DNA of 63,799 bases from Ereboglobus sp. PH5-10 (GTDB taxonomy: Bacteria > Verrucomicrobiota > Verrucomicrobiia > Opitutales > Opitutaceae). The notes beneath the pieces are model-generated. The model saw only the letters and a list, made by a program, of their open reading frames with translations. It did no database searches and was not told the DNA's origin. Positions 1 through 63,799 of the stretch are shown here, piece by piece (the stretch's first letter is position 1; each line of letters begins with the position of its first letter). The stretch spans positions 1 to 63,799 of the forward strand of contig NZ_JAQFIP010000015.1 of the NCBI RefSeq assembly GCF_029504735.1. Reading direction: 5' to 3'. The position numbers and the translations under genes are program-made.

Positions 1-137
1 GGCGGTTTGAGACCGGGGCGGGAGTGGGCTACCTGATCGACGAGCGAAGCCAGGTGTATTTTGACTATGAATACAACAAGGCCTCGGACTACGAGCGGCC
101 CTGGTCGCTGAGCCTCGGCTACCGCCGCGCCTGGTAA
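1..137 (+). CDS. C-terminal end of an outer-membrane beta-barrel protein (5' partial)
   Basis: The reading frame beginning at base 3 runs to a TAA at 135-137 and gives 44 residues. These alternate aromatic/hydrophobic and polar residues (VYFDYEYNKASDYE, then SLSLGYRRAW) and end in Trp, as the last strands of autotransporter or other outer-membrane barrels do; a terminal aromatic residue is the usual BAM recognition signal. The rest of the gene lies outside the window, so the passenger or function cannot be assigned. A hairpin terminator follows 25 bases downstream, which supports this being the true gene end. Confidence 0.6.
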   Translation, partial: RFETGAGVGYLIDERSQVYFDYEYNKASDYERPWSLSLGYRRAW

Positions 138-161
138 GAAAAGCGACAACCCGGCAACCAC

Positions 162-188
162 AAGGGCGCGTTCCAAAAACGCGCCCTT
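162..188 (+). terminator. Hairpin terminator after the barrel gene
   Basis: An 11-bp perfect inverted repeat (AAGGGCGCGTT / AACGCGCCCTT) encloses a 5-base loop and is followed by a short T-rich stretch (TGTTGTG). It lies between the stop at 137 and dnaB. The U-tract is weak, so termination efficiency is uncertain. Confidence 0.65.
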
Positions 189-328
189 TGTTGTGCCCGG
201 AGCCCCGCAAAAACGGCCGCGCCGATTATTGGTGTGAACAGTTTTGCGAATAATTTTTTCGCGGTTTTATGATTGCCGCATTGCGTTTCGGCGAACGTCG
301 GTTTGGCTCAATCCTTTGCTGCTCAAAC

Positions 329-1813
329 ATGGCTGACGATTCCGCATCCGCATCCGACCAGAATGCCGCCCACGAGGGCGCGCCTCGTCGTGCGCGCGGC
401 TCGCGGAAGACGGCTGCTGCGGGCGCGTCCGCGGGGCTCACCACAGGTCGCGTCCAGCCGCACAGCCTTGAGGCGGAGGAATACCTTCTTTCCTGCTGCT
501 TGATCGACGGAAACGACACTGTTGCCCGCTGTCTCGAGGGCAAGATTACCGCCAAGTCTTTTTACGCCCCGGCAAACCAAGTCATCTTCGACCGGCTCGT
601 CGAGATGTATAACAACGGCGTGGCCATTGAGGGCGGCACGCTTGCCGAGGAGCTCAAGACCAACCGCCAGCTTGAGGAGGTTGGCGGGTATGCGTATCTC
701 ACCCAGATCAGCGGACGCATTCCAACCGTCGCGCAGGCTCCTTATTTTATCGAAAAAGTCCGCGAGCTTTACCTGCTTCGCGAGCTCATCAAGGTGGCGG
801 CCAATGCCATCGAGGCGTGCTACACGCACGCCGGTCCGCTTGAGTCGTTTATCGACAATGTGGAGAAGGATATTTTTGCCGTTACACAGGATCGCATTTC
901 CGACGCGGCGCAGCAGATGTCCGGCCCCACGCGCTCGGCGATGGAACTCATCACCAAGATGGCGGGGCACAAGGGCGGGCTCACGGGTATATCCTCCGGG
1001 TTGTCCTCGCTCGACAAATTTACCTATGGCTTCCAACCGCAGGAAATGATCATCCTCGCGGCGCGCCCCTCGATGGGCAAAACCTCGCTGGCGCTCAATT
1101 TCGCCGAGGCCGCCGCGCTTCCGCCGCCGCGCAACGACAGGAAGAGCGTGGGCGTGCTCATTTTCTCGCTTGAAATGGGCTCCTCTCAACTTGCCCTGCG
1201 TCTTCTTTGCTCCCGCGCGCGCGTGGACACAAAAAAACTTCGCGACGGCCTCTACCCGCCCGGCGGCGAGGAGTTTTCCCAGCTTCATCAAACCGCCGAC
1301 GAACTCAGCAAGGCGCCCATCTTCATCGACGATTCGAGCCAGCTCACCATCATGGAACTGCGCGCCAAGGCGCGCCGCCTCGCCGCCCGCCTCAAGGACA
1401 CGCCGGCGCCGCTCGGGTTTATCATGGTGGATTATTTGCAGCTTCTCAGCCCCACCGATTCGCGGGTGCCGCGCGAGCAGCAGGTCGCCGAGGCGTCGCG
1501 CGGGTTAAAATCGCTTGCGAAGGAACTAAATGTTCCCGTTCTTGTATTAAGTCAGCTTAATCGTGCCGCTGAAAAAGATGAACGCGTCCCCCGACTCTCC
1601 GACCTCCGTGAATCCGGTTCCATCGAACAGGATGCCGACGTTGTGCTCATGCTCTCCCGTCCCAAGACCGCGGACAAAACCTTCCAGGTTGCCGCGCCCG
1701 AGGCGGACTTAATTATTGCCAAGCAACGAAACGGGCCGGTAGGAGAAATCAAACTACGCTTTGTCAGTAACATTACACGCTTTGAAAACCATAGTAACCA
1801 ACCCGAGCCTTAA
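329..1813 (+). CDS. dnaB: Replicative DNA helicase DnaB
   Basis: This is the hexameric 5'-3' helicase that unwinds DNA at the replication fork and recruits primase. An N-terminal DnaB domain starts near the HSLEAEEYLLSCCL segment and a RecA-like C-terminal domain follows, with Walker A (ARPSMGKTS), Walker B (MVDYLQLL), the LSQLNR segment and the KQRNGP arginine-finger region. At 494 residues it is slightly longer than usual because of an Ala/Ser/Arg-rich N-terminal extension of about 40 residues. I chose ATG 329; an in-frame ATG at 269 would add 20 residues with no family support. Neither start has a clear Shine-Dalgarno. Its 3' end overlaps bamA by about 50 bases in another frame. Confidence 0.95.
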   Translation: MADDSASASDQNAAHEGAPRRARGSRKTAAAGASAGLTTGRVQPHSLEAEEYLLSCCLIDGNDTVARCLEGKITAKSFYAPANQVIFDRLVEMYNNGVAIEGGTLAEELKTNRQLEEVGGYAYLTQISGRIPTVAQAPYFIEKVRELYLLRELIKVAANAIEACYTHAGPLESFIDNVEKDIFAVTQDRISDAAQQMSGPTRSAMELITKMAGHKGGLTGISSGLSSLDKFTYGFQPQEMIILAARPSMGKTSLALNFAEAAALPPPRNDRKSVGVLIFSLEMGSSQLALRLLCSRARVDTKKLRDGLYPPGGEEFSQLHQTADELSKAPIFIDDSSQLTIMELRAKARRLAARLKDTPAPLGFIMVDYLQLLSPTDSRVPREQQVAEASRGLKSLAKELNVPVLVLSQLNRAAEKDERVPRLSDLRESGSIEQDADVVLMLSRPKTADKTFQVAAPEADLIIAKQRNGPVGEIKLRFVSNITRFENHSNQPEP

Positions 1814-4184
1814 ACGGATCACGCGTCTCCTCGTCCTTTTCGCCCTGCTCATCACTCCGTGGGCGGGCGCGCACGCGCAGCACATATCCGCGCCGGGGCT
1901 CGCCCCCTCCGCGCCGCAACCCTATCGCGTGGGCACCGTGACCGTCCGCTTCGTCGGCACGGCCAACATCAACGAGCAGCTCGTTCGCGCCAACATGCAA
2001 GTGCGCCCCGGCATCGAGCTCGACGAGACGATGATCGACAACGACATCCGCTCGCTCTACCGCACCGGGCTCTTTGAGTTTATCGAGGTCAAGCGCGAGG
2101 TTCTGCCCACCCGCGTCATCAACATCATCGTCGAGGTCACGCCGAAATACCGCATTCAGGAAATCCGTTTTGAGGGCAACAAAAACGTCAAGAGCCACAC
2201 TCTTGAGAAGGAGACCAAGAGCCGCCAAAACATGTCCCTCGACGAACGGCAGGTGAAGGCCGACAGCGACAAAATCCGCGAATACTACCAGAAAAAAGGC
2301 TACAACCGCGTTTATGTGAGCTACGACATCGAGCGCGATCGCGCCACCGGTTACGGCACGGTCATCTTCAAAATCCGCGAGGGCAATCGCGTCAAAATCA
2401 AGGACATTCAGTTTACCGGCAACAACAGCATCAAATCCAAAACCCTTCGCGGCCAGTTGAAGGACACCAAGCGCTGGTGGATGTGGTCGTGGCTCACCGG
2501 ATCGGGCCGTTTCAAGGACGAGGAGTTTGAGGACGACCTCGACAAGCTCCGCGACTACTATCGCGAGCAGGGTTTCCTTGATATCGAAATCCCGGCCAGC
2601 AAGGTCACCTATGCCTACCCCGAGGAAAACAAGCTCATTGTCACCATCGCCGTGGAGGAAGGCCGCCAGTATCGCATCGGCGACATCACATTCTCCGGCA
2701 ACAAGCTCTATCCCACGCCGCTATTCCAGCTTCTTATCCAGCAACGCCCCGGCATGGTCTTCACCCCGTCGAAACTCGACCAGGACGTTGAGACAATCCA
2801 GGACTTCTACGGCAAGGACGGCTACCTTGAGACCTACGTCCGCATGGTTCGCAAACCGAACATTGCCACCGGCAACATCGACGTCGAATACCAGATCAAC
2901 GAGAGCGAGCAATACTTTGTCGAATCCATTAAAATCGAGGGCAACACCAAGACCAAGGGCATCGTCATCATCCGCGAACTCAACCTCGGCCCCGGCGAGG
3001 TTTTCGACATGATACGCATGAAGCGCAGCAAAATGCGTCTCGACAACACCCGCTTCTTCGAGGACGCCAATCTTTCCCCCGAAACCACAAACATTCCCGG
3101 ACGCCGCAATCTCAAGATCGCCGTCCAGGAGGGCCGCACGGGAAATCTCCAGTTCGGCGCCGGTTTCAGCTCGCTCGAAAAAGCAGTCGTTTTCGCCGAG
3201 CTCAGCCAGTCGAACTTCGACCTCTTCAACCGCAAATCCTTCTGGCAGGGCGCGGGCCAAAAATTCCGCATCCGCCTGCAGCTTGGTTCCAGCTCGTCGG
3301 AAGCCACGATCAACTTCGAGGAGCCGTGGTTCCTGCAAAAGGAACTCCACCTCGGCTTCACGCTCTATCGCACCAGCCAGAATTACGACAACTCGTATTA
3401 CGATGACATTCGCCTTGGCGCCCAGGTTTCGCTCCGCAAGCGCCTCTTCGAACTCTTCGAGGGCATGATCTCCTACACCTACGAAGAAGCCGAATACAAG
3501 GACATCGATTCCGGTTACGAATCCTACTTCTACAAGCAGGACAAGGATGGCAACTGGTATCTGAGCACCAGCGACCGCATCTCCCGCGTCGGCTTCCAGC
3601 TCCTTCGCGACACCCGCAACAAGATCATCAACACCACCGATGGCGGGCGCATTGAGCTCACCTATCACATCGCCGGCGGCCCCCTTGGCGGCACGATGGA
3701 TTATTACGCGCTCGAATTCCGCGGCTCGCAATTCTTCCCCATATTCCGCGCGCAGGAGCAATCCCTCGGCGTGTTTCTCCGCGCCGGCGTGGTTGAGGGC
3801 TTCGGCGACACTCCGAGCGTCCAATATGCCCAGCGCTTCTTCCTTGGCGGACCCTATTCGCTGCGCGGCTTCGAGAATCGCGACGTCGGCCCGAAGGATT
3901 CATCCGGCTCAAGCATGGGCGGAAACACCTACGGCATGTTGAGCGTTGAATACTCTTTCGACATCGTGAGTCCCGTCCGCTTTGCGTTCTTCTACGACGC
4001 CGGTTTCGTGAATGAAAAGTCCTACGATTTTAATCCGTCCAGCTACAACGACAACTTTGGTTTCGGCCTTCGCCTCTTTGTTGCCGGCGCGCCGCTCAGT
4101 CTCGACTTCGGCATTCCGCTGACAACCGACAAGTGGAACCACAACGGCAACCAGTTCAACTTCTCGTTCGGAACCCGTTTCTAA
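1761..4184 (+). CDS. bamA: Outer-membrane protein assembly factor BamA
   Basis: BamA is the central subunit of the BAM complex that inserts beta-barrel proteins into the outer membrane. The 807-residue product has a signal peptide (LLVLFALLITPWAGAHAQ), five POTRA repeats over roughly residues 35-440, and a C-terminal 16-strand barrel with the loop-6 motif LRGFENRDVGP (the family's VRGF) and a terminal Phe (FSFGTRF). No ATG lies upstream of the signal peptide, so the start is probably TTG 1761, with AGGAG at 1741-1745 rather far upstream; TTG 1782 is an alternative. Either way it begins inside dnaB, suggesting co-transcription. Confidence 0.93.
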   Translation: MSVTLHALKTIVTNPSLKRITRLLVLFALLITPWAGAHAQHISAPGLAPSAPQPYRVGTVTVRFVGTANINEQLVRANMQVRPGIELDETMIDNDIRSLYRTGLFEFIEVKREVLPTRVINIIVEVTPKYRIQEIRFEGNKNVKSHTLEKETKSRQNMSLDERQVKADSDKIREYYQKKGYNRVYVSYDIERDRATGYGTVIFKIREGNRVKIKDIQFTGNNSIKSKTLRGQLKDTKRWWMWSWLTGSGRFKDEEFEDDLDKLRDYYREQGFLDIEIPASKVTYAYPEENKLIVTIAVEEGRQYRIGDITFSGNKLYPTPLFQLLIQQRPGMVFTPSKLDQDVETIQDFYGKDGYLETYVRMVRKPNIATGNIDVEYQINESEQYFVESIKIEGNTKTKGIVIIRELNLGPGEVFDMIRMKRSKMRLDNTRFFEDANLSPETTNIPGRRNLKIAVQEGRTGNLQFGAGFSSLEKAVVFAELSQSNFDLFNRKSFWQGAGQKFRIRLQLGSSSSEATINFEEPWFLQKELHLGFTLYRTSQNYDNSYYDDIRLGAQVSLRKRLFELFEGMISYTYEEAEYKDIDSGYESYFYKQDKDGNWYLSTSDRISRVGFQLLRDTRNKIINTTDGGRIELTYHIAGGPLGGTMDYYALEFRGSQFFPIFRAQEQSLGVFLRAGVVEGFGDTPSVQYAQRFFLGGPYSLRGFENRDVGPKDSSGSSMGGNTYGMLSVEYSFDIVSPVRFAFFYDAGFVNEKSYDFNPSSYNDNFGFGLRLFVAGAPLSLDFGIPLTTDKWNHNGNQFNFSFGTRF

Positions 4185-4322
4185 TAACGCCAGCGCGTGT
4201 TGGCTTTGGGACTTTGGTCGGGCGTGCCCGCCGAGCGCGCCGGGAATTACGAGAGCCAAACACGGCGGATGTCGCTTGCGCCCGGTGACGATGTTTCGAG
4301 CATTCGAGACAGTCTGGCAACC

Positions 4323-4344
4323 GCCCTGCCAAAAACGACAGGGC
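4323..4344. terminator. Weak hairpin between convergent bamA and the phosphatase gene
   Basis: GCCCTG and CAGGGC pair around a 10-base loop, with a short T-containing run (TATTTAT) after it on the plus strand. It lies in the convergent gap 4185-4360 and could serve bamA. The 6-bp stem is weak; the rest of the gap shows nothing else recognisable. Confidence 0.3.
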
Positions 4345-4360
4345 TATTTATAAGGATGCG

Positions 4361-5200
4361 CTATTTGCCGTAAGGTTTGTCGTTCAGGATTTTCAGCTGA
4401 AAACTGCCGTCGGCTTGCTGTTCGAGCATCCAGATTCCGATATTGGGGGAATGGGGAATCTTTTCCGGGCGGTCCGCCTCGTTGAGGAAAACGCTCAGGA
4501 GCGCCTTGCCGTTGTTGCCGTGGCCCGAGAGCAGGATGGATTTGCCCTCGCCCTTTTTGCCCCCGAAGCGCTCCTTCACGAGCGCGACAACAGCCTCCAG
4601 CGACGCCTTCGTGTCGGCGGCGCGCTGCTCGTCGCCATTTTTCTTCGGCGAGTAGAAAAGACGCGAGCCCTCCGGATTTTGGCGAAGTGTGAAGAAAGGC
4701 TTTTCGTCGTCCGGCAGTTTGATTGCCTCGCCGCGGAGATAATTCTTGTTGGGCTCGGGGAGCCTGCCCTTAAAAAACAGCGGAATGATCGCGCCGCTGA
4801 ACTCGGCGAGTTCGGGCCAAATCTCGGCGGTCTGCTTTGTTTCGCGCAGGTATTGGAGAATGGTCTGACGGCAGCGCCAGACGGGGCTGCACGCGATAAA
4901 ATCGAATTGGCGGGCCTTGAGTTTTTCCGCGGCTTCGCCGACTTGTTTGGCGCCCTTGGGCGTGAATTGCTTCGAGTCGCCGACATAGGCCGGCCATTGG
5001 TCTTTTGGCATGCCGCTTTTCTCAAATTCCTTTTTCACGTTATGGCCGCATTCAATGTGCCGGATGTAGTATACTTTCAGTCCGGCGGCGTCGCAAACCG
5101 CCGCGAGCAGCAGCCATGCGGCGGCCAGGCTCGCAAATCGGAGAATCCGTTTAAGGACGCGGTTGTCGGAGGAGGGGAGGGCGGTGTTCTTTTTGTGCAT
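4361..5200 (-). CDS. Exported histidine phosphatase family protein
   Basis: The 279-residue product has an N-terminal hydrophobic segment ([16 protein letters not shown]), so it is probably exported. The histidine-phosphatase (phosphoglycerate-mutase-like) core follows: [10 protein letters not shown] corresponds to the RHG motif carrying the phosphorylated His, with Ile in place of Gly; [10 protein letters not shown] supplies the second Arg; SGHGNNG supplies the second His. The catalytic set is therefore present. I chose the ATG at 5200 (MHKKNTALP) because upstream in-frame codons give only a Pro-rich, non-conserved stretch. The substrate cannot be inferred. The gap 5201-5442 contains no gene I can support. 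Confidence 0.75.
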
Positions 5201-5442
5201 CGGATTTTGTGGTGAAGGGGAGGGCGGGCGGGCAACGTCACCAAGACGCCCCAAATCGCGGTCGGTTTCAAGTCGCAGCACCCTTCATGCTTGTCGGGTT
5301 TTGCGGGTTCGCACAGCCGCGGCTGGAGCCTTTGTTGCGCGCTGCAACGCGGCATCGGCGGAAAGCGGTGCCGCGCCCGGCAAATTAAAACCGGACGCGT
5401 GTGTTGTTGTGTTGCCGCGTGCGCGCGGGCAATGCGACGCGG

Positions 5443-6714
5443 TCACGCAACCCTGGCCAGCGGCTTGAACTCCAGGTCGTTGAGCGACGCGCCGTCGTGC
5501 ATTCGGATCACGCTTACCTTGAGCTTGCCGGCGTCGGCGTGGCCGCGGATGACGGTCGCGCGTTCCGGTTGCGGGCCGCCGCCGGTGATCTGCGTGTAGG
5601 GGAACTCCGCGGTTGGCTGCAACAACGCGTGGCGATGCGTGTGCCCGGAAATGATGATCTGCGCGCCCCACTTGACCAAGGCGCCTTGCCACGCGAGCCG
5701 TCCGCGCAGGCTGTAGCGGTCGAAGCCCTTGCCCTCGTAATCCTGCGGTCTTTCGTCGGTCCAGCGCAGCGGGATGTGGCAGAAAACCACGCGGTAGGGC
5801 GCGTCGCGCATTTCGGGGCGGCGGATGACTTCCTCCAGCCACGCGGCTTGCTCGCGAATGATCGGCTCGAAGGCGGCGCCTCCCCGGTAGCTGCGGTGGT
5901 TGTCGGGTTTGTCCTCCCCGGTGTCCAGGGCGATGGCGGCCATCGGACCCGAGCGAAACGCGTAGAAGGGGCGGTTGCCGTCGGGATATTCCACGTAGTC
6001 CGACATCCTGCCGGCCCAGAGTCCGCGCACGTCGTGGTTGCCGCGCGTGTCAAAAATCGGCGGCCCCTCGGCGAGGTCAACGCCTTGGGGACAGACATAC
6101 AGCCCGGGCAGGAGCGCGCGGTCGTTGACGTTGTTGCTCATGTCGCCGTTCCAAAGCATGAAGTCGTCATCGGCCCGGCGCGCGGCGTGAAGGGCGCGAA
6201 TGGTTTCGTTGCGGTCATGCGTGTCGTTCCAAACGGAAAACTGCGTTTCGCGCGCGTTGGGGGCGAGCGTCTTGGTTGTGTAGATTCGCGACCGGGTTTC
6301 CGGCACGGGTTCCCGCAGCACGGCTTTCTGGCTGCCAATGTAGGGAAGCGCGGGCCTGGTCACGACGCGCCAGTAATAACGGGTGCCCGGTTTCAGGTTG
6401 CGAACCTTGATTTTGACCACGGTGTCGTCGTGCCGGACGAAGCCGAACGAATCGCCCCTGACGGTGGAGCCCAGCTTTTCCGTCTCGCCATACTCAAGCC
6501 ACACAAGGGCGTCGGCGGTAAGCGGGATGGTGACGGTAAAGCTGTCCGGCGTCGGCGCAAAAACGGCCGGCGTTCCATTGACAAGCGTGTCGGGGTCGCC
6601 GGGCGGGGTTGTTGTTTTGGTTCCGGCTCCGGTGGCGGCGGAGGCGGAAATTTTGCCGGCAGCCGCGAGCGCCCCGGTGAGTCCGATTGTTTGGATGAAT
6701 TGGCGACGATGCAT
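5443..6714 (-). CDS. Tat-exported calcineurin-like metallophosphoesterase
   Basis: The product is 423 residues and starts with a Tat signal (MHRRQFIQTIGLTGALAA), indicating folded export. A fibronectin-III-like segment of the purple-acid-phosphatase type follows (about residues 40-150, with TRYYWRVV). The catalytic domain then shows all metal-binding blocks in order: WNDTHD, NGDMSNN, RGNHD, CHIP and GHTHRH. Such proteins hydrolyse phosphomono- or diesters outside the cytoplasm; the substrate is unknown. The ATG at 6714 places the twin-arginine motif correctly; the ORF extends 15 codons further upstream without support. The gene stands alone between same-strand neighbours. Confidence 0.85.
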   Translation of the reverse strand: MHRRQFIQTIGLTGALAAAGKISASAATGAGTKTTTPPGDPDTLVNGTPAVFAPTPDSFTVTIPLTADALVWLEYGETEKLGSTVRGDSFGFVRHDDTVVKIKVRNLKPGTRYYWRVVTRPALPYIGSQKAVLREPVPETRSRIYTTKTLAPNARETQFSVWNDTHDRNETIRALHAARRADDDFMLWNGDMSNNVNDRALLPGLYVCPQGVDLAEGPPIFDTRGNHDVRGLWAGRMSDYVEYPDGNRPFYAFRSGPMAAIALDTGEDKPDNHRSYRGGAAFEPIIREQAAWLEEVIRRPEMRDAPYRVVFCHIPLRWTDERPQDYEGKGFDRYSLRGRLAWQGALVKWGAQIIISGHTHRHALLQPTAEFPYTQITGGGPQPERATVIRGHADAGKLKVSVIRMHDGASLNDLEFKPLARVA

Positions 6715-6803
6715 GACGGGTATGTTTCCTAACAGGGGGAGCACGGACTTCAAGCGCAAGTAATCATCCGTTCTCCATTATATTCATGTTCTTGCGTGAA
6801 TTA

Positions 6804-7223
6804 TTATTCAGCCGCCGGGTATGTTTTCCACGGCCACATCACACAACCGTCGATGTCGCCAATCAGTGCAAAATCAACTTTTCCCTTCATTACAAACGGC
6901 AGCACTTCGATGTTTTCCGGCAGAAGCGCCCGCGCCGCGCGCCATGATTTTCCGCTTACCCAAACATCGTCCACGAGCAGCACGCGTTTCCACGCGCCCA
7001 AGTCAGGCGCGCTTCCGAGCAACACCGGCTCCGCGTGGCGCGGTTCGTTTTTTTCATCGCGGTAGTTGAGCGCGATCACCCGCATGCCGACGCCCAGTTG
7101 GTGCGCCGCGAGCGCCGCCGGCACCACGCCGCCCGACGCGATTCCCACCACGCCGTCAATCCTTTCGGGGAACTGCCACGCGCGCAAACGCGCGGAAATC
7201 ATTTCAAGTGCAAGCGGTGTCAT
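6804..7223 (-). CDS. Small phosphoribosyltransferase-family protein
   Basis: The product is 139 residues. The PRPP-binding loop VLLVDDVWVSGKS and the upstream substrate/pyrophosphate-loop region GVVGIASGGVVPAALAA are clear, placing it in the type I phosphoribosyltransferase fold, possibly nucleobase salvage or a regulatory relative. I chose ATG 7223 (MTPLALEM), which makes a compact one-domain protein; a longer frame reaches 7550 but overlaps the neighbouring gene and looks non-coding. Its stop-proximal neighbour is the metallophosphoesterase; 59 bases upstream ends a small membrane protein on the same strand, so the two may be co-transcribed. Confidence 0.75.
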   Translation of the reverse strand: MTPLALEMISARLRAWQFPERIDGVVGIASGGVVPAALAAHQLGVGMRVIALNYRDEKNEPRHAEPVLLGSAPDLGAWKRVLLVDDVWVSGKSWRAARALLPENIEVLPFVMKGKVDFALIGDIDGCVMWPWKTYPAAE

Positions 7224-7282
7224 GGGTCGGATTGTTGGAGTTTGATTATTGAAGTTGGAGTTTTCCCCCGGGGCGCGGGCAA

Positions 7283-7894
7283 CTACGCCGCGGCCTCCGG
7301 ACCGTGGCCGCCACCGCCATTGCCTCCGATCCATCCTCGCGCCAATGCGAAGTTGATTGCCGCGAGCACGACCAATCCCGGCGCGCCCCGCGAAACAGAC
7401 CTCGCGAAAAACTCCGTCGCCGCGCCCAGGTTGCCAAAAATATCCACGCCCGCGGCGATCAACGCGCACGAGCACACCTTCGCCGCCACATACGCCAGAG
7501 GAGCCAGCAGCCAGAACGCCCGCCCGCGAGGGTTGCGCAGCACCAGCCACGAAAACACAACAAACACCGCCACCTCAAACGTCAGCACCGTGTTGATGCG
7601 CAGCTCGGGAAAATTGGTCAGGAAATTATTCGCGACCGGCCCAAACGCCGCCACGAGCAAACCCGGCCAGATTCCATACAGATACACCGCCACAAACGCG
7701 GCCCAAAACATCGGCAGTAAAAACGCACCCAGCGGCGCTCCGCCGCCCCAGGGCGCCATGTGCACGATGACCGGCATTGCCAGTGCCAGCGCGAGCACAA
7801 GCGCGTTTGCGCGCACCCTCACACCGCGCACGGCGTGTCCCCCCGCGATTGCCCGCGGGCGCGGGCCGGAAATAATCGGGACGCCGTTTGCCAT
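7283..7894 (-). CDS. Small integral membrane protein, possibly ECF-transporter S-component-like
   Basis: The product is 203 residues with about five or six hydrophobic segments (ALVLALALAMPVIVHMA; MFWAAFVAVYLYGIWPGLLV; VLTFEVAVFVVFSWLVL; FWLLAPLAYVAAKVC; LVVLAAINFALA). The size and the arrangement of a short re-entrant segment (GPVANNFLTNFPEL) between helices resemble substrate-binding S components of energy-coupling-factor vitamin importers. That is a fold-level guess, not a family match. The ATG at 7894 starts the protein just before the basic Arg-rich segment. Next to it lies the phosphoribosyltransferase gene, compatible with a base or vitamin salvage pair. Confidence 0.55.
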   Translation of the reverse strand: MANGVPIISGPRPRAIAGGHAVRGVRVRANALVLALALAMPVIVHMAPWGGGAPLGAFLLPMFWAAFVAVYLYGIWPGLLVAAFGPVANNFLTNFPELRINTVLTFEVAVFVVFSWLVLRNPRGRAFWLLAPLAYVAAKVCSCALIAAGVDIFGNLGAATEFFARSVSRGAPGLVVLAAINFALARGWIGGNGGGGHGPEAAA

Positions 7895-7974
7895 AAGGCG
7901 CGATAGTGTGCGTTTTATGGCCCGTTCGTAAAGTCGAAGCTGCGCAATCCGGGAACGCCGTTCCCGCGCGGAGG

Positions 7975-8499
7975 TTATTTTTTTGCCTGCAGCTCGGCCA
8001 GGCGCGCCTTTGCCTTTTTGAGGCGCGCCTCCAGTTTTTCGACATTGTCCCGCACCTGCGCGTAATGGTCGCGCAAGGGCGCCTTGGCCGTGTCGCTGCC
8101 CGGGCCGTTCAGGCGCTCCTCGATTTTTTGCATGTTGGCGCGTTGTAGCTCGATCTCCTTGGCAACGGCGCCGGCCTCGGTCTCGTAACCGAGAAGCAAC
8201 ACCTCGCCGAATGTTTTGCCGTTGATGTATTCGCACAGTTTCCACGCGACCGGATCGACGCCCGACGCCTCCTTGCGCAGCATGATGCCGAGGCGGATTT
8301 CCTTCACGCATTCCTCGAACTCCCGCATTTCCGCGACGGGGATTTTTTGCCCGGCCTTTGCCGTCCATTCCTTGAACGCGTCGGGGGAGGTCGCGGAGAT
8401 GGGCGTGGTGCGCGGATCGGCGGGTTCGGAGCACGCCGCGAGAAACAGGCATGCAAGGGCTATCAAGACAAAACCAAGGGAGTGACGGTATGTTTTCAT
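7975..8499 (-). CDS. Small predicted lipoprotein with C-terminal coiled coil
   Basis: The product is 174 residues. Its signal peptide ends in a lipobox (LFLAAC), so Cys would be lipidated and the protein membrane-anchored. The C-terminal third is rich in charged residues with heptad spacing (EIELQRANMQKIEERL, then NVEKLEARLKKAKARLAEL), predicting a coiled coil. I do not recognise a family and assign no function. ATG 8499 (MKTYRHS) fits a signal peptide better than the ATG seven codons upstream. The 129-base gap to the next gene is a divergent promoter region. Confidence 0.65.
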   Translation of the reverse strand: MKTYRHSLGFVLIALACLFLAACSEPADPRTTPISATSPDAFKEWTAKAGQKIPVAEMREFEECVKEIRLGIMLRKEASGVDPVAWKLCEYINGKTFGEVLLLGYETEAGAVAKEIELQRANMQKIEERLNGPGSDTAKAPLRDHYAQVRDNVEKLEARLKKAKARLAELQAKK

Positions 8500-8628
8500 G
8501 GCGGTAAAAAGCTGTGCCATTTATCCGAATTTTGCCCCGCTATGCAAGGCCGCGCTTCGGGTCTTTTCTCCGTGCGTTTTCCTCGCACTGGAGCGCGGGA
8601 CTGGTTTGGATCGGCGTGATTAATTCCA

Positions 8629-11115
8629 ATGCCTGATCCAACTGTCACAACACTTCGCGATGTCCGGAAGCGCCGTCAGCGCCAGTATGCGCGCGCTGTT
8701 TTCGCGGCGCTTGGTGTCTGCGTAATCATCGCCACTGTTTTTGCGTGGCGCTTCCACCAGCGCATGAAGGCCAGCCTGCCTCAACTCGACGGCACCGCCG
8801 TGGTCGCCGGCCTTTCCGCCGATGTCACCGTCGAGCGCGACGCGCTCGGAGTGCCGACAATCAAGGCGGTCGCACGCACTGATGCCGCGCGCGCGATGGG
8901 CTTTCTTCACGCGCAGGACCGTTTTTTCCAGATGGACCTCGCGCGCCGCCGCGCCGCGGGCGAGCTCTCGGAATTGTTCGGCGAGAAAACACTGGCCGCC
9001 GACAAATCCGCGCGCGTTCACGGCCTGCGCGCCGTCGCGCAAAAATCGCTCGCACTGCTTCCCGTTTCGCAACGCGCGCTTCTCGACGCTTACGCCGAGG
9101 GCGTGAACGCCGGGCTCGCGCAACTTCGCGAGCGGCCTTTCGAATACTTGGTGCTGCGCGCCGAGCCTCGTCCGTGGCTGCCCGAGGACAGCGTCCTGGT
9201 CATTCATGCGATGGCGTTTGACATGCAGCATCCCGAGGCGACGCATGAGCGCTCGCTCGGCATAATTCGCGATTGGTATGACAACAAAGTGCTGGCTTAT
9301 TTCGCGCCGGTTATCGCGCCCAATGATTCCGCGCTCGACCACACCACCGCGCCGCTCGCCCCGATTCCCGGACCGCAATCAATCAACCTGCGCGCGGGTA
9401 TTGCATTGGGCAGGGCGAACCCTCCGGGTGGGCCGCAAGCATCTCCGGCTCAGCCAGAGGCTTTGCCCTACCGGCGCCATGCGGCGACCCCGCCCGTTTA
9501 TGCCGAGGGTTCGAACAGCATGGCCGTCGGACGCGCGCAGGGCGGCATGATCGAAAACGACATGCACCTTTCGCTTCGCGCGCCCAACACATGGTATCGC
9601 GTTTCGATGATGTGGAAACATGTGCTAACCGTCACCGGCATCACACTCCCCGGCGCGCCTGTTTTTGTGGCGGGAAGCAACGGCAGCATCGCATGGGGCT
9701 TCACAAATTCCTATGCGGACACAAGCGATGTGATCGTGCTCACGCCCGATGTCGCCGGCAAAAGTTTCTACTACACCGACAGGGAGATACTCCAAATCGA
9801 GACCCGCGCGGAAAACATCAATGTGCGCGGATGGAAAAACCCGGCGGTTCACTATGTTGAAACCAGCATTTGGGGCCCGGTTATCGGTGAAAACCGGAAG
9901 GGACAAAAACTCGCGCTCAAGTGGGTGTTTCACGATCCCGAGGCGGCAAATTACGGCCTCGCCGACCTTGAAGCCGCAACCACGGTTCGCGACGCCATCC
10001 GCATTGCCAAGCGCGCGGGAATTCCCGCGCAAAACATGCTCGTCGCCGACAGCTCCGGGGAGATCGGCTGGACAATTTGCGGACAGCTGCCGGATCGTTT
10101 CGGCTACGACGGGCGCATCCCCGCCACCTGGTCTTTTGGCGATCGCGGCTGGCGCGGTTTGCTTTCGCCCAAGAAGGTGCCGTCCGTCATTCGCGGCCCG
10201 GGCGAACATATTTCGACGGCGAACCAGCGGCTTTTCGGCGGCGACACGCTCGCGCTTTTCGGCGACGGCGGTTACAGCCCCGGCGAACGCGGCGCGCGCA
10301 TCCAAAGCCTCCTTGCGCGTCTCGGTGAAAATGCCGCGCCGCGCGATCTGCTCGCCATCGCCCTCGACGAGGGCGCGCCGCATCTCGCCCGCTGGCACAC
10401 ACTCCTGCGAGACACGCTTGCCGCGACAAAAAACAAAAAACTCGCGAGCCTTCGCGCCGCCGCCGGCGAGGCCTGGGGCGACGAAACCCCGGGCGCGCGC
10501 GCCGCCGCGGATTCCGCCGCCTATGCGATTGTGCGCCGCTTCCGCGAGCATGTCATCGCCCGCGTTCTCGACCCCATTTTTTATCCGTGCGCCTATTCGT
10601 ATCCAGATTTCAACTACAATCATCTCCGAATCGAGGAGCCGGTTTGGAATCTTATTCAGAAAAAACCGATGCACCTGCTCGATCCCGAATACGCCGAGTG
10701 GGACGACTTGCTGCTCGCCGCCGCCGGGGACACGCGCCGCGATCTTTCCGCCGCCGGTTTCTCAAATCCCGCCGACGCGCGCTGGGGCGCGTTTAACGTC
10801 TCGCGCATCAAGCACCCGCTTGGCGGCGGCCTCTTGGGCGCGCTGGGGCATTGTCTCAACCTGGACATGCCCGCGCAGGAGTTGCCGGGAGACCTTGGCG
10901 TGCCTCGCGTGCAGGCTCCGTCATTCGGCGCGTCCATGCGCTTCGCGGTTTCGCCGGGGAGGGAGGACGAGGGTGTTTTTCACATGCCATGCGGCCAGAG
11001 CGGGCATCCGCATTCGCCCTACTACAAGGCCGGTCATGAGGCGTGGGCCCGCGGCGAGCCAACACCGTTCCTGCCGGGGCCCGCCGAACACACGCTGGTT
11101 TTGAAGGCGAAATAG
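8629..11115 (+). CDS. Penicillin acylase family N-terminal-nucleophile amidohydrolase
   Basis: The product is 828 residues. It begins with a basic stretch and a single hydrophobic helix (about residues 20-37) that could act as a signal anchor. The alpha-chain hallmark HAQDRFFQMDLARRRAAGEL is followed by the autoprocessing site G-S-N-S near residue 294, so Ser295 is the expected N-terminal nucleophile of the beta chain. Members hydrolyse amide bonds of beta-lactams, acyl-homoserine lactones or other N-acyl compounds; the actual substrate cannot be read from the sequence. The length matches the family. A GC-rich hairpin follows the stop. The gene diverges from the lipoprotein gene. Confidence 0.85.
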   Translation: MPDPTVTTLRDVRKRRQRQYARAVFAALGVCVIIATVFAWRFHQRMKASLPQLDGTAVVAGLSADVTVERDALGVPTIKAVARTDAARAMGFLHAQDRFFQMDLARRRAAGELSELFGEKTLAADKSARVHGLRAVAQKSLALLPVSQRALLDAYAEGVNAGLAQLRERPFEYLVLRAEPRPWLPEDSVLVIHAMAFDMQHPEATHERSLGIIRDWYDNKVLAYFAPVIAPNDSALDHTTAPLAPIPGPQSINLRAGIALGRANPPGGPQASPAQPEALPYRRHAATPPVYAEGSNSMAVGRAQGGMIENDMHLSLRAPNTWYRVSMMWKHVLTVTGITLPGAPVFVAGSNGSIAWGFTNSYADTSDVIVLTPDVAGKSFYYTDREILQIETRAENINVRGWKNPAVHYVETSIWGPVIGENRKGQKLALKWVFHDPEAANYGLADLEAATTVRDAIRIAKRAGIPAQNMLVADSSGEIGWTICGQLPDRFGYDGRIPATWSFGDRGWRGLLSPKKVPSVIRGPGEHISTANQRLFGGDTLALFGDGGYSPGERGARIQSLLARLGENAAPRDLLAIALDEGAPHLARWHTLLRDTLAATKNKKLASLRAAAGEAWGDETPGARAAADSAAYAIVRRFREHVIARVLDPIFYPCAYSYPDFNYNHLRIEEPVWNLIQKKPMHLLDPEYAEWDDLLLAAAGDTRRDLSAAGFSNPADARWGAFNVSRIKHPLGGGLLGALGHCLNLDMPAQELPGDLGVPRVQAPSFGASMRFAVSPGREDEGVFHMPCGQSGHPHSPYYKAGHEAWARGEPTPFLPGPAEHTLVLKAK

Positions 11116-11116
11116 A

Positions 11117-11140
11117 GGCGGCGGGTTTCTTGCCGCCGCC
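11117..11140 (+). terminator. GC-rich hairpin after the acylase gene
   Basis: A perfect 8-bp stem (GGCGGCGG / CCGCCGCC) with an 8-base loop begins right after the stop codon at 11115. There is no true T-run after it, so it may only be a weak terminator or an RNA-stabilising hairpin. Confidence 0.4.
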
Positions 11141-11196
11141 TTGCCAAACGCGCTTGGCAGTTCGCGCTTTGCCGTGCATGGTTGCGCGCGCTCAAA

Positions 11197-12705
11197 ATGA
11201 ACACGCCCCACGACATGCTTGAACCCGGCGCCGCGCATCCCGTGCTCACGATTGACGAGGCGGGGCAATTCGAGGCCGCGTTGTTTGGCGGGGACGAGGC
11301 GCGTGAATGGCCCGCGATGCAGCGCGCCGGCCGCGCAATCGCCGGCGCCGTGACGCGCGATTATTGCGAACTGGGCGAGTTTCCCGAAAGCGCGCGCGTG
11401 CTCGTTCTCGCGGGCAAGGGGCACAACGGCGGGGATGCGCTGATTGCGGCGAGGCACATTTTGGAAAAACATCCGCGGGCGAGGGCGGCGGTGTGTTTTG
11501 TTTTTGGCGGGCAGTCGCTGCGTCCGCTGGCGTGGCGCGCATACAGGGAGCTTGCGCAAGCCGCGCCGGGGCGGGTGGAGGCATGCGACGCGGCGGCGGT
11601 GCAAAAACACGGCGCGGGGTTTGATTTGTGCCTCGATGGAATTTTCGGTCTTCAATTTCGCCCGCCGGTGGATGCGCGTGTCGCGAAACTGATCGACTCG
11701 GTGAACGCGATGCCGGTTGATTTTCGCGCGGCGGTTGACCTGCCGAGCGGCTCGTTCCGGGCTGATTTTACCTACGCCACGGGCATCGTGAAAGCGCCGG
11801 TGCTGGACAATCCAAACAGCGGGCGGGTGCGCTATCTGGATTTGGGATTCTTCAGCGGCGGCCCGTGCCGCGACACCGCAATCCTCACGCCGGCGGTGCT
11901 CGCGCCTCTTCGCGCGCTTCGTCCCGCGCACACCGACAAGCGTGATTACGGGCACCTCTTCATCGTTGGCGGTTCTCGCAAATATCCGGGAGCGGTTTTG
12001 ATGAGCGTGCTGGCGGCGCTTCGCAGCGGCGCGGGGCTTGTCACCGCGTTTGTGCCCGAATCGCTCGCGCCCGCGTTTGCCGCGCAAGTGCCGGAGGTGA
12101 TCTGGCACGGCATGGCCGAATCGCCCGGGGGCGGTTTGGCGCTCGAGGATTTGCCGGTGTTTCGCGGGCGGTTTTCCGAAAAGGCGTCCGGCACCGCGAG
12201 CGCGACGGCGCTTGTGATCGGCCCGGGATTGTCGCGTGATCGCGAATCGCTCGCGCTGGCGTCAGAGGTCTTGCGCATCAATGAGAGCATCCCCGTCGTG
12301 CTCGATGCCGACGCGTTGCAGCCTGATATTGTCGCGGTCGGCAAGGCGCCGCGAATTCTCACGCCGCACGCGGGAGAGCATCAACGCGTCGAGACGGCGA
12401 TTCCGGACGGCGCGGTGGTTGTGCGCAAGGGGCCGCTTACGCGGATCGAGCATTCGGGGCGAACATACGTCTCCCCGTTTGGCGGCCCCGTGCTCGCGCG
12501 CGGAGGCAGCGGCGATTTGCTTGCGGGAATGATTGGCGGGTTGCTCGCGCAGGCTCCGGGGGCGTTGTTGCATGCCGCGTGTCGCGGCACGGCGTGGCAT
12601 GGCATGGCGGCGGATTGCCTGGCGCGCGCGCGCGGACAGCGCGCGGTGCTGGCAACGCAGTTGCTGGATTTTCTGCCCGGTGTTTTGCGCGGGGGGTCCC
12701 AATGA
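11197..12705 (+). CDS. nnr: Bifunctional NAD(P)HX epimerase / ADP-dependent dehydratase
   Basis: This enzyme repairs hydrated NADH and NADPH. The N-terminal YjeF domain has VLAGKGHNGGDALIAARH. The C-terminal ribokinase-like dehydratase domain (from about residue 235) shows FIVGGSRKYPGAVL, VLDADAL, LTPHAGE and the catalytic GGSGDLLAGMI with its Asp. The product is 502 residues. The stretch between LTPHAGE and VVRKG is about 15 residues shorter than in enzymes I can recall, the only oddity. ATG 11197 is preferred over upstream non-ATG codons. The stop overlaps the dprA start in an ATGA tetranucleotide, implying translational coupling. Confidence 0.88.
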   Translation: MNTPHDMLEPGAAHPVLTIDEAGQFEAALFGGDEAREWPAMQRAGRAIAGAVTRDYCELGEFPESARVLVLAGKGHNGGDALIAARHILEKHPRARAAVCFVFGGQSLRPLAWRAYRELAQAAPGRVEACDAAAVQKHGAGFDLCLDGIFGLQFRPPVDARVAKLIDSVNAMPVDFRAAVDLPSGSFRADFTYATGIVKAPVLDNPNSGRVRYLDLGFFSGGPCRDTAILTPAVLAPLRALRPAHTDKRDYGHLFIVGGSRKYPGAVLMSVLAALRSGAGLVTAFVPESLAPAFAAQVPEVIWHGMAESPGGGLALEDLPVFRGRFSEKASGTASATALVIGPGLSRDRESLALASEVLRINESIPVVLDADALQPDIVAVGKAPRILTPHAGEHQRVETAIPDGAVVVRKGPLTRIEHSGRTYVSPFGGPVLARGGSGDLLAGMIGGLLAQAPGALLHAACRGTAWHGMAADCLARARGQRAVLATQLLDFLPGVLRGGSQ

Positions 12706-13847
12706 GCCTAACCGAGCAACAGGCGTTTCTTGTTCTCAACGGCCTGCCGGGTGTCGGACCCGTTTCTTGCACGCGATTGCTGGCGGAGTTCGGCGGCGAT
12801 CCGCGCGCGATTTTGTCGGCGGGCGCGCAACAGCTTGAGCGCGTCAAGGGCGTCGGCCCCGCGATGAGCGCGGGCATTGTCAACTGGCGGGAGAATTTCA
12901 ACCTGGCGCGCGAGGAGGATCGCATGGCGAAAAGCGGCGCGGTTTTTGTGACAAAATCGGACGCGCGCTACCCAAGGCTGCTGCGCGAGATTTACGACCC
13001 GCCGATCGGCCTGTATCAAAAAGGTGAATACATAATCGACCGGCCCTGCGTTGCGATTGTCGGGACGCGGCACACCACGCTTTACGGACAGGCGACGGCG
13101 AAAAAAATGGCGTCCGAGCTGGCGCGCCTGGGCTTTTGCATTGTGAGCGGGCTGGCGCGCGGAATCGACACGGCGGCGCACGAGGGCGCGCTGCTTGTCG
13201 GAGGCAAAACGGCCGCGGTGCTTGGCACGGGAATCGACATAATTTATCCGCCGGAAAACCTGGACATCTACCGCCGCATCGAGGCGGAGGGCGCGGTCTT
13301 TTCGGAGTTCCCCTTTGGGCGGCGCGCGGACAGGCAGAGTTTTGCCATGCGCAACCGCATCGTGGCGGGGATGTGCGAGGGCGTGATCGTGGTTGAGTCC
13401 GACAAGGCGGGCGGGTCGATGATCACGGCGAAATTCGCGGGCGAGCAAGGACGGCAGGTGTTCGCCGTGCCGGGGCGCATCGACCAGCCGTCGAGCGCGG
13501 GGTGCCACCAGCTGATTCGCGACGGAGCGACACTAGTCACCTGCGTGGATGATGTGCTCTCGGAATTGAATTACCTGGAGGGACTGCGGCCGCGGACGAT
13601 TCCGCCGAAGGCGGGTGACGCGGCCGGGGCGGCAAGCGCCGGCGTGGGCGTGGCGGAGCTTGCTAAGCTATCCGCGGACGAGGCGGCGGTGATGGCGTGT
13701 TTCGCCGGGGGCGCGATGCCGACGATTGATGCGATTGCCTCGCAAACCAAAAAGCCGGTTAGTGCGCTGTCCGCCACATTGATGATGCTGGAGCTAAAGC
13801 GCCTTATAGTAAAACGCGCCGACGGCTCGTTCGAGGCGCGGGGATGA
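12702..13847 (+). CDS. dprA: DNA processing protein DprA
   Basis: DprA protects incoming single-stranded DNA and loads RecA during natural transformation. The 381-residue product has an N-terminal helix-hairpin-helix region (LNGLPGVGPVSCTRLL, then VKGVGPAMSAGI), a Rossmann core (IVGTRHTTLYGQATAKKM, SGLARGIDTAAHEGAL, VVVESDKAGGSMITAKFA) and a C-terminal winged-helix domain (TIDAIASQTKKPVSALSA). This is the full domain set. The ATG at 12702 overlaps the nnr stop by four bases, so the pair is probably translated from one message; an upstream in-frame ATG at 12579 lies inside nnr and is rejected. Confidence 0.93.
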   Translation: MSLTEQQAFLVLNGLPGVGPVSCTRLLAEFGGDPRAILSAGAQQLERVKGVGPAMSAGIVNWRENFNLAREEDRMAKSGAVFVTKSDARYPRLLREIYDPPIGLYQKGEYIIDRPCVAIVGTRHTTLYGQATAKKMASELARLGFCIVSGLARGIDTAAHEGALLVGGKTAAVLGTGIDIIYPPENLDIYRRIEAEGAVFSEFPFGRRADRQSFAMRNRIVAGMCEGVIVVESDKAGGSMITAKFAGEQGRQVFAVPGRIDQPSSAGCHQLIRDGATLVTCVDDVLSELNYLEGLRPRTIPPKAGDAAGAASAGVGVAELAKLSADEAAVMACFAGGAMPTIDAIASQTKKPVSALSATLMMLELKRLIVKRADGSFEARG

Positions 13848-13862
13848 TTTGAGTGCCAAAAA

Positions 13863-13884
13863 CGGCGTTTCCGTCGAAACGCCG
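13863..13884 (-). terminator. Minus-strand terminator of the first PLDc_N-like gene
   Basis: CGGCGTTT and AAACGCCG form an 8-bp perfect stem with a 6-base loop. Read on the minus strand, the stem is followed immediately by TTTTTGG, a standard intrinsic terminator for the gene at 13978-14382. It sits just after the dprA stop and could also work weakly on the plus strand. The AT-rich stretch 13890-13975 contains nothing else recognisable. Confidence 0.7.
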
Positions 13885-13977
13885 CCCCGCCAAAATAATA
13901 AATATTTTTTAAATAGTATTATAATAAAAGGACAAGGGTGTTTGTGCGTTTTTATACAAAAGTATAAAAGGCTCGCG

Positions 13978-14382
13978 TCAGATGGGCAGCGGTTTGTCAT
14001 CCTCGGGGGGGCCGGGTTTGTCCTTGGGCTCCCCAAATGGCGGTTTTGTGGAATATCGGGGGATGTGAACGGGCGGCTGCGGGCTGGAATACTTGTCGTG
14101 CGGCTTGGAACGCTTCTCTTTGGGGGAGTCAGACGGGGGCAGTGGCACCGGAATGTAGGAGGCTTCAAAGTCGGGGCGGTTTTTCCAGTAGAGCATTGTT
14201 CCGAAAAACGGAAGAAACAGGATCGTGATAACGAGGGGCCATTTCTTATGCATGGAGTCCGTCGCAATGCAGTGGGCGAGCGTATAAATTGTGGTTATGA
14301 CATATGCCGCCTCAAACACATAGAGAAGCCACGGCTGGCGGCTTGTTTCAGCGATCATATTAAAATGTGCCTGTGCAAACAT
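13978..14382 (-). CDS. Small two-helix membrane protein with Pro-rich tail (copy 1 of a tandem pair)
   Basis: The product is 134 residues. Two hydrophobic helices (LLYVFEAAYVITTIYTLAHC and PLVITILFLPFFGTMLYWKN) are followed by a Pro-rich cytoplasmic or periplasmic tail with the segment DKYSSPQPPVHIPRYSTKPP. The helix-turn pattern ending in PFFGTMLYWKN resembles the PLDc_N (cardiolipin-synthase N-terminal) transmembrane module, without any catalytic domain. It is clearly paralogous to the next gene at 14621-15112. No function can be assigned. An alternative start lies at the second Met, eight codons in. It has its own terminator at 13863-13884. Confidence 0.65.
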   Translation of the reverse strand: MFAQAHFNMIAETSRQPWLLYVFEAAYVITTIYTLAHCIATDSMHKKWPLVITILFLPFFGTMLYWKNRPDFEASYIPVPLPPSDSPKEKRSKPHDKYSSPQPPVHIPRYSTKPPFGEPKDKPGPPEDDKPLPI

Positions 14383-14620
14383 ATTCTATGCGTGATTATA
14401 TGGAGGTCCGTTTCAGTTTTGCACTGAGTTAGACTGTAATATCGCGCCAATAGATGCAAAATGGAAACCCGCGCGGGCTTTTTTATATATTATAAACAAA
14501 ACAATCCCGCGGGTGTCCCGCGCGGGACAAGTTTCTTGTGGTAAAAGCAGGGGCGGGGTCGGCGTTCGCGTTTCGCCGGGTTATGGCACTCCGGCGAAAG
14601 ATGGAGCCGGGCGCGGGGGC

Positions 14621-15112
14621 TTACGCGGTTCGCAGGTCGTCGTTCGCGGGCGGCGGGGCGTCAGGTGTTTCCGGCTTGTCGGACGTCTTTTCGACGGTGG
14701 TTCCAAAGGGTGACTTTGTGGGAAAAGGCGGCTTTGATTGCGCGGCGAATTCAAAGGGCGGTATTGTGGAATAGCGCGGCGGGTGGCTTGGCGCCGGGGG
14801 GCTGGAGTATTTGTCGGGCGCCTTCGGGATGGGCGGGCGTGTGTTTCCGGAGGCGAGCTCGGCATCCGTTTCGGTGAGCGCGTCCACGCGATTTTTCCAG
14901 TAAAGCACGGTTCCCAAAAAGGGAATGAGTATTATTCCGGCCATGTGGCGTTTTTTGCCCCGCATTTTTTTCGCGCCGGCGCAGTGGAAAAGCGTATAGG
15001 CGGCGGCTACAATGTAGGCCGATATAAACAGGCAAAGCAGCAATGTGACCGCGGCTTCGCTTGATGTGTGCGAGTATGTGTGGGGGTAGGGGAGGCTGGC
15101 TTGACTTGTCAT
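14621..15112 (-). CDS. Small two-helix membrane protein with Pro-rich tail (copy 2 of a tandem pair)
   Basis: The product is 163 residues. It repeats the layout of its neighbour: hydrophobic helix with YTLFHC, basic loop, second helix IILIPFLGTVLYWKNR, then a Pro-rich tail containing DKYSSPPAPSHPPRYSTIPP. The shared block Y-T-L-x-H-C ... P-F-x-G-T-x-L-Y-W-K-N-R ... DKYSSP ... PRYST shows a tandem duplication followed by divergence of the tail, which here is longer and ends PPPANDDLRTA. The gap 14383-14620 between the copies holds a GC palindrome followed by six Ts at 14468-14484 and a 14-base palindrome at 14515-14528, but no gene. Confidence 0.65.
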   Translation of the reverse strand: MTSQASLPYPHTYSHTSSEAAVTLLLCLFISAYIVAAAYTLFHCAGAKKMRGKKRHMAGIILIPFLGTVLYWKNRVDALTETDAELASGNTRPPIPKAPDKYSSPPAPSHPPRYSTIPPFEFAAQSKPPFPTKSPFGTTVEKTSDKPETPDAPPPANDDLRTA

Positions 15113-15318
15113 GATCTCAGAACAGTGCGTTTGTATATTTTGCTTTGGCGCAACGGGTAACGTGTCCTTTGTGATAAGATGTCAGATGGCTTGGGCTGCC
15201 GAAAGATGTTCCGGCTGGTTGTGGATAGTTTGGGTTGCTATGATACAAAATGATAACGGGCAAGAGTTTTCGTGGCAGGGTCGGCGCGGATTTTCATTTT
15301 GTGAAGTTTAAAATAAAA

Positions 15319-15346
15319 ACGCCGCATCGTTTCATGGATGCGGCGT
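15319..15346 (-). terminator. Intrinsic terminator of the pyrophosphatase gene
   Basis: A perfect 10-bp stem (ACGCCGCATC / GATGCGGCGT) encloses an 8-base loop. On the minus strand it is followed by TTTTATTTTA. It lies 35 bases after the stop of the pyrophosphatase gene and is the strongest terminator of this part of the window. The remaining 200 bases up to 15112 contain no supported gene. Confidence 0.85.
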
Positions 15347-15380
15347 GTGGAAATAGGAGACTGTGGTGACGGTGGTATTT

Positions 15381-17609
15381 TTAGAATAGCGTGAAGGCGA
15401 TGTTCACGCCGGCGGTGACGATGGAGACCATGCTCATGAGCTTGATGAGGATGTTCAGGCTGGGGCCGGAGGTGTCCTTGAAGGGGTCGCCGACGGTGTC
15501 GCCAATGACGGCTGCCTTGTGCGCGACGGAGCCCTTGCCGCCGAGATTGCCTTCCTCGATGTATTTCTTGGCGTTGTCCCACGCGCCGCCGGAGTTGGCC
15601 ATGAAGATGGCGAGGACAAAGCCGCCGGCGAGTCCGCCGCCGAGCAGGCCGAACACGCCGGGCACGCCGAAGAGCAGGCCGGTGGCAATGGGCACCACAA
15701 CCGCGAGCAGCGAGGGGATGATCATTTCGCGTTGCGCGCCGGCGGTGGAGATTTCCACGCAGCGGGCGTAGTCGGGCACGTCCCTGCCTTCGAGGATTCC
15801 GGGTTTTTCGCGGAACTGGCGGCGCACTTCCTCGACCATGCGCGAGGCGGCGCGGCCCACGGCGTTCATTGTCAGTCCGCAGAAGAGGAACGCCATCATG
15901 GCGCCGATGAAGAGGCCGACGATGACTTTCGGATTCATGAGGTGGACCTCAAAAATGGTCATGAACTCCGGGATGTTTGCCTTTAGGATTTTGGCGGACT
16001 CAACCGCGTGCCCGGCGATCTCAATGGTCTCCACTTGCAGGTGGTCGACCGCGATTTTGAGCTCTTCGACGTAGGATGCGAGGAGGGCGAGCGCGGTGAG
16101 CGCGGCGGAGCCGATGGCGAAGCCCTTGCCGGTGGCGGCGGTGGTGTTGCCGAGCGAGTCGAGCGCGTCGGTGCGTTTGCGCACCTCGGGGCCGAGGCCG
16201 GACATCTCGGCGTTGCCGCCGGCGTTGTCGGCGATGGGGCCGTAGGCGTCGGTCGCGAGCGTGATGCCGAGCGTGGAGAGCATGCCGACGGCGGCGATGC
16301 CGATGCCGTAGAGGCCCATCGACATGGACTCGGGCGTGAATTTCCACGATCCGGACGCGAAGCAGTAGGCGAGGATGGTGCCGACGACGACGGTGATGAC
16401 GGGGATGGCCGTGGAGAGCATGCCGACGCCGAGGCCGGAGATGATGACGGTGGCGGGGCCGGTGGTGGCGTTTTGCGCGATGTGCTTGGTGGGTTTGTAT
16501 TCCTGCGAGGTGTAGTATTCGGTCGTCTTGCCGATGAGGATGCCGGCGACCAGGCCGGTGACAATCGCGCCCCAGATGCCCCAGTGGTTGGGGATTTCGA
16601 GGAGGTAGAGCACAACCCAGGAGAGGATGACAATGAGAAGGGAGCTGAAGTTGACGCCGCGGCTGAGCGCGTCGAGGAGGTTGCGCTGCGAGGCGCCTTC
16701 CTTGGTGCGCACGACAAAGATGCCGATGATGGAAAGGATGGTGCCGACGGCGGCGATGATCATGGGGGCGATGACGGCCTTGTAGGCGGTGCCATCGGCC
16801 ACGGCGGCGGGATTGCCCGCGAAGGCGGCTGCGCCGAGCGCGGCGGTGGCGAGGATGGAGCCGGCGTAGGATTCGTAGAGGTCGGCGCCCATGCCGGCGA
16901 CGTCGCCGACGTTGTCACCGACGTTGTCGGCGATGGTGGCGGGGTTGCGCGGGTCGTCCTCGGGGATGCCGGCCTCGACTTTGCCGACGAGGTCGGCGCC
17001 GACGTCGGCGGCCTTGGTGAAGATGCCGCCGCCGACGCGCGCGAAGAGCGCCTGGAGCGACGCGCCCATGCCGAAGGTCAGCATGGTGGTGGTGATGATG
17101 GTGAGCTTGTGGCCCTGGTCGGGATCGTCGATGAAGTGGTTGAGCACGAGGAACCACACGGCGATGTCGAGAAGCGCGAGGCCGACGACGACCAGGCCCA
17201 TGACGGCGCCGGAGCGAAAGGCGAGGCGCAGTCCGGAGTTAAGCGACTGGCTGGCGGCGTGCGCGACGCGCGAGGAGGCGTAGGTGGCGGTCTTCATGCC
17301 GAAGAAACCGGCGAGGCCCGAGAAGAGGCCTCCGGTGATGAAGGCGAAGGGCACCCAGCCGTTTTGCAGGCCGAAGCCGTAGGCGAGGATCGCAAAGGTG
17401 ATGGTGAGGACGACAAAGAAAAAGCCCACGACTTTGTATTGCTGTTTCAAATACGCCATCGCGCCGGCGCGCACGTGGGAGGCGATCTCCGCCATTCGCG
17501 AAGTGCCCTCCGGCGCGCTTTTCATGCGCATGTAAAACCACGCGGCGAAGCCGAGTGCGAGAATTGAGGCCAGTGGCGTGAGCCAGAATATGGGGGACTG
17601 CGTTGTCAT
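15381..17609 (-). CDS. hppA: Membrane-bound ion-pumping pyrophosphatase, predicted K+-dependent
   Basis: This enzyme couples pyrophosphate hydrolysis to H+ and/or Na+ export across the membrane. The 742-residue product has the expected multi-span layout and the catalytic signatures [33 protein letters not shown] and [16 protein letters not shown]. The potassium determinant region reads [11 protein letters not shown]; Ala (rather than Lys) at the first determinant position and Gly at the second mark the K+-dependent class, which includes Na+ pumps as well as H+ pumps. Which ion is pumped cannot be decided here. ATG 17609 (MTTQSPIF) precedes the first helix; the upstream extension is not family-like. 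Confidence 0.93.
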
Positions 17610-17781
17610 TGTCGTTTTAAAAAATGAGGCGTGGTTTGCGGGCGGGATGGCGGCTTGTGGAAGTGGTGAGTTTGCAAATGTGGATATAATTATGGCGCGA
17701 GGGCTTGGTTTTCGCACCTGCGCGCATCCGCGCGGGCGGCGCGCAGGTCCGCCATGCGCTCATTGCGAGTGTGGCGCGGGG

Positions 17782-18561
17782 TTACCCGCCGAAGACATTT
17801 TGCGCCGCGCGCCACCAGTCGAGGTGGGTGGTTTCGAGCTCGTCGATCGAGGGGAGCGGGTAATGCTTGATGTCGTTTTGCTGGCCCACGTAGTAGCCGT
17901 TGCGAATGGTGCGGTAGAGGACGGCGTCGCTGACGTTGCGAATGAAAACCTTGGTGGGTTTTGCCGGCTTGAAGGTGAACTCGCGCAGGCAGTCGCGCAG
18001 GTGGTCAATGTTCGGATAAGGCAGGTTGCCAAGACCGGTGGCCTCGGGGTTCCTGGCGAGGTTGCCGAGTTTGAGTTCCGCAAAAATGAGCTTGGGCACG
18101 CTGACGGGCTGCGCGGGGTCGGTGAGGTGCGCGCCGAAACGAGCCGGCCCGTAAATGCTGACAACGCGGGGCTGCGCCGGGCAATATTCCTGGTAAAGGT
18201 GAAAGCGGTCCTCGGTTTCGGGCGGAATGTCGTTTTTCGCTTTTAGCGAAAGCACCATGCCGCTTGCCGTGGCGAGGTGCAGGTCGCCGATGGCACTGAG
18301 GGGAATGTGCTCAAGGACACGATAGATGGCGAGGTAAGTGGATTTGCGCGGGGCGCCGTCGGGGTGGGGGACGCAGCGCTTGGCGATGTCCCGCATGGGG
18401 AGCGCGTCGGTGCGCCATTCGGGGTCGATTTCGAAAAACTGCGCCTGGCCGCTGGAATTGCGATTCGGCCCGACGGCGATGTAGTTGCCGAATTCGGCGG
18501 GGGGAAGGTGCGATGCAACAAGGGATTCCGGGGCGAGCGTGAAATACAGGTATGTTTTCAT
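17782..18561 (-). CDS. Conserved-looking protein of unknown function
   Basis: The product is 259 residues with no signal peptide or membrane segment. It begins MKTYLYFTLAPESLVAS and ends with a Trp-rich stretch (DELETTHLDWWRAAQNVFGG). Internal segments such as IYRVLEHIPLSAIGDLHL and GLGNLPYPNIDHLRDCL look like a folded alpha/beta protein, and codon use matches neighbouring genes, so it is very likely real. I do not recognise the family and propose no function. The 172-base gap to the pyrophosphatase gene contains no recognisable signal. Confidence 0.6.
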   Translation of the reverse strand: MKTYLYFTLAPESLVASHLPPAEFGNYIAVGPNRNSSGQAQFFEIDPEWRTDALPMRDIAKRCVPHPDGAPRKSTYLAIYRVLEHIPLSAIGDLHLATASGMVLSLKAKNDIPPETEDRFHLYQEYCPAQPRVVSIYGPARFGAHLTDPAQPVSVPKLIFAELKLGNLARNPEATGLGNLPYPNIDHLRDCLREFTFKPAKPTKVFIRNVSDAVLYRTIRNGYYVGQQNDIKHYPLPSIDELETTHLDWWRAAQNVFGG

Positions 18562-18757
18562 AAGGATAAGAAAGTTGTTTCAGGAAAAACTAGAACCCTG
18601 TGTCGCATAAAGTAATACAGACCGCCCAGTGCGGCTGCGTGCATTTTGGCGCGAACTGCGCGGGTTTTGTGGTTTGAGGGATTCAGGCAGAGTGTTCGGG
18701 GCGAGGCACAAGCGCAACGGCGATGTGGATGGCGGGTCGTGTTTTGGCGATATGGCC

Positions 18758-19570
18758 TTACAGTCCGAGCAGGCCGCCGTTTTGTTTGATCCAGCGCTCG
18801 GCGTCCCTCCACCACGGGCAGACCTCGGCGACCCGCGCCCAGAAGCGCGCGGAGTGATTCATTTCGCGCAGGTGCATCAGTTCGTGGTAAATAATGTAGT
18901 CGCGCACAAAGACCGGGGCCTGCACGAGACGCCAGTTGAGAGAGATAATGCCGTCGGCCGTGCACGAACCCCAGCGGGTGCGTTGATTGCGCACGGTGAC
19001 GCGGGTGACGGGCACGCGCGTCTCGGCGGCGAGCTCCCATGTGCGCGCGGGGAGCTCGACTTTTGCAATGCGCAAAAAATGAGCCTCAAGCGTGGGGCGC
19101 AGGTCGGACGCGAGACTTGCAACGCGAAAGATGCCGGGTGCGCCTATATTGTCTGCTCCAATCGCGACGGCGGGGCGCTCCGCAGTGGACTCGTGCGCGA
19201 CGCGAACGGCGGTCATTTCGCCGCGCCAGAGAATCCGCGTGCCGACGCCCCAGGTTGTTGCCGCGCGGGGCTTCTTCTCCTGGCGCGCCCGGGCGCGGGC
19301 AAGCCAGTCCGCGTGGTCTGCCGCGAAACGCCGCGCCTCGCGCTCGCTGCCGCGCGATGGAATCGTGACAACCGCGGAGCCGTCGCGCCTGAGCGTGAGC
19401 CGGTAGTGGCGCGCGCGGGGGCTGCGCACATAGACGATTTCGGACGACGCGGCCGTGTCGCCAGCCGGAGGGAAAAAAGAAGATGGCGCGGGCCCGTTGG
19501 GCGGCGATTTGTGCACGCCGGACGCGGGCGTGAACAGGCCGAACAAATCGAGTTGAATTTCAGGAGGCAT
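18758..19570 (-). CDS. YgjP-type zinc metallopeptidase (DUF45/WLM-like)
   Basis: The product is 270 residues. The C-terminal half carries NQRTRWGSC and the metal site YHELMHLREMNHSARFW, the HExxH plus downstream His pattern of YgjP/SprT-like minimal metallopeptidases. The N-terminal half shows ARHYRLTLRRDGSAVVTIP, typical of the same family. The physiological substrate is unknown. The start ATG at 19570 leads into LDLFGLF, and only 18 bases separate it from the end of the pseudouridine synthase gene, so the two are likely co-transcribed. Confidence 0.82.
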   Translation of the reverse strand: MPPEIQLDLFGLFTPASGVHKSPPNGPAPSSFFPPAGDTAASSEIVYVRSPRARHYRLTLRRDGSAVVTIPSRGSEREARRFAADHADWLARARARQEKKPRAATTWGVGTRILWRGEMTAVRVAHESTAERPAVAIGADNIGAPGIFRVASLASDLRPTLEAHFLRIAKVELPARTWELAAETRVPVTRVTVRNQRTRWGSCTADGIISLNWRLVQAPVFVRDYIIYHELMHLREMNHSARFWARVAEVCPWWRDAERWIKQNGGLLGL

Positions 19571-19588
19571 CTTCGGGTGCGGTGTTCG

Positions 19589-20434
19589 TCAGCGTTTTTC
19601 GCGTCCGGGAAACTTGCGCAGATATTTGAGCGCGACGTTGAAGTCGTTGGGCGTTTCGCAATGAATCGTAACGGGCTCGCGGGTGAGCGGGTGCGTGATC
19701 GTGAGTTCGCTTGCGTGCAGGGCGAGGCGCGCGATGAGGGGTTTTTCATCGGCGCGGCCCTTGTAGCCGCGCTTCAAGTTTGAGAGAAGAAGCATCTCCG
19801 TGGTGTCGCCATAAAAAGGGTCGTTCAGGCAGGGCGCGCCGACGGCGGCGAGATGCACGCGGATTTGATGCGTGCGACCTGTGACGGGGCGGCACTCGTA
19901 GAGCACATAACGCCCGAAACGCTCCAGCGCGGTGAACTCGGTGAGGCTGGGCTTGCCGCCGCGCTTGCGAAACACGCGCATGCGACCCGGATTCGAATTG
20001 TCATGGTCGAGTCCGGTTTCGACGGTGAAGGTTTCCGGCAGGATGCCCCCGGCGGTGCGCGGCACGATGGGCGAGGGGAACTTCATCGCGCGTTCGGGAG
20101 GCAAAAGGACGGTGAGCGCGAGGTATTTTTTGCGAACGGTTTTGGACTGAAACTGTCCGCTCACAAAATCGAGCGCGGGTTTTGTTTTTGTGCAAAGCAC
20201 GATGCCGCTCGTGTCGGCGTCGAGCCGGTGGACGTTTGCGACGGTGTGGCCAAATTTATCATGAATGAGCCCCATCAAATTCTCGCGCGTCTTGTCCCAG
20301 CGATCAGGCGCGATGAGCAGGCCCGATGGCTTGTCAAAAGCGATCAGCGCGTCGTCTTCGTAAATGATGGGAGGCAGCGGCACGGTGCGAAAATTGAGAA
20401 CTGGAAAATAAGAATCAGAAAGTAATGACTGCAA
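19589..20434 (-). CDS. RluA-family RNA pseudouridine synthase
   Basis: The 281-residue product catalyses uridine-to-pseudouridine isomerisation in rRNA or tRNA. The catalytic motif NVHRLDADTSGIVL holds the nucleophilic Asp, followed by RKKYLAL and GRTHQIRVHLAAVGAP, all diagnostic of the RluA family. There is no S4 domain at the N terminus, so it resembles the RluA/RluE-like short forms; the exact target base cannot be assigned. It sits between the HAD phosphatase and YgjP genes on the same strand. Confidence 0.88.
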   Translation of the reverse strand: MQSLLSDSYFPVLNFRTVPLPPIIYEDDALIAFDKPSGLLIAPDRWDKTRENLMGLIHDKFGHTVANVHRLDADTSGIVLCTKTKPALDFVSGQFQSKTVRKKYLALTVLLPPERAMKFPSPIVPRTAGGILPETFTVETGLDHDNSNPGRMRVFRKRGGKPSLTEFTALERFGRYVLYECRPVTGRTHQIRVHLAAVGAPCLNDPFYGDTTEMLLLSNLKRGYKGRADEKPLIARLALHASELTITHPLTREPVTIHCETPNDFNVALKYLRKFPGREKR

Positions 20435-20496
20435 TCAAGACATTGCGACCGGTGTGTCCCCCGACAGCGCATCGCGGGCGGGGGCGCACGGGCGAG

Positions 20497-21288
20497 TCAT
20501 CCGCCCAGGCAGAGTTTCCGGATCATATCAACGACACCGTAATTATTATTATCCAGGTCGGTGACGAAGTTCGCCGCCTTTATTATTTCCGGGTGGGCGT
20601 TTTTCATGGCGTAGCTGTGCTTGGCCTCGCGCATCATTTCGAGGTCGTTGAGGTAGTCGCCGAACACGAGGGTTTCGTCGGGCGAGATGCCGAGTTGCTC
20701 TTGGACTCGTCTCAGGGCGGAGCCCTTGTTGGCGTCGGGCGCGGTCATGTCGAGCCAGCGCTTTCCGGCGGCAGCGACCTTGTAGTCGCGCTCGAATTGT
20801 TTGAAGTGCGGATAGGAGTTCGTCTCGGAATCGACGAGGTCGAACATGCTGAATTTCAATAGTGTGTCCCCGACTTGGGTGAGGTCGTCCACGCGTTGCA
20901 GCCTTGCGCAATAATGATTCACCACGGACAGGAAATACTCGTCGTCGTTTTCGACATAGGTTGAATTTTTTCCGCAAAGAACCGGATAGGTGTCGGGAAT
21001 GGTGCGGCCAATTTTTATGAAATTATGCACGACGGCGGGATTAAATGAGACGGTGAAAAGCTCGCGGTTTTCATACGCGGCATAGGCGCCGTTTTCGGCG
21101 ATGAACAGCGTCCGGTCTTTTATGCGCTCGAACTGCCTGACGAGGGCATGATACTGACGCCCGCTGGCGATGGCGAAAACTATGCCTTTCCGCGTGAGTT
21201 TTTCGACCGTTTCCCAGAAGTCCGGGCTCAGGTTTTTGTTATCGTCGACGAGCGTGCCGTCGATGTCGGTGACTACGAGTTTGATCAT
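20497..21288 (-). CDS. HAD superfamily Cof-type phosphatase
   Basis: The product is 263 residues. Motif I is VVTDIDGTLVDDN and motif IV is VFGDYLNDLEMM, with a C2-type cap between them, as in Cof/YidA sugar-phosphate or flavin-phosphate phosphatases. The second catalytic Asp of motif I and the GDxxND block are present, so it should be active. Substrates of this family are broad and cannot be read off. The start ATG at 21288 is immediately before the conserved beta strand, so the start is secure. Confidence 0.88.
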   Translation of the reverse strand: MIKLVVTDIDGTLVDDNKNLSPDFWETVEKLTRKGIVFAIASGRQYHALVRQFERIKDRTLFIAENGAYAAYENRELFTVSFNPAVVHNFIKIGRTIPDTYPVLCGKNSTYVENDDEYFLSVVNHYCARLQRVDDLTQVGDTLLKFSMFDLVDSETNSYPHFKQFERDYKVAAAGKRWLDMTAPDANKGSALRRVQEQLGISPDETLVFGDYLNDLEMMREAKHSYAMKNAHPEIIKAANFVTDLDNNNYGVVDMIRKLCLGG

Positions 21289-21300
21289 GATTATTATTTA

Positions 21301-21512
21301 ATACAGGAACACAGAGGACACGGAGTTCCGAGCGAAGCGAGAAGCTTGACACCGCGGAGTTTTGGGAGACCCGTCCGGCTGTTTGTTTGTTTTCATGCGC
21401 ATGTGCGGTTTTGTTTTTCCAAGTAAAATGAGGCAAGGGTGATTCGCGTGTGGTTATTGGAAATCTTGATGGCCTCACTGTCCTCTGTGGTCCTCCGCGC
21501 CCTCTGTGTTCC
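21301..21512. repeat. Inverted pair of ACACAGAGG-type intergenic repeats
   Basis: GGAACACAGAGGACACGGAG at 21306-21325 recurs in inverted orientation at 21493-21512 with two mismatches, and the right copy carries an extra ACCACAGAGGA half. The pair brackets the 187-base gap between the HAD gene and the flavoprotein gene. The right copy provides the last codons of the flavoprotein gene (tail RNTEGAEDHRGQ). Repeats of this kind are scattered in many bacterial genomes; I see no transposase. Confidence 0.65.
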
Positions 21513-22773
21513 TTTTCCGTGCCATCGCCAGCCCGGCGAGGCGGCCCGTGGTCCAGGCGGCCTGAAAATTATAACCGCCGGTGATGCCGTCAATGTCGAG
21601 CACTTCGCCGGCAAAATACAGCCCCGGACAAACGCGGCTTTGCATTGTCTTGAAATCGACTTCGCCGAGGCGCACGCCGCCGCAGGTCACAAATTCGTCC
21701 TTGTTGGTGCTTTTTCCCGTGACGGTGAATTCGCACGCGGTGCATTGCGCTGCGAGGGCGGCGAGTTGTGTTTTTGAGAGATTGGCCCAGGTCGTCGCAG
21801 AGGGAATGTTTGCCGCGGCGGCGAGCCGCTCCCACAGGCGCGAGGAGAGCGCGAAAGGATTCCATGTGGTGATTTGCCGGCGCGCGTGCGAGGCTCGGGT
21901 CGCCGCAAGCGTGGCGCGCGCCTGCTCCGTGGTGATGGGGCCGAGCCAGTTGACCGTGAGCGGAAAATGATAATTGCGCGCGTGGAGTTCGCGCGCGCCC
22001 CAAGCGGAGATTTTCAGAATGGCGGGGCCGCTGAGTCCCCAGTGCGTGATTATCATGGGGCCGGTTTCGCGGAGCTTCGGCGTCGAGCCGGGGATTGCGG
22101 TGGCGGCGCGGGGAACGGCAAAGCCGGCGAGATCGCGCAGGCGCGGATCGTCGATGTTGAATGTGAAAAGCGAGGGAACGGGCGGCTCGATGGCGTGCCC
22201 GAGTTTTTCGGCAATGGTGAGCGCGGCGCCGGATTTGGCTCCGCCTCCGGTGGCGATGAGGAGGCGGTCACAGGGGAGGGTTTCGCCCGTGGAGAGGGCG
22301 AGATTGAATGAACGCGGTGCGGCGGAGGCGACGGCGTTTGCCAGGCCGCACTTGGTTCGCACTTTTACCCCTGCTCGGGCGGCGGCGTGTTGCAGGCAGT
22401 CGATAATGGCTTGCGAGGAATCGGCAGCGGGAAACATGCGCGAGTCGGGTTGCGTGATGAGCGGAACTCCGCGTGATTCAAACCACTCGATTGTGTCGCG
22501 CGGCTGCCAGCGGTGAAACGCGCCGAGAAGTTCGCGCGCGCCGCGCGGGTAGCCCTTGACGAGCTCGCGCGGATCAAAGCAGGCGCGGGTGACGTTGCAG
22601 CGGCCGCCGCCGGAAATGCGCACCTTGGCGAGCGGTTGCGGGGCGGCCTCGATGAGGGTGATCTCGGCGCGGATGTCGCTTTGCGCGCACGCCTCCGCGC
22701 AGGTGATCGCGGCAAAGTAGCCGGCCGCGCCGCCGCCCGCGATTACGATGCGTTGTGGTGTTTCCGAAGCCAT
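21475..22773 (-). CDS. YhiN/HI0933-type FAD-dependent oxidoreductase
   Basis: The product is 432 residues. The FAD-binding N terminus reads RIVIAGGGAAGYFAAI and is followed by the family marker KVRISGGGRCNVTRA, the GGGAKSG segment, and the C-terminal FAD block LYFAGEVLDIDGITGGYNFQ. The reaction of this widespread family is undetermined. ATG 22773 starts just before the Rossmann motif; upstream codons (DFENWNLDF) come from the adjacent repeat. The C-terminal tail RKRNTEGAEDHRGQ is encoded by an intergenic repeat copy and is probably not functional protein sequence. Confidence 0.85.
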   Translation of the reverse strand: MASETPQRIVIAGGGAAGYFAAITCAEACAQSDIRAEITLIEAAPQPLAKVRISGGGRCNVTRACFDPRELVKGYPRGARELLGAFHRWQPRDTIEWFESRGVPLITQPDSRMFPAADSSQAIIDCLQHAAARAGVKVRTKCGLANAVASAAPRSFNLALSTGETLPCDRLLIATGGGAKSGAALTIAEKLGHAIEPPVPSLFTFNIDDPRLRDLAGFAVPRAATAIPGSTPKLRETGPMIITHWGLSGPAILKISAWGARELHARNYHFPLTVNWLGPITTEQARATLAATRASHARRQITTWNPFALSSRLWERLAAAANIPSATTWANLSKTQLAALAAQCTACEFTVTGKSTNKDEFVTCGGVRLGEVDFKTMQSRVCPGLYFAGEVLDIDGITGGYNFQAAWTTGRLAGLAMARKRNTEGAEDHRGQ

Positions 22774-22786
22774 TGATGGGGTAAAA

Positions 22787-22910
22787 TCCAAATTCCAATT
22801 TTCAAAATCCAACGAAATTCCAAAATTCAGTGATCAATTTTCAAAGTGACCGGCGGTTCACGCGGTTTGGTTTTTGGAATTTGGAATTTGAGAGTTGGAA
22901 TTTGGAATTT
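22787..22910. repeat. AT-rich inverted repeat of AATTCCAAATTCC type
   Basis: Clustered copies of AATTCCAA-like words at 22787-22828 face inverted TTGGAATTTGGAATT copies at 22872-22910. The element fills the gap between the flavoprotein gene and kamA and extends into the 3' end of kamA, where it encodes the tail QIPNSNSQIPNSKNQTA. It is a local AT-rich island in GC-rich surroundings, consistent with a non-autonomous intergenic repeat. Confidence 0.6.
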
Positions 22911-24057
22911 GCCGAGCCTGCGGCGCGGCCGTTAGCGGATAGCGGTAGGTTCGGCCTTCGTAGTTTTTGAAGACCACTTCCTCGTCGGTGATTTTTTCGA
23001 TGTAGTCGGGATTGACCGGCACCTTGCCGCCGCCGCCGGGCGCGTCGATCACGTATTGCGGAATCGCATAGCCGGTCGTGTGTCCGCGCAGGGCGCGGAT
23101 GATTTCGATGCCCTTGCGCACATCGACCTTGAAGTGCGAGCCGCCCGTGATCAGGTCCATTTGATACAGGTAATACGGGCGCACGCGCATCCGGAGCAGG
23201 CGGTGCACGAGCGCCTTCATTGTTTCGGCGTCGTCGTTGACGCCGCGCAGCAGCACGCTTTGGTTGCCAAGCGGGACGCCCGCAAGGCTGAGTCGCTCGC
23301 ACGCGTCGCGCAACTCGGCCGTGGCCTCCTTGGGATGGTTCACGTGAATGCTCATCCAGACGGGGCCGTATTTTTTGAAAATGTCGCAGAGCGCGGGCGT
23401 GATGCGTTGCGGCAGAAACACCGGGATGCGCGAGCCGATGCGGATGAGCTCGACGTGCTTGATCGCGCGCAGGCGGCTGAGCAGGTGCTCGAGTTTTTTG
23501 TCGGAGAGCAGGAGCGGGTCGCCGCCGGAGAGCAGCACGTCGCGCACCTCGGGGTGCGACTCGATGTAGCGCAGACCCTGCTCGTATTCGGGGTGAAAAT
23601 TGTAATCCTGCGCGTTGCTCACGAGGCGGCTGCGCGTGCAATAGCGGCAATACGAGGCGCAGCGGTCGGTGATGAGAAAAAGCACTCGGTCGGGATAGCG
23701 GTGCACGAGGCCGGGCACGGGCGAGTGCTCGTCCTCGCCGAGCGAGTCGGGCGTTTCGCCGGCGCTGACAACCGACTCGCCCTCGCGCGGGATGACTTGC
23801 AGGCGCACGGGGCAGGCGGGGTTGTTGCGGTCGATAAGGTTCAGGAAATACGGGGTGATCGCGAGCGAGAGCTTGTGCCCGGCGAAGGCGATGCCGCGGC
23901 GCTCGTCCTGCGTGAGCACCATGTATTTCTCAAGTTGGTCGAGCGTGGTGATGCGATTCTTGAGTTGCCAAACCCAGTCGTTCCAATCGGACGCCGGGAC
24001 GTGTTGCCAGAGTCCTTGCCCCTCAAACCAGGCTGTGCGATCTTCAGTGTGGGCCAT
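22858..24057 (-). CDS. kamA: L-lysine 2,3-aminomutase
   Basis: This radical SAM and PLP enzyme converts L-lysine to L-beta-lysine. The 399-residue product has the cluster motif CASYCRYC, the PLP-lysine segment DAPGGGGKVP, and the substrate-binding Asp residues in YLYQMDL and VIDAPG, which separate true KamA from EpmB. The body aligns end to end with the family to about residue 375. The remaining tail (QIPNSNSQIPNSKNQTA) is translated from an AT-rich repeat and is probably an accidental extension. Beta-lysine may feed lysine fermentation or osmolyte synthesis; no kamB-kamE-like genes are nearby. Confidence 0.9.
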   Translation of the reverse strand: MAHTEDRTAWFEGQGLWQHVPASDWNDWVWQLKNRITTLDQLEKYMVLTQDERRGIAFAGHKLSLAITPYFLNLIDRNNPACPVRLQVIPREGESVVSAGETPDSLGEDEHSPVPGLVHRYPDRVLFLITDRCASYCRYCTRSRLVSNAQDYNFHPEYEQGLRYIESHPEVRDVLLSGGDPLLLSDKKLEHLLSRLRAIKHVELIRIGSRIPVFLPQRITPALCDIFKKYGPVWMSIHVNHPKEATAELRDACERLSLAGVPLGNQSVLLRGVNDDAETMKALVHRLLRMRVRPYYLYQMDLITGGSHFKVDVRKGIEIIRALRGHTTGYAIPQYVIDAPGGGGKVPVNPDYIEKITDEEVVFKNYEGRTYRYPLTAAPQARQIPNSNSQIPNSKNQTA

Positions 24058-24132
24058 GATGTTTTAGAGAAAAACTGAAAGCTAGGTTTTCCGCCGGCTA
24101 TGTCAACGGATGGTGACTCATGGACAATTGTT

Positions 24133-24891
24133 TTACAGGAGCGCCATCAGCGCCGGGTGCCGGGTGAGGGCGAACGCATGGCGCGCCGCGGCGAACGCCT
24201 CGATTAACTCGCGCGGCGATCCGGCGCGTGGAAACACCATCGACAACTCGCCTCCGCTAAAAACAACCTCCGCGGGCACCCCGTCGACGCGCAGCGTGCA
24301 CGTGGCGCAGTCCGACGGATACGTTACGGTGAGCGGCGCGGGGCTTGTCCGATTCTCCCCGGTGTCGAGTGACTCCACGGCGTCAATCACGTCCTCGACG
24401 CGCGCGCCCTTGGTCAGCGCAAACACGATTGAGTCGAACATGCCCGCGAACAATTCCTCGAACGCGGGTTCGGCGTTTTCGTGCGAGAAATCGAGCGTGT
24501 GCAGCGTGCGCGTGAGCGTCCACTCGGAGGGGGCGTTTTCGTTGAGCGCGTAGTTCCATTCGAGCGTGAAGTGGCGCGAGGTGAGCACGGCGGCGGGGCT
24601 GGCGACATCGAGCGAGATATCCTTGCGTTTGTAGGCGAACGCGGCGCGTGCCTTCTGGAAAAACGCCTCGGCCTCGCTGGCGAGTTCGTCCGCGCAAAGC
24701 TTGCCGAGAAACGCCACTGCCGCCGCGCTCGCGAAATCGGGCACGCTGTGGTGCTTTTTGCTGAAGCCGCCGAGGTTTTTGACAAGCCCGTGCGCGCATC
24801 CGGCGAGGCGGACGTGCTGGATGAACGCGGTCGCGCCGGCCGGTTCGGCGTTTTCGCTGTCATTGGGAGATTCGGATTTCCGGCGCGGCAT
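24133..24891 (-). CDS. Conserved-looking protein of unknown function
   Basis: The product is 252 residues, without signal or membrane segments. It starts with a polar stretch (MPRRKSESPNDSENAEP) and continues with helix-rich sequence (FLGKLCADELASEAEAFFQK) and a beta-rich middle (TSRHFTLEWNYALNENAPSE). A single CATC pair occurs near residue 200. No motif allows a family assignment. I chose the ATG at 24891; another lies six codons upstream. It is preceded by a short gap and the DegT aminotransferase gene on the same strand. Confidence 0.55.
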   Translation of the reverse strand: MPRRKSESPNDSENAEPAGATAFIQHVRLAGCAHGLVKNLGGFSKKHHSVPDFASAAAVAFLGKLCADELASEAEAFFQKARAAFAYKRKDISLDVASPAAVLTSRHFTLEWNYALNENAPSEWTLTRTLHTLDFSHENAEPAFEELFAGMFDSIVFALTKGARVEDVIDAVESLDTGENRTSPAPLTVTYPSDCATCTLRVDGVPAEVVFSGGELSMVFPRAGSPRELIEAFAAARHAFALTRHPALMALL

Positions 24892-25009
24892 GGTTTTGGG
24901 TGTGCACACGCAAACGGACGTCGCGGGCGGGCGAAAGTCAATTTTTGCGTGCGTGCGTTTTTCCAGTGACTTCGCGGCGTCGGCTTTTCGCCCGCCGGGA
25001 AGCCGTCCG

Positions 25010-26104
25010 TCAGAATGTGTTCACCGATTCGATGACGTGGCCCACCTGCTCGTCGGTCAGCTCGGGGAAGATCGGCAGGCTCACGCAGGTCGCGCATGCT
25101 TTTTCAGCCACGGGCAGCGAGCCCGCCTTGTAACCGAGCCCCGCGTAACACGCCTGCTGGTGCAGCGCCACCGGGTAAATCAAATCCGTGCCCACCTCGC
25201 GGTTCGCGAGATGTTCGCGCAGCGCGTCGCGGCGCGGATGGCGGATCGTGAACTGGTGATACACACTCGCGCCGTAATCAACCACTTGGGGCATGATCAC
25301 ATCGGCGAGCTTGATTTCGGCCATGTAGCGTTTCGCGATGGCCTGGCGCCGCGCGTTCCACGCGGCGAGACGCGGCAGTTTCACATTGAGCACCGCGCCC
25401 TGGAAACCGTCCATGCGATAGTTAAAACCGACCATGTCGTGATGATAGCGTCGCGACGAACCGTGCACGCGCAGGATGCGCGCCTTTTCAAAAACATCGT
25501 CGCGCCCCGACACAAACAGGCCGCCCTCGCCGCACCCGCCGAGATTTTTTGTCGGGTAAAAACTAAACGTGCCCGCGTCGCCGATCGTTCCCACGGGCGC
25601 GCCCTTGTAGCGCGCGCCCACGGCCTGCGCGCAGTCCTCGATCACGAACAGGTTGTGCTTGCGCGCGATCGCCATGATTTCATCCATGCGCGCCGGCTGC
25701 CCGAACAAATGCACCACGACCATGCCTTTTGTTTTCGGGGTGATGGCCGCCTCGATCTTTTCCGGGTCCATGTTGAGCGTGCCCTCCTCGATATCGACAA
25801 ACCTCGGCGTCGCGCCCGTGTAGCTGATGCACCACGCGGACGAGATGAACGTGAATGTCGGCACGAGCACCTCGTCGCCCGGCCCGAAGCCTCCGCAAAT
25901 CGCGGCCACATGAAGCGGCGACGTGCCGCTGTTCATGCCGAGGGCGCGCGAATGGCCGAACGTCGCGGAAAAGTTTTTTTCAAAATCCTCGACGTCCTTG
26001 CCGAGGCAAAACCGCGTCGCGTCATACGTGGCTGCCAGCGCTGCCAGCGCGTCTTCGCGAATCGCCTTGTGTTGAATGGAGAGGTCGAGGAACGGAACTT
26101 TCAT
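25010..26104 (-). CDS. DegT/DnrJ/EryC1/StrS-family PLP aminotransferase
   Basis: The 364-residue product is a sugar aminotransferase-type enzyme acting on nucleotide-linked keto sugars. It begins KVPFLDLSIQHKAI, the usual family opening, and shows NSGTSPLHVAA, LPTFTF-type substrate strand (VLVPTFTFISSAW), DCAQAVGA and the PLP lysine in SFYPTKNLGGCGEGG. Start ATG 26104 matches the family opening; the 15 upstream codons are not conserved. Such enzymes supply amino sugars for surface glycans, and a polysaccharide locus lies about 25 kb away, but no sugar-modifying partner is adjacent. Confidence 0.88.
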   Translation of the reverse strand: MKVPFLDLSIQHKAIREDALAALAATYDATRFCLGKDVEDFEKNFSATFGHSRALGMNSGTSPLHVAAICGGFGPGDEVLVPTFTFISSAWCISYTGATPRFVDIEEGTLNMDPEKIEAAITPKTKGMVVVHLFGQPARMDEIMAIARKHNLFVIEDCAQAVGARYKGAPVGTIGDAGTFSFYPTKNLGGCGEGGLFVSGRDDVFEKARILRVHGSSRRYHHDMVGFNYRMDGFQGAVLNVKLPRLAAWNARRQAIAKRYMAEIKLADVIMPQVVDYGASVYHQFTIRHPRRDALREHLANREVGTDLIYPVALHQQACYAGLGYKAGSLPVAEKACATCVSLPIFPELTDEQVGHVIESVNTF

Positions 26105-26200
26105 GGAAGAATATGCGCCAAGAAGAATCCGCATCTCGGGAAACGGCAAGTCTCGGGTTTCCGTTGGCGGAAGCCGCCTGCTTGTTCGCGCCCCGCCCGC

Positions 26201-27580
26201 TCACTTCACCACGAGCACCATCGTGCGCACCGCGCCTTTTGAATAGACGACAAACAGGTTTCGTCCGCGCACGAGCGAGTTGCGCGCGGTTTCGACACTG
26301 GACGCCCTTGCGCGGTTGATTTCCAGGATCACCGCGCCTTCGGCAAACCAGTCCTTGTAGGGCGAGTCACCGTCCACTTTCACGACATACAGGCCGTCCA
26401 CGCTGCTTGAGATGCGCAGCGAGCGGCGCTGGCTCGCGGTCAGGCGCGTGACTTGCACGCCGGGCAGCAGTTCGTTGTAGGCGAGCGCGTCGCCCGATTT
26501 GCCAAGGCGCACGATCGCGGTTTCGGCCTTGCCGTCGCGGAAAATCTTCACGGTCACCTCGGTGTCGGGCGGGAGTTGCGCGACGTGCGTGCGCAGGTCG
26601 GCGGCGTTTGTCACGGGACGGTTGTTGATTGCCGTGATCACGTCGTAGCGGCGCAAGCCCGCGTTGTCCGCCGGGCCGTCGGGCGTCACGTCGTTGAGGA
26701 TTACGCCCCGCGTGTCCCGCGGCAGGTCGAGCGCCTCGGCGAGGTCGGGCGTGAGGGGTTCGCCGCTTGCGCCGAAATAACCGCGCGTGACTTTGCCGCT
26801 TGTCACGAGATTGTTCATGATGTTGCGGGCGAGGTTTGCCGGAATCGCAAACCCGATGCCCACATTGCCGCGCGTGGGCGAAATGATCGCGCTGTTGATA
26901 CCCACGAGGCGTCCCTTCGCGTCGATGAGCGCGCCGCCGCTGTTGCCCTGGTTGATCGAGGCGTCCGTCTGGATGAAGTCCTCGTAACCCTCGACCTCGG
27001 CCAGGATGCCGACGCGCCGGCCCGTGGCGGAGACGATGCCCATCGTCACGGTTTGCCCGATGCCGAGCGGATTGCCGATTGCGAACACGATGTCGCCGAC
27101 GCGCAACTTGTCGCTGTCGGCAAGCGTGGCGAGGGGAAGGTTTTTCGCGTCGATCTTGATGACGGCCACGTCGGTTTTCGGGTCGGTGCCGATGACGCGC
27201 GCCTTGAACTCGCGATCGTCGGACAGGATCACCGTCAACTCGTCCGCGTCCTCGACGACATGATTGTTGGTCAGGATGTAACCGTCGGCGGACACGATCA
27301 CGCCCGAGCCGAGACCCTCGACCTTGTATTCGCGATTCGCCCCCGGCGCGAACCACGGGAACGGCAGCCGCTGCCGCACAAAGCGCGCCGAGGCGATGGA
27401 CACGACGGATTTTTTCGCGGGTTCCACGGCGTCGGCGTAACTTGCAAGCGCGGGCGATTTGCCGTCGCCGACCGCCGCGTCGTCGATTTTGAGCTGCGGC
27501 AGCGGATTGGCCTGTGGCGCGGCAAAAAGCGATGCGGCAAAAACGAAGGCAAGGGTGAGCGTGGAAATGGCGTGTTTCAT
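26201..27580 (-). CDS. Periplasmic HtrA/DegQ-type serine protease
   Basis: The product is 459 residues. A signal peptide (LTLAFVFAASLFAAPQA) leads to a trypsin-like domain with the triad in TNNHVVED (His), DVAVIKI (Asp) and INQGNSGGALID (Ser). A PDZ domain follows at about residues 280-370 (GVILNDVTPDGPADNAGL). The C-terminal part (from about residue 380) resembles a degenerate second PDZ. It should act as a periplasmic quality-control protease or chaperone. ATG 27580 positions the signal peptide correctly. The gene is followed upstream by the TPR metallopeptidase gene with the same orientation. Confidence 0.9.
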   Translation of the reverse strand: MKHAISTLTLAFVFAASLFAAPQANPLPQLKIDDAAVGDGKSPALASYADAVEPAKKSVVSIASARFVRQRLPFPWFAPGANREYKVEGLGSGVIVSADGYILTNNHVVEDADELTVILSDDREFKARVIGTDPKTDVAVIKIDAKNLPLATLADSDKLRVGDIVFAIGNPLGIGQTVTMGIVSATGRRVGILAEVEGYEDFIQTDASINQGNSGGALIDAKGRLVGINSAIISPTRGNVGIGFAIPANLARNIMNNLVTSGKVTRGYFGASGEPLTPDLAEALDLPRDTRGVILNDVTPDGPADNAGLRRYDVITAINNRPVTNAADLRTHVAQLPPDTEVTVKIFRDGKAETAIVRLGKSGDALAYNELLPGVQVTRLTASQRRSLRISSSVDGLYVVKVDGDSPYKDWFAEGAVILEINRARASSVETARNSLVRGRNLFVVYSKGAVRTMVLVVK

Positions 27581-27675
27581 GTTTTGAAAAATAAAATGTG
27601 AGATGCGCGAAATCACGCGAGGTTTCAATGAAGTGTGTTGAATTGTTCCCCTCGAAACAGCCGCGTGCCCCGCTT

Positions 27676-29226
27676 TTATATTTTGGGAGGCAGGGGTGCC
27701 GGCACCGGTTTGCCGGTTTCCCTTGCGATTTCGCGAAGCACTTCACGCGCGGCGCGTTTGGCCTTATAGTCCGTCCTCGGATCGACGGACATTACCTTGA
27801 TCACCGCCTCGGCGTCGGCGTATCTTTTCAGGCGCCAGTAAATGATGGCGAGCGCGTGGTAAGTCTTGGACCTGTGGCGCATGGATGAGAGCGCTTCGAG
27901 AACCTTGTTTATTTTCTCCACGCGGATTTCCGGGCTTTGCGATTCGATCATCGCAAGCAACTCGTATGCCTCCATGCAATCCGGCGCGAGTTCGAGCGCG
28001 CGATCCACCAGTTTTCTCAGCTCGGTGCTCACGAACCCGGGCATTATGCGTTTCAATGATGAATTTTCGACCTCGCGGGAACTGCGCAAAAACCACACAT
28101 AAGCCAGCGGATTTGTGGAATTATTTTCCACCGCTTTGCGCCAGTATTCGTGGGCCGCGGCGGGATTGTTTCCGGCGGCCCTGACTTCGGCGAGCAATTC
28201 GTAGATGCGGGGATTTTTCGGATTGCGCTCGGATAGTTGCAGAAGTTGAAACTCGGCGTCGTGCGCCCTATCGGTGCGCCCCTTGACGGTAATCAGCTCC
28301 ATTTCATGCTCAAGCGAATCGGCGGGTTTGGATGTTATTTGTTTTAGAATCGACCCGACCGGCACCTTGCGATTCACGACAGTATAACGCCCGCCGCTCG
28401 CGTAGGACTTGAGGGTCCGGCTCAATTTTTTTTGGTTCAGCCCAAATGCTTGTTGAAGCGCGTCGGCTGTCGAAACGCCCGGCGTTTCACAGAGGTTTGT
28501 GAACACATCAAGTCGGTCGGCTTTCATGAGACCGGTGTTCTGGCCGCATATTATATAATGCATGAACACCCACGATTGCGCATAAAACATCCGGGCATGT
28601 TTTGTCTCATTGTAATAGGGGCTATTGGTATCAACAGTGAAAACGGTCTCAAAGGGCAGCCATTTCGACTCTCTGAGGGCGCGGAGGTGCCACGAGGGTG
28701 CTGTGCCAAGCGACACGGTTTCCCTCCTTGATGAGAAAGTGGAAAAAACCTCGGCAAGCCCCTCGTTAATATAAAGCGGAGGACGCAACCCCATGGCCGC
28801 GACAAGCGAGTGGACGTATTCATGGTAAACTGTTCTCAATCCCTCAAAAATCGTCGCGTTCTGCAAAATGATGCGGGAGCTGACCGGACTTTCCATAAAA
28901 ATCCCCGCCACATTCTCGCGAGACTTGCCTTTATACAATGGAAGATGGGCGGAGAACTGTTCAGGCGAGTCAAAGACGATAATATAGGGACGCTTGTAAT
29001 AGGTGCGCGCTTGTGGAAACAATGCGAAAAAGGTCGCTCGAAACTGTTCCAGCCTAATCAACAGTATTTTGGATTCGCGTTCCGGTGCGCAACTGAGCAG
29101 GTCAAAATGCTCGCTGCTCCAACGAAGCCATTCCCCGGATCCATGCGCTGTGTTTGTTGCAATGCCCGCAAACAGCAGAACGACTGCAAGAATCAGGATT
29201 TTCAACTTGGCGATGAGTGAAGGCAT
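27676..29226 (-). CDS. Exported gluzincin-like protein with TPR-type C terminus
   Basis: The product is 516 residues. The N-terminal hydrophobic segment (LKILILAVVLLFAGIATNTA) is a signal peptide. The middle carries TVYHEYVHSLVAAMG with a downstream INEGLAEVF Glu, the HExxH...E pattern of DUF1570/peptidase MA-like domains. The C-terminal half contains TPR-like helices (AAAHEYWRKAVENNSTNPLA; MEAYELLAMIESQSPEI). The substrate is unknown. The chosen ATG at 29226 lies 125 bases inside the 3' end of the upstream glycosyltransferase gene, an unusually long same-strand overlap that probably arose by extension of that gene. Confidence 0.75.
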   Translation of the reverse strand: MPSLIAKLKILILAVVLLFAGIATNTAHGSGEWLRWSSEHFDLLSCAPERESKILLIRLEQFRATFFALFPQARTYYKRPYIIVFDSPEQFSAHLPLYKGKSRENVAGIFMESPVSSRIILQNATIFEGLRTVYHEYVHSLVAAMGLRPPLYINEGLAEVFSTFSSRRETVSLGTAPSWHLRALRESKWLPFETVFTVDTNSPYYNETKHARMFYAQSWVFMHYIICGQNTGLMKADRLDVFTNLCETPGVSTADALQQAFGLNQKKLSRTLKSYASGGRYTVVNRKVPVGSILKQITSKPADSLEHEMELITVKGRTDRAHDAEFQLLQLSERNPKNPRIYELLAEVRAAGNNPAAAHEYWRKAVENNSTNPLAYVWFLRSSREVENSSLKRIMPGFVSTELRKLVDRALELAPDCMEAYELLAMIESQSPEIRVEKINKVLEALSSMRHRSKTYHALAIIYWRLKRYADAEAVIKVMSVDPRTDYKAKRAAREVLREIARETGKPVPAPLPPKI

Positions 29227-30448
29227 GAGGCGGGGAAAGACTGGGCAAAACAAAGCAATTTTCACACGCGGGCGGCAACACCAAAGCTTGGTGCGACGTT
29301 CGGGACTCGAACAAATCGGCATACACTTGCGCGTGTTGCCGGGCGGAGTGGTCGGCGGAAAACCGGCGCAGGCTGTCGCGGTCGATGCGCGCTTGGACGA
29401 GCGCGTTTGTCTCCGCGAGATGCGCGAGCGCACGCGCGAGGTCCGCGGCGTCGCCGGTGCGGAAAAACCAGCCGTTTACCGGGGGCGTTGTTGTGATGAG
29501 ATCACGCGCGCCGCCCGAGTCCGCAGAAATCGAGGGGACATCGGCGTCGAACGCCTCGATTCGGGCGATCGAAAAAGGTTCGTTGTCCGATGGGACAAGG
29601 AGCACGTCGGTTTCGCGGAGAAGCGGGGCGGAGGAGGGTTGCTGGCCAAGCCACGTCACGCGGGTTTCGAGATTGAGCGCGCGCGTGCGTTCGCGCAGTT
29701 CGCGTTCGTAGCGGATGGAATCCTCCGAGCCGTCGTTCGCGCCGATGTGCGTGAAGTGCCATTGCGCGCGAATATACGCGGGCAGTTGCGCGAGCGCGGC
29801 GAGCACGAGCTCCCAGCGCTTCCAGCGCACAATTGCGCCAATGCCGCCGGCGCGGATGATTTCGCCCCGGGAGCGCGGGAATCCTGCCCGCTTTGTATTT
29901 TCGAATAATTTGGGCGGTTCGTTTTGCGGGCAGGATGCCCGCGTTCCCGGGACAATGCATGGCGGCAGGCAGTCGTCCCAGGTTTGCGGCGGCAGGCCGT
30001 AGTAACGGGACATTTCCGGACTCAGGAAAAACAGGCGTTTGCCGGGTGTGAGCGCGCGCGCGGCGTGGCGGTAAAACCAGCGATGGCGTCCGTAATGATG
30101 CACGGTGGCGACCGCGCGCCGCTCGCCCCAGCGCGCGAGCTGGAGCGCGACAAGCAGGCCGGCGCGCGAGCATCCGTGAAAAACGCGGCGCGGATCGGCG
30201 CGGAGCCATTCGCGCGCGGCGCGGGCGATTGCGCGGGCGCGCATAATCGTGCGCGGCGAAATCATCTCGCTTTCGATGCGCGGAAACCCGGCGACGGGGA
30301 GCGAGAGGCGGTGGATGCGCGCGCCGTCGTTCATGCCGAGCGTCATTTCGAAATGCGGCGCGGCGGCGGTCGAGAGCGCGCGGAGAAACGAGCAGATGCC
30401 GCCGCGGTCGTCGTCGTAGCCGAGATAGAAAAGGACGCGGGGAATCAT
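29102..30448 (-). CDS. GT4-like glycosyltransferase containing an in-frame hairpin element
   Basis: The product is 448 residues with a GT-B layout: N-terminal YLGYDDDRGGICSFLRALS, a GIGAIVRWKRWELVLAALAQ donor-domain opening, and DVLLVPSDNEPFSIARIEAF (E-P-F...E in place of the usual EGFG...E). Residues about 165-195 (GTRASCPQNEPPKLFENTKR and onward) are encoded by an 86-base palindromic repeat at 29866-29951 and do not look like glycosyltransferase sequence, yet the frame continues. The last 50 or so residues after YADLFESR are Cys/His-rich and overlap the next gene; they probably reflect loss of an earlier stop. Activity is uncertain. Confidence 0.7.
   Translation of the reverse strand: MIPRVLFYLGYDDDRGGICSFLRALSTAAAPHFEMTLGMNDGARIHRLSLPVAGFPRIESEMISPRTIMRARAIARAAREWLRADPRRVFHGCSRAGLLVALQLARWGERRAVATVHHYGRHRWFYRHAARALTPGKRLFFLSPEMSRYYGLPPQTWDDCLPPCIVPGTRASCPQNEPPKLFENTKRAGFPRSRGEIIRAGGIGAIVRWKRWELVLAALAQLPAYIRAQWHFTHIGANDGSEDSIRYERELRERTRALNLETRVTWLGQQPSSAPLLRETDVLLVPSDNEPFSIARIEAFDADVPSISADSGGARDLITTTPPVNGWFFRTGDAADLARALAHLAETNALVQARIDRDSLRRFSADHSARQHAQVYADLFESRTSHQALVLPPACENCFVLPSLSPPHAFTHRQVENPDSCSRSAVCGHCNKHSAWIRGMASLEQRAF
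29866..29951. repeat. Palindromic repeat inserted in a coding sequence
   Basis: Two 26-base arms, CCCGGGAGCGCGGGAATCCT(GCCCGC) at 29866-29891 and its inverse at 29926-29951, match at 24 of 26 positions around a 34-base AT-richer loop. The element lies wholly inside the glycosyltransferase gene and keeps the frame open. GCGGGCAGGATGCCCGCG-type palindromes look like a REP/MITE-like family; mobility is inferred from the structure only. Confidence 0.75.
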
Positions 30449-30454
30449 GCTTTC

Positions 30455-30555
30455 GTAGGGGCGCGCCTCGCGCGCGCCCTCGTGTGCGAGGGACGGTTTG
30501 CGTGCGTTTGCATAAAGCGGGCGGACGCGAGGGCGCGCGCAAGGCGCGCCCCTAC
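30455..30555. repeat. Large GC-rich inverted repeat between tgt and the glycosyltransferase gene
   Basis: GTAGGGGCGCGCCTCGCGCG and the following 11 bases (30455-30485) recur inverted at 30525-30555 with 29 of 31 positions matching, leaving a 39-base loop. The right arm contains the tgt stop codon (30552-30554). Transcribed, this would form a very stable hairpin and could terminate or protect the tgt message. A related half-element follows ilvD at 42424-42450. Confidence 0.75.
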
Positions 30556-31688
30556 TTGGCTCCGGCTTCGTAGCGTGTTATCCATGCGCGGTGCCATGTC
30601 GCGTAGTCGCCGGCCTCGATGCGCGCGCGGGCTTGCGCCATGAGGTCGAGGAAGAAGTGCAGGTTGTGCATCGAGAGGAGCGTGCCGGCCAGCATCTCGT
30701 TTGACGTGGTGAGATGGCGCAGGTAGGCGCGCGAAAAATTGGTCGTGTAGTTTTGCACTTCGTCGCTGATGGGGCGCGGGTCGGCGCGGTATTTTTCGTT
30801 GCGCAGGTTGATCGGGCCGTCGGGCGTGAAGACGAGTCCGTTGCGGGCGACGCGCGTGGGCATCACGCAATCAAACATGTCCACGCCCATCGCGATCATC
30901 TTGAGCATTTGCGGCGGGGTGCCGAGGCCCATCGTGTAGCGGGGCTTGTGCGCGGGGAGGTATTTTACCGAGGCGGAAACTTGCTGGAGCATTTCCGGCT
31001 CGGGCTCGCCGACGCTCACGCCGCCGATGGCGTAGCCGGGAAAATCGAGCGAGGCGAGCGCCTCGGCGGCCTCGCGGCGGATGTCGTCGTAGGTGGAGCC
31101 TTGCGCGATGGCGAAGACGTGATGGCCGGCGGCGAGGAAACCGTTGTCGGTGGCGATCTGCTTGCATTGTTTCGCCCACTCGAAGGTGCGCGCGACGGAA
31201 TGCGCGCACACGTCGCGCTCGCAAGGGAAGGGCGGGCACTCGTCCAAAACCATGGCGATGTCGCTGCCGAGGTTTTGCTGGATCGTCATGACCTCGCGCG
31301 GGCCGAGAAAAAGTTTCGCGCCGTCGAGGTGCGATTGAAACGCGACGCCGTCGGGCCGGATGTCGCGGAGTTTTGCGAGTGAGAAAACCTGAAAGCCGCC
31401 GCTGTCGGTGAGGATTGGGCCGTCCCAGCCCATGAATTTGTGCAGGCCGCCCATGTCGCGGATGAGTTCGCTGGTGGGGCGGATGTTGAGATGATACGTG
31501 TTGCCGAGAATAATCTGCGCGCCGATTTCGCGAAGCTGCGCGGGCGTGACGGCTTTCACTGTGCCCTGCGTGCCGACGGGCATGAAGATGGGCGTTTGAA
31601 TGACGCCGTGGCGCGTGGTCAGCCGCGCGCGGCGGGCCGCGGTGGCCGTATCGGTTTTGAGAAGTTCGAAATGTGGAACCGTTGGCAT
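30552..31688 (-). CDS. tgt: tRNA-guanine transglycosylase lacking the zinc-binding cysteines
   Basis: Bacterial Tgt exchanges guanine-34 of certain tRNAs for preQ1 in queuosine synthesis. The 378-residue product has the catalytic Asp residues in LTDSGGFQVFSL and MFDCVMPTRVARNG and the base-recognition region YAIGGVSVGEPEPEM. In known enzymes a C-x-C-x2-C set plus a His binds structural zinc just before SRAYL; here the stretch reads DEVQNYTTNFSRAYLRHL, so all three Cys are replaced (Val, Asn, Thr) while the His in SMHNLHFF remains. The frame and DNA are unambiguous. It is otherwise full length. The stop falls inside an inverted repeat. Confidence 0.9.
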   Translation of the reverse strand: MPTVPHFELLKTDTATAARRARLTTRHGVIQTPIFMPVGTQGTVKAVTPAQLREIGAQIILGNTYHLNIRPTSELIRDMGGLHKFMGWDGPILTDSGGFQVFSLAKLRDIRPDGVAFQSHLDGAKLFLGPREVMTIQQNLGSDIAMVLDECPPFPCERDVCAHSVARTFEWAKQCKQIATDNGFLAAGHHVFAIAQGSTYDDIRREAAEALASLDFPGYAIGGVSVGEPEPEMLQQVSASVKYLPAHKPRYTMGLGTPPQMLKMIAMGVDMFDCVMPTRVARNGLVFTPDGPINLRNEKYRADPRPISDEVQNYTTNFSRAYLRHLTTSNEMLAGTLLSMHNLHFFLDLMAQARARIEAGDYATWHRAWITRYEAGAK

Positions 31689-31696
31689 CGAGGGAA

Positions 31697-31735
31697 AGGC
31701 TGAAAGACTGAAGGACTGAAAGGCTGAAAAATTAC
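31697..31735. repeat. Short tandem GACTGAAAGG-type repeat
   Basis: The gap between tgt and the next minus-strand gene contains about four degenerate, head-to-tail copies of a 10-base word (GGCTGAAAGA, CTGAAGGA, CTGAAAGG). The tract overlaps the likely upstream region of tgt. No function is evident. Confidence 0.45.
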
Positions 31736-32199
31736 TTGCGGCTGATGTCGAGGCCGTCGGGCGTCCAGCCGGACATTTGGACGTCGAAGTGGTGTTTCAC
31801 CGACGGGCACCAGTAGGAGATCGCCCACTCGGCGGGCTCGGTGGTGAGCGAGGGGATGCGGATGCCGCGCAGGTCGAAATAACTCCACGGGTTGCTTTCG
31901 TCGTAGTCGCGCTTGGCCCATTTTTTCATCGGGGGAAAAAGGATTTCGCCGATGGCGCTTTGGACTTCCGGCCAGCGCGAGACGAGTTCGTTAAAAAAGG
32001 CGCGTTGCGTTTCACCCGGTCCGGAGTCGTCGGCTTCGATTAGAATTTCGACCTCTCCTTCAACTGGCGGGAACTGGGTTTGCCCCGCCCAGAGTCCGGC
32101 GGCGGGAAAATGAACCAGGGGGCCGAAAAGCGAATCGGTGAGCGTGGGCAGGAGTTGTTTTTGCTTTGGGCGGAAAAGATTTTTGATGAAGTCGAACAT
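31732..32199 (-). CDS. Small protein of unknown function
   Basis: The product is 155 residues without signal peptide or membrane segment. It starts MFDFIKNLFRPKQKQ and then shows a beta-rich region (GPLVHFPAAGLWAGQTQFPP; VEGEVEILIEADDSGPGETQ) and an acidic/aromatic helix (ALGEILF-like AIGEILFPPMKKWAKRDYD). This layout is reminiscent of small proteins built on an immunity-like or DUF6985-like fold, but I cannot support the match. ATG 32199 is chosen because the upstream codons are poor in family-like sequence. It is divergent from the HIT gene; 32200-32365 is the shared promoter gap. Confidence 0.5.
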   Translation of the reverse strand: MFDFIKNLFRPKQKQLLPTLTDSLFGPLVHFPAAGLWAGQTQFPPVEGEVEILIEADDSGPGETQRAFFNELVSRWPEVQSAIGEILFPPMKKWAKRDYDESNPWSYFDLRGIRIPSLTTEPAEWAISYWCPSVKHHFDVQMSGWTPDGLDISRK

Positions 32200-32365
32200 G
32201 ATATTCGGTGCGGAGTTGTCCCAACAACGGTCACCGATGGCAAGCACCACGATTTTCGCGGCAAGGAATTTCCGGGGTGTTTGCAAAAATGTTCGCGCGC
32301 AATCGCCGCCATTGGCGCTTGAACAATTCCGCCGTTGATTTTGTCATCAACCCAACTTCCCCGCC

Positions 32366-32713
32366 ATGAGCAAAACCTTATTCCAGCGCATCATCGACCG
32401 CGAGATTCCGTCGAAAATCGAATACGAGGACGACCAGTGCATCGTCCTCCACGACATCGAGCCGCAGGCTCCCGTGCATTTGCTTATCGTGCCCAAGCGT
32501 GTGATCGCGCGCGCCGCGGAATCCGTTCCCGATTCGCCGGACGAGCAACTCATCGGGCATCTCATAACGACTGCCGGTGTCGTCGCCAAAAAACTCGGGC
32601 TCGAACGCGGTTTCCGTCTTGTCATCAACAACGGTCCCGACGCCTGCGAAACGGTTCCGCATCTCCACATGCACATGCTCGCCCGGCGCCAGATGGCTTG
32701 GCCTCCGGGTTGA
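32366..32713 (+). CDS. HIT (histidine triad) nucleotide hydrolase, HinT-like
   Basis: The product is 115 residues, the usual HinT size. The triad HLHMHML near the C terminus carries the catalytic histidines, and DIEPQAPVHLLIVPK is the family's central strand. HinT proteins hydrolyse AMP-linked phosphoramidates and acyl adenylates. The ATG at 32366 gives the standard opening (KTLFQRIIDREIPSKI). It is a single-gene unit on the plus strand between two minus-strand genes. The convergent gap 32714-32822 has no strong terminator. Confidence 0.92.
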   Translation: MSKTLFQRIIDREIPSKIEYEDDQCIVLHDIEPQAPVHLLIVPKRVIARAAESVPDSPDEQLIGHLITTAGVVAKKLGLERGFRLVINNGPDACETVPHLHMHMLARRQMAWPPG

Positions 32714-32822
32714 TTTTTCGACGCGGGCAGGGCGTGGGTTGGGGGTTTGAACGGGGCGACATGTTTCGACGGGAATCGATGTGTTTCGACTTGGGGGGAC
32801 GAATGGGCGGATTTGCCCTGGC

Positions 32823-33791
32823 TCAAAAATTTGGCGCCTTCGAGTCCAGCAGGTGTTTTGCCTGCACGAGGCACACGCAGTCGCTTCCGTCCTCGGTGTG
32901 CAGCCAGTGCAGGCAGAGCGCACCGAACGCGCGTTCCATCGCGCGGCGCAGGCCGCCCACTTCGATCACGACGATTCCGTGCGGCGCGAGCCGGTCCCTT
33001 GCCTGCGCGAGCAGCTTGCGAATGATGTCGAGCCCGTCGCGTCCGCCGTCGAGCGCGAGGCGGGGCTCCTTTTGAAACTCCACCGGCAGGTCATCGCAAA
33101 TGCGCGACGGCTCGTAGGGCGGATTGCTCAGGATCACATCGTATTTCTCCGCCGGCGATTTTGGCGCGGGCACCGCGTCAAACACATCGCTGCGGTATAA
33201 TTTCACGCGCCTGGAAAGCCGGTGTTCGCGCACGTTGATTTTTGCAACATCGAGCGCGTCCGCCGACAGGTCGATCGCATCGACCCGCGCCTTTGAAAAA
33301 TGATGCGCCAGCTCAATCGCCAGGCATCCCGAGCCCGTGCACACATCGACGACGCGTTTCGTGTTCTTGCCGTTTTGCGGCAGCCAGCAATCCAGCTGCG
33401 CGGGGATGAGTTCCAGAAAATACGATCGCGGAATCAGCACGCGCTCATCCACATAATAACGGTTTCCGCCCAGGAACGCCTCGCGCGTGATATACGCCGC
33501 CGGCACGCGCTCGATCACCCGCCGCCGGAGCATCGCGCGCAAGGCGGTTCGTTGCGCGGGCGCGATGCGTTTGTCCAAAACCGAGGCGTCGCTGTCGAGC
33601 GGCCAGTCGAGTGTGCGCAGCAAAAGATACAGTGCCTCGTCGTGCGCGTTGGTTGCGATCTGCCCGAGCGCCAGCCCCGCGCGCGCATACGCGTCCTCCG
33701 CAAACGCGAGCCAGTCGCGCAGCGTCGCCAGTTGCGAGGTCACCGGCAGCGAGGCGGGAGGCGTCTGTGCGTTGCGCGACGATTGTTTCAT
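32823..33791 (-). CDS. prmB: N5-glutamine methyltransferase PrmB (ribosomal protein L3)
   Basis: PrmB methylates a Gln in the GGQ-like site of ribosomal protein L3; its relative PrmC modifies release factors. The 322-residue product has the SAM motif VVDVCTGSGCLAIELA, the catalytic NPPYEP, and the PrmB-type opening LRDWLAFAEDAYARAGL with IPRSYFLELI. After NPPYEP the sequence (DDLPVEFQKEPRLALDGGRD) agrees with PrmB rather than PrmC. The start ATG at 33791 lies 3 bases from the stop of the rhomboid-like gene, so the two form a transcription unit. Confidence 0.85.
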   Translation of the reverse strand: MKQSSRNAQTPPASLPVTSQLATLRDWLAFAEDAYARAGLALGQIATNAHDEALYLLLRTLDWPLDSDASVLDKRIAPAQRTALRAMLRRRVIERVPAAYITREAFLGGNRYYVDERVLIPRSYFLELIPAQLDCWLPQNGKNTKRVVDVCTGSGCLAIELAHHFSKARVDAIDLSADALDVAKINVREHRLSRRVKLYRSDVFDAVPAPKSPAEKYDVILSNPPYEPSRICDDLPVEFQKEPRLALDGGRDGLDIIRKLLAQARDRLAPHGIVVIEVGGLRRAMERAFGALCLHWLHTEDGSDCVCLVQAKHLLDSKAPNF

Positions 33792-33794
33792 GCA

Positions 33795-34622
33795 TTATTC
33801 TTTCTCATCGCGGCCGGGCGTTTTTGGGGCGCGCACGTGCTCATGGTTGCGGATGTGCTCGGAGCAGTAGCAATACTCGCCCTCGCATTTCGAGCAGTAG
33901 CGAAAATCCTCCTGCGGGTGCGTCTGGCTCGTCTTGCCGCAAACATGACAACGATTGCGCATCATCGGCGTGTCGCTTTGCTGCGCGATCCGGTCGGCCT
34001 GTGTTGCCATGCGCCGCCGTCCCGAGCGAATCCGTCGCGCCAGGTCTCCCGAGAAAAAGATCAGAAAGTTTCCCACCGACGCCACGACCATCAGTTTCGC
34101 CGATAGCCCGCCCGTGAAAAACGTGAACGCGTAGCCAATCCACGTGATCAGCGCGAGCCACTTGATTTTCACCGGCAGGATGAAAAACACCATGATCTCG
34201 AACTCGGGATTCAGATACGCAAACGCGAGAAACAGCGAGCCGCTGATAAAAATGTTGGTCGCGATGGCGTTTGGCGTGATGAACGCGAGGCCCACCGTGA
34301 GCACGTAGCCGCAGAGCAAAAACAAGTTGAAGCGCACCTCGCCCCAATAATGCTCCAGCGCCGAGCCGAACAAATAAATCATGTAAAGCGCAAACGCGGC
34401 CCAGAACGGGCTGAACGTGGGCGGAAAAAACGCGAACGTGATCAGCCTCCACCATTCGCCGCGGAGCACGGCCGCCGGCATGAGCACGCAATCCTCCCAA
34501 GCGAAAATGCCGAGAAACCTGATCGCAACCAGCATTAACAACTGCCCCGCCACGATGATGAGCGTGAGGTGTGGAATTGCGAAAGGTTCGAGCCGTCGCT
34601 CGATGCGGTTAAGCCAGGACAT
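33795..34622 (-). CDS. Rhomboid/Derlin-like membrane protein with C-terminal zinc-binding tail
   Basis: The product is 275 residues. Six hydrophobic helices span about residues 20-195, with EWWRLITFAFFP and a GSALEHYWGEVRFNLFLLCG loop resembling the rhomboid core. The expected catalytic GxSG Ser and the later His are not visible, so it is probably a non-proteolytic rhomboid relative (Derlin-like). The tail carries CHVCG and CSKCEGEYCYCSEH, enough Cys/His to bind one or two zinc ions. ATG 34622 (MSWLNRIE) starts just before helix 1. The function is unknown; its 3' neighbour is prmB. Confidence 0.7.
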   Translation of the reverse strand: MSWLNRIERRLEPFAIPHLTLIIVAGQLLMLVAIRFLGIFAWEDCVLMPAAVLRGEWWRLITFAFFPPTFSPFWAAFALYMIYLFGSALEHYWGEVRFNLFLLCGYVLTVGLAFITPNAIATNIFISGSLFLAFAYLNPEFEIMVFFILPVKIKWLALITWIGYAFTFFTGGLSAKLMVVASVGNFLIFFSGDLARRIRSGRRRMATQADRIAQQSDTPMMRNRCHVCGKTSQTHPQEDFRYCSKCEGEYCYCSEHIRNHEHVRAPKTPGRDEKE

Positions 34623-34685
34623 GAGGCAGCTGTTTTGATGCGTGTTGCGCGGTCTGCCAAGCAATCATGTTGATGCCAAAAAAAA

Positions 34686-34708
34686 GCCGGACTCAATTTG
34701 AGTCCGGC
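34686..34708 (-). terminator. Intrinsic terminator of the ribonucleotide reductase gene
   Basis: An 11-bp perfect stem (GCCGGACTCAA / TTGAGTCCGGC) with a minimal loop lies 27 bases after the stop. On the minus strand it is followed by eight Ts (34678-34685 on the plus strand are A). It separates nrdJ from the rhomboid-like gene. Confidence 0.88.
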
Positions 34709-34735
34709 CTTTTGGGCGTAGTGTGATGTTACGTT

Positions 34736-37270
34736 TTACGTGTGCACGATTTCGCAGGCGCCGCCGGCGCAGGCGATGTGCTCGGCGAGTTTGGTCTCGT
34801 CGGTTTCCTCGCGCATCTTGGTGTAGTCAACTTTGTTCGGACGAAGCATGTTCCAGCGGATGATGTCGCTCTCGGTGGCGACTTCCTCGCGGGGGGCTTG
34901 CGCATAGATTTTGTCGCCGGCGTCCTGGAGGAGCGAGATGCCGGTGAAGGATTCGCGGTGCTCCCAGATGAATTCCTCGACGTCGTTCCACTCGGTCGGG
35001 CTGACGGTGCAGGTGTTGGAGACGTTGTGGTGCAGGTTCGGCGAGCGCGACTCGGGGTCGCCGCCGGGGATGACCCAGGACTGCTGCACGAGCTCGACGA
35101 GTTGCAGGAATTGCAGCGCGTTGATGTCCTTGCGCAGGATCGCTTGCGGCGCGGCCTCTACGGGGAAGGAGATGACGTCGTCGGTGTCGGGGTTGTAGAC
35201 GGACGCCTCGGTCATCTGCGGGTTGTATTGCTTGAAGAACGAGTAGATGGGTTCCTTGCGGTTGGCCTGCACGCGGCGGAAGTAGTGGCGCGCGTGGTGC
35301 GGGTGGATGCCGGAGGCGGCGTCGAGGATGAGCGAGGCGGTGCCCTCGGGTTTGCAGGTGGTGAGCTTGGCGGCGGGGCGGATGCCGAGGAGCGACGCGA
35401 CGAGGCGGTTGGTGGCGCGGCAGAGGCGCGCGCCGCGGGTGAGGATTTCGGCGTCGAAGAGGATGTTGGGGTTGTCCATGAAGCCGCAGATGGAAACGCC
35501 GAGGAGCGAGTCGTGCTCGTTGATGAGGCGGGTGACGGGCCCGAGGTAGGGCATGTCGGTGTAGGCGGCTTGAAGGGTGCCGATGGCGGTGGCGGCGATG
35601 CAGCCGTCGAAGAAGTTTTCAACGGTGGTGGCGGCGCGTCCGTTGATGGTTGTCAGATTGCACATCTGGAAACCGGAGAGGCGCGTGGTGCCGGGGAGGT
35701 CGCCCTTGTAGCCCCAGGCGAAGAGTTTCGAGACTTCCTCGCCGGAGAGTTCCCAATCGACGATGGGCAGGAGGTTGATTTCGGCGCAGGGGTTGCAGCC
35801 GGCCTCGGGGTTGTCGGAGAAGAAGAAGCCGGGCTCGCCGAATTCCTTTTGCGCCTTGAAGAGTTTTTTGAAGTGGGCGCGGTTGTCCTCGGTGCGGGCG
35901 AGGACGGCGGAGTTGTTAGAGGCGGAGCGGTGCGGGTGTTTGTCGAACCAGTTGCCGGTCTTGGCGTTCATCATTTCCTCGTCGTCGGGCGAGAAGAGGC
36001 AGATGGTCGCGGAGCGGCGGATGCCGCCGGCGAGCACGGCCTTGGCGAGGAACATGTTGATATCGTAAACTTCGATGGGGCGCAGGGCGCGGCCCGCGGC
36101 TTGCGAGAGGATTTCCTCGACTTGCGTGAGGGCGCGCTTGAGCGGGAGGTGACCGGGGGCCTTGCCGCCGGAGGTTTTGAGGGGGAGGCCGCGCGAGCGG
36201 ATGAGCGAGTAGTTGAACTCGATTTTTTTGCCCTCGTAGAAGGACTGGAAGAGGGCGTGCACGGCGTCGGACCAGCCCTCGATGGTGTCGGGGATGTGGT
36301 AGTGCCAGACGGGCAGGTCGTATTCGTTGGCGCGGGCGGGCAGCGAGGGGAGCATGGCGACGTGGTGCTTTTGCACCGAGAAGCCGACGCCGCAGCCGGA
36401 GAGGAGGAGGTAGAGGTATTCGCGGAAGAACTCGACGCGGTCAACATTCGCGAAGGAGCAGTTGAACATGCGCGAGTGGTTTTTGAGGATGGCCTCGCCG
36501 CCGAATTGCATGGAGCGCATCGAGGGGAGGACTTGCTTGGCGGCGACCTTGTCGAACGCGAGCTGGATGATGTCGTAGAGGCGTTTGTTGCCGAGGGTGG
36601 CGAGGAGTTGCGGGGCGGCGTCCCCGGCGAGCGCGGCGATATCCTCGGGGAGTTTTTCGGGGATGCGCGCGTCGATTTTGCCGGCGAAATGGGTGAGGTG
36701 CATGTCGCGCACGCGGTCGGTGGCCTCGGTGAAGGTTTCGCGGCGCTTGAGGTCGGGGCGGTAACGGGCGTATTTCGCCATGGCGATGTAGTCGCCGAGT
36801 CCGTTTTCCTCGTATTTGGCGAGGCGGTTGGCGGCGTGCTGCATGCGGTAGAGCACGTAGGAGCGGGCGACTTCCCAGTTGCCGGAGGCGGCGATGGCCT
36901 TTTCAACGGCGTCCTGGATTTGCTCGATGGTGGGGTGTTTGCCTTCGCGGTAGTAGAGTTCGAGCATCTGCGAGACGCTTTCGCCAAGGCGGGCGGCCTC
37001 GGCAAAGATGTCGGGGCTCACGCCGTATTGGGCGAGGAAGTCGTCGCGGGACGGATTGTCGGTGTTGCCGGTGCGCACCTCGTGGAAGGCGAGCGCGATG
37101 GCGCGGGTGACCTTGTTTTGGTCGTAGCGGGCCTTGGAGCCGTCGCGCTTGAGAACCATGCGGGCATCCGCAGGGATACTGCGGTTGAGCAATTGGGCTC
37201 CTTTGGTGATGGTCGCCGCGGGTTCGCTTGGAAGGATGTTGGAGATGGAAAAAGGGAGGGAAGACTTCAT
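34736..37270 (-). CDS. nrdJ: Adenosylcobalamin-dependent (class II) ribonucleotide reductase
   Basis: This enzyme reduces ribonucleotides to deoxyribonucleotides using a B12-derived radical, so it works with or without oxygen. The 844-residue product has an N-terminal ATP-cone (RMVLKRDGSKARYDQNKVTR), the FNCSFANVD substrate-reducing Cys (about residue 267), the NPCAEINL thiyl-radical Cys (about residue 491), and a C-terminal CAGGAC pair (CX4C spacing of monomeric RTPR-type enzymes) for electron delivery. No class I small subunit is nearby. The upstream region shows no B12-box-like sequence, so cobalamin riboswitch control is not supported here. Confidence 0.92.
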   Translation of the reverse strand: MKSSLPFSISNILPSEPAATITKGAQLLNRSIPADARMVLKRDGSKARYDQNKVTRAIALAFHEVRTGNTDNPSRDDFLAQYGVSPDIFAEAARLGESVSQMLELYYREGKHPTIEQIQDAVEKAIAASGNWEVARSYVLYRMQHAANRLAKYEENGLGDYIAMAKYARYRPDLKRRETFTEATDRVRDMHLTHFAGKIDARIPEKLPEDIAALAGDAAPQLLATLGNKRLYDIIQLAFDKVAAKQVLPSMRSMQFGGEAILKNHSRMFNCSFANVDRVEFFREYLYLLLSGCGVGFSVQKHHVAMLPSLPARANEYDLPVWHYHIPDTIEGWSDAVHALFQSFYEGKKIEFNYSLIRSRGLPLKTSGGKAPGHLPLKRALTQVEEILSQAAGRALRPIEVYDINMFLAKAVLAGGIRRSATICLFSPDDEEMMNAKTGNWFDKHPHRSASNNSAVLARTEDNRAHFKKLFKAQKEFGEPGFFFSDNPEAGCNPCAEINLLPIVDWELSGEEVSKLFAWGYKGDLPGTTRLSGFQMCNLTTINGRAATTVENFFDGCIAATAIGTLQAAYTDMPYLGPVTRLINEHDSLLGVSICGFMDNPNILFDAEILTRGARLCRATNRLVASLLGIRPAAKLTTCKPEGTASLILDAASGIHPHHARHYFRRVQANRKEPIYSFFKQYNPQMTEASVYNPDTDDVISFPVEAAPQAILRKDINALQFLQLVELVQQSWVIPGGDPESRSPNLHHNVSNTCTVSPTEWNDVEEFIWEHRESFTGISLLQDAGDKIYAQAPREEVATESDIIRWNMLRPNKVDYTKMREETDETKLAEHIACAGGACEIVHT

Positions 37271-37738
37271 GACAGAAAAACCAATGTAGTGGATGAGTTT
37301 GAAAGGTTGGGCGAGTTTTAAATGTAGTTTTTTTTGAAAATTTTTTGGTTCATAACTAATTAACTATCAATGAATTAAAATGTTACTCACAGAGTGCTCA
37401 CATTTAAGCAAAACTGAAGCTATGCAGAAGAAAAATTATAGGGTCGGGGTTTTTTTCGGGGGTAAATTTGGGGTGAATATGGCGCAAAAATCGGGGTCTT
37501 TTTTTGCGATTTTTTGGGTCGTTTTTTGGGCAAAGTCGCTATGGGAAAATGAATATGTATTCGATTTTTAAATACGATTATTTGCAATGACGAGGGGCGG
37601 GGGAAATGTAAAAATAATGCGATTTTTTGCATGAGTGTCAATTTTCCGGCCATGTTTTGCGCGGGTTTCGGTGATTTTTTTTGTGCGCGTGTGATTGGTG
37701 ATTGAGCGTTGCGGCCAAGGCTCTCTAACGTGGCGGTC
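37271..37738. other. AT-rich divergent intergenic region (468 bases)
   Basis: This gap separates the divergent nrdJ and zinc-ribbon genes and should hold both promoters. It is AT-rich with long T and A runs (for instance at 37327-37350) and G/T-rich stretches at 37440-37530. I find no cobalamin riboswitch, no NrdR-box-like pair and no convincing -35/-10 pair. A 63-codon plus-strand ORF at 37380-37571 looks spurious because of its low-complexity Phe/Gly/Trp composition. Confidence 0.5.
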
Positions 37739-38440
37739 ATGCGCCATCCTGCCATCGATAATCTCCTCATACTCCAGAATCGTGACACCAAGCGAATCCA
37801 GCTGGAGACAGAAATCAAGTCGGTGCCTGATTTAGTTCGCGCCGTGGAGGAAAAAATCCTCGCGGACAAGAAGGCAATCGAGGATGCGAGGACGGAGTTG
37901 ATGGATCTCGAAACCCAAAAAAAACTAATCGAGACGGAGATCGGCACGATGCAGGGCACGCTCGGAAAATACAAAACGCAACAATCGCTGGTGCGCAAAA
38001 ACGACGAATACCAGGCGCTCGGCCAGCAGATCGCATCGACCGAGGCCGCCATCGGCGGGCTCGAGGAAAAGGAGCTGGGCGTGATGTTCGAGATTGACGG
38101 GGCGAAGGTGAAATTCGCCGATGCCGAAAAAGTGCTCAAGGATAACATCGCCGGGCACGAATCGCGAATCGCGACATTGCGCGAGCGCGAGAAAAACCTG
38201 GCCGTGGAGCTGGCCGCCGCGCAGGCCGAGGTGGCGAAGGCGCGCGAGCCGCTGGACGCGTTGAGCCTGCGTTTATACGACCGGATCGCGGAGCGCACGC
38301 AGCCGGTGGTCGCCGCCGTGCACGGCGGAAATTGCGATGGCTGCCACCTGAAGGTTTCCGGCGAGTCGGAATCAAACGCGCGCAAAGGCGAGGTTCTCGC
38401 GACGTGCGATCAGTGCGGGCGAATCATCTGGTGGGATTGA
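37739..38440 (+). CDS. Coiled-coil protein with C4 zinc ribbon
   Basis: The product is 233 residues. After MRHPAIDNLLILQ it forms a long antiparallel coiled coil (about residues 15-180, rich in Glu/Lys with IETEIGTMQGTLGKYKTQQS) and ends in a zinc ribbon (NCDGCHLKV ... TCDQCGRIIWWD). This is the widespread CT398/CdsZ-like or C4-type zinc-ribbon family, whose role in most bacteria is undefined. The ATG at 37739 begins the conserved opening; the frame continues 10 codons upstream. The 293-base gap that follows (38441-38733) contains no gene or clear terminator. Confidence 0.85.
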   Translation: MRHPAIDNLLILQNRDTKRIQLETEIKSVPDLVRAVEEKILADKKAIEDARTELMDLETQKKLIETEIGTMQGTLGKYKTQQSLVRKNDEYQALGQQIASTEAAIGGLEEKELGVMFEIDGAKVKFADAEKVLKDNIAGHESRIATLREREKNLAVELAAAQAEVAKAREPLDALSLRLYDRIAERTQPVVAAVHGGNCDGCHLKVSGESESNARKGEVLATCDQCGRIIWWD

Positions 38441-38733
38441 GCCGGCGCGGTTCGGAGCCGCGCAAAAAGCGCGCGCATCCACTCCCGTTTCTAAAATAAC
38501 GCCGGCGTTTGTTGCGGCGAACCGCCCCGCATGGCACCTCCGCCCGGTGCCGGGAAAGACCTTCAAAAAGGCTCGACAGGCGAACTCCTTGGCGGGAAGT
38601 TTCTCGTGTCCTAGTTTCGCCGGTTCCCTTGCCAAAACAAACCCTTTCCTGTCCCGCAATAAAGTCCCCGCCCCGATTTTGTGCCCCTTGTTTTTCCGCA
38701 GTTTCATTTGATTTTTTTATCGATTCTGAATCC

Positions 38734-40317
38734 ATGAGCACGCCCTCCCAAAACACCGCCCTCCCCAAAACCGTCATTGACCGTCGCACTTTTGCCAAAA
38801 CCGCCGCGCTTGCCGGAGCCGGGCTTGCGATGGGCTCCACGCTCGCCAGCGTGGCCGATCCCGCCCCGGCCATTGCCGACGCCTCCGGGGGCAGGCGCCG
38901 TCGCTACGCCATCGTTGGTTGCGGCGGGCGTCACCGCATGTATCTCAAAGCCATCCTTAACCAATACAAGGACGTCGCGGAGATCGTCGCCGTATGCGAC
39001 GTGAACAAGGGCCGAGCCGAGAGCGCGGCGAAAAGCGCCAAAAAAGCAGGTGTGCCGATCAAGGCGTATTATCCCGAATCCAATCCCCCGAAACCCGATT
39101 TCGACCGGCTGATCCCCGAATTCGAGCAGATGATCAGGGAAACCAGGCCCGACATCATCATCGTCACCACCACCGACTGCGCGCACGATCGCTACATCGT
39201 CAAGGCGATGGAAATGGGCTGCGACACCATCACCGAAAAACCCATGACCATAACCGCCGGGAAATGCCAGCGCATCCTCGACGCGAAAAAACGCACCGGC
39301 AAAAAAGTCCGCGTCACCTTCAACTACCGCTACTCCCCGCCCCGCACCCAAGTGAAGGATATCCTCATGTCCGGCGCGATCGGCGACATCCTCTCGGTCG
39401 ATTTCACCTGGCTGCTCAACACCCGACACGGAGCCGATTATTTCCGCCGCTGGCACAGCAACAAAATCAACTCCGGCGGCCTCATGATCCACAAGGCCAC
39501 GCACCACTTCGACCTCGTCAACTGGTGGCTCAGCGCCTCGCCCGTCGAAGTCACCGCCGTCGGCAAGCGCGAATTCTACACGCCCGCGATGATCAAGCGC
39601 TTCGGCCTCAAGGGTCCCGGCGAACGCTGCATGACCTGCCCCGAGGGCGACAAATGCGGCTTTCACATCGACCTCCCCGGCACCCCCGGCATCCGCACCA
39701 TGTATCTCGACAACGAAAAATACGACGGCTACATGCGCGACCGCTGCGCCTTCCGCCCCGACATCGACATCGAGGACACCATGAACGTGATCGTGAAATA
39801 CGACACCGGCGCCACGCTCAGCTACAGCCTCAACGCCTTCAACGCCTGGGAAGGCTACCAAATCGCCTTCAACGGCACCAAGGGCCGCCTCGAGCACTCC
39901 ATCGTCGAGCAAATCTACATGAACGCCGCCGACGGCGACGACAAGCAAGGCGCGATCAAAGCCGGCGGCACGGTGGTGCGCGTCATCCCGCTCCGCGACC
40001 CCGCCACCGAGCACACCCCTTGGAAAGGCACGGGCAGCCACGGTGGTGGCGACATCGTCATGCTCAACGACGTTTTCCTCCCGAATCCCCCCGCCGACAA
40101 ATACCAGCGCAACTCCGACGAGCGCGGCGGCGCCGAGTCAATTCTCATCGGCGCGGCGGCCAACATGAGTTTCGAGACCGGCCGGCCGGTGAAAATCGCG
40201 GACATCGTCAAGGGCTTGAAAAAGCCCGACTATCCGCCGATGCCCACCAACAAAGACCCGGTCGAAATGCCCCGCCGCCTCCCGGCGCGCAAGCCGTCCT
40301 TAAAAAAGAAAGCCTGA
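38734..40317 (+). CDS. Tat-exported Gfo/Idh/MocA-family oxidoreductase
   Basis: The product is 527 residues. A Tat signal (RRTFAKTAALAGAGLAMG) precedes a Rossmann domain (YAIVGCGGRHRMYLK, VAVCDVNKGRAESAAKSA) and the EKPMT motif with the catalytic Lys, then a substrate domain (INSGGLMIHKATHHFDLVNW). A Cys cluster (CMTCPEGDKC) near residue 300 is typical of secreted members. It probably oxidises or epimerises glycan-derived sugars in the periplasm with bound NAD(P). I chose the ATG at 38734; upstream codons in frame are unlike the family. Such genes are abundant in Verrucomicrobiota and Planctomycetes. Confidence 0.88.
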   Translation: MSTPSQNTALPKTVIDRRTFAKTAALAGAGLAMGSTLASVADPAPAIADASGGRRRRYAIVGCGGRHRMYLKAILNQYKDVAEIVAVCDVNKGRAESAAKSAKKAGVPIKAYYPESNPPKPDFDRLIPEFEQMIRETRPDIIIVTTTDCAHDRYIVKAMEMGCDTITEKPMTITAGKCQRILDAKKRTGKKVRVTFNYRYSPPRTQVKDILMSGAIGDILSVDFTWLLNTRHGADYFRRWHSNKINSGGLMIHKATHHFDLVNWWLSASPVEVTAVGKREFYTPAMIKRFGLKGPGERCMTCPEGDKCGFHIDLPGTPGIRTMYLDNEKYDGYMRDRCAFRPDIDIEDTMNVIVKYDTGATLSYSLNAFNAWEGYQIAFNGTKGRLEHSIVEQIYMNAADGDDKQGAIKAGGTVVRVIPLRDPATEHTPWKGTGSHGGGDIVMLNDVFLPNPPADKYQRNSDERGGAESILIGAAANMSFETGRPVKIADIVKGLKKPDYPPMPTNKDPVEMPRRLPARKPSLKKKA

Positions 40318-40539
40318 CTGCGATAGCGCGCCATGTCGTCTCGCGTGGCGTGGACAAATCGCACTCCGTGCCGGCGGCATGCAAGAGTCTCCTGTTGCGC
40401 ACCGCGCTTGGCTGTTTGCAACAAACACCAACCCCGTCAGGGCTGGCGCAACCCTCCCGAAAATTTGAAATTTTGGAAAACGGGATTTATTTGATGTTGG
40501 CCGAGCTCCGCCTCACAAGATAAGGATTTCAGAAATCAG

Positions 40540-40597
40540 AGAACCAAGGGAAATCTGAAATCCCAATTCCGCATTCCGAAATCCGCACTTCGCATTT
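40540..40597. repeat. Intergenic repeat of CATTCCGAAATCCGCA type before ilvD
   Basis: The segment just before ilvD holds AAATCTGAAATCCCAATTCC and CATTCCGAAATCCGCACTTC, the inverse of words in the gap before thyX (62671-62700, GATTTCGGATTGCGGATC). These are AT-richer than their surroundings and look like another intergenic repeat family. The rest of the 280-base gap 40318-40597 contains no gene. Confidence 0.5.
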
Positions 40598-42427
40598 ATG
40601 AAACACGCACTCCGCTCCGACATCACCACCCAGGGCCGCCGCATGGCCGGCGCGCGCGCACTCTGGCGCGCCAACGGCATGACCGACGCCCAAATGGGCA
40701 AACCCCTCATCGCCATCGTCAACTCCTTCACGCAATTCGTCCCCGGCCACACCCACCTCCACGACGTCGGCCAGTTCGTGAAACGCGAAATCGAGGCCCA
40801 AGGCTGTTTCGCCGCCGAGTTCAACACCATCGCCATCGACGACGGCATCGCCATGGGCCACGACGGCATGCTCTACTCGCTCCCCTCGCGCGACCTCATC
40901 GCCGACTCCGTCGAATACATGGTCAACGCCCACAAGGCCGACGCCATGATCTGCATCTCCAATTGCGACAAAATCACCCCCGGCATGTTGATGGCCGCCA
41001 TGCGCCTCAACATCCCCGCCATCTTCGTCTCCGGCGGCCCCATGGAAGCCGGCGCGCTCGGCGAACGCCACCTCGACCTCATCAACGTCATGATCGAGTC
41101 CGCCGACGACGCCATCCCCGACGCCCAAATCGAAAAACTCGAGCACGCCGCCTGCCCCACCTGCGGCTCCTGCTCCGGCATGTTCACCGCCAACTCCATG
41201 AACTGCCTCAACGAAGCCATCGGCCTCGCCCTCCCAGGCAACGGCACCATCGTCGCCACCCATAAAAACCGCCTCCAACTCTTCAAGGACGCCGCCCGCC
41301 TCATCGTCGAAAACGCCCGCAAATACTACCGCGACGGCGACGACACCGTCCTCCCCCGCTCCATCGCCACCCGCCAGTCCTTCCTCAACGCCATGTCGCT
41401 CGACATCGCCATGGGCGGCTCCACGAACACGATTCTCCACCTCCTCGCCATCGCCAACGAAGCCCAAGTCAACTTCACGATGGACGACATCGACGCCCTC
41501 TCCCGCCGCGTCCCCTGCCTCTGCAAAGTCGCCCCCAACACCGAAAAATACCACATTCAGGACGTGAACCGCGCCGGCGGCATCCTCGGCATCATGGCCG
41601 AGCTCGCCTCCGCCAACCTCATCGACACCGCCCAACCCCGCGCCGACGGCCTCACCCTCGCCCAAGCCATCGCCAAATACAACATCGCCACCGCGACACC
41701 CGACCCCGAAGCCGCGCGCATCTACACCTCCGCGCCCGCCAACCGCTTCAACCTCAAAATGGGCTCCCAGGACAGCGCCTACAAAACTCTCGACACCGAC
41801 CGCGCCGCCGGCTGCATCCGCGACATCGCGCACGCCTACACCAAGGACGGCGGCCTCGCCATCCTCAAAGGCAACATCGCCGAAAAAGGCTGCGTCGTGA
41901 AAACCGCCGGCGTCGATGAAAGCATCTTCAAGTTCACCGGCGCCGCGCACGTCTTCCATTCGCAAGACGACGCCTGCCGCGCCATCCTCCTCGACCAGAT
42001 CAAAGCCGGCGACATCGTCGTTATCATTTACGAAGGCCCCAAAGGCGGCCCCGGCATGCAGGAAATGCTCTACCCCACGAGCTACATAAAATCCAAGCAC
42101 CTCGGCAAGCAATGCGCCCTCATCACCGACGGCCGCTTTAGCGGAGGCACCTCCGGACTCTCCATCGGCCACGTCTCGCCCGAGGCGGCCAGCGGCGGCG
42201 CCATCGCGCTCGTCCGCGACGGTGACACCATCGAAATCGACATCCCCGCGCGCAAAATCCACCTCGCCGTAACTGATGCCGAACTTGCCAAGCGCCGCGC
42301 CGAGGAAGAAGCCCGCGGCAAACTCGCCTACAAGCCGATCCGCGACCGCATCGTGAGCAAGGCGCTCCGCGCCTACGCCCGCGACGTAGCCAGCGCCGAC
42401 CTCGGCGGCGTGCGGATCATAGAGTAG
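40598..42427 (+). CDS. ilvD: Dihydroxy-acid dehydratase
   Basis: IlvD makes 2-keto acids in isoleucine, valine and pantothenate synthesis using an Fe-S cluster. The 609-residue product has the opening [19 protein letters not shown], the cluster ligands in [12 protein letters not shown] and [30 protein letters not shown], and the C-terminal [19 protein letters not shown]. The length matches the E. coli-type subgroup (about 610). Third-codon positions are almost all C. No other ilv genes are adjacent. A repeat-derived hairpin follows the stop directly. Confidence 0.95.
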
Positions 42428-42447
42428 GGGCGTCGCTCGCGACGCCC
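42428..42447 (+). terminator. Hairpin directly after ilvD
   Basis: GGGCGTCG and CGACGCCC form an 8-bp stem with a 4-base loop starting one base after the ilvD stop. There is no T-run. The surrounding GTAGGGGCG...GACGCCCTC sequence is a shorter relative of the repeat at 30455-30555, so it may be a repeat that doubles as a terminator. Confidence 0.45.
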
Positions 42448-42479
42448 TCCGCCCCACCTTTCGCTCATCAGCCAGATCG

Positions 42480-42572
42480 GCCCGATCCGACAACTCGGTT
42501 CGATCAGCCCCATCTGTCCGATCCGCCCACTCCCCCAACTGTAAACTGAAAACTGTAAACCATAAACTCCGC
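42480..42572. repeat. Low-complexity intergenic repeats before the four-helix-bundle gene
   Basis: Two word families occupy this gap: GATCGGCCCGATCCG / CTGTCCGATCCGCC at the left and ACTGTAAACTGAAAACTGTA / AACCATAAACTCC at the right. They are typical repetitive intergenic fillers; no open frame or promoter pattern is convincing. Confidence 0.4.
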
Positions 42573-42578
42573 CCCACC

Positions 42579-43376
42579 ATGCCCGCCCAAACCCCTGCCC
42601 CGATCATCCGCCCGCACGGCGGCTACCGCACGCTGCGCGCGCACCAAGTCGCGACGCTCATTTACGACAACACCTACTGGTTCTGCGAACGCCACATCCG
42701 CCGTGACGACGCCCGCCTCCGCGACCAAATGGTGCACGCCGCCCGCAGCGGACGCCAAAACATCGCTGAAGGCTCGCGTCGCGCCGGCACCTCCAACACC
42801 ACCGAAATCCGACTCATCGATGTCGCCCGCGCCAGCCTTGAGGAACTCCTCAACGACTACGAAGACTACCTCCGCCAGCACCGCCTCCCCGAGTGGAACA
42901 AAGACCACCCCGAGGCCCTCCGCATCCGCCGCGTCCACAACACCGCCACGCTCCCCACCGACGACGACTTTCGCCACCGCTACCGCGAATCCCAGGACGC
43001 CCTCAATGCCCTCTATTCCCGCTGGCTCGAAAACGACGACCCCGCGATCCGCGCCAACGCCCTCATCTGCCTGATCCACCAAGCCAACTACCTCCTCGAC
43101 CAACTCCTGAAAGAACTCGGCGAAAACTTCGTCGAGCAAGGCGGCTTCACCGAACACCTGGCGACCCTCCGAGCCGACCACCGCGCCAACGCAATGCCGA
43201 CTGCCAAGTCTGCCTCCGCCGACGCCCCCAACTGCCCCCAATGCGGCCAGCCCATGCGCCAGCGCACGGCAAGCAAAGGCCGCAACGTCGGCAAACCCTT
43301 CTGGGGCTGCACCGCCTACCCCACCTGCAAAGGCACCCTCGAAATTCCTTCCACTCCGTCCCCAAAATCCACCTGA
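42579..43376 (+). CDS. Four-helix-bundle protein fused to a topoisomerase-type zinc ribbon
   Basis: The product is 265 residues. Residues about 15-110 (YRTLRAHQVATLIYDNTYWF; QMVHAARSGRQNIAEGSRRA; ASLEELLNDYEDYLRQ) match the S23/IVP-like four-helix bundle seen in 23S rRNA intervening-sequence proteins and, more distantly, in Avd accessory proteins. The C-terminal 55 residues carry CPQCGQPMRQR ... GKPFWGCTAYPTCKGTL, the zinc ribbon of topoisomerase I tails. The ribbon suggests single-stranded nucleic-acid binding. The function is unknown. It lies just upstream of the restriction-modification cassette. Confidence 0.75.
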   Translation: MPAQTPAPIIRPHGGYRTLRAHQVATLIYDNTYWFCERHIRRDDARLRDQMVHAARSGRQNIAEGSRRAGTSNTTEIRLIDVARASLEELLNDYEDYLRQHRLPEWNKDHPEALRIRRVHNTATLPTDDDFRHRYRESQDALNALYSRWLENDDPAIRANALICLIHQANYLLDQLLKELGENFVEQGGFTEHLATLRADHRANAMPTAKSASADAPNCPQCGQPMRQRTASKGRNVGKPFWGCTAYPTCKGTLEIPSTPSPKST

Positions 43377-43640
43377 TAAGTCCGCTCAGTCTGTTCAGTC
43401 CTCCACGCCCTTCTACTCCGCTCCCGCCACCGTCCAGCAACCACCGCGCTTTCTGTAATCTGCTTCGCATACATATTCGCACCATGCAAAATTCAGCGGA
43501 AAAAACAGTCCCCTTGACCCGTCGAAATTGCGCAAGCAATGTGATTGCCCTACTCATCACAACAACCACTCAACAACTGCTTCATCAGAGCAACCAACCT
43601 ATTTTCCCGGATTTAATCCAAGGTTTTTGATCACCAAAAA

Positions 43641-44945
43641 ATGGCCAATCCTGCTTCCTATTCGGCACCAAAAAAACACTCCCAGCTAACCTGCATTGAT
43701 TTGTTCGCCGGCTGTGGGGGACTCTCCCTCGGCTTGGAACAAGCGGGGTTTCGTCCGTTGCTTTTTAGCGAAATAAACATATCCGCAGCCGAAACCTATA
43801 TTATTAACCGCCCCGGCTTGAACCTCGTGCCTGTTGGCGATATTTATAACCTGACCGATCCGGACCTCGAACTATTAAAAATATACTGGCGCACCAAGGG
43901 GATTGACGATGTGGACTTGGTCGCGGGTGGGCCTCCTTGCCAAGGATACTCCGGAATCGGCCATCGCCGCACATTCAAACTCGACAAGAAGGAAATCCCC
44001 TCGAACCACCTCTATGAGGAAATGGTCAGGGTTATCCGCGTCATTCGTCCGCGAATATTCCTGTTCGAAAACGTCAAGGGCTTGCTTAGCGCCAAATGGG
44101 ACAAGTCGGGAAAGAACGGGGAGATCTTCAAGGACGTGCTGAGGTCATTCAAAACCTTGGGCGAGTATCATATTCGCTGGGATCTTTTGCATGCCAAGGA
44201 TTACGGGGTTCCGCAGAACCGGCCTCGCGTGCTCATGGTGGGAATTCGCAACGACGTGCTTTATCCAACATGCCAAGGCATGCTATTTGAGGAGCCCGAG
44301 CTGCGCTACGATCTTCCGAGTGCAGTGAGAGAAGGGTTTCTTCCGGCTCCGAACGGCACTCCGCCGACATTGCCCGAGCTGCTTGGCGACCTTGAGGATC
44401 CGAATTATGGCAAGACGCTGGTCACCCGCCTCTATCCATCCGCGCCCAAAACAGAGATACAAAAAGAACTCCGCACTTGCAATGGGCGCGTGCTTGGCCG
44501 CCGCGAGGAAGTTTCCGAGCAAGAATACAGCGACCATGCGGGTTATATTCGTGAAAAATATGCCCATATGATCGCCAACAACGGCGAAATTCCTGATGAG
44601 TATAAAACCAAGAAATTCGCCCAGCGCGTTTTCCCAAAAAAATGGGATTCAGACGGCCCCAACATAACGGCGACATCATTGCCCGAGGACTATGTGCATT
44701 ATTCCCAGCCGCGCACCCCAACTGTCCGCGAATGGGCGCGAATCCAGACATTTCCCGATTGGTATCAATTTGCCGGGCCGCGCACAACGGGCGGCCGACG
44801 GCGAGCGGGAGACCCCGGCAAGGGAATATGGGAGAGGGATGTTCCAAAATATACACAAATAGGAAACGCGGTCCCCGTAATGCTCGCGCGGAAGGTTGGC
44901 CAGCACCTTGCGCGAATAACAAGAGAAGGCATTCGCGCAAAATGA
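43641..44945 (+). CDS. DNA (cytosine-5)-methyltransferase of a type II R-M system
   Basis: The 434-residue enzyme adds a methyl group to C5 of cytosine in its recognition site and protects host DNA. Motifs are in the standard order: I CIDLFAGCGGLSLGLEQAG, IV GGPPCQGYSGIG with the catalytic Cys near residue 99, VI FLFENVKGL, VIII QNRPRVLMVGI, and X QIGNAVPVMLARKVGQ. The target-recognition region lies between about residues 230 and 350 and cannot be read for specificity. Its stop overlaps the nuclease start (ATGA). The gene is noticeably less GC-rich than ilvD upstream, consistent with transfer. The gap 43377-43640 has no gene. Confidence 0.92.
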   Translation: MANPASYSAPKKHSQLTCIDLFAGCGGLSLGLEQAGFRPLLFSEINISAAETYIINRPGLNLVPVGDIYNLTDPDLELLKIYWRTKGIDDVDLVAGGPPCQGYSGIGHRRTFKLDKKEIPSNHLYEEMVRVIRVIRPRIFLFENVKGLLSAKWDKSGKNGEIFKDVLRSFKTLGEYHIRWDLLHAKDYGVPQNRPRVLMVGIRNDVLYPTCQGMLFEEPELRYDLPSAVREGFLPAPNGTPPTLPELLGDLEDPNYGKTLVTRLYPSAPKTEIQKELRTCNGRVLGRREEVSEQEYSDHAGYIREKYAHMIANNGEIPDEYKTKKFAQRVFPKKWDSDGPNITATSLPEDYVHYSQPRTPTVREWARIQTFPDWYQFAGPRTTGGRRRAGDPGKGIWERDVPKYTQIGNAVPVMLARKVGQHLARITREGIRAK

Positions 44946-46129
44946 AACTGCCATCCGCCATGCATGTCCGTCCGCTTGACAGAGCGGAATCGAAAAACCT
45001 CCAATTATTAAATGCGGCGGGCATAGAAAGCGTGCCCCTTTTCCTGACACCGACTGGATTCAAAAAATCGATTTGCGATGCCACTTCGGCGATGCGCGAG
45101 CTTTTCAAGAAACATGACATTCACGATTATGAGCGCCAGGCGCAGGGACAGCATAACAAAGTTTCCCAAAATATCATGTTTCTGTCTGAAAACGGCACGC
45201 GATTTTTCAAGATGTCGCTTTACCGGCCAAATACCAAAAAAGGCGATCCTCGATTCTGGGTGAATGGATGGAAGCAGGAGGTGGCGGGCGATCATGTGCT
45301 GGCGTTTTTCCACGATGCGGATTGCCTCTGCGTTGTTAACCTTTCCACAACTGACTTGTCCGCGCCATTCCTTCGCGACTATCTCAACCGTCATGCGGCA
45401 AAGGCTAGGCGCATATCCGAAGAACTGCTCGAAAAGCTTCGTGTCCTCGCAAAATCTCCCATCCCGGCATCTGGTATTGGCGACACGTTCATTGGGCGGG
45501 ATGTGGAAACCGCCCTCGGCATTCCCATCAATTCCAGCCGCAATCCGGACTACAAAGGCATAGAACTAAAATCCAAGCGTCTCGCATCAAAAACCCGCAT
45601 GGGGTTGTTTGCCCAGATTCCCGACTGGAACTTGAGCGCAGTCAAAAGCACCTCCGAGTTTCTTGACAAATTCGGATACATGAAAGGCCCTGACTTCAGG
45701 CTATATTGCACCGTCTCATCCAAATCACCCAACTCACAGGGTCTTTTTCTGTCGGTCAATGACCTGGATCGAATGCTGTGGGAAAAACACCGTGGCGCGT
45801 TGCGGGACGAAAGCGTCGTTGCATGGAAACTTTCCACGCTCGAGTCACGGTTGGAAGAAAAGCACAGTGAAACTTTTTGGATCAAGGCGGATAGCATCAG
45901 GAAAAATGGCCGCGAGTTTTTCCTATTGAAATCGGTGACGCACACTTCCTCGCCCAATTTGCCGCAGTTCTCCCGTCTGTTGGCCACCGGCGACATCACG
46001 GTTGATCACATGATCAAACGCATTCCGTCGGGACGGCTTACAGAAAAAGGCCCTCAGTTCAAAGTTCGTCCAGAGAAGCGCAATGAGCTCTTTTTGGGCA
46101 AGCCCATGGAATATGATTTGTTGGCGTAA
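44942..46129 (+). CDS. MvaI/BcnI-family type II restriction endonuclease
   Basis: The product is 395 residues. The family signature is clear: GDTFIGRDVETALGI followed by NPDYKGIELKSKR (about residues 179-212), which supplies the Glu and the D...E-x-K catalytic cluster of the PD-(D/E)XK fold. MvaI cuts CC/WGG and BcnI cuts CC/SGG as monomers, so a CCNGG-type site is expected; that is inference. The N-terminal 165 residues are an additional domain (SICDATSAMRELFKKHDIHD). The ATG at 44942 overlaps the methyltransferase stop by four bases; a longer ORF from 44642 runs antisense-like through the methyltransferase and is rejected. Confidence 0.85.
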   Translation: MKLPSAMHVRPLDRAESKNLQLLNAAGIESVPLFLTPTGFKKSICDATSAMRELFKKHDIHDYERQAQGQHNKVSQNIMFLSENGTRFFKMSLYRPNTKKGDPRFWVNGWKQEVAGDHVLAFFHDADCLCVVNLSTTDLSAPFLRDYLNRHAAKARRISEELLEKLRVLAKSPIPASGIGDTFIGRDVETALGIPINSSRNPDYKGIELKSKRLASKTRMGLFAQIPDWNLSAVKSTSEFLDKFGYMKGPDFRLYCTVSSKSPNSQGLFLSVNDLDRMLWEKHRGALRDESVVAWKLSTLESRLEEKHSETFWIKADSIRKNGREFFLLKSVTHTSSPNLPQFSRLLATGDITVDHMIKRIPSGRLTEKGPQFKVRPEKRNELFLGKPMEYDLLA

Positions 46130-46171
46130 TATTTGGGACACGAGAAAGCACTCACAGAGAAGAAACAACCA

Positions 46172-46585
46172 ATGGCTGATTTTTTGAGCAAAACCGGGCG
46201 CTCCAAACTCATGTCCACTATTCGCAGCTCCGGCAACAAGGACACCGAGTTGCGGCTCATCACGATTTTCCGCGCGCACCGCATCACCGGCTGGCGGCGC
46301 AATTTCAAACTCCCCGGCAAACCCGACTTCGTTTTTCCCGCGCATCGCCTCGCTGTTTTTGTTGATGGTTGCTACTGGCACGGTTGCCCCGTCCACTACC
46401 GCCGCCCAAAATCAAATCGCAAGTTCTGGGATGCCAAGATCGCCCGCAATCGCCAGCGCGACCGCGAGGTGAACCGACTCCTCAAGGCCAGGGGCTGGCG
46501 CGTGTTTCGTGTTTGGGAGCACGCCCTCACGCGCAAAAACGAAACTCGCACCGTCGCCCGCATCGCGAGGGCAATCGATGGTTGA
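46172..46585 (+). CDS. vsr: Very short patch repair endonuclease Vsr
   Basis: Vsr nicks DNA next to T:G mismatches that arise when 5-methylcytosine deaminates in methyltransferase sites. The 137-residue product has RSKLMSTIRSSGNKDTELRL, PGKPDFVFPAHRLAVFVDGC with the catalytic Asp, WHGCPVHYRRP with the zinc/active-site His and Cys residues, and the RNRQRDREVNRLLKARGW helix. It is full length for the family. The gene starts 42 bases after the nuclease, so the methyltransferase, nuclease and repair enzyme form one cassette. ATG 46172 is preferred to the upstream TTG at 46133. Confidence 0.93.
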   Translation: MADFLSKTGRSKLMSTIRSSGNKDTELRLITIFRAHRITGWRRNFKLPGKPDFVFPAHRLAVFVDGCYWHGCPVHYRRPKSNRKFWDAKIARNRQRDREVNRLLKARGWRVFRVWEHALTRKNETRTVARIARAIDG

Positions 46586-46641
46586 TCGCCCGTCAATTCG
46601 CCCCATTTTCATTTTCGATCCGCAACCCGCTTCCCCGTCCC

Positions 46642-48429
46642 ATGCCGCCCGCCTCGCTCACCGATCTGCTGACCATTGACGGCATTAAAAAACTCGCCTC
46701 GCCACGGTCCTTTATGCGCGGCGTAATCTACCACGCAAGCGGCTTGGTCGCCTCGCTCACCCAGCATGACAACACCCTCACCGCCATCGTTCGCGGCACT
46801 GAAAACTATACCGTCTGTTTCTCGGTAAGCATATCCAACGACACATCCGCGCCCGCGCTCGACTACCACTGCACTTGTCCCCACGCCAGCGGCGAAGGTG
46901 TGTTCTGCAAGCACTGCGTCGCCGTCGCGCTCGCCTGGCTCAAATCGGGAAAAGGGAACCTCTTGAACGAAGCTCCCGCCGTCGCCGGAACCCCCGCCGG
47001 CAACAAATCGACCGTAATCAAACTCGATGACTTGCGCCCCTGGCTCCTCTCCCTGCCAAAGGAAAAACTCGCCGGCACACTCCTCGAAACCGCCGCGCGA
47101 GACTGCCGCCTTCACGAACAACTCCTGCGCCACGCCGCCCTCGCCACCGGCAAACAACCTGACTTCAACGCCTGCCGCGCCGTCATCCGGCACGCCACCA
47201 CAATCCACGATCCCACCAGCGAGCTTCAGGAATTCGCCGATATTCTCGAAAGATTTTCCAGCGACGGCTACCACAACGCCGTCCTTGAGCTCTCCGAATA
47301 CGCCCTCGAACGCATCAACACCCGCATCGCCGACAGCGATGGCGATGCGGGCTTTGTTTGCCGCCGACTCCTTGACATCCACCACGAAGCCACCCGCCGC
47401 GCAAACACCCCGCCCGCGCAACTTGCGCGTCTCATCCACGCGTGGACGTTTGTCGACAACTACTATTATTTCTCGGGAGTCATCGAACGCTATGCCGACC
47501 TCCTTGGCGAAGCCGGCCTCGCCGCCCTTCGCGCAAGCCTCAACGCGGAATTGTCCACGTTCACGTCCGTCGACGTCACCCACACCGCAGTAGAAGCCCT
47601 GCGCACCATCGCCCGCCTTACGAACGACACCGAGGCTCTTGTCGCCCTCGAAACCCGCGACCTCGCGCATCCAAGTGCCTACCTCCGCGCAGCCGAAATT
47701 TACCACGAAGCCAATCAGCACGACAAAGCCCTCGAATGGGCCCGGCGCGGCATCGCCCGATTCCCGGAAAACACCACGGGCACCGAACCACTCGTCGATT
47801 TTATCATCGCCGAATATCACCGCCGCCGGCAACACGACAAGGCGCTCGCGCTCGCGTGGAAGTGTTACGAAGCAAGCCCATCTCGCGGTTTTTACCAGCG
47901 ACTCAAGGAAAGCGTCCACGCCGCCGGGGAAAACTGGCGGCAATGGAGCGAGCGAGCGCTCGCCACGCTGCGCGCCACCCTCGACACCGCCATCGCCAAC
48001 CAAACAATCAATCAAAAATATCCCCCGTGGACACCCAGGCTGTCACCGTTTGCCAACATCTTCTTCGTCTCCCTGCCGCTAACGGACTACAGCACGCTCG
48101 TCCGTGTCCTCCTATGGGAAAACAACACCGACGCCGCATGGGCCGCCGCCAATGAAAAAGGCTGCGACGAAACCCTCTGGTTTGAACTTGCCGGCAAGCG
48201 CGCCGACAAACACCCCGCCGACGCGATCCCCATTTATATGCGGCGCATCAAACGCCTCATTGAGCAACACAGCGACAGCGCCCGCGAAGAAGCCGCCCTC
48301 ACCCTGCGCAAAATCAAGGAGCTTCACGCCAGCTCCGGCCAGGACGCCAACTGGGAAAACACGCGGCAAACGCTGCGCCAAACCTTCCGCAAAAACGACG
48401 ACTTCATCAAACTCCTCGACACCCTCTGA
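46642..48429 (+). CDS. SWIM zinc-finger protein
   Basis: The product is 595 residues. A SWIM finger (YHCTCPHASGEGVFCKHC, about residues 75-92) near the N terminus predicts DNA or protein binding. The remainder is helical repeat sequence, TPR-like in places (HPSAYLRAAEIYHEANQHDK; HDKALALAWKCYEASPSR). Similar SWIM-helical-repeat proteins occur widely in bacteria with unknown roles, sometimes in defence or repair neighbourhoods. It starts 57 bases after vsr on the same strand. Functional linkage to the R-M cassette is possible but not shown. Confidence 0.78.
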   Translation: MPPASLTDLLTIDGIKKLASPRSFMRGVIYHASGLVASLTQHDNTLTAIVRGTENYTVCFSVSISNDTSAPALDYHCTCPHASGEGVFCKHCVAVALAWLKSGKGNLLNEAPAVAGTPAGNKSTVIKLDDLRPWLLSLPKEKLAGTLLETAARDCRLHEQLLRHAALATGKQPDFNACRAVIRHATTIHDPTSELQEFADILERFSSDGYHNAVLELSEYALERINTRIADSDGDAGFVCRRLLDIHHEATRRANTPPAQLARLIHAWTFVDNYYYFSGVIERYADLLGEAGLAALRASLNAELSTFTSVDVTHTAVEALRTIARLTNDTEALVALETRDLAHPSAYLRAAEIYHEANQHDKALEWARRGIARFPENTTGTEPLVDFIIAEYHRRRQHDKALALAWKCYEASPSRGFYQRLKESVHAAGENWRQWSERALATLRATLDTAIANQTINQKYPPWTPRLSPFANIFFVSLPLTDYSTLVRVLLWENNTDAAWAAANEKGCDETLWFELAGKRADKHPADAIPIYMRRIKRLIEQHSDSAREEAALTLRKIKELHASSGQDANWENTRQTLRQTFRKNDDFIKLLDTL

Positions 48430-48476
48430 CGCCATGCATGGCCCCTTTTCGCCCGAAAGCAGCGATCCAACAACCT

Positions 48477-48560
48477 CAGACATACGCAGATATTAAAACC
48501 ATCGAACCGCAAAATTAATTTCCTTTCGGGATCTGCGTATATCTGTGTCCATCTGCGGTT
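48477..48560. repeat. Inverted repeat of ATACGCAGAT type
   Basis: CAGACATACGCAGATAT at 48477-48493 pairs with the inverted ATCTGCGTATATCTGTG at 48531-48547, and AACCGCA / CTGCGGTT words flank it. The element fills most of the 240-base gap between the SWIM gene and the pRiA4b-like gene. No gene is present in this gap. Confidence 0.55.
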
Positions 48561-48668
48561 AAAAAGCCTTCGGTTGCGGCAAAGCCGCTCCACGCCCTCC
48601 ATGGATAAAAAATCAGAAAAACCTTAATCCGAAACAACCCCTTAAAATCTCAACAACCTCCCCGTCTC

Positions 48669-49316
48669 ATGGTCGTCATCAACAAAACCGCCGCGCAAAC
48701 CGCCCGGCTTAAAATCACGCTCAAACACCTCTCGCCCGCCATCTGGCGGCGCGTCCTTGTTCCCCACGACATCAACCTCCCGAAACTTCACGACGTCATC
48801 CAAATCGCGATGGGCTGGACCAACAGCCACCTGCACGCCTTCGAGACCAGAACCAAAGCCAAAATTATACCCAAAATCAAAGTCAGCCCCAAAATAACCA
48901 TCTATCAAATACCATACGAGGAAGAGGACAGCTTCGGCATGTTCGGCGCCGGCCCGGAAATACTCGACGAACGCAAATACCGCCTCGACGACATGATGCC
49001 GGAGGCAAAATCCAAATGCGTCTACACCTACGATTTCGGCGACAACTGGGAGCACGAAATCGTGCTCGAAAAACTTGAGCCCGTCGAGGCACGCCTCACC
49101 CGCGCCGAAGTCCTAGACGGCAAAAACGCCTGCCCGCCCGATGACTGCGGCAGCGTTCCCGGCTACTGCGATCTTGTGGAAATCCTCGCCGACCCGAAGC
49201 ACCCCGAGCACGCCAACATGCGCGAATGGATGGGCCACGAAAAAGACGAGACGTTCGATCCGGCGTTCCACGACATCGCCGCTGCCAACAAAACACTCAA
49301 AAAACTGAAGCTCTAA
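48669..49316 (+). CDS. Plasmid pRiA4b ORF-3-like protein
   Basis: The product is 215 residues. The family hallmarks are LKHLSPAIWRRVLVP near the N terminus, LHDVIQIAMGWTNSHLHAF, and CVYTYDFGDNWEHEIVLEK, followed by the Cys-rich NACPPDDCGSVPGYCDLVEI. These proteins are common on plasmids and in mobile regions and have no established biochemical function. It may mark the right edge of an accessory block that starts at the four-helix-bundle gene. It converges with trmL with a 14-base gap. Confidence 0.88.
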   Translation: MVVINKTAAQTARLKITLKHLSPAIWRRVLVPHDINLPKLHDVIQIAMGWTNSHLHAFETRTKAKIIPKIKVSPKITIYQIPYEEEDSFGMFGAGPEILDERKYRLDDMMPEAKSKCVYTYDFGDNWEHEIVLEKLEPVEARLTRAEVLDGKNACPPDDCGSVPGYCDLVEILADPKHPEHANMREWMGHEKDETFDPAFHDIAAANKTLKKLKL

Positions 49317-49330
49317 AAACCCGCCGCGCG

Positions 49331-49798
49331 CTACCCCAGCAGCTGCGTCTGCCGCAGCGCCTCGTAGCACGCAATGCCCGCCGCCGTGCTCAAGTTGAGC
49401 GAGCGCAACGCGGGGTTCGCGTGGGGAATCGTCACTCGCGCCTCCTCGCCGAGCTCCGAGTGCAGCCATTCGGGCGCGCCTCCACCCTCGTTTCCAAAAA
49501 CCAGCCCGTCGCCGTCCGCAAATCCCGCGTCCCAAAACGAGCGTTTCGTTTTTGTGGTGAACAACCACAAGCGCCCGCCGGGTGCTGCGGGACTCGCACG
49601 AAAGGCGGGCCAGTCGTTGTGATGATGCACGTCGAGCGAATACCAATAATCCATGCCCGCGCGCCGCAGTTGCGCATCGGTGATCTTGAAACCGAGCGGA
49701 TGGATCAGGTGCAGTCTCGACTTCGTAAGCGCGCACATGCGCCCGATGTTGCCCGTGTTCTGGGGGATTTCCGGCTGGAAGAGGACAATATGCAGCAT
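49331..49798 (-). CDS. trmL: tRNA (cytidine(34)-2'-O)-methyltransferase
   Basis: TrmL is a SPOUT-class enzyme that 2'-O-methylates the wobble nucleotide of certain tRNA-Leu species. The 155-residue product begins LHIVLFQPEIPQNTGNIGRM, followed by LIHPLGF, LVFGNEGGGAP and IPHANPALRSLNLSTAAGI, the knotted SAM-binding region. The length matches the single-domain family. The start ATG 49798 matches the family; an upstream ATG at 49816 would add six residues. Confidence 0.9.
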   Translation of the reverse strand: MLHIVLFQPEIPQNTGNIGRMCALTKSRLHLIHPLGFKITDAQLRRAGMDYWYSLDVHHHNDWPAFRASPAAPGGRLWLFTTKTKRSFWDAGFADGDGLVFGNEGGGAPEWLHSELGEEARVTIPHANPALRSLNLSTAAGIACYEALRQTQLLG

Positions 49799-49845
49799 GA
49801 CAGCCACGGAACCCATCAGTCGGCGGCACGTTGTGCAAAAAAAAT

Positions 49846-49867
49846 CGCCCGGTGGTGAGACCGGGCG
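49846..49867 (-). terminator. Strong minus-strand intrinsic terminator
   Basis: CGCCCGGT and ACCGGGCG form an 8-bp stem with a 6-base loop; on the minus strand it is followed by A and eight Ts (49837-49844 on the plus strand are A). There is no protein gene ending just before it on the minus strand, so it most likely terminates a transcript coming from the gene-free region 49870-50160. Confidence 0.75.
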
Positions 49868-50150
49868 AATAAACCCTAAGGAGCTAGGCTCTACTTAAGA
49901 TTTTTGGCGGGAGGGACACTCAAGATGTGGCAACACCCACCCGATGCAAGAAATTTTACCCTTTTTTGAAAAACTTGATGTGCCAAGTGTCCGTAAGTTG
50001 TTGGCGTATTGGGCAACAGGCTCGCTGCTTGCGAGTTACAGGATGCAAGCCCCGTCGAACCGTGAGCTTCCCACTGAGATGATGCCGCGCCCAAGCCGCC
50101 CTCGTCCCAATGTGCAGCGGAAAGGAATGCGTGCGCGGGCACTTGCATTG
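49868..50150 (-). ncRNA. Candidate structured RNA, 6S-like architecture (identity uncertain)
   Basis: No convincing protein gene occupies 49799-50311. On the minus strand, TGCAAGTGCCCG near 50150-50139 pairs with CGGACACTTGGCA near 49992-49980 over about 11 bp, closing a domain of about 170 bases. Inside it, ATTGGG pairs with CCCAAT, leaving a large asymmetric internal loop (about 24 and 14 bases), and GCTTGC/GCAAGC forms an apical hairpin. A closing stem, central bubble and apical arm are the 6S RNA plan. A TAAAAT -10-like box with TTGTGT 18 bases upstream (about 50200-50170) and the terminator at 49846-49867 favour minus-strand transcription. 6S identity is inference; another RNA class is possible. 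Confidence 0.4.
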
Positions 50151-50189
50151 TCATAATACTTTTGTTTGCATTTTAGCCATTATTTACAA

Positions 50190-50235
50190 AAGAACACAAC
50201 TTAGTGGAAACCAATATATTATAAAATGCGATCTT
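50190..50235 (+). promoter_or_regulatory. Possible AT-rich promoter region for the polysaccharide operon
   Basis: AATATATTATAAAAT near 50213-50227 resembles a -10 element about 85 bases before the FkbM gene; no good -35 hexamer lies at the right distance. The segment to the start codon contains a short GGGCGTT...AACGCCC pairing (about 50237-50270) that could form a leader hairpin. The same stretch may also hold the divergent minus-strand promoter. Confidence 0.25.
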
Positions 50236-50311
50236 GCGGGCGTTCATATCCGGGGCCAAGGGTTGCCAAACAAACGCCCCCGCAATCTCTCTTTCATCTT
50301 AATTTTTACCC

Positions 50312-51748
50312 ATGTCATTCATTTCCTATGCTCAGAATCTTGAGGACGTAATTCTTCATCGCGCGCTAAAAGACGTCAAAAACGGGTTCTATGTGGATGT
50401 CGGAGCCAACGATCCCGTCATCGATTCGGTTACCAAGGCCTTTTACGACCTCGGCTGGACGGGAGTGAACATCGAGCCGAATCAGGATTATTACCGCAAA
50501 CTCGTCAACGAACGCCCCCGCGACATCACGCTGAGCTGCGCCGCCGGCAAAACCGTCGGGGAAATCGAGTTTAACAACATCCCGAACACCGGCCTCTCGA
50601 CCGCGGTGTCGCAAATTGCCGAAAAGCACGGGCAAAGCGGCTGGTCTGTCACCAAAACCACCGTCCCCGTCTATCCACTCAAAGACATTCTCGCCCCCTA
50701 TGCGAATCGCGACATTCATTTTCTAAAAATCGATGTCGAGGGCATGGAGACGGAAATAATAGAGGGCATGGATTTTCAAAAATACCGCCCTTGGATACTG
50801 GTTATTGAGGCGATTGCACCCGGCACGCAGGATCCCGCCCATGGGCAATGGGAACACTATATAGTCGATGCAAACTACGCATATGTATATTTCGACGGCG
50901 TAAACCGGTATTATCTTGCAACAGAACAATCAGCCCTGAAAAAACATCTCATATATCCCCCGGGCATATTCGATGACTTCGCAGTTTATACAAAACTACA
51001 AGCTGAGCAAGCAACGCAGCGGGAGCTTGATGAAAAACAAAATGAGCTTGACCAATGTCAACGTGAGTTTGCCGAAACGCAGCGCGCAGCGGAGGCTGCG
51101 ATGAAACAAATGCAAAAGGAAATTCAAATGCTCGCGGAAAAATTTGAAGAATTGCGCATCCAGTCGAAACACCATGCGGAGGAACTAGAAGGGCAAATCA
51201 GCGAAAAAGATAAAAGCATTGGCATATTAAAAAGCACAAATGCAAAATTACAAAAAGATAATGCCGATCTGCAAAGACACGCCACATCAACAAGTGAACA
51301 AATGCAGGCCGTGATCAATGCGCGGCAGTCGGAAATCGAGCGCTTGCGAAAACTTCTGTATTCCTCGACAACCGGGACGCACCTCTACCGGGCGATGCGT
51401 GTCCTCATAGGAGACCGCCATTATAAACAATCTCCGGCCAAAAACGCCCGGCCTAAAAAACATTACGCAAACATCCGCGTTCCCTGGCACACGCACCTCT
51501 ATCGCGCGGGTCTCGGCATTTTTGTAAAGGGAGAAAAACCCTGGCACACGCATTTGTATCGGGCATTCGCGTCCCTGTGTGGCGCAAAAAAATATTCTCC
51601 TCACCCGCTCCCATGCATCCCTTCAATGCCAGCCGCGCAACAATCGCAGCGATCAATTCTGGATGCAGCATCTGCCGTGACGGAGCCGCTAACTGAAGAG
51701 AGAATTTTACAATATTTCAGGAAGAAACGTTCCGAATCGGGTATTTGA
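50312..51748 (+). CDS. FkbM-family methyltransferase with coiled coil and HTHLYRA repeats
   Basis: The product is 478 residues. Residues 1-235 are an FkbM-type SAM methyltransferase (NGFYVDVGANDPVIDS; NIEPNQDYYRKL; FLKIDVEGMETEIIEGM), a class that O-methylates sugars or small molecules. Residues about 236-350 form a continuous coiled coil (ELDEKQNELDQCQREFAETQ). The C terminus has three copies of a short repeat: GTHLYRAMR, WHTHLYRAGL and WHTHLYRAFA (about residues 355, 392 and 410). The layout recalls WbdD-type chain terminators in which a coiled coil sets polysaccharide length, but no kinase domain is present. Nine bases separate it from the large glycosyltransferase gene. Confidence 0.82.
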   Translation: MSFISYAQNLEDVILHRALKDVKNGFYVDVGANDPVIDSVTKAFYDLGWTGVNIEPNQDYYRKLVNERPRDITLSCAAGKTVGEIEFNNIPNTGLSTAVSQIAEKHGQSGWSVTKTTVPVYPLKDILAPYANRDIHFLKIDVEGMETEIIEGMDFQKYRPWILVIEAIAPGTQDPAHGQWEHYIVDANYAYVYFDGVNRYYLATEQSALKKHLIYPPGIFDDFAVYTKLQAEQATQRELDEKQNELDQCQREFAETQRAAEAAMKQMQKEIQMLAEKFEELRIQSKHHAEELEGQISEKDKSIGILKSTNAKLQKDNADLQRHATSTSEQMQAVINARQSEIERLRKLLYSSTTGTHLYRAMRVLIGDRHYKQSPAKNARPKKHYANIRVPWHTHLYRAGLGIFVKGEKPWHTHLYRAFASLCGAKKYSPHPLPCIPSMPAAQQSQRSILDAASAVTEPLTEERILQYFRKKRSESGI

Positions 51749-51757
51749 CAAAAATTC

Positions 51758-54700
51758 ATGAGAACACTTTTTAATATATTTCCGTGCCAAACCAACAACG
51801 GACGGAACCGGGGCTTGGGTAATTACTCAATGGCCTTGGCGCAAACCTATGCAAAACTCCACTCGGATGACCGCGTCCATTTGCTAGGCGCATGCAATTA
51901 TCCCGAAAGCGTGCCGGATATAAAGACCGCAGTTTCCGGTGACATTCCCGAACACCGCCTGAAACTCATCGATCTGCCGGAAATGAGCGGATTCTCAACC
52001 CCAGTTGAATCTGCTGATGCCAGACTGCAAGCCGCCTCAATTAACTGGGCCTGTGCGCGCATCAATCCCGAGGTCGTGCATACTTCCAGCTTCTTTGAAC
52101 CGGAAGTCTGTCTCCCCTCCCCCGCCAACATGGCGCCATGGCTGCACTCTGTTACCGTCTATGACCTGATTCCCCTGAAATTTGAAAACATTTATTTGAG
52201 GGACGCACGAGCCAAGCGCTGGTATCTGAACAGAATAGAAACACTGAAGCATCACGATATCTTTCTCGCTATATCGGAAAGCACTCGAAGAGATACCATC
52301 GAACTGCTGGCCCTCGACCCCGACCGGGTGTTTAACATATCGGCAGCCTGTCACCCACGGTTCAAAACAGGCGTCAAAAAGGAAACAGAAAAAGAGCTGA
52401 TTGCTAAAAAATATAAAATAAACCGCCCCTATTTCATGTATACAGGCGGTTCGGATTGGCGAAAAAATATCGAGGGTGCCATAAAATCGTTTTCGCTTGT
52501 CCCCGGAGAATTGAGACGCGGGTTTTGCTTTGCAATAGTATGCGCCTTGCCTTCCGCCGAGTTGGACAAGCTCCGCCGGCAAGCTGCCCAGCTCGGGTTG
52601 AATCCGGATGATATTGTGTTCACGGGCTATGTGCCTGATGATGATCTGCCGTTGCTCTACAGATACTGCCATGCTTTTGTGTTTCCGTCCCTTTATGAAG
52701 GGTTCGGTCTCCCAGTCCTCGAAGCCATGTCGTGCGGAGCCCCAACCATAGCCGCAAACAATTCCAGTCTGCCCGAAATCATCAACCGCCGGGATGCTCT
52801 TTTTGATGCCAACACGCCGGAGCCCCTGGCGGACCTGCTTGTCACCTTGATGCGTGATGAGAATTATAGACAGTCCCTTATCAAAACCGGACTCAAGCAA
52901 GCGGAAAGTTTTAGCTGGGAGAATACCGCAAAAAAAGCTCGCATAATATGGGAGGCCGCCCTCGCAATCAAAAATACAAACAAGCGCACCGCATTATTCC
53001 ATAGGCACCCGCTGAAAAGACTCGCTTTTGTTTCACCCATTCCCCCGCAGCGCACGGGCATTGCTGTGTTTTCCGCGGAGCTGCTCAATGTTCTCAGTGC
53101 CTTTTATCAAATTGATGTTTTCACGGACAAATCATTCGAACCCGACGAGCGGTTGTCCGCACTATTTGAGATACATTCGTATGCTGAATTGGACAAAATG
53201 GCTAAAGATTATGATGCCATACTCTATCATGTGGGCAACAGCGCTTATCACATTGAAATATTAAGCCTTTTGCAAAAACATCCCGGAATCGCGGTTCTTC
53301 ACGATTTTTATATTTCCGGACTGCTTGACTACATGGAGCATAATAAAATTTATCCTGAATGTTTGACGCGCGAGCTGCTCAGGCACGGCGGCCATAAGGC
53401 AATGACCATGTATAAAAACTCCGAGACGGCACTTCAGGCGATTACCGAATGCCCGGCCAACAGCCTCGTATTCGAAAGTGCCCTGGGTGTGATTGTGCAT
53501 TCGGGTTACGCGCAAGCACTTATTGATCGACACTATCCTGAAGGGGTTGCCGCGCCACACGCTGTCATCCCGTTGTTAAAGAGAGTGTCTCTTGTCGCTG
53601 AGAATGAGAACACCGAAACTGAGAGAGCGAATGATTTCACCATTTGCAGCTTCGGGCACATAACCGCGACCAAGAGCCCCATGTTGTTAATCGAGGCCTT
53701 CGAAAAATTAGCCGCATGCATGCCAGGCAAAAAGATAATGTTATGTTTTGTTGGAGAATTGTTGGATGACGCACATGGTGCGCAATTGAGAAAACGGTTG
53801 GCCAACAGTAAATTTAAGAATCGTATTAAGATAACTGGCTATGCAAACGATGCCGATTATGCGCACTGGATGCATTCGGCTAATGTTGCAGTGCAGTTGC
53901 GTTCCTCCTCAAGGGGTGAAACCTCGGGCGCGTTGCTCGATTGCATGGCCAATTCCGTGCCGGTCGTTGCCAATAATTTTGCATCATTCAGTGGCTACCC
54001 GCCTGACGCCATTTGTTTTGTCGAAGGCGAACTGACATCTGATGCCGTGGCCGAAACGCTGAAAAAACTAATTGAGAATCCAGGGGCGGCAAAAGCATTT
54101 GCCAATGCCGCGAGGAAATGGATTGCGCACAACCACGCCCCTGAGCAAGTCGCCCAACTCTATTATAGAGCGATTGAGTCGTTCACTGCAAATTCCAAAT
54201 CAAATAGTCACATAAAGTTATTAAATTCCATACGGCCTAGTGCTGCAGACTTGGAAAAAGGCGAGCGCTGGATCACGCAACTTTGTGAAACGGAGGTCAC
54301 CCTGAGACCCCCCCGGTTCTATTATGACATTACTCTTTTTTCCAAACAATGGAACGAGGGTTATATGACCGGTATCCAAAGGGTGGTGCATTCCATTTTT
54401 GTGGAGCTCGGCAACCGCCAGATCGACATTTGGCCGGTGGCGTTGAACTCGGCAGGCACCGATTATTATGCTCTTTATAAAAACAGTGATACAAACAAAT
54501 GGGAGTCAACTCAACAAACCGTTCATCTCCAGCACGGTGACACGCTCCTCATCGCGGAACTTAGGCATGACCTGCTCTCAACATCACCGATATGGGAAAA
54601 ACTCAGGAAAGCCCAAATCGATATCCATGCTATTCTTTATGATCTTCTGCCGGTATTGCATCCCGAGTTCTATCCGCCGGAGGGAAAAGAATTGCATCAA

Positions 54701-55459
54701 AAGTATCTTAAATTCCTCTCACAAACCGCAAATCGGGTGAGCGCGATATCGCGCACCGTGGCAACAGATTACTCGCGCTGGGTTGCCGAGGAGGGGCAAA
54801 CTATAACACCCCTGAAATTTCAAAAGGTTGATGTGATACCCCTAGGCGCAGCCCCAAAGCCACCAGCCCAAACCGGTTATAAGACTCCGCCCTGGCCGAG
54901 CGGCGGTCCGGTGTTCCTTATGGTTGGCACACTTGAACCACGAAAGAATCACGCTCTTGCGTTGGACGCATTTGACGCGCTCTGGAGCCAAAACATAAAT
55001 GCACGACTATGCATTGTTGGTCGCAGGGGTTGGCTTGCCGATAAGATTTATGAAAGAATTAAAGATCATCCGAAAATTAATACGGACTTACTATTTTTTG
55101 ATAGTGCGGACGATGAGACGCTATTAAGGTGTTATCAAAATGCGGCTTGCCTGATTGCCGCATCCATAAACGAGGGGTATGGGCTGCCCCTTGTCGAGGC
55201 GGCTCATTATGGGCTACCTATAATAGCATCCGATATCGAGGTTTTCAGGGAAAGCATTGTTGACGCTGACGTTTTTTTTGATCCCACTTCACCGCAATCC
55301 TTGGCAAGCGCAATTATGGAAGCGTTAACCCTTCCGCATGAGGCCCGAACCCTTAAAAAACGGTCGCTTCCCACATGGAAAGACACGCTGGATAAGTTAT
55401 TGAAAGACACGCTTGCGATGTCGGCCAAGGAACACGCGAAAGGATTTTATGACAAATAA
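51758..55459 (+). CDS. Three-domain GT-B glycosyltransferase
   Basis: The product is 1233 residues and contains three glycosyltransferase units. Unit 1 (about 1-405) has TVYDLIPLKF, YTGGSDWRKNIEGAIKSF and EGFGLPVLEA (near 313). Unit 2 (about 417-800) opens RLAFVSPIPPQRTGIAVFSA and has FGHITATKSPMLLIEAFE and GETSGALLDCMA, where the second Glu of the E...E motif is replaced by Asp. Unit 3 (about 853-1230) has YYDITLFSKQW, TGIQRVVHSIF, VGTLEPRKNHALALDAFD and EGYGLPLVEA (near 1138). It is probably a polymerase or multi-linkage enzyme of a surface glycan. Its end overlaps the next gene by 11 bases. Base composition is AT-richer than the flanks. Confidence 0.88.
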   Translation: MRTLFNIFPCQTNNGRNRGLGNYSMALAQTYAKLHSDDRVHLLGACNYPESVPDIKTAVSGDIPEHRLKLIDLPEMSGFSTPVESADARLQAASINWACARINPEVVHTSSFFEPEVCLPSPANMAPWLHSVTVYDLIPLKFENIYLRDARAKRWYLNRIETLKHHDIFLAISESTRRDTIELLALDPDRVFNISAACHPRFKTGVKKETEKELIAKKYKINRPYFMYTGGSDWRKNIEGAIKSFSLVPGELRRGFCFAIVCALPSAELDKLRRQAAQLGLNPDDIVFTGYVPDDDLPLLYRYCHAFVFPSLYEGFGLPVLEAMSCGAPTIAANNSSLPEIINRRDALFDANTPEPLADLLVTLMRDENYRQSLIKTGLKQAESFSWENTAKKARIIWEAALAIKNTNKRTALFHRHPLKRLAFVSPIPPQRTGIAVFSAELLNVLSAFYQIDVFTDKSFEPDERLSALFEIHSYAELDKMAKDYDAILYHVGNSAYHIEILSLLQKHPGIAVLHDFYISGLLDYMEHNKIYPECLTRELLRHGGHKAMTMYKNSETALQAITECPANSLVFESALGVIVHSGYAQALIDRHYPEGVAAPHAVIPLLKRVSLVAENENTETERANDFTICSFGHITATKSPMLLIEAFEKLAACMPGKKIMLCFVGELLDDAHGAQLRKRLANSKFKNRIKITGYANDADYAHWMHSANVAVQLRSSSRGETSGALLDCMANSVPVVANNFASFSGYPPDAICFVEGELTSDAVAETLKKLIENPGAAKAFANAARKWIAHNHAPEQVAQLYYRAIESFTANSKSNSHIKLLNSIRPSAADLEKGERWITQLCETEVTLRPPRFYYDITLFSKQWNEGYMTGIQRVVHSIFVELGNRQIDIWPVALNSAGTDYYALYKNSDTNKWESTQQTVHLQHGDTLLIAELRHDLLSTSPIWEKLRKAQIDIHAILYDLLPVLHPEFYPPEGKELHQKYLKFLSQTANRVSAISRTVATDYSRWVAEEGQTITPLKFQKVDVIPLGAAPKPPAQTGYKTPPWPSGGPVFLMVGTLEPRKNHALALDAFDALWSQNINARLCIVGRRGWLADKIYERIKDHPKINTDLLFFDSADDETLLRCYQNAACLIAASINEGYGLPLVEAAHYGLPIIASDIEVFRESIVDADVFFDPTSPQSLASAIMEALTLPHEARTLKKRSLPTWKDTLDKLLKDTLAMSAKEHAKGFYDK

Positions 55460-57497
55460 CACAACTCCCGCATCCCATGCGACCCACTATCTGGGATTGG
55501 CCGCACTTCTAGTGGTGGCATACCACTTGTTTCTTTCCTCCATCGGGCAAGGCATACCATATGTAATGGCAGATGAATGGCTATACAATGAAAGCACGCG
55601 TCTTTTGCCGATCGCTGAGGCAAAGTTTCCCTCTTATGTTTATTTTATTCTCTACAAAATTATAATTTTGTTTGAGAAGGATTTTCTTGCGGTGGTAAAA
55701 TATATAAATATTTTTATTTATGTCGCAGCCCTTCCATTCATACACTCAATTTGCAGACTGGTGGCATCTGAAAAAACATCAATAGGCGTTGCAACATTGG
55801 CGCTACTGCTGCCATTTGGTTCCTACACGACCTACTTTATGCCGGAAAGTTTGTATTTTCTGTTTTTTTGGATTTTAACATGGCTCCTGTTTTATCCGGA
55901 AAAACTCAATTTGTTCGCCAGGGCCGCCATAATCGGTGTTTGGGTTGGTTGCGGGATGATGGTGAAATTTCATGCTTGTTTTTTAATTCCGGCCATATGT
56001 GTGTTTCTTCTGATCAAGGGGTTCACTTCCCCAGGGGGGGCGCTTAAAAGCAAACTGCTCCCGACGCTGACATTTTCAGGGTTCACTCTAATGACGCGAT
56101 TTGCGCTGGGGTATCTCATTGCGGGGCAAAACGGACTTAGTCTGACAGGGAAATTTTATGGCGGACTGAAAATGAGTCCTGAAATGCTGCAAGCCAATAT
56201 TGGCAATATCGGTCTATCCGTTTCAGGAAATCTCATTGCGGTGCTTCTTCTATACGGACTACCGATCATCGTCATATTATACACAGTGGCGTCACGACAC
56301 CCTGCCTCGGATGATCGCTATCAAAAACTGATGCTCTGGGGTGTTTTCTGCATGGCCACACTAATACCGGTCACGGGCCTTTACACGGCTATCGCGGCGG
56401 AACAAGGCCCTTACGAAATCGCGACTAGGTTGCATCTTCGTTACTATAACTTTGCCTTTCCGATTTTTCTTATTTTGCTTGCCGGAGCTGAGCGCCGCCT
56501 GCCCGGGGTAAAGAGAGGCGCAAAACTTTTAATTCCCTCCTTGCTGATAGTCATATTGCCGCCGATTTCATATAAAATTATAAAAAAATACTTCGCGCTT
56601 GGTGTGGTTGACTGCCCCGAACTATTTTCACTGATGGGCCAACCCGGCATTTTTGGTATTTTGATCGTTGCCGCCACATCTATTGGAGCGCTGTTTTTCA
56701 TTAAAAAGAAGCTGGCCGCCCGGATTACCCTCTGGGGTTACATCCCCCTGCTTTCCGCTATTTCCATGGTGTTCTTCTTTTCATATTTTAAAAAGGAAAA
56801 AGTCGACACGGACTACACAATTGGAGGACGGTTCACCAAGGAGTTTTTGCAACACGACATTGACAAGCTCACTATCATCGGAGACGCATGGAGCGGTCTT
56901 TTCGCAGCCTTATTTTTCACGGACTCGAACAAGGTTGTCCTGATGCACAAGGACGATATTGGTGATCCTAATGACTTGTTCAAACGATGGCCGGATCGCT
57001 GGTTTTTGATAATCAGCAATACCATCGAAACACCAACGCAATACCAGCGTGTTGTGTGCCCGAGTTTCATACTTGCCCACGCCAACGATAAAATTATTGT
57101 GGATTTCACCCGTTACGACAAGGGATTTGCTGTGGAATCCACGGCAGGTCTTTCCGGGCAGGAGGTGTTTGGCAGATGGTCTGACTCCGAGCTTGTCAAA
57201 ATACGATTTAAGCATCCTCTCCCAAAATCATTTTCATTGGTCTTAACAGCGGAAGCCTTTGGTCCGAACAAGGACGAGGAATTCGTAATTAGAGCCGGAA
57301 ACACGAGCCACAAGTTCAAACTGGAACAGGGAAGGGCCAAAGTAGGCCCTCTCGCGTTCGTTTGCCCGATTCCTTGGCATGACATCGAAATCATCGTGCC
57401 AAATCCAAAATCCCCCGCGGAGTTGAACATGGGAAATGATTCAAGAAAACTCGGCATTGCAATTTCAAGGCTGGAGATACTTTCCCTGGAACAATGA
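55449..57497 (+). CDS. Multi-pass membrane protein, GT-C-like, with C-terminal soluble domain
   Basis: The product is 682 residues. About ten to twelve hydrophobic helices occupy residues 10-460 (YLGLAALLVVAYHLFLSS; FILYKIIILF; AIIGVWVGCGMMVKFHACFL), with a short acidic site (MADEW) after the first helix, as in GT-C transferases that use polyprenyl-linked sugars. The C-terminal domain contains GLSGQEVFGRWSDSELVKIR, a motif also seen at the C terminus of other membrane glycan enzymes (DUF7024-like). The donor and acceptor are unknown. The ATG at 55449 lies inside the end of the previous gene, indicating coupling. The upstream frame is rejected. Confidence 0.7.
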   Translation: MTNNTTPASHATHYLGLAALLVVAYHLFLSSIGQGIPYVMADEWLYNESTRLLPIAEAKFPSYVYFILYKIIILFEKDFLAVVKYINIFIYVAALPFIHSICRLVASEKTSIGVATLALLLPFGSYTTYFMPESLYFLFFWILTWLLFYPEKLNLFARAAIIGVWVGCGMMVKFHACFLIPAICVFLLIKGFTSPGGALKSKLLPTLTFSGFTLMTRFALGYLIAGQNGLSLTGKFYGGLKMSPEMLQANIGNIGLSVSGNLIAVLLLYGLPIIVILYTVASRHPASDDRYQKLMLWGVFCMATLIPVTGLYTAIAAEQGPYEIATRLHLRYYNFAFPIFLILLAGAERRLPGVKRGAKLLIPSLLIVILPPISYKIIKKYFALGVVDCPELFSLMGQPGIFGILIVAATSIGALFFIKKKLAARITLWGYIPLLSAISMVFFFSYFKKEKVDTDYTIGGRFTKEFLQHDIDKLTIIGDAWSGLFAALFFTDSNKVVLMHKDDIGDPNDLFKRWPDRWFLIISNTIETPTQYQRVVCPSFILAHANDKIIVDFTRYDKGFAVESTAGLSGQEVFGRWSDSELVKIRFKHPLPKSFSLVLTAEAFGPNKDEEFVIRAGNTSHKFKLEQGRAKVGPLAFVCPIPWHDIEIIVPNPKSPAELNMGNDSRKLGIAISRLEILSLEQ

Positions 57498-57525
57498 TTC
57501 TTTATATTCAAAACCTCACGCACAC

Positions 57526-58494
57526 ATGCTAAACAAGAACAAAATTGCCATTATAATTCCATGTTACAAAGTTAGGGCGCGCATTCTTACGGTTATCGCA
57601 ACGATTCCGACCTGGGTTGACAGCATTTTTGCCATTGACGATTGCTGTCCCGAAAAGACGGGGGACTTTCTAAAATTGAACTGCAGGGATGAAAGATTGA
57701 CTGTTATATATAATGAAAGCAACCAAGGCGTGGGCGGGGCCTGCACTGCAGGCTTCACGGCCGCGCTCAAGCACGGATGCGATATTATTATAAAAATGGA
57801 CGGTGACGGACAAATGGATCCTGCCTACCTGCGCCGTCTTATTCACCCCATAGAATCAGGACTGGCCGACTTTACAAAAGGAAACAGATTTTATCATTTG
57901 AATGAGTTGCAATCCATGCCGCTGGTGCGGCGCATTGGAAACATAGGGCTCACACTATTGACAAAATTCGCCAGTGGCTTCTGGCATATTTCTGATCCCA
58001 CCAACGGTTATCTGGCGCTCCACTCATCCATATTGAACATGTTTTCAAGCAAACGTCTCGCCAAGCGTTATTTCTTCGAAACCAGCCTATTGGTCCACAT
58101 GAACATAATTAATGCAGTTGCGTGTGATGTCCCCATACCAGCAAAATACGATAACGAGCATTCCTCCCTAAGCATAGGCAAATCATTGGTGGAATTTCCC
58201 GTGAAACTTATAATGAGCCTTATAAACCGTATAATACTCAAATATTTTATTTACAATGTAAACGCAACCACCGTCTTGTTGACTCTCGGGACAATGCTTT
58301 GCGCCGGAGGCGGTCTGTTTGGTGGATACAGATGGATTTTGGGCGAAGTCAACAGCCAGGCGCAAACAGCGGGAACAGTAGCCTTGGCATTTTTACCCAT
58401 CATACTCGGAACGCAAATGCTACTGCAGGCCATCTTGCTCGACATTATGGACAAACCAGTGATCCCCTTGCATAAAATAATTAAGGATTCTTGA
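57526..58494 (+). CDS. Family 2 glycosyltransferase with C-terminal membrane segments
   Basis: The product is 322 residues. The GT-A fold is shown by AIIIPCYKV, IFAIDDCCPEKT, NESNQGVGGACTAGF and the metal-binding KMDGDGQMDP. Two hydrophobic helices near the C terminus (TTVLLTLGTMLCAGGGLFGG; TVALAFLPIILGTQMLLQAI) anchor it in the membrane, as in DPM1/ArnC-like enzymes that load sugars onto undecaprenyl phosphate. It could supply the donor for the GT-C-like protein encoded immediately upstream, 28 bases away. The start ATG 57526 is just before the first beta strand. Confidence 0.87.
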   Translation: MLNKNKIAIIIPCYKVRARILTVIATIPTWVDSIFAIDDCCPEKTGDFLKLNCRDERLTVIYNESNQGVGGACTAGFTAALKHGCDIIIKMDGDGQMDPAYLRRLIHPIESGLADFTKGNRFYHLNELQSMPLVRRIGNIGLTLLTKFASGFWHISDPTNGYLALHSSILNMFSSKRLAKRYFFETSLLVHMNIINAVACDVPIPAKYDNEHSSLSIGKSLVEFPVKLIMSLINRIILKYFIYNVNATTVLLTLGTMLCAGGGLFGGYRWILGEVNSQAQTAGTVALAFLPIILGTQMLLQAILLDIMDKPVIPLHKIIKDS

Positions 58495-58555
58495 TGCGTT
58501 TCGCCTTTTTGTAACGTGTGGCTTGCTGGTGAAATATCGATCCGGGCTGGCCCAG

Positions 58556-59767
58556 TTAAATAACACCGCCCGGCATTCCATTTGCCAGCAACGCATGCAA
58601 GTCGAGTGCATAGTCATCCCATGTTCGGATATTTCTGGACATGGCGGCGGTCGACAATGAGGCGTTCATATTTTGATCGACCAACAACGACTCTATGCCC
58701 CGGGCTATATTGTCGGAATTGGGTTCGCCGGTCAAAACGCAGCCTCCCCCAGCCGCAACCTCCGCCATGGCGGTCAGGCCGGAACACACACAGGCCCGTC
58801 CATGCGCGAGACTTTCCAATACTGGGAGGCCGAAGCCTTCGCATAACGAGGGATACACGGTAAAAATGCACTCTTTGTAGGATTTTTTTAAAAACTCATC
58901 CGACGCGTTGAAATACCACTCGATCTGCCTGTTTTTGGCTTTTAATAATTGTATTTTTTCCATCGCCGCCACGCCGGTTTCCTTGTTCAACATGCCTATT
59001 AGCCTGAGACGAAAATGCAAACCTTTCGTCCACAGCAGTTCGCATGCTTCCAGCAAAGCCACATGGTTTTTGCGCCCCTCCAACGTGCCCACCGAAAGGA
59101 TCATTGGTGTTTTGTCATACGGGAGTTCCAAGCTTGTGGCACCGGCCACTTCATCAACGCCCAGCGGAATGGTTGTGATTTGGGGTATTTGGGCGATGCT
59201 TTTGGATTTCCAATACGAAACGAGGCAATCCCGGCTGTAATCAGACACGGATGCTATTATATCAAAACTCAAAAGTCGCTCCAAATAGGTGTGGTATTTC
59301 GCGACAGTTGCCCGTGGGGCCAATTCAGGTGACTGGACCGCGATCATGTCATGAAAAATCGCAACGCGCGGCCCCGTCACAGGCAGTTCTGTTTTCAATT
59401 GCGAAAACGCTTTCAATCGGCATTCGTCCAGAAATAGCTCCCCGCAAATAAATCCGGACGCCTTGCTCAAATGGTAATATTTTTTTTTCGGAAACACACG
59501 GGAAACACGCCCCCTTATTCTCTGGCTCAATGACCATGACGCGCCTCTCCTCTCACCGACGGATTTGTCCGCTGTAAACATCAAATTGTCAGTCTCGTCC
59601 GCGTCCATGCGTCGCCATGCGTGCGCATACTTGTCATGGACGACTGGCAGCAAAGAAGGCTCTTTATTCTTGGGCCAATGCCTGTGCAGGCGTCTGATCA
59701 CACGCTGGATTCCCGTGTTCGCGTTTGTATGCGAGGTGTGCGTGACATCGTATAATACCTGGCTCAT
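58556..59767 (-). CDS. GT4 glycosyltransferase, relative of unit 3 of the large enzyme
   Basis: The product is 403 residues. It begins QVLYDVTHTSHTNANTGIQR and has AIFHDMIAVQSPEL, ASVSDYSRDCLVSYW, LSVGTLEGRKNHVALLEACE and EGFGLPVLESLAHG. The same order of motifs (YD-I/V-T, TGIQRV, VGTLE-x-RKNH) occurs in unit 3 of the 1233-residue protein, so the two share a subfamily and probably act on related acceptors. The ATG at 59767 is chosen from this alignment; 31 upstream codons are basic and unlike the family. Its start is 7 bases from the stop of the ABC ATPase gene, so it belongs to the exporter operon. Confidence 0.88.
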   Translation of the reverse strand: MSQVLYDVTHTSHTNANTGIQRVIRRLHRHWPKNKEPSLLPVVHDKYAHAWRRMDADETDNLMFTADKSVGERRGASWSLSQRIRGRVSRVFPKKKYYHLSKASGFICGELFLDECRLKAFSQLKTELPVTGPRVAIFHDMIAVQSPELAPRATVAKYHTYLERLLSFDIIASVSDYSRDCLVSYWKSKSIAQIPQITTIPLGVDEVAGATSLELPYDKTPMILSVGTLEGRKNHVALLEACELLWTKGLHFRLRLIGMLNKETGVAAMEKIQLLKAKNRQIEWYFNASDEFLKKSYKECIFTVYPSLCEGFGLPVLESLAHGRACVCSGLTAMAEVAAGGGCVLTGEPNSDNIARGIESLLVDQNMNASLSTAAMSRNIRTWDDYALDLHALLANGMPGGVI

Positions 59768-59774
59768 TTGATGG

Positions 59775-60503
59775 CTAAATTTTATATTGATGCGCGCCCG
59801 TGTGATATTTTTCCGCGACCTCGCCGGGATCGCCTTCCGCGAGGATCTGGCCTTTTTCAAGCCAGATGGCGCGCCCGCACATGCGTTTTATTGTTTCCGC
59901 GTCGTGCGAAATCAACACCACCGTGCGGTTTGACGAGAATTTCTCCTTTATGGCTGCCTCCGATTTGGCGGCAAACACTTCGTCGCCCACGCCAAGCACC
60001 TCGTCTATCAATAAAACATCGGGGTCCGTTTCCATCGCGACGGAAAAGCCCAGCCGCAGGTTCATGCCGGATGAATATGTATACACCGGATAATCAAAAA
60101 AATCACCAAGGCCGGAGAATTCGCGTATTTTATCTATTCGTTCCAGCATGTGCCCCCTTGATTTTCCCATGAGCATGCCGTTGAGGATGGCATTTTCCTC
60201 ACCGGTCAGGTTGCCCTCAAATCCCACGCCTAGGGAGAGCAGCTCGACGTGCACATTGGGCCGGGAAAACAACATCTTCCCCTCGTCTATGCCATATATG
60301 CCGGCGAGCACGCGCATCAATGTGCTTTTGCCGCATCCATTGCGGCCTATGATGCCAAGTTTTTCACCCTCATAAATTTGCAGGTTCAAACCGCGCAAGG
60401 CCCATATTTCCTTTTTTGTCCTTGAGAAAATAGTCCTTTGCGGACGGTAGCACAAACCGACATTGTCCAGTGTAATTAGTGGCGTCATCGCAGGATCAGG
60501 CAT
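59775..60503 (-). CDS. Polysaccharide ABC exporter ATPase, short Wzt/KpsT type
   Basis: The product is 242 residues. Walker A GIIGRNGCGKST, signature YSSGMNLRLGF, Walker B DVLLIDEVLGVGDE and switch LISHD are all present. The sequence GNLTGEENAILNG is typical of O-antigen, capsule and teichoic-acid exporters. The protein ends just after the nucleotide-binding domain, so the C-terminal carbohydrate-binding domain found in Wzt of O8/O9a systems is absent. The start at 60503 overlaps the permease stop by eight bases; MTPLITL at 60488 is an alternative. Confidence 0.9.
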   Translation of the reverse strand: MPDPAMTPLITLDNVGLCYRPQRTIFSRTKKEIWALRGLNLQIYEGEKLGIIGRNGCGKSTLMRVLAGIYGIDEGKMLFSRPNVHVELLSLGVGFEGNLTGEENAILNGMLMGKSRGHMLERIDKIREFSGLGDFFDYPVYTYSSGMNLRLGFSVAMETDPDVLLIDEVLGVGDEVFAAKSEAAIKEKFSSNRTVVLISHDAETIKRMCGRAIWLEKGQILAEGDPGEVAEKYHTGAHQYKI

Positions 60504-61272
60504 TGGTCAGTTTGAGTATTTTTTTATCATAATAGGCATGAAGAATCATGCCGAGGGCGAGGAACGCCATGCTGACTAGGCCCGCCTCGGCCAAGTGCGA
60601 CATTTGCGGGGGCTGGTTGTGGATCACGACCGCGCGATAGGATTCTATAAAGACTGCCATCGGATTTGCATAAAACAGGGATTTTAAATTCTCCGGCACC
60701 AGCGAGGCGTCAAAGAATATTCCCGACATGAAGAACAACAGCCGGAATATGGAGCTTACCACCGTGAGCAGATCGTTCATGAGCGTGGCGCCGATGGTCA
60801 GCGGCAGTGTCACGCCGATAATCAACAACAACTGCAGCAACATCAGCCCGGGCAAATATACATAATGGAAGTTGGGCGTGTATCCAAACACAGCGGCCGT
60901 CACCAGGATGACCACAAACACACACAGGAATTTCCACGTGTTGACCATGATGGACACAATCGGAAATATATATTTCGGAAGGTTAAATTGCGTAAGAACG
61001 CCGTATTTGGCCTTGATCGCCGTGGCGCCGAGCATGCACGAGCTTTCAAACCACTGCCATGTGATCATGCCTAATATAAGAAAAACCACATACTCGGGGC
61101 CGCCCTTGCCGGTGATTTGGGAGAACGCTATGTAAAGCACGAGCGTGCTCAACATTGGCTCCAGCAAAAACCACAGATACCCCAGGTAATTCTGGCGTCC
61201 CTCGGATTTGATGCCGGCAAGTGTCCTATAAAAGACAATCCCGGCGTATCTCTTTAAAGTCGAAACCCACAT
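60496..61272 (-). CDS. Polysaccharide ABC exporter permease, Wzm/KpsM type
   Basis: The product is 258 residues with six predicted helices (YLWFLLEPMLSTLVLYIAFS; YVVFLILGMITWQWFESS; FLCVFVVILVTAAVFGY; MLLQLLLIIGVTLPLTIGAT; LLTVVSSIFRLLFFMSGIFF; GLVSMAFLALGMILHAYY). ABC-2 family features include SVLYANPM-like FYANPMAVFIESYR after the fifth helix. It forms the membrane channel for the ATPase encoded next to it. The gene is the first of the minus-strand set ABC permease, ATPase, GT4. The 50-base gap to thyX has no obvious promoter or terminator. Confidence 0.88.
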   Translation of the reverse strand: MWVSTLKRYAGIVFYRTLAGIKSEGRQNYLGYLWFLLEPMLSTLVLYIAFSQITGKGGPEYVVFLILGMITWQWFESSCMLGATAIKAKYGVLTQFNLPKYIFPIVSIMVNTWKFLCVFVVILVTAAVFGYTPNFHYVYLPGLMLLQLLLIIGVTLPLTIGATLMNDLLTVVSSIFRLLFFMSGIFFDASLVPENLKSLFYANPMAVFIESYRAVVIHNQPPQMSHLAEAGLVSMAFLALGMILHAYYDKKILKLTNA

Positions 61273-61323
61273 ATATGAATGATGTTATTTAATAAAAATC
61301 CCGCAGCCGAAATCGGGGGCGTT

Positions 61324-62670
61324 TTATTCCGGCTCGGCCGTGCCTTCGACAACCCACTGTTTTGCCTCCGGCACTTGTTTGAAGAACTCGCGCAGCGCCG
61401 CGCTCAAGTGCTCCGCGTAACGGAAATGCGCGCCCATTCCCGTGCGCAGCTCGGCTTCGTAGATGAACTTGTCCGCATGGGTGCCGTGCTCGAAGGGCGT
61501 TTGCGCGCCGAGCAGCATGCCGTGCACATACGCCGCCGAGCCGCGTCGCATCAGCTCGCGCGTCAGCTCCGCCTGGTCGGCGAGCAATTGCGCGTGCGCG
61601 GCGCGGTCGATTTCCGGCGGCAGGTAAAAGCCCGCCTGTATCAGCGGCGTGTGGCGGTTGCCCGTGCGGTGCCGGTTCAGGTCGCGCAGCTCGGCGATGG
61701 CGATGTTGTTGAAAGCAAACGTCACGCGCATGCGCCGTGTCGCGCTGCCTTGCTGGCCGTAACGATTTGCGCGATGGCGCAGCGCGTCGGCGATTGACTG
61801 GCGCTCCGGCAAAAACGGCGGCGTGGCTCGGTCCACATGCACCCACGTTTCATCGGCGAGGCCGTCGGTTGAAAGCCGTTCCAATCCGAGCGAGCAGCTC
61901 GCTTCCAGCTCCGCGGCGGCCTGCGCCTGGCACGCCGCGTCGGCGTTGCTGTGGCGCATGAGGCGCGGTGATTGTTTCATCAATTCGTCGCGCAGCAGTT
62001 TCGCCGCGGCGCGCGCCTCGGGGTGGGGGAGCGAGTCGAGTTGTTTCACGAGCTGCGCCCACATGCGCGAGCTTTGCACGAGCGCGAGGTTGGTGCGCGT
62101 GGCAAAGGGGATGAAATAACGGGCGCGGTCGAGCGCGTAGTTTTTGCGCAGGCGCGTGACGACCGCCTCTTTCGCGCCGGCGGGGATGCGCACGAGTTCC
62201 GGCTTGGCGAGGGCGAGGGCGTCGAGGCGCGCATACTCGGTGTTGTAGGCGGCAAAGGCGCGCGCCATCACGTCGCGCCAGCGCGCGGCGAGATCGTCGG
62301 GAATGCCGAGCTCCGCCGCGTCTGGCAGGCTTGCCGGCGCCATGGTGATGTAGCGCGTGCTCGATTCCTGGCCGTCGGCCATTTGGGCGAGCTCGAAAAT
62401 TTTATACGCGAGCCACATCGAGACATCGTCGAGCGCGACGGCCAGGCCGCCGGTGAGTCCGCCGATGGAGGCGTGCCCGTAATCGACAAATTTCAGGATG
62501 CGGTCGATCGACGCGTCGGGGTTGGCGAGATCGACCTTGGAGAGGATGTTTGCGAGCCCGTCATTGCTGCGCGAGTAGCGCGCGAGAACCGAGGCGAGCA
62601 GCTCGGGCGTGACCTTCGGCTGGTCGGCGGCGGATGGCGGCGGAACAATGGCGAGACCGGTGACTTTCAT
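61324..62670 (-). CDS. thyX: FAD-dependent thymidylate synthase, double-length form
   Basis: ThyX methylates dUMP to dTMP using FAD and methylenetetrahydrofolate. The 448-residue product is about twice the classical length and looks like two fused ThyX folds. The first half carries FVDYGHASIGGLTG and SSTRYITM; the second half carries DLNRHRTGNRHTPLIQAGFY, a variant of the RHRxxSxxxxSxR motif, with FNNIAIAELRD before it. This long form is found in several non-proteobacterial groups and I infer the same reaction. The ATG at 62670 begins MKVTGLAI; upstream codons derive from an intergenic repeat. Confidence 0.75.
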   Translation of the reverse strand: MKVTGLAIVPPPSAADQPKVTPELLASVLARYSRSNDGLANILSKVDLANPDASIDRILKFVDYGHASIGGLTGGLAVALDDVSMWLAYKIFELAQMADGQESSTRYITMAPASLPDAAELGIPDDLAARWRDVMARAFAAYNTEYARLDALALAKPELVRIPAGAKEAVVTRLRKNYALDRARYFIPFATRTNLALVQSSRMWAQLVKQLDSLPHPEARAAAKLLRDELMKQSPRLMRHSNADAACQAQAAAELEASCSLGLERLSTDGLADETWVHVDRATPPFLPERQSIADALRHRANRYGQQGSATRRMRVTFAFNNIAIAELRDLNRHRTGNRHTPLIQAGFYLPPEIDRAAHAQLLADQAELTRELMRRGSAAYVHGMLLGAQTPFEHGTHADKFIYEAELRTGMGAHFRYAEHLSAALREFFKQVPEAKQWVVEGTAEPE

Positions 62671-62720
62671 TGGATGCGGATTTCGGATTGCGGATCGCGG
62701 AATGTGAAGCGCAAAAACAA
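62671..62720. repeat. Intergenic repeat of GATTTCGGATTGCGG type upstream of thyX
   Basis: GATGCGGATTTCGGATTGCG and the following CGGAATGTGAAGCG are the inverse of words found before ilvD at 40540-40597. The copy lies directly at the 5' end of thyX and would be translated as an artefactual extension if an upstream start were used. Confidence 0.5.
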
Positions 62721-62776
62721 AAAATCCCGGATGCCCGGATTTTGCGCCGCGCACCCGGGTGTCGCGGGCGGTGGCC

Positions 62777-63619
62777 TCATAAAATCATGTTGTCGATCAG
62801 GCGCACCTCGTCCACCCATACGGCGATCACCATGAGCGCCTCGCCGGGAACGACTTCGCGCGCCGGCTCCATTGTGCGCCGGTCGACGATCGCCGCGTAG
62901 ATGACGCGGAGCCGCCGCTTTTCGCCGATCATGTGCGTGACTTCCGCGACGAGGCGGTCCACGCGCCGCTCGCCTTTTTCCACCATGGTTTTTGCGTGGG
63001 ACAGCGCCTCGTTGATTGCAAGCGCCTCCTGCCGTTGCGTGTTCGTCAGGTAGCGGTTGCGCGAGCTCATCGCCAGCCCGCCTTCCTCGCGCACTGTCGG
63101 CGCCATGAGGATTTCCACTTGGAAGTTCAGGTCAGCTGTCATTTTCATGAGCACGGCGGCTTGCTGGGCGTCCTTTTGGCCGAAAATGGCAAACGTGGGG
63201 CGGACGATGTTGAACAGCTTTGCGACCACGGTTGTGACGCCGCGAAAATGCGTCGGGCGCGAAATTCCCTCGAGGGGCTTGGCCACGCGTTCCTCGTTCA
63301 CATAGGTCGAGTAGCCTTTCGGATACATTTCCTCGTTTGCCGGGGCAAAAACCACATGCGCCCCCGTTTTTTCGCAGAGCTCCAGGTCGTGGCCCAAGTC
63401 GCGCGGGTATTTGTTGAAATCCTCGCTCGGTCCGAACTGCGTGGGGTTCACAAAAACCGAGACGATCACCACGTCGGCTTTTTCCGCCGCGAGCCGGATC
63501 AGGCTGAGATGCCCTTCGTGCAGCGCGCCCATCGTGGGCACGAGGCCGATTGTTTTTCCCCGGGCGCACAGGTCGTTTGCATACGCCTGCATTTCAGAAA
63601 CCGTCGTGATTGTTTGCAT
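62777..63619 (-). CDS. panC: Pantothenate synthetase
   Basis: PanC joins D-pantoate and beta-alanine with ATP to make vitamin B5. The 280-residue product has the HIGH-like site LVPTMGALHEGHLSLI, VNPTQFGPSEDF, the IFGQKDAQQAAV loop and the VREEGGLAMSSRNRYL substrate/ATP segment. The length is normal. ATG 63619 (MQTITTV) is chosen because the 19 upstream codons are not conserved. No panB or panD is adjacent. The remaining 180 bases to the window edge contain no gene I can support. Confidence 0.95.
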   Translation of the reverse strand: MQTITTVSEMQAYANDLCARGKTIGLVPTMGALHEGHLSLIRLAAEKADVVIVSVFVNPTQFGPSEDFNKYPRDLGHDLELCEKTGAHVVFAPANEEMYPKGYSTYVNEERVAKPLEGISRPTHFRGVTTVVAKLFNIVRPTFAIFGQKDAQQAAVLMKMTADLNFQVEILMAPTVREEGGLAMSSRNRYLTNTQRQEALAINEALSHAKTMVEKGERRVDRLVAEVTHMIGEKRRLRVIYAAIVDRRTMEPAREVVPGEALMVIAVWVDEVRLIDNMIL

Positions 63620-63799
63620 GGATGAAATGAAAGAGTGGTTTTGATGCGAAAGGTTCCCGCGCAAAATGCCACGCACGGGGTTAATGGCACGCGCAAAATT
63701 TACCCGGGAGGTCCAGACAGAAGTTGACCCATCGGGGCATCGAGAAGGAGTGGGGATAGAAGCAGGACGCGAGGGTCGATTTGAGGGGACTTTTCGCGG

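Follow-up and report, generated by a model that had tools for sequence, protein, structure and literature searches.

Several described bacterial small RNAs (sRNAs) act through C-rich segments, and among these the CcsR1-4 RNAs of Rhodobacter reportedly bear a motif of the CCUCC type. RoxS of Bacillus subtilis pairs through its C-rich regions with G-rich sites on mRNAs, some of which are Shine-Dalgarno sequences (PMC5419742), PmaR of Agrobacterium needs an accessible C-rich segment for target regulation (PMC6234868), and CcsR1-4 are homologous copies of one sRNA (PMC8307010). By mechanism, the three would be the nearest counterparts of the RNA gene described here, which nevertheless differs from each of them. 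RoxS has four C-rich regions and belongs to the Firmicutes (PMC5419742), and nothing passed in Rfam, through which its sequence relation was judged; PmaR presents the C-rich segment as a loop on a long stem (PMC6234868), whereas the Opitutaceae sRNA has it as a 5' tail; and the CcsR RNAs are processed from the ccaF1 3' UTR and interact with Hfq (PMC8307010), whereas the Opitutaceae sRNA appears to have its own promoter, with no Hfq detected. Within Rfam, there is a weak local resemblance, namely a CCUCC-type 5' part combined with a G+C-rich terminator, to anti-hemB, the Betaproteobacteria toxic sRNA and suhB/mmgR, far under the respective cut-offs (20.6 of 49.5, 21.7 of 50 and 16.7 of 41 bits). 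For the entire Planctomycetes-Verrucomicrobia-Chlamydiae group, a table in a 2022 survey counts 8 distinct annotated sRNAs, versus 345 for Proteobacteria (PMC9029176). Searches of the open-licence literature on small, structured or noncoding RNAs of Verrucomicrobia, Opitutaceae and Opitutus, and on rpoC-rpsL, turned up no description of this sRNA. We take the family to be new; it is absent from Rfam 15, whereas C-rich pairing sRNAs as a kind are already known.

The window, that is, the whole analysed stretch of 63,799 nucleotides from Ereboglobus sp. PH5-10, carries on its minus strand a small RNA gene, predicted to span about 80 nt (49837-49917), which comparison with relatives delimits and which ends at a terminator flagged in the initial annotation. 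In order, its parts are a C-rich 5' tail predicted to be single-stranded (GUCCCUCCCGCCAA, 49904-49917), a hairpin with a covarying outer stem (49871-49903) and a constant GAGC-CUA-GCUC cap (49881-49891), and a conserved intrinsic terminator (49837-49868). The terminator proved to be exactly as first described, with a stem of 9 pairs at 49868-49845 followed by eight Ts at 49844-49837. As a bare motif it does not exceed chance (1 found versus 2.5 expected from shuffles of 1.4 kb), and its significance comes from its conservation in relatives; all 9 pairs are kept in a second genome of the same genus (G001). The region was rightly called gene-free: the 87-aa minus-strand open reading frame spanning it has no Pfam match, and we rejected an encoded protein on that ground. 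Downstream on the minus strand lies a gene for a SpoU methyltransferase (49331-49798; PF00588, 1.4e-26; start set at MLHIVLF), which we take to be trmL. It starts 38 nt past the T run (49799-49836), both here and in G001, and this short gap means that it may depend on terminator read-through. The divergent neighbor on the plus strand codes for an FkbM-type methyltransferase (50312-51748; PF05050, 2e-29), beyond which a 1233-aa protein (51758-55459) shows three Glycos_transf_1 stretches. We posit, with a probability of roughly 60%, that the RNA gene is an independently transcribed, intrinsically terminated, trans-acting sRNA of Opitutaceae, the tail of which would pair with mRNAs. Comparison shows the promoter words, the 5' edge, the tail, the hairpin and the terminator; we infer transcription, action in trans and pairing via the tail. 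Transcription would start near 49917 and stop at the T run.

To compare the unit across genomes, we used 49840-50310 as a blastn query against 57 genomes, the source genome included. Matches were found in 19 of them, full-length only in the source genome and G001, and most of the others covered just the sRNA end of the query (at most 127 bases). Of 25 matching places, 21 contain the sRNA unit and were aligned; the other four were dropped for lack of it, L022 and L025 being one repeated stretch in which the hairpin is missing, and L020 and L023 being short matches to other parts of the query. Throughout the alignment CCUCCCGCC and an A-run are constant, the hairpin stem is variable, and a G+C-rich terminator with Ts follows. 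The cap is constant as GAGC-YUA-GCUC (loop UUU in one sequence), its stem being invariant in 21/21. Likewise, CCTCCCGCC of the tail is invariant in all 21 sequences, and conservation has a sharp 5' edge at UCCCUCCC. Searching the genome collection with an exact pattern supplied 55 loci, and a copy entered the sets used below for promoter, neighborhood and the fold of 67 units only if its tail word and its cap word each had no more than one substitution. Since these words were selection criteria, tail and cap invariance in the pattern-selected sets is in part a product of the selection; the unbiased measure is that from the 21 blastn-found sequences, while stem, terminator and promoter are free of selection in the pattern sets.

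The structure is supported by covariation: among its 21 pairs, 11 vary at both partners. In the 21 sequences, 96.6% of cells are paired, compared with 80.5% after shuffling; covariation scores 0.448 versus 0.134 (reached by none of 500 shuffles), and a slid control, with partners moved by 1-3 columns, gave 34-43% paired. Both kinds of control overstate the case, given the relatedness of the sequences and the derivation of the structure from this very set. RNAalifold returned the same fold, which also holds over 67 distinct units, where as many as six standard pair types are found at a single position of the outer stem; the four inner pairs are invariant and thus provide no evidence for or against pairing there. 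The window's ~80-nt unit folds at -29.6 kcal/mol with z = -5.2 (0/200 shuffles as good), comparable to three homologues (z -5.2 to -5.7). Values for the longer 313-nt stretch are z = -2.3 on the minus strand (2/100 shuffles as good) and z = -1.3 on the plus strand (11/100). Against the covariance model the window's copy scores 91.1 bits, a value to be read knowing that it was itself in the training set. Over the 67 units, the mean predicted probability of being unpaired is 0.92-1.00 for the first 13 nt of the tail. Two traits of trans-acting, intrinsically terminated sRNAs are therefore present: a conserved structure ending in a terminator and, by prediction, an accessible segment for pairing. 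The RNA probably pairs through this C-rich tail.

Upstream of the unit, the candidate promoter comprises a -35 box TTGCAT (49944-49949, minus strand; conserved word CTTG at 49950-49947), a 16-nt spacer and a -10 box CATCTT (49922-49927), with an A/T-rich tract ahead of the -35 box (49951-49960) evident from column counts in 69 copies. CTTG precedes the sRNA in 67 of these 69 distinct copies (letter shuffles: mean 3.4, maximum 9). In the -10 box the last-position T occurs in 63/69 and the second-position A in 45/69, and a purine is found at one of two expected start positions in 58/69. A canonical TAnnnT is present at this register in 0/69 copies, and the promoter went unmarked in a generic sigma-70 scan; its assignment thus rests on the conservation of the words rather than on the scan. 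The conserved words and the conserved unit bear out the earlier proposal of a minus-strand non-coding RNA preceded by promoter-like boxes, and point to a promoter belonging to the sRNA itself. For contrast, CTTG-N17-20-TAnnnT was recovered in 38/44 rpsL upstream regions (shuffled 2.9), at a distance of 64-86 nt from the start codon. A CTTG -35 word is therefore common to the sRNA and rpsL promoters of the clade, but the -10 box of the sRNA is without the first T, so that its promoter may be weaker or subject to regulation. The conserved clade promoter in these 38 rpsL regions has the form A-tract-CTTGC-N-TAGnnT (e.g. L126 and L117). Downstream of the sRNA terminator, rpsL is thus served by a conserved promoter of its own, and on this ground the sRNA can be regarded as a separate unit.

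The covariance model gives a strong match (>=61.8 bits, hand count) in 57 of 120 genomes of the family and none in the other 63; the sRNA is hence not universal. Below this value the next best match is 43.5 bits (G012), followed by scores of <=35.5. An alternative tally at E<=0.001 yields 77/120 genomes, and our counts use only matches of >=61.8 bits. The source genome has one strong copy and a second match of 27.1 bits, whereas G036 has four strong copies. In a sample of 177 genomes from the order, nine pass E<=1e-6, eight of them in the family; the ninth (G223, 40 bits) was rejected as a false match, which we read as a lysine/alanine-rich gene end plus a terminator. In a sample of 387 genomes from the phylum, 19 pass, all in the family. 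Across these two samples, the draws of which overlap (searches of more than 40 genomes used stricter filters), credible matches occur only within that family. The 55 stretches from the exact-pattern search are titled as Opitutaceae, Opitutae/Opitutia or Verrucomicrobia(ota), or by genus, for instance Ereboglobus, Opitutus, Lacunisphaera and Cephaloticoccus, and it is on these record titles that the family name 'Opitutaceae' rests. Contigs of Opitutaceae bacterium EW11 hold four such stretches, one by rpoC-rpsL and three elsewhere; the latter (L080, L098, L114) each lie beside different genes. Annotated phage and plasmid records gave no homologues at the settings used. Two IMG/VR viral contigs carry a copy (L119:9842-9873; L120:295-328), and on L119 genes for an integrase and an HTH protein lie close to it.

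A preferred genomic home is apparent in 53 of 68 distinct copies: within the flank that was fetched, these follow rpoC, precede rpsL, rpsG or fusA, or do both, with other genes intervening between the sRNA and these neighbors in L084, L091, L108 and L112. Four copies, all from the window's genus, are found just before trmL, and 11 are without rpoC, rpsL-rpsG-fusA or trmL neighbors, some of these having short flanks. We considered a mobile-element insertion site and dropped it; the genes intervening between rpoC and the sRNA, or between the sRNA and rpsL, at the few such loci appear unremarkable when translated. In the window's genus rpoC and rpsG are themselves apart (on different contigs in the source genome and ~204 kb from each other in G001), and in G006 and G068 rpoC is far from the sRNA. 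Copies away from rpoC/rpsL, including that of the window, retain promoter, hairpin and terminator.

These neighborhoods bear on two alternatives. First, the element might be a cis-acting leader or attenuator, whose terminator sets read-through into the downstream gene, trmL here and rpsL elsewhere. The 38-nt gap in the window and G001 leaves little room for another promoter of trmL, and the placement of all four copies of the genus just before that gene also fits such a role. We nonetheless regard it as unlikely, given that in 38/44 rpsL regions a separate promoter lies 64-86 nt ahead of the start codon, that certain copies are away from both genes, with the copy in L098 followed by a gene on the opposite strand, and that inspection revealed no alternative pairing which would undo the terminator. 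Second, as most copies come just after rpoC, the RNA might be a processed piece of the rpoC 3' UTR, or no more than the rpoBC terminator. This is quite unlikely, as the unit follows conserved -35/-10 words even in genomes with a distant rpoC (the window's genus, G006 and G068), and a bare terminator would not need a conserved tail outside it.

If the trans-acting sRNA reading is right, the tail would pair with G-rich stretches (e.g. GGGAG) of a limited set of mRNAs and thereby alter their translation or decay, and the constant cap might be a protein-binding site or a second site of contact. The Hfq domain (PF17209) was detected in 0/38 genomes, the source genome included, as against 5/14 control genomes. 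Hfq dependence is thus not indicated for this genome, and, with no Hfq detected in the clade, pairing would take place without it or via another chaperone. The target tests that we ran gave no support for mRNA targets. A search on both strands of eight genomes for GGCGGGAGG-N1-11-ATG returned 189 sites, versus 122 for the permuted word CGGGGGAGG; the backward controls were 85 and 35, respectively, so that the target word is not specially enriched, the permuted word being the more enriched of the two (189/85 vs 122/35). Twenty sites were fetched, namely 13 of 14 in the source genome, where the 14th is the opposite strand of the sRNA itself, and 7 of 15 in G001; just 1/13 (L162) and 1/7 (L173, 331 aa), respectively, open a reading frame of more than 121 aa. 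A tail-complementary 6-mer occurs at the starts of rpsL in 0/35, rpsG in 2/34, fusA in 0/24 and rpoC in 0/9 cases. The word GGGA is present in the rpoC start regions of G008, G036, G006 and G022, but also in those of G063, G071, G004 and G059, all without a strong sRNA match; it is absent from those of G000, G001 and G002, and in the window's genus it is missing (in this survey 3 of 15 fetched rpoC loci were without a usable start).

The tail resembles an anti-Shine-Dalgarno word. Shine-Dalgarno-like words precede the first ATG in 4/39 long open reading frames of the window, the starts of which are guesses, and rpsL starts in 0/35 cases (L064-L118); hence a role of this kind would concern a minority of mRNAs. 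CCUCC is present at the 3' end of 16S rRNA, and this shared word, together with the cap stem being constant in 21/21 sequences, allows a third alternative, in which the RNA binds a protein through its cap or acts as a decoy mimicking the C-rich 16S end, rather than pairing with mRNAs. Against it stands a tail that goes beyond CCUCC (CCUCCCGCC), and we hold this alternative to be distinctly unlikely.

The initial annotation had instead proposed a 6S-like fold upstream (49966-50150, minus strand) and a transcript of 170-310 bases, where we predict about 80 nt. The bubble and arms of that fold are mostly not conserved: identity to G001 is 0.96 over 49837-49965 versus 0.61 over 49966-50120, and the compensatory changes sought in relatives appear in the last ~80 nt. 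The 11-bp closing stem of the fold was not found as such, the nearest arms being of 18 nt at 72% complementarity (50043-50060/50131-50148) and of 10 nt at 90% (49984-49993/50136-50145). The words of its inner stem, ATTGGG/CCCAAT (50008-50013/50106-50111), and of its apical hairpin, GCTTGC/GCAAGC (50027-50032/50045-50050), do exist, but the upstream stems are mostly not kept in G001. Seven such stems retain 9/14, 3/10, 8/9, 3/6, 4/6, 3/6 and 3/6 pairs, with 7 pairs in all kept through change on both sides, a count that two sequences with overlapping arms cannot settle; we rejected these inverted repeats as RNA structure. The suggested covariance-model search for 6S, tmRNA and other families found no Rfam family at cut-off anywhere in the window. 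A lax search of 49700-50400 (to E 10) gave only low scores, with 6S RNA (RF00013) not among the matches, and ARAGORN identified no tRNA or tmRNA in the window. Rfam matched one of 20 homologous loci, through a tRNA in L036, and none at the sRNA. The genome's 6S gene is a single match on another contig (G000:C11:45094-45276, 59.2 bits), and the stretch is not 6S RNA. With sub-threshold matches only (best 21.7 bits of 50), 6S, tmRNA or any other known Rfam family is exceedingly improbable, whatever resemblance the upstream inverted repeats had offered. Farther upstream, the non-coding block 50121-50200 has an identity of 0.82 to G001, versus 0.61 in the stretch beside it, and contains an inverted repeat, CTTTTGT/ACAAAAG (50159-50165/50186-50192). 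The block is perhaps the control region of the divergent FkbM-type gene.

Going further, one could imagine an sRNA present throughout the family, with its usual place between the operons for RNA polymerase and for ribosomal proteins, which governs those few mRNAs whose starts are G-rich and Shine-Dalgarno-like, and into which some temperate phages tap by carrying their own copy. We consider this a long shot; if true, it would be a form of control in bacteria that are mostly without Shine-Dalgarno sites and without detectable Hfq. Should the sRNA prove to be only a minor regulator, it would still be a useful annotation. As it stands, the Planctomycetes-Verrucomicrobia-Chlamydiae group gains a well-supported candidate sRNA family with a fixed promoter, a structure, a usual genomic home and a covariance model, which provides a concrete way into RNA regulation where Hfq is undetectable and Shine-Dalgarno sites are apparently scarce.
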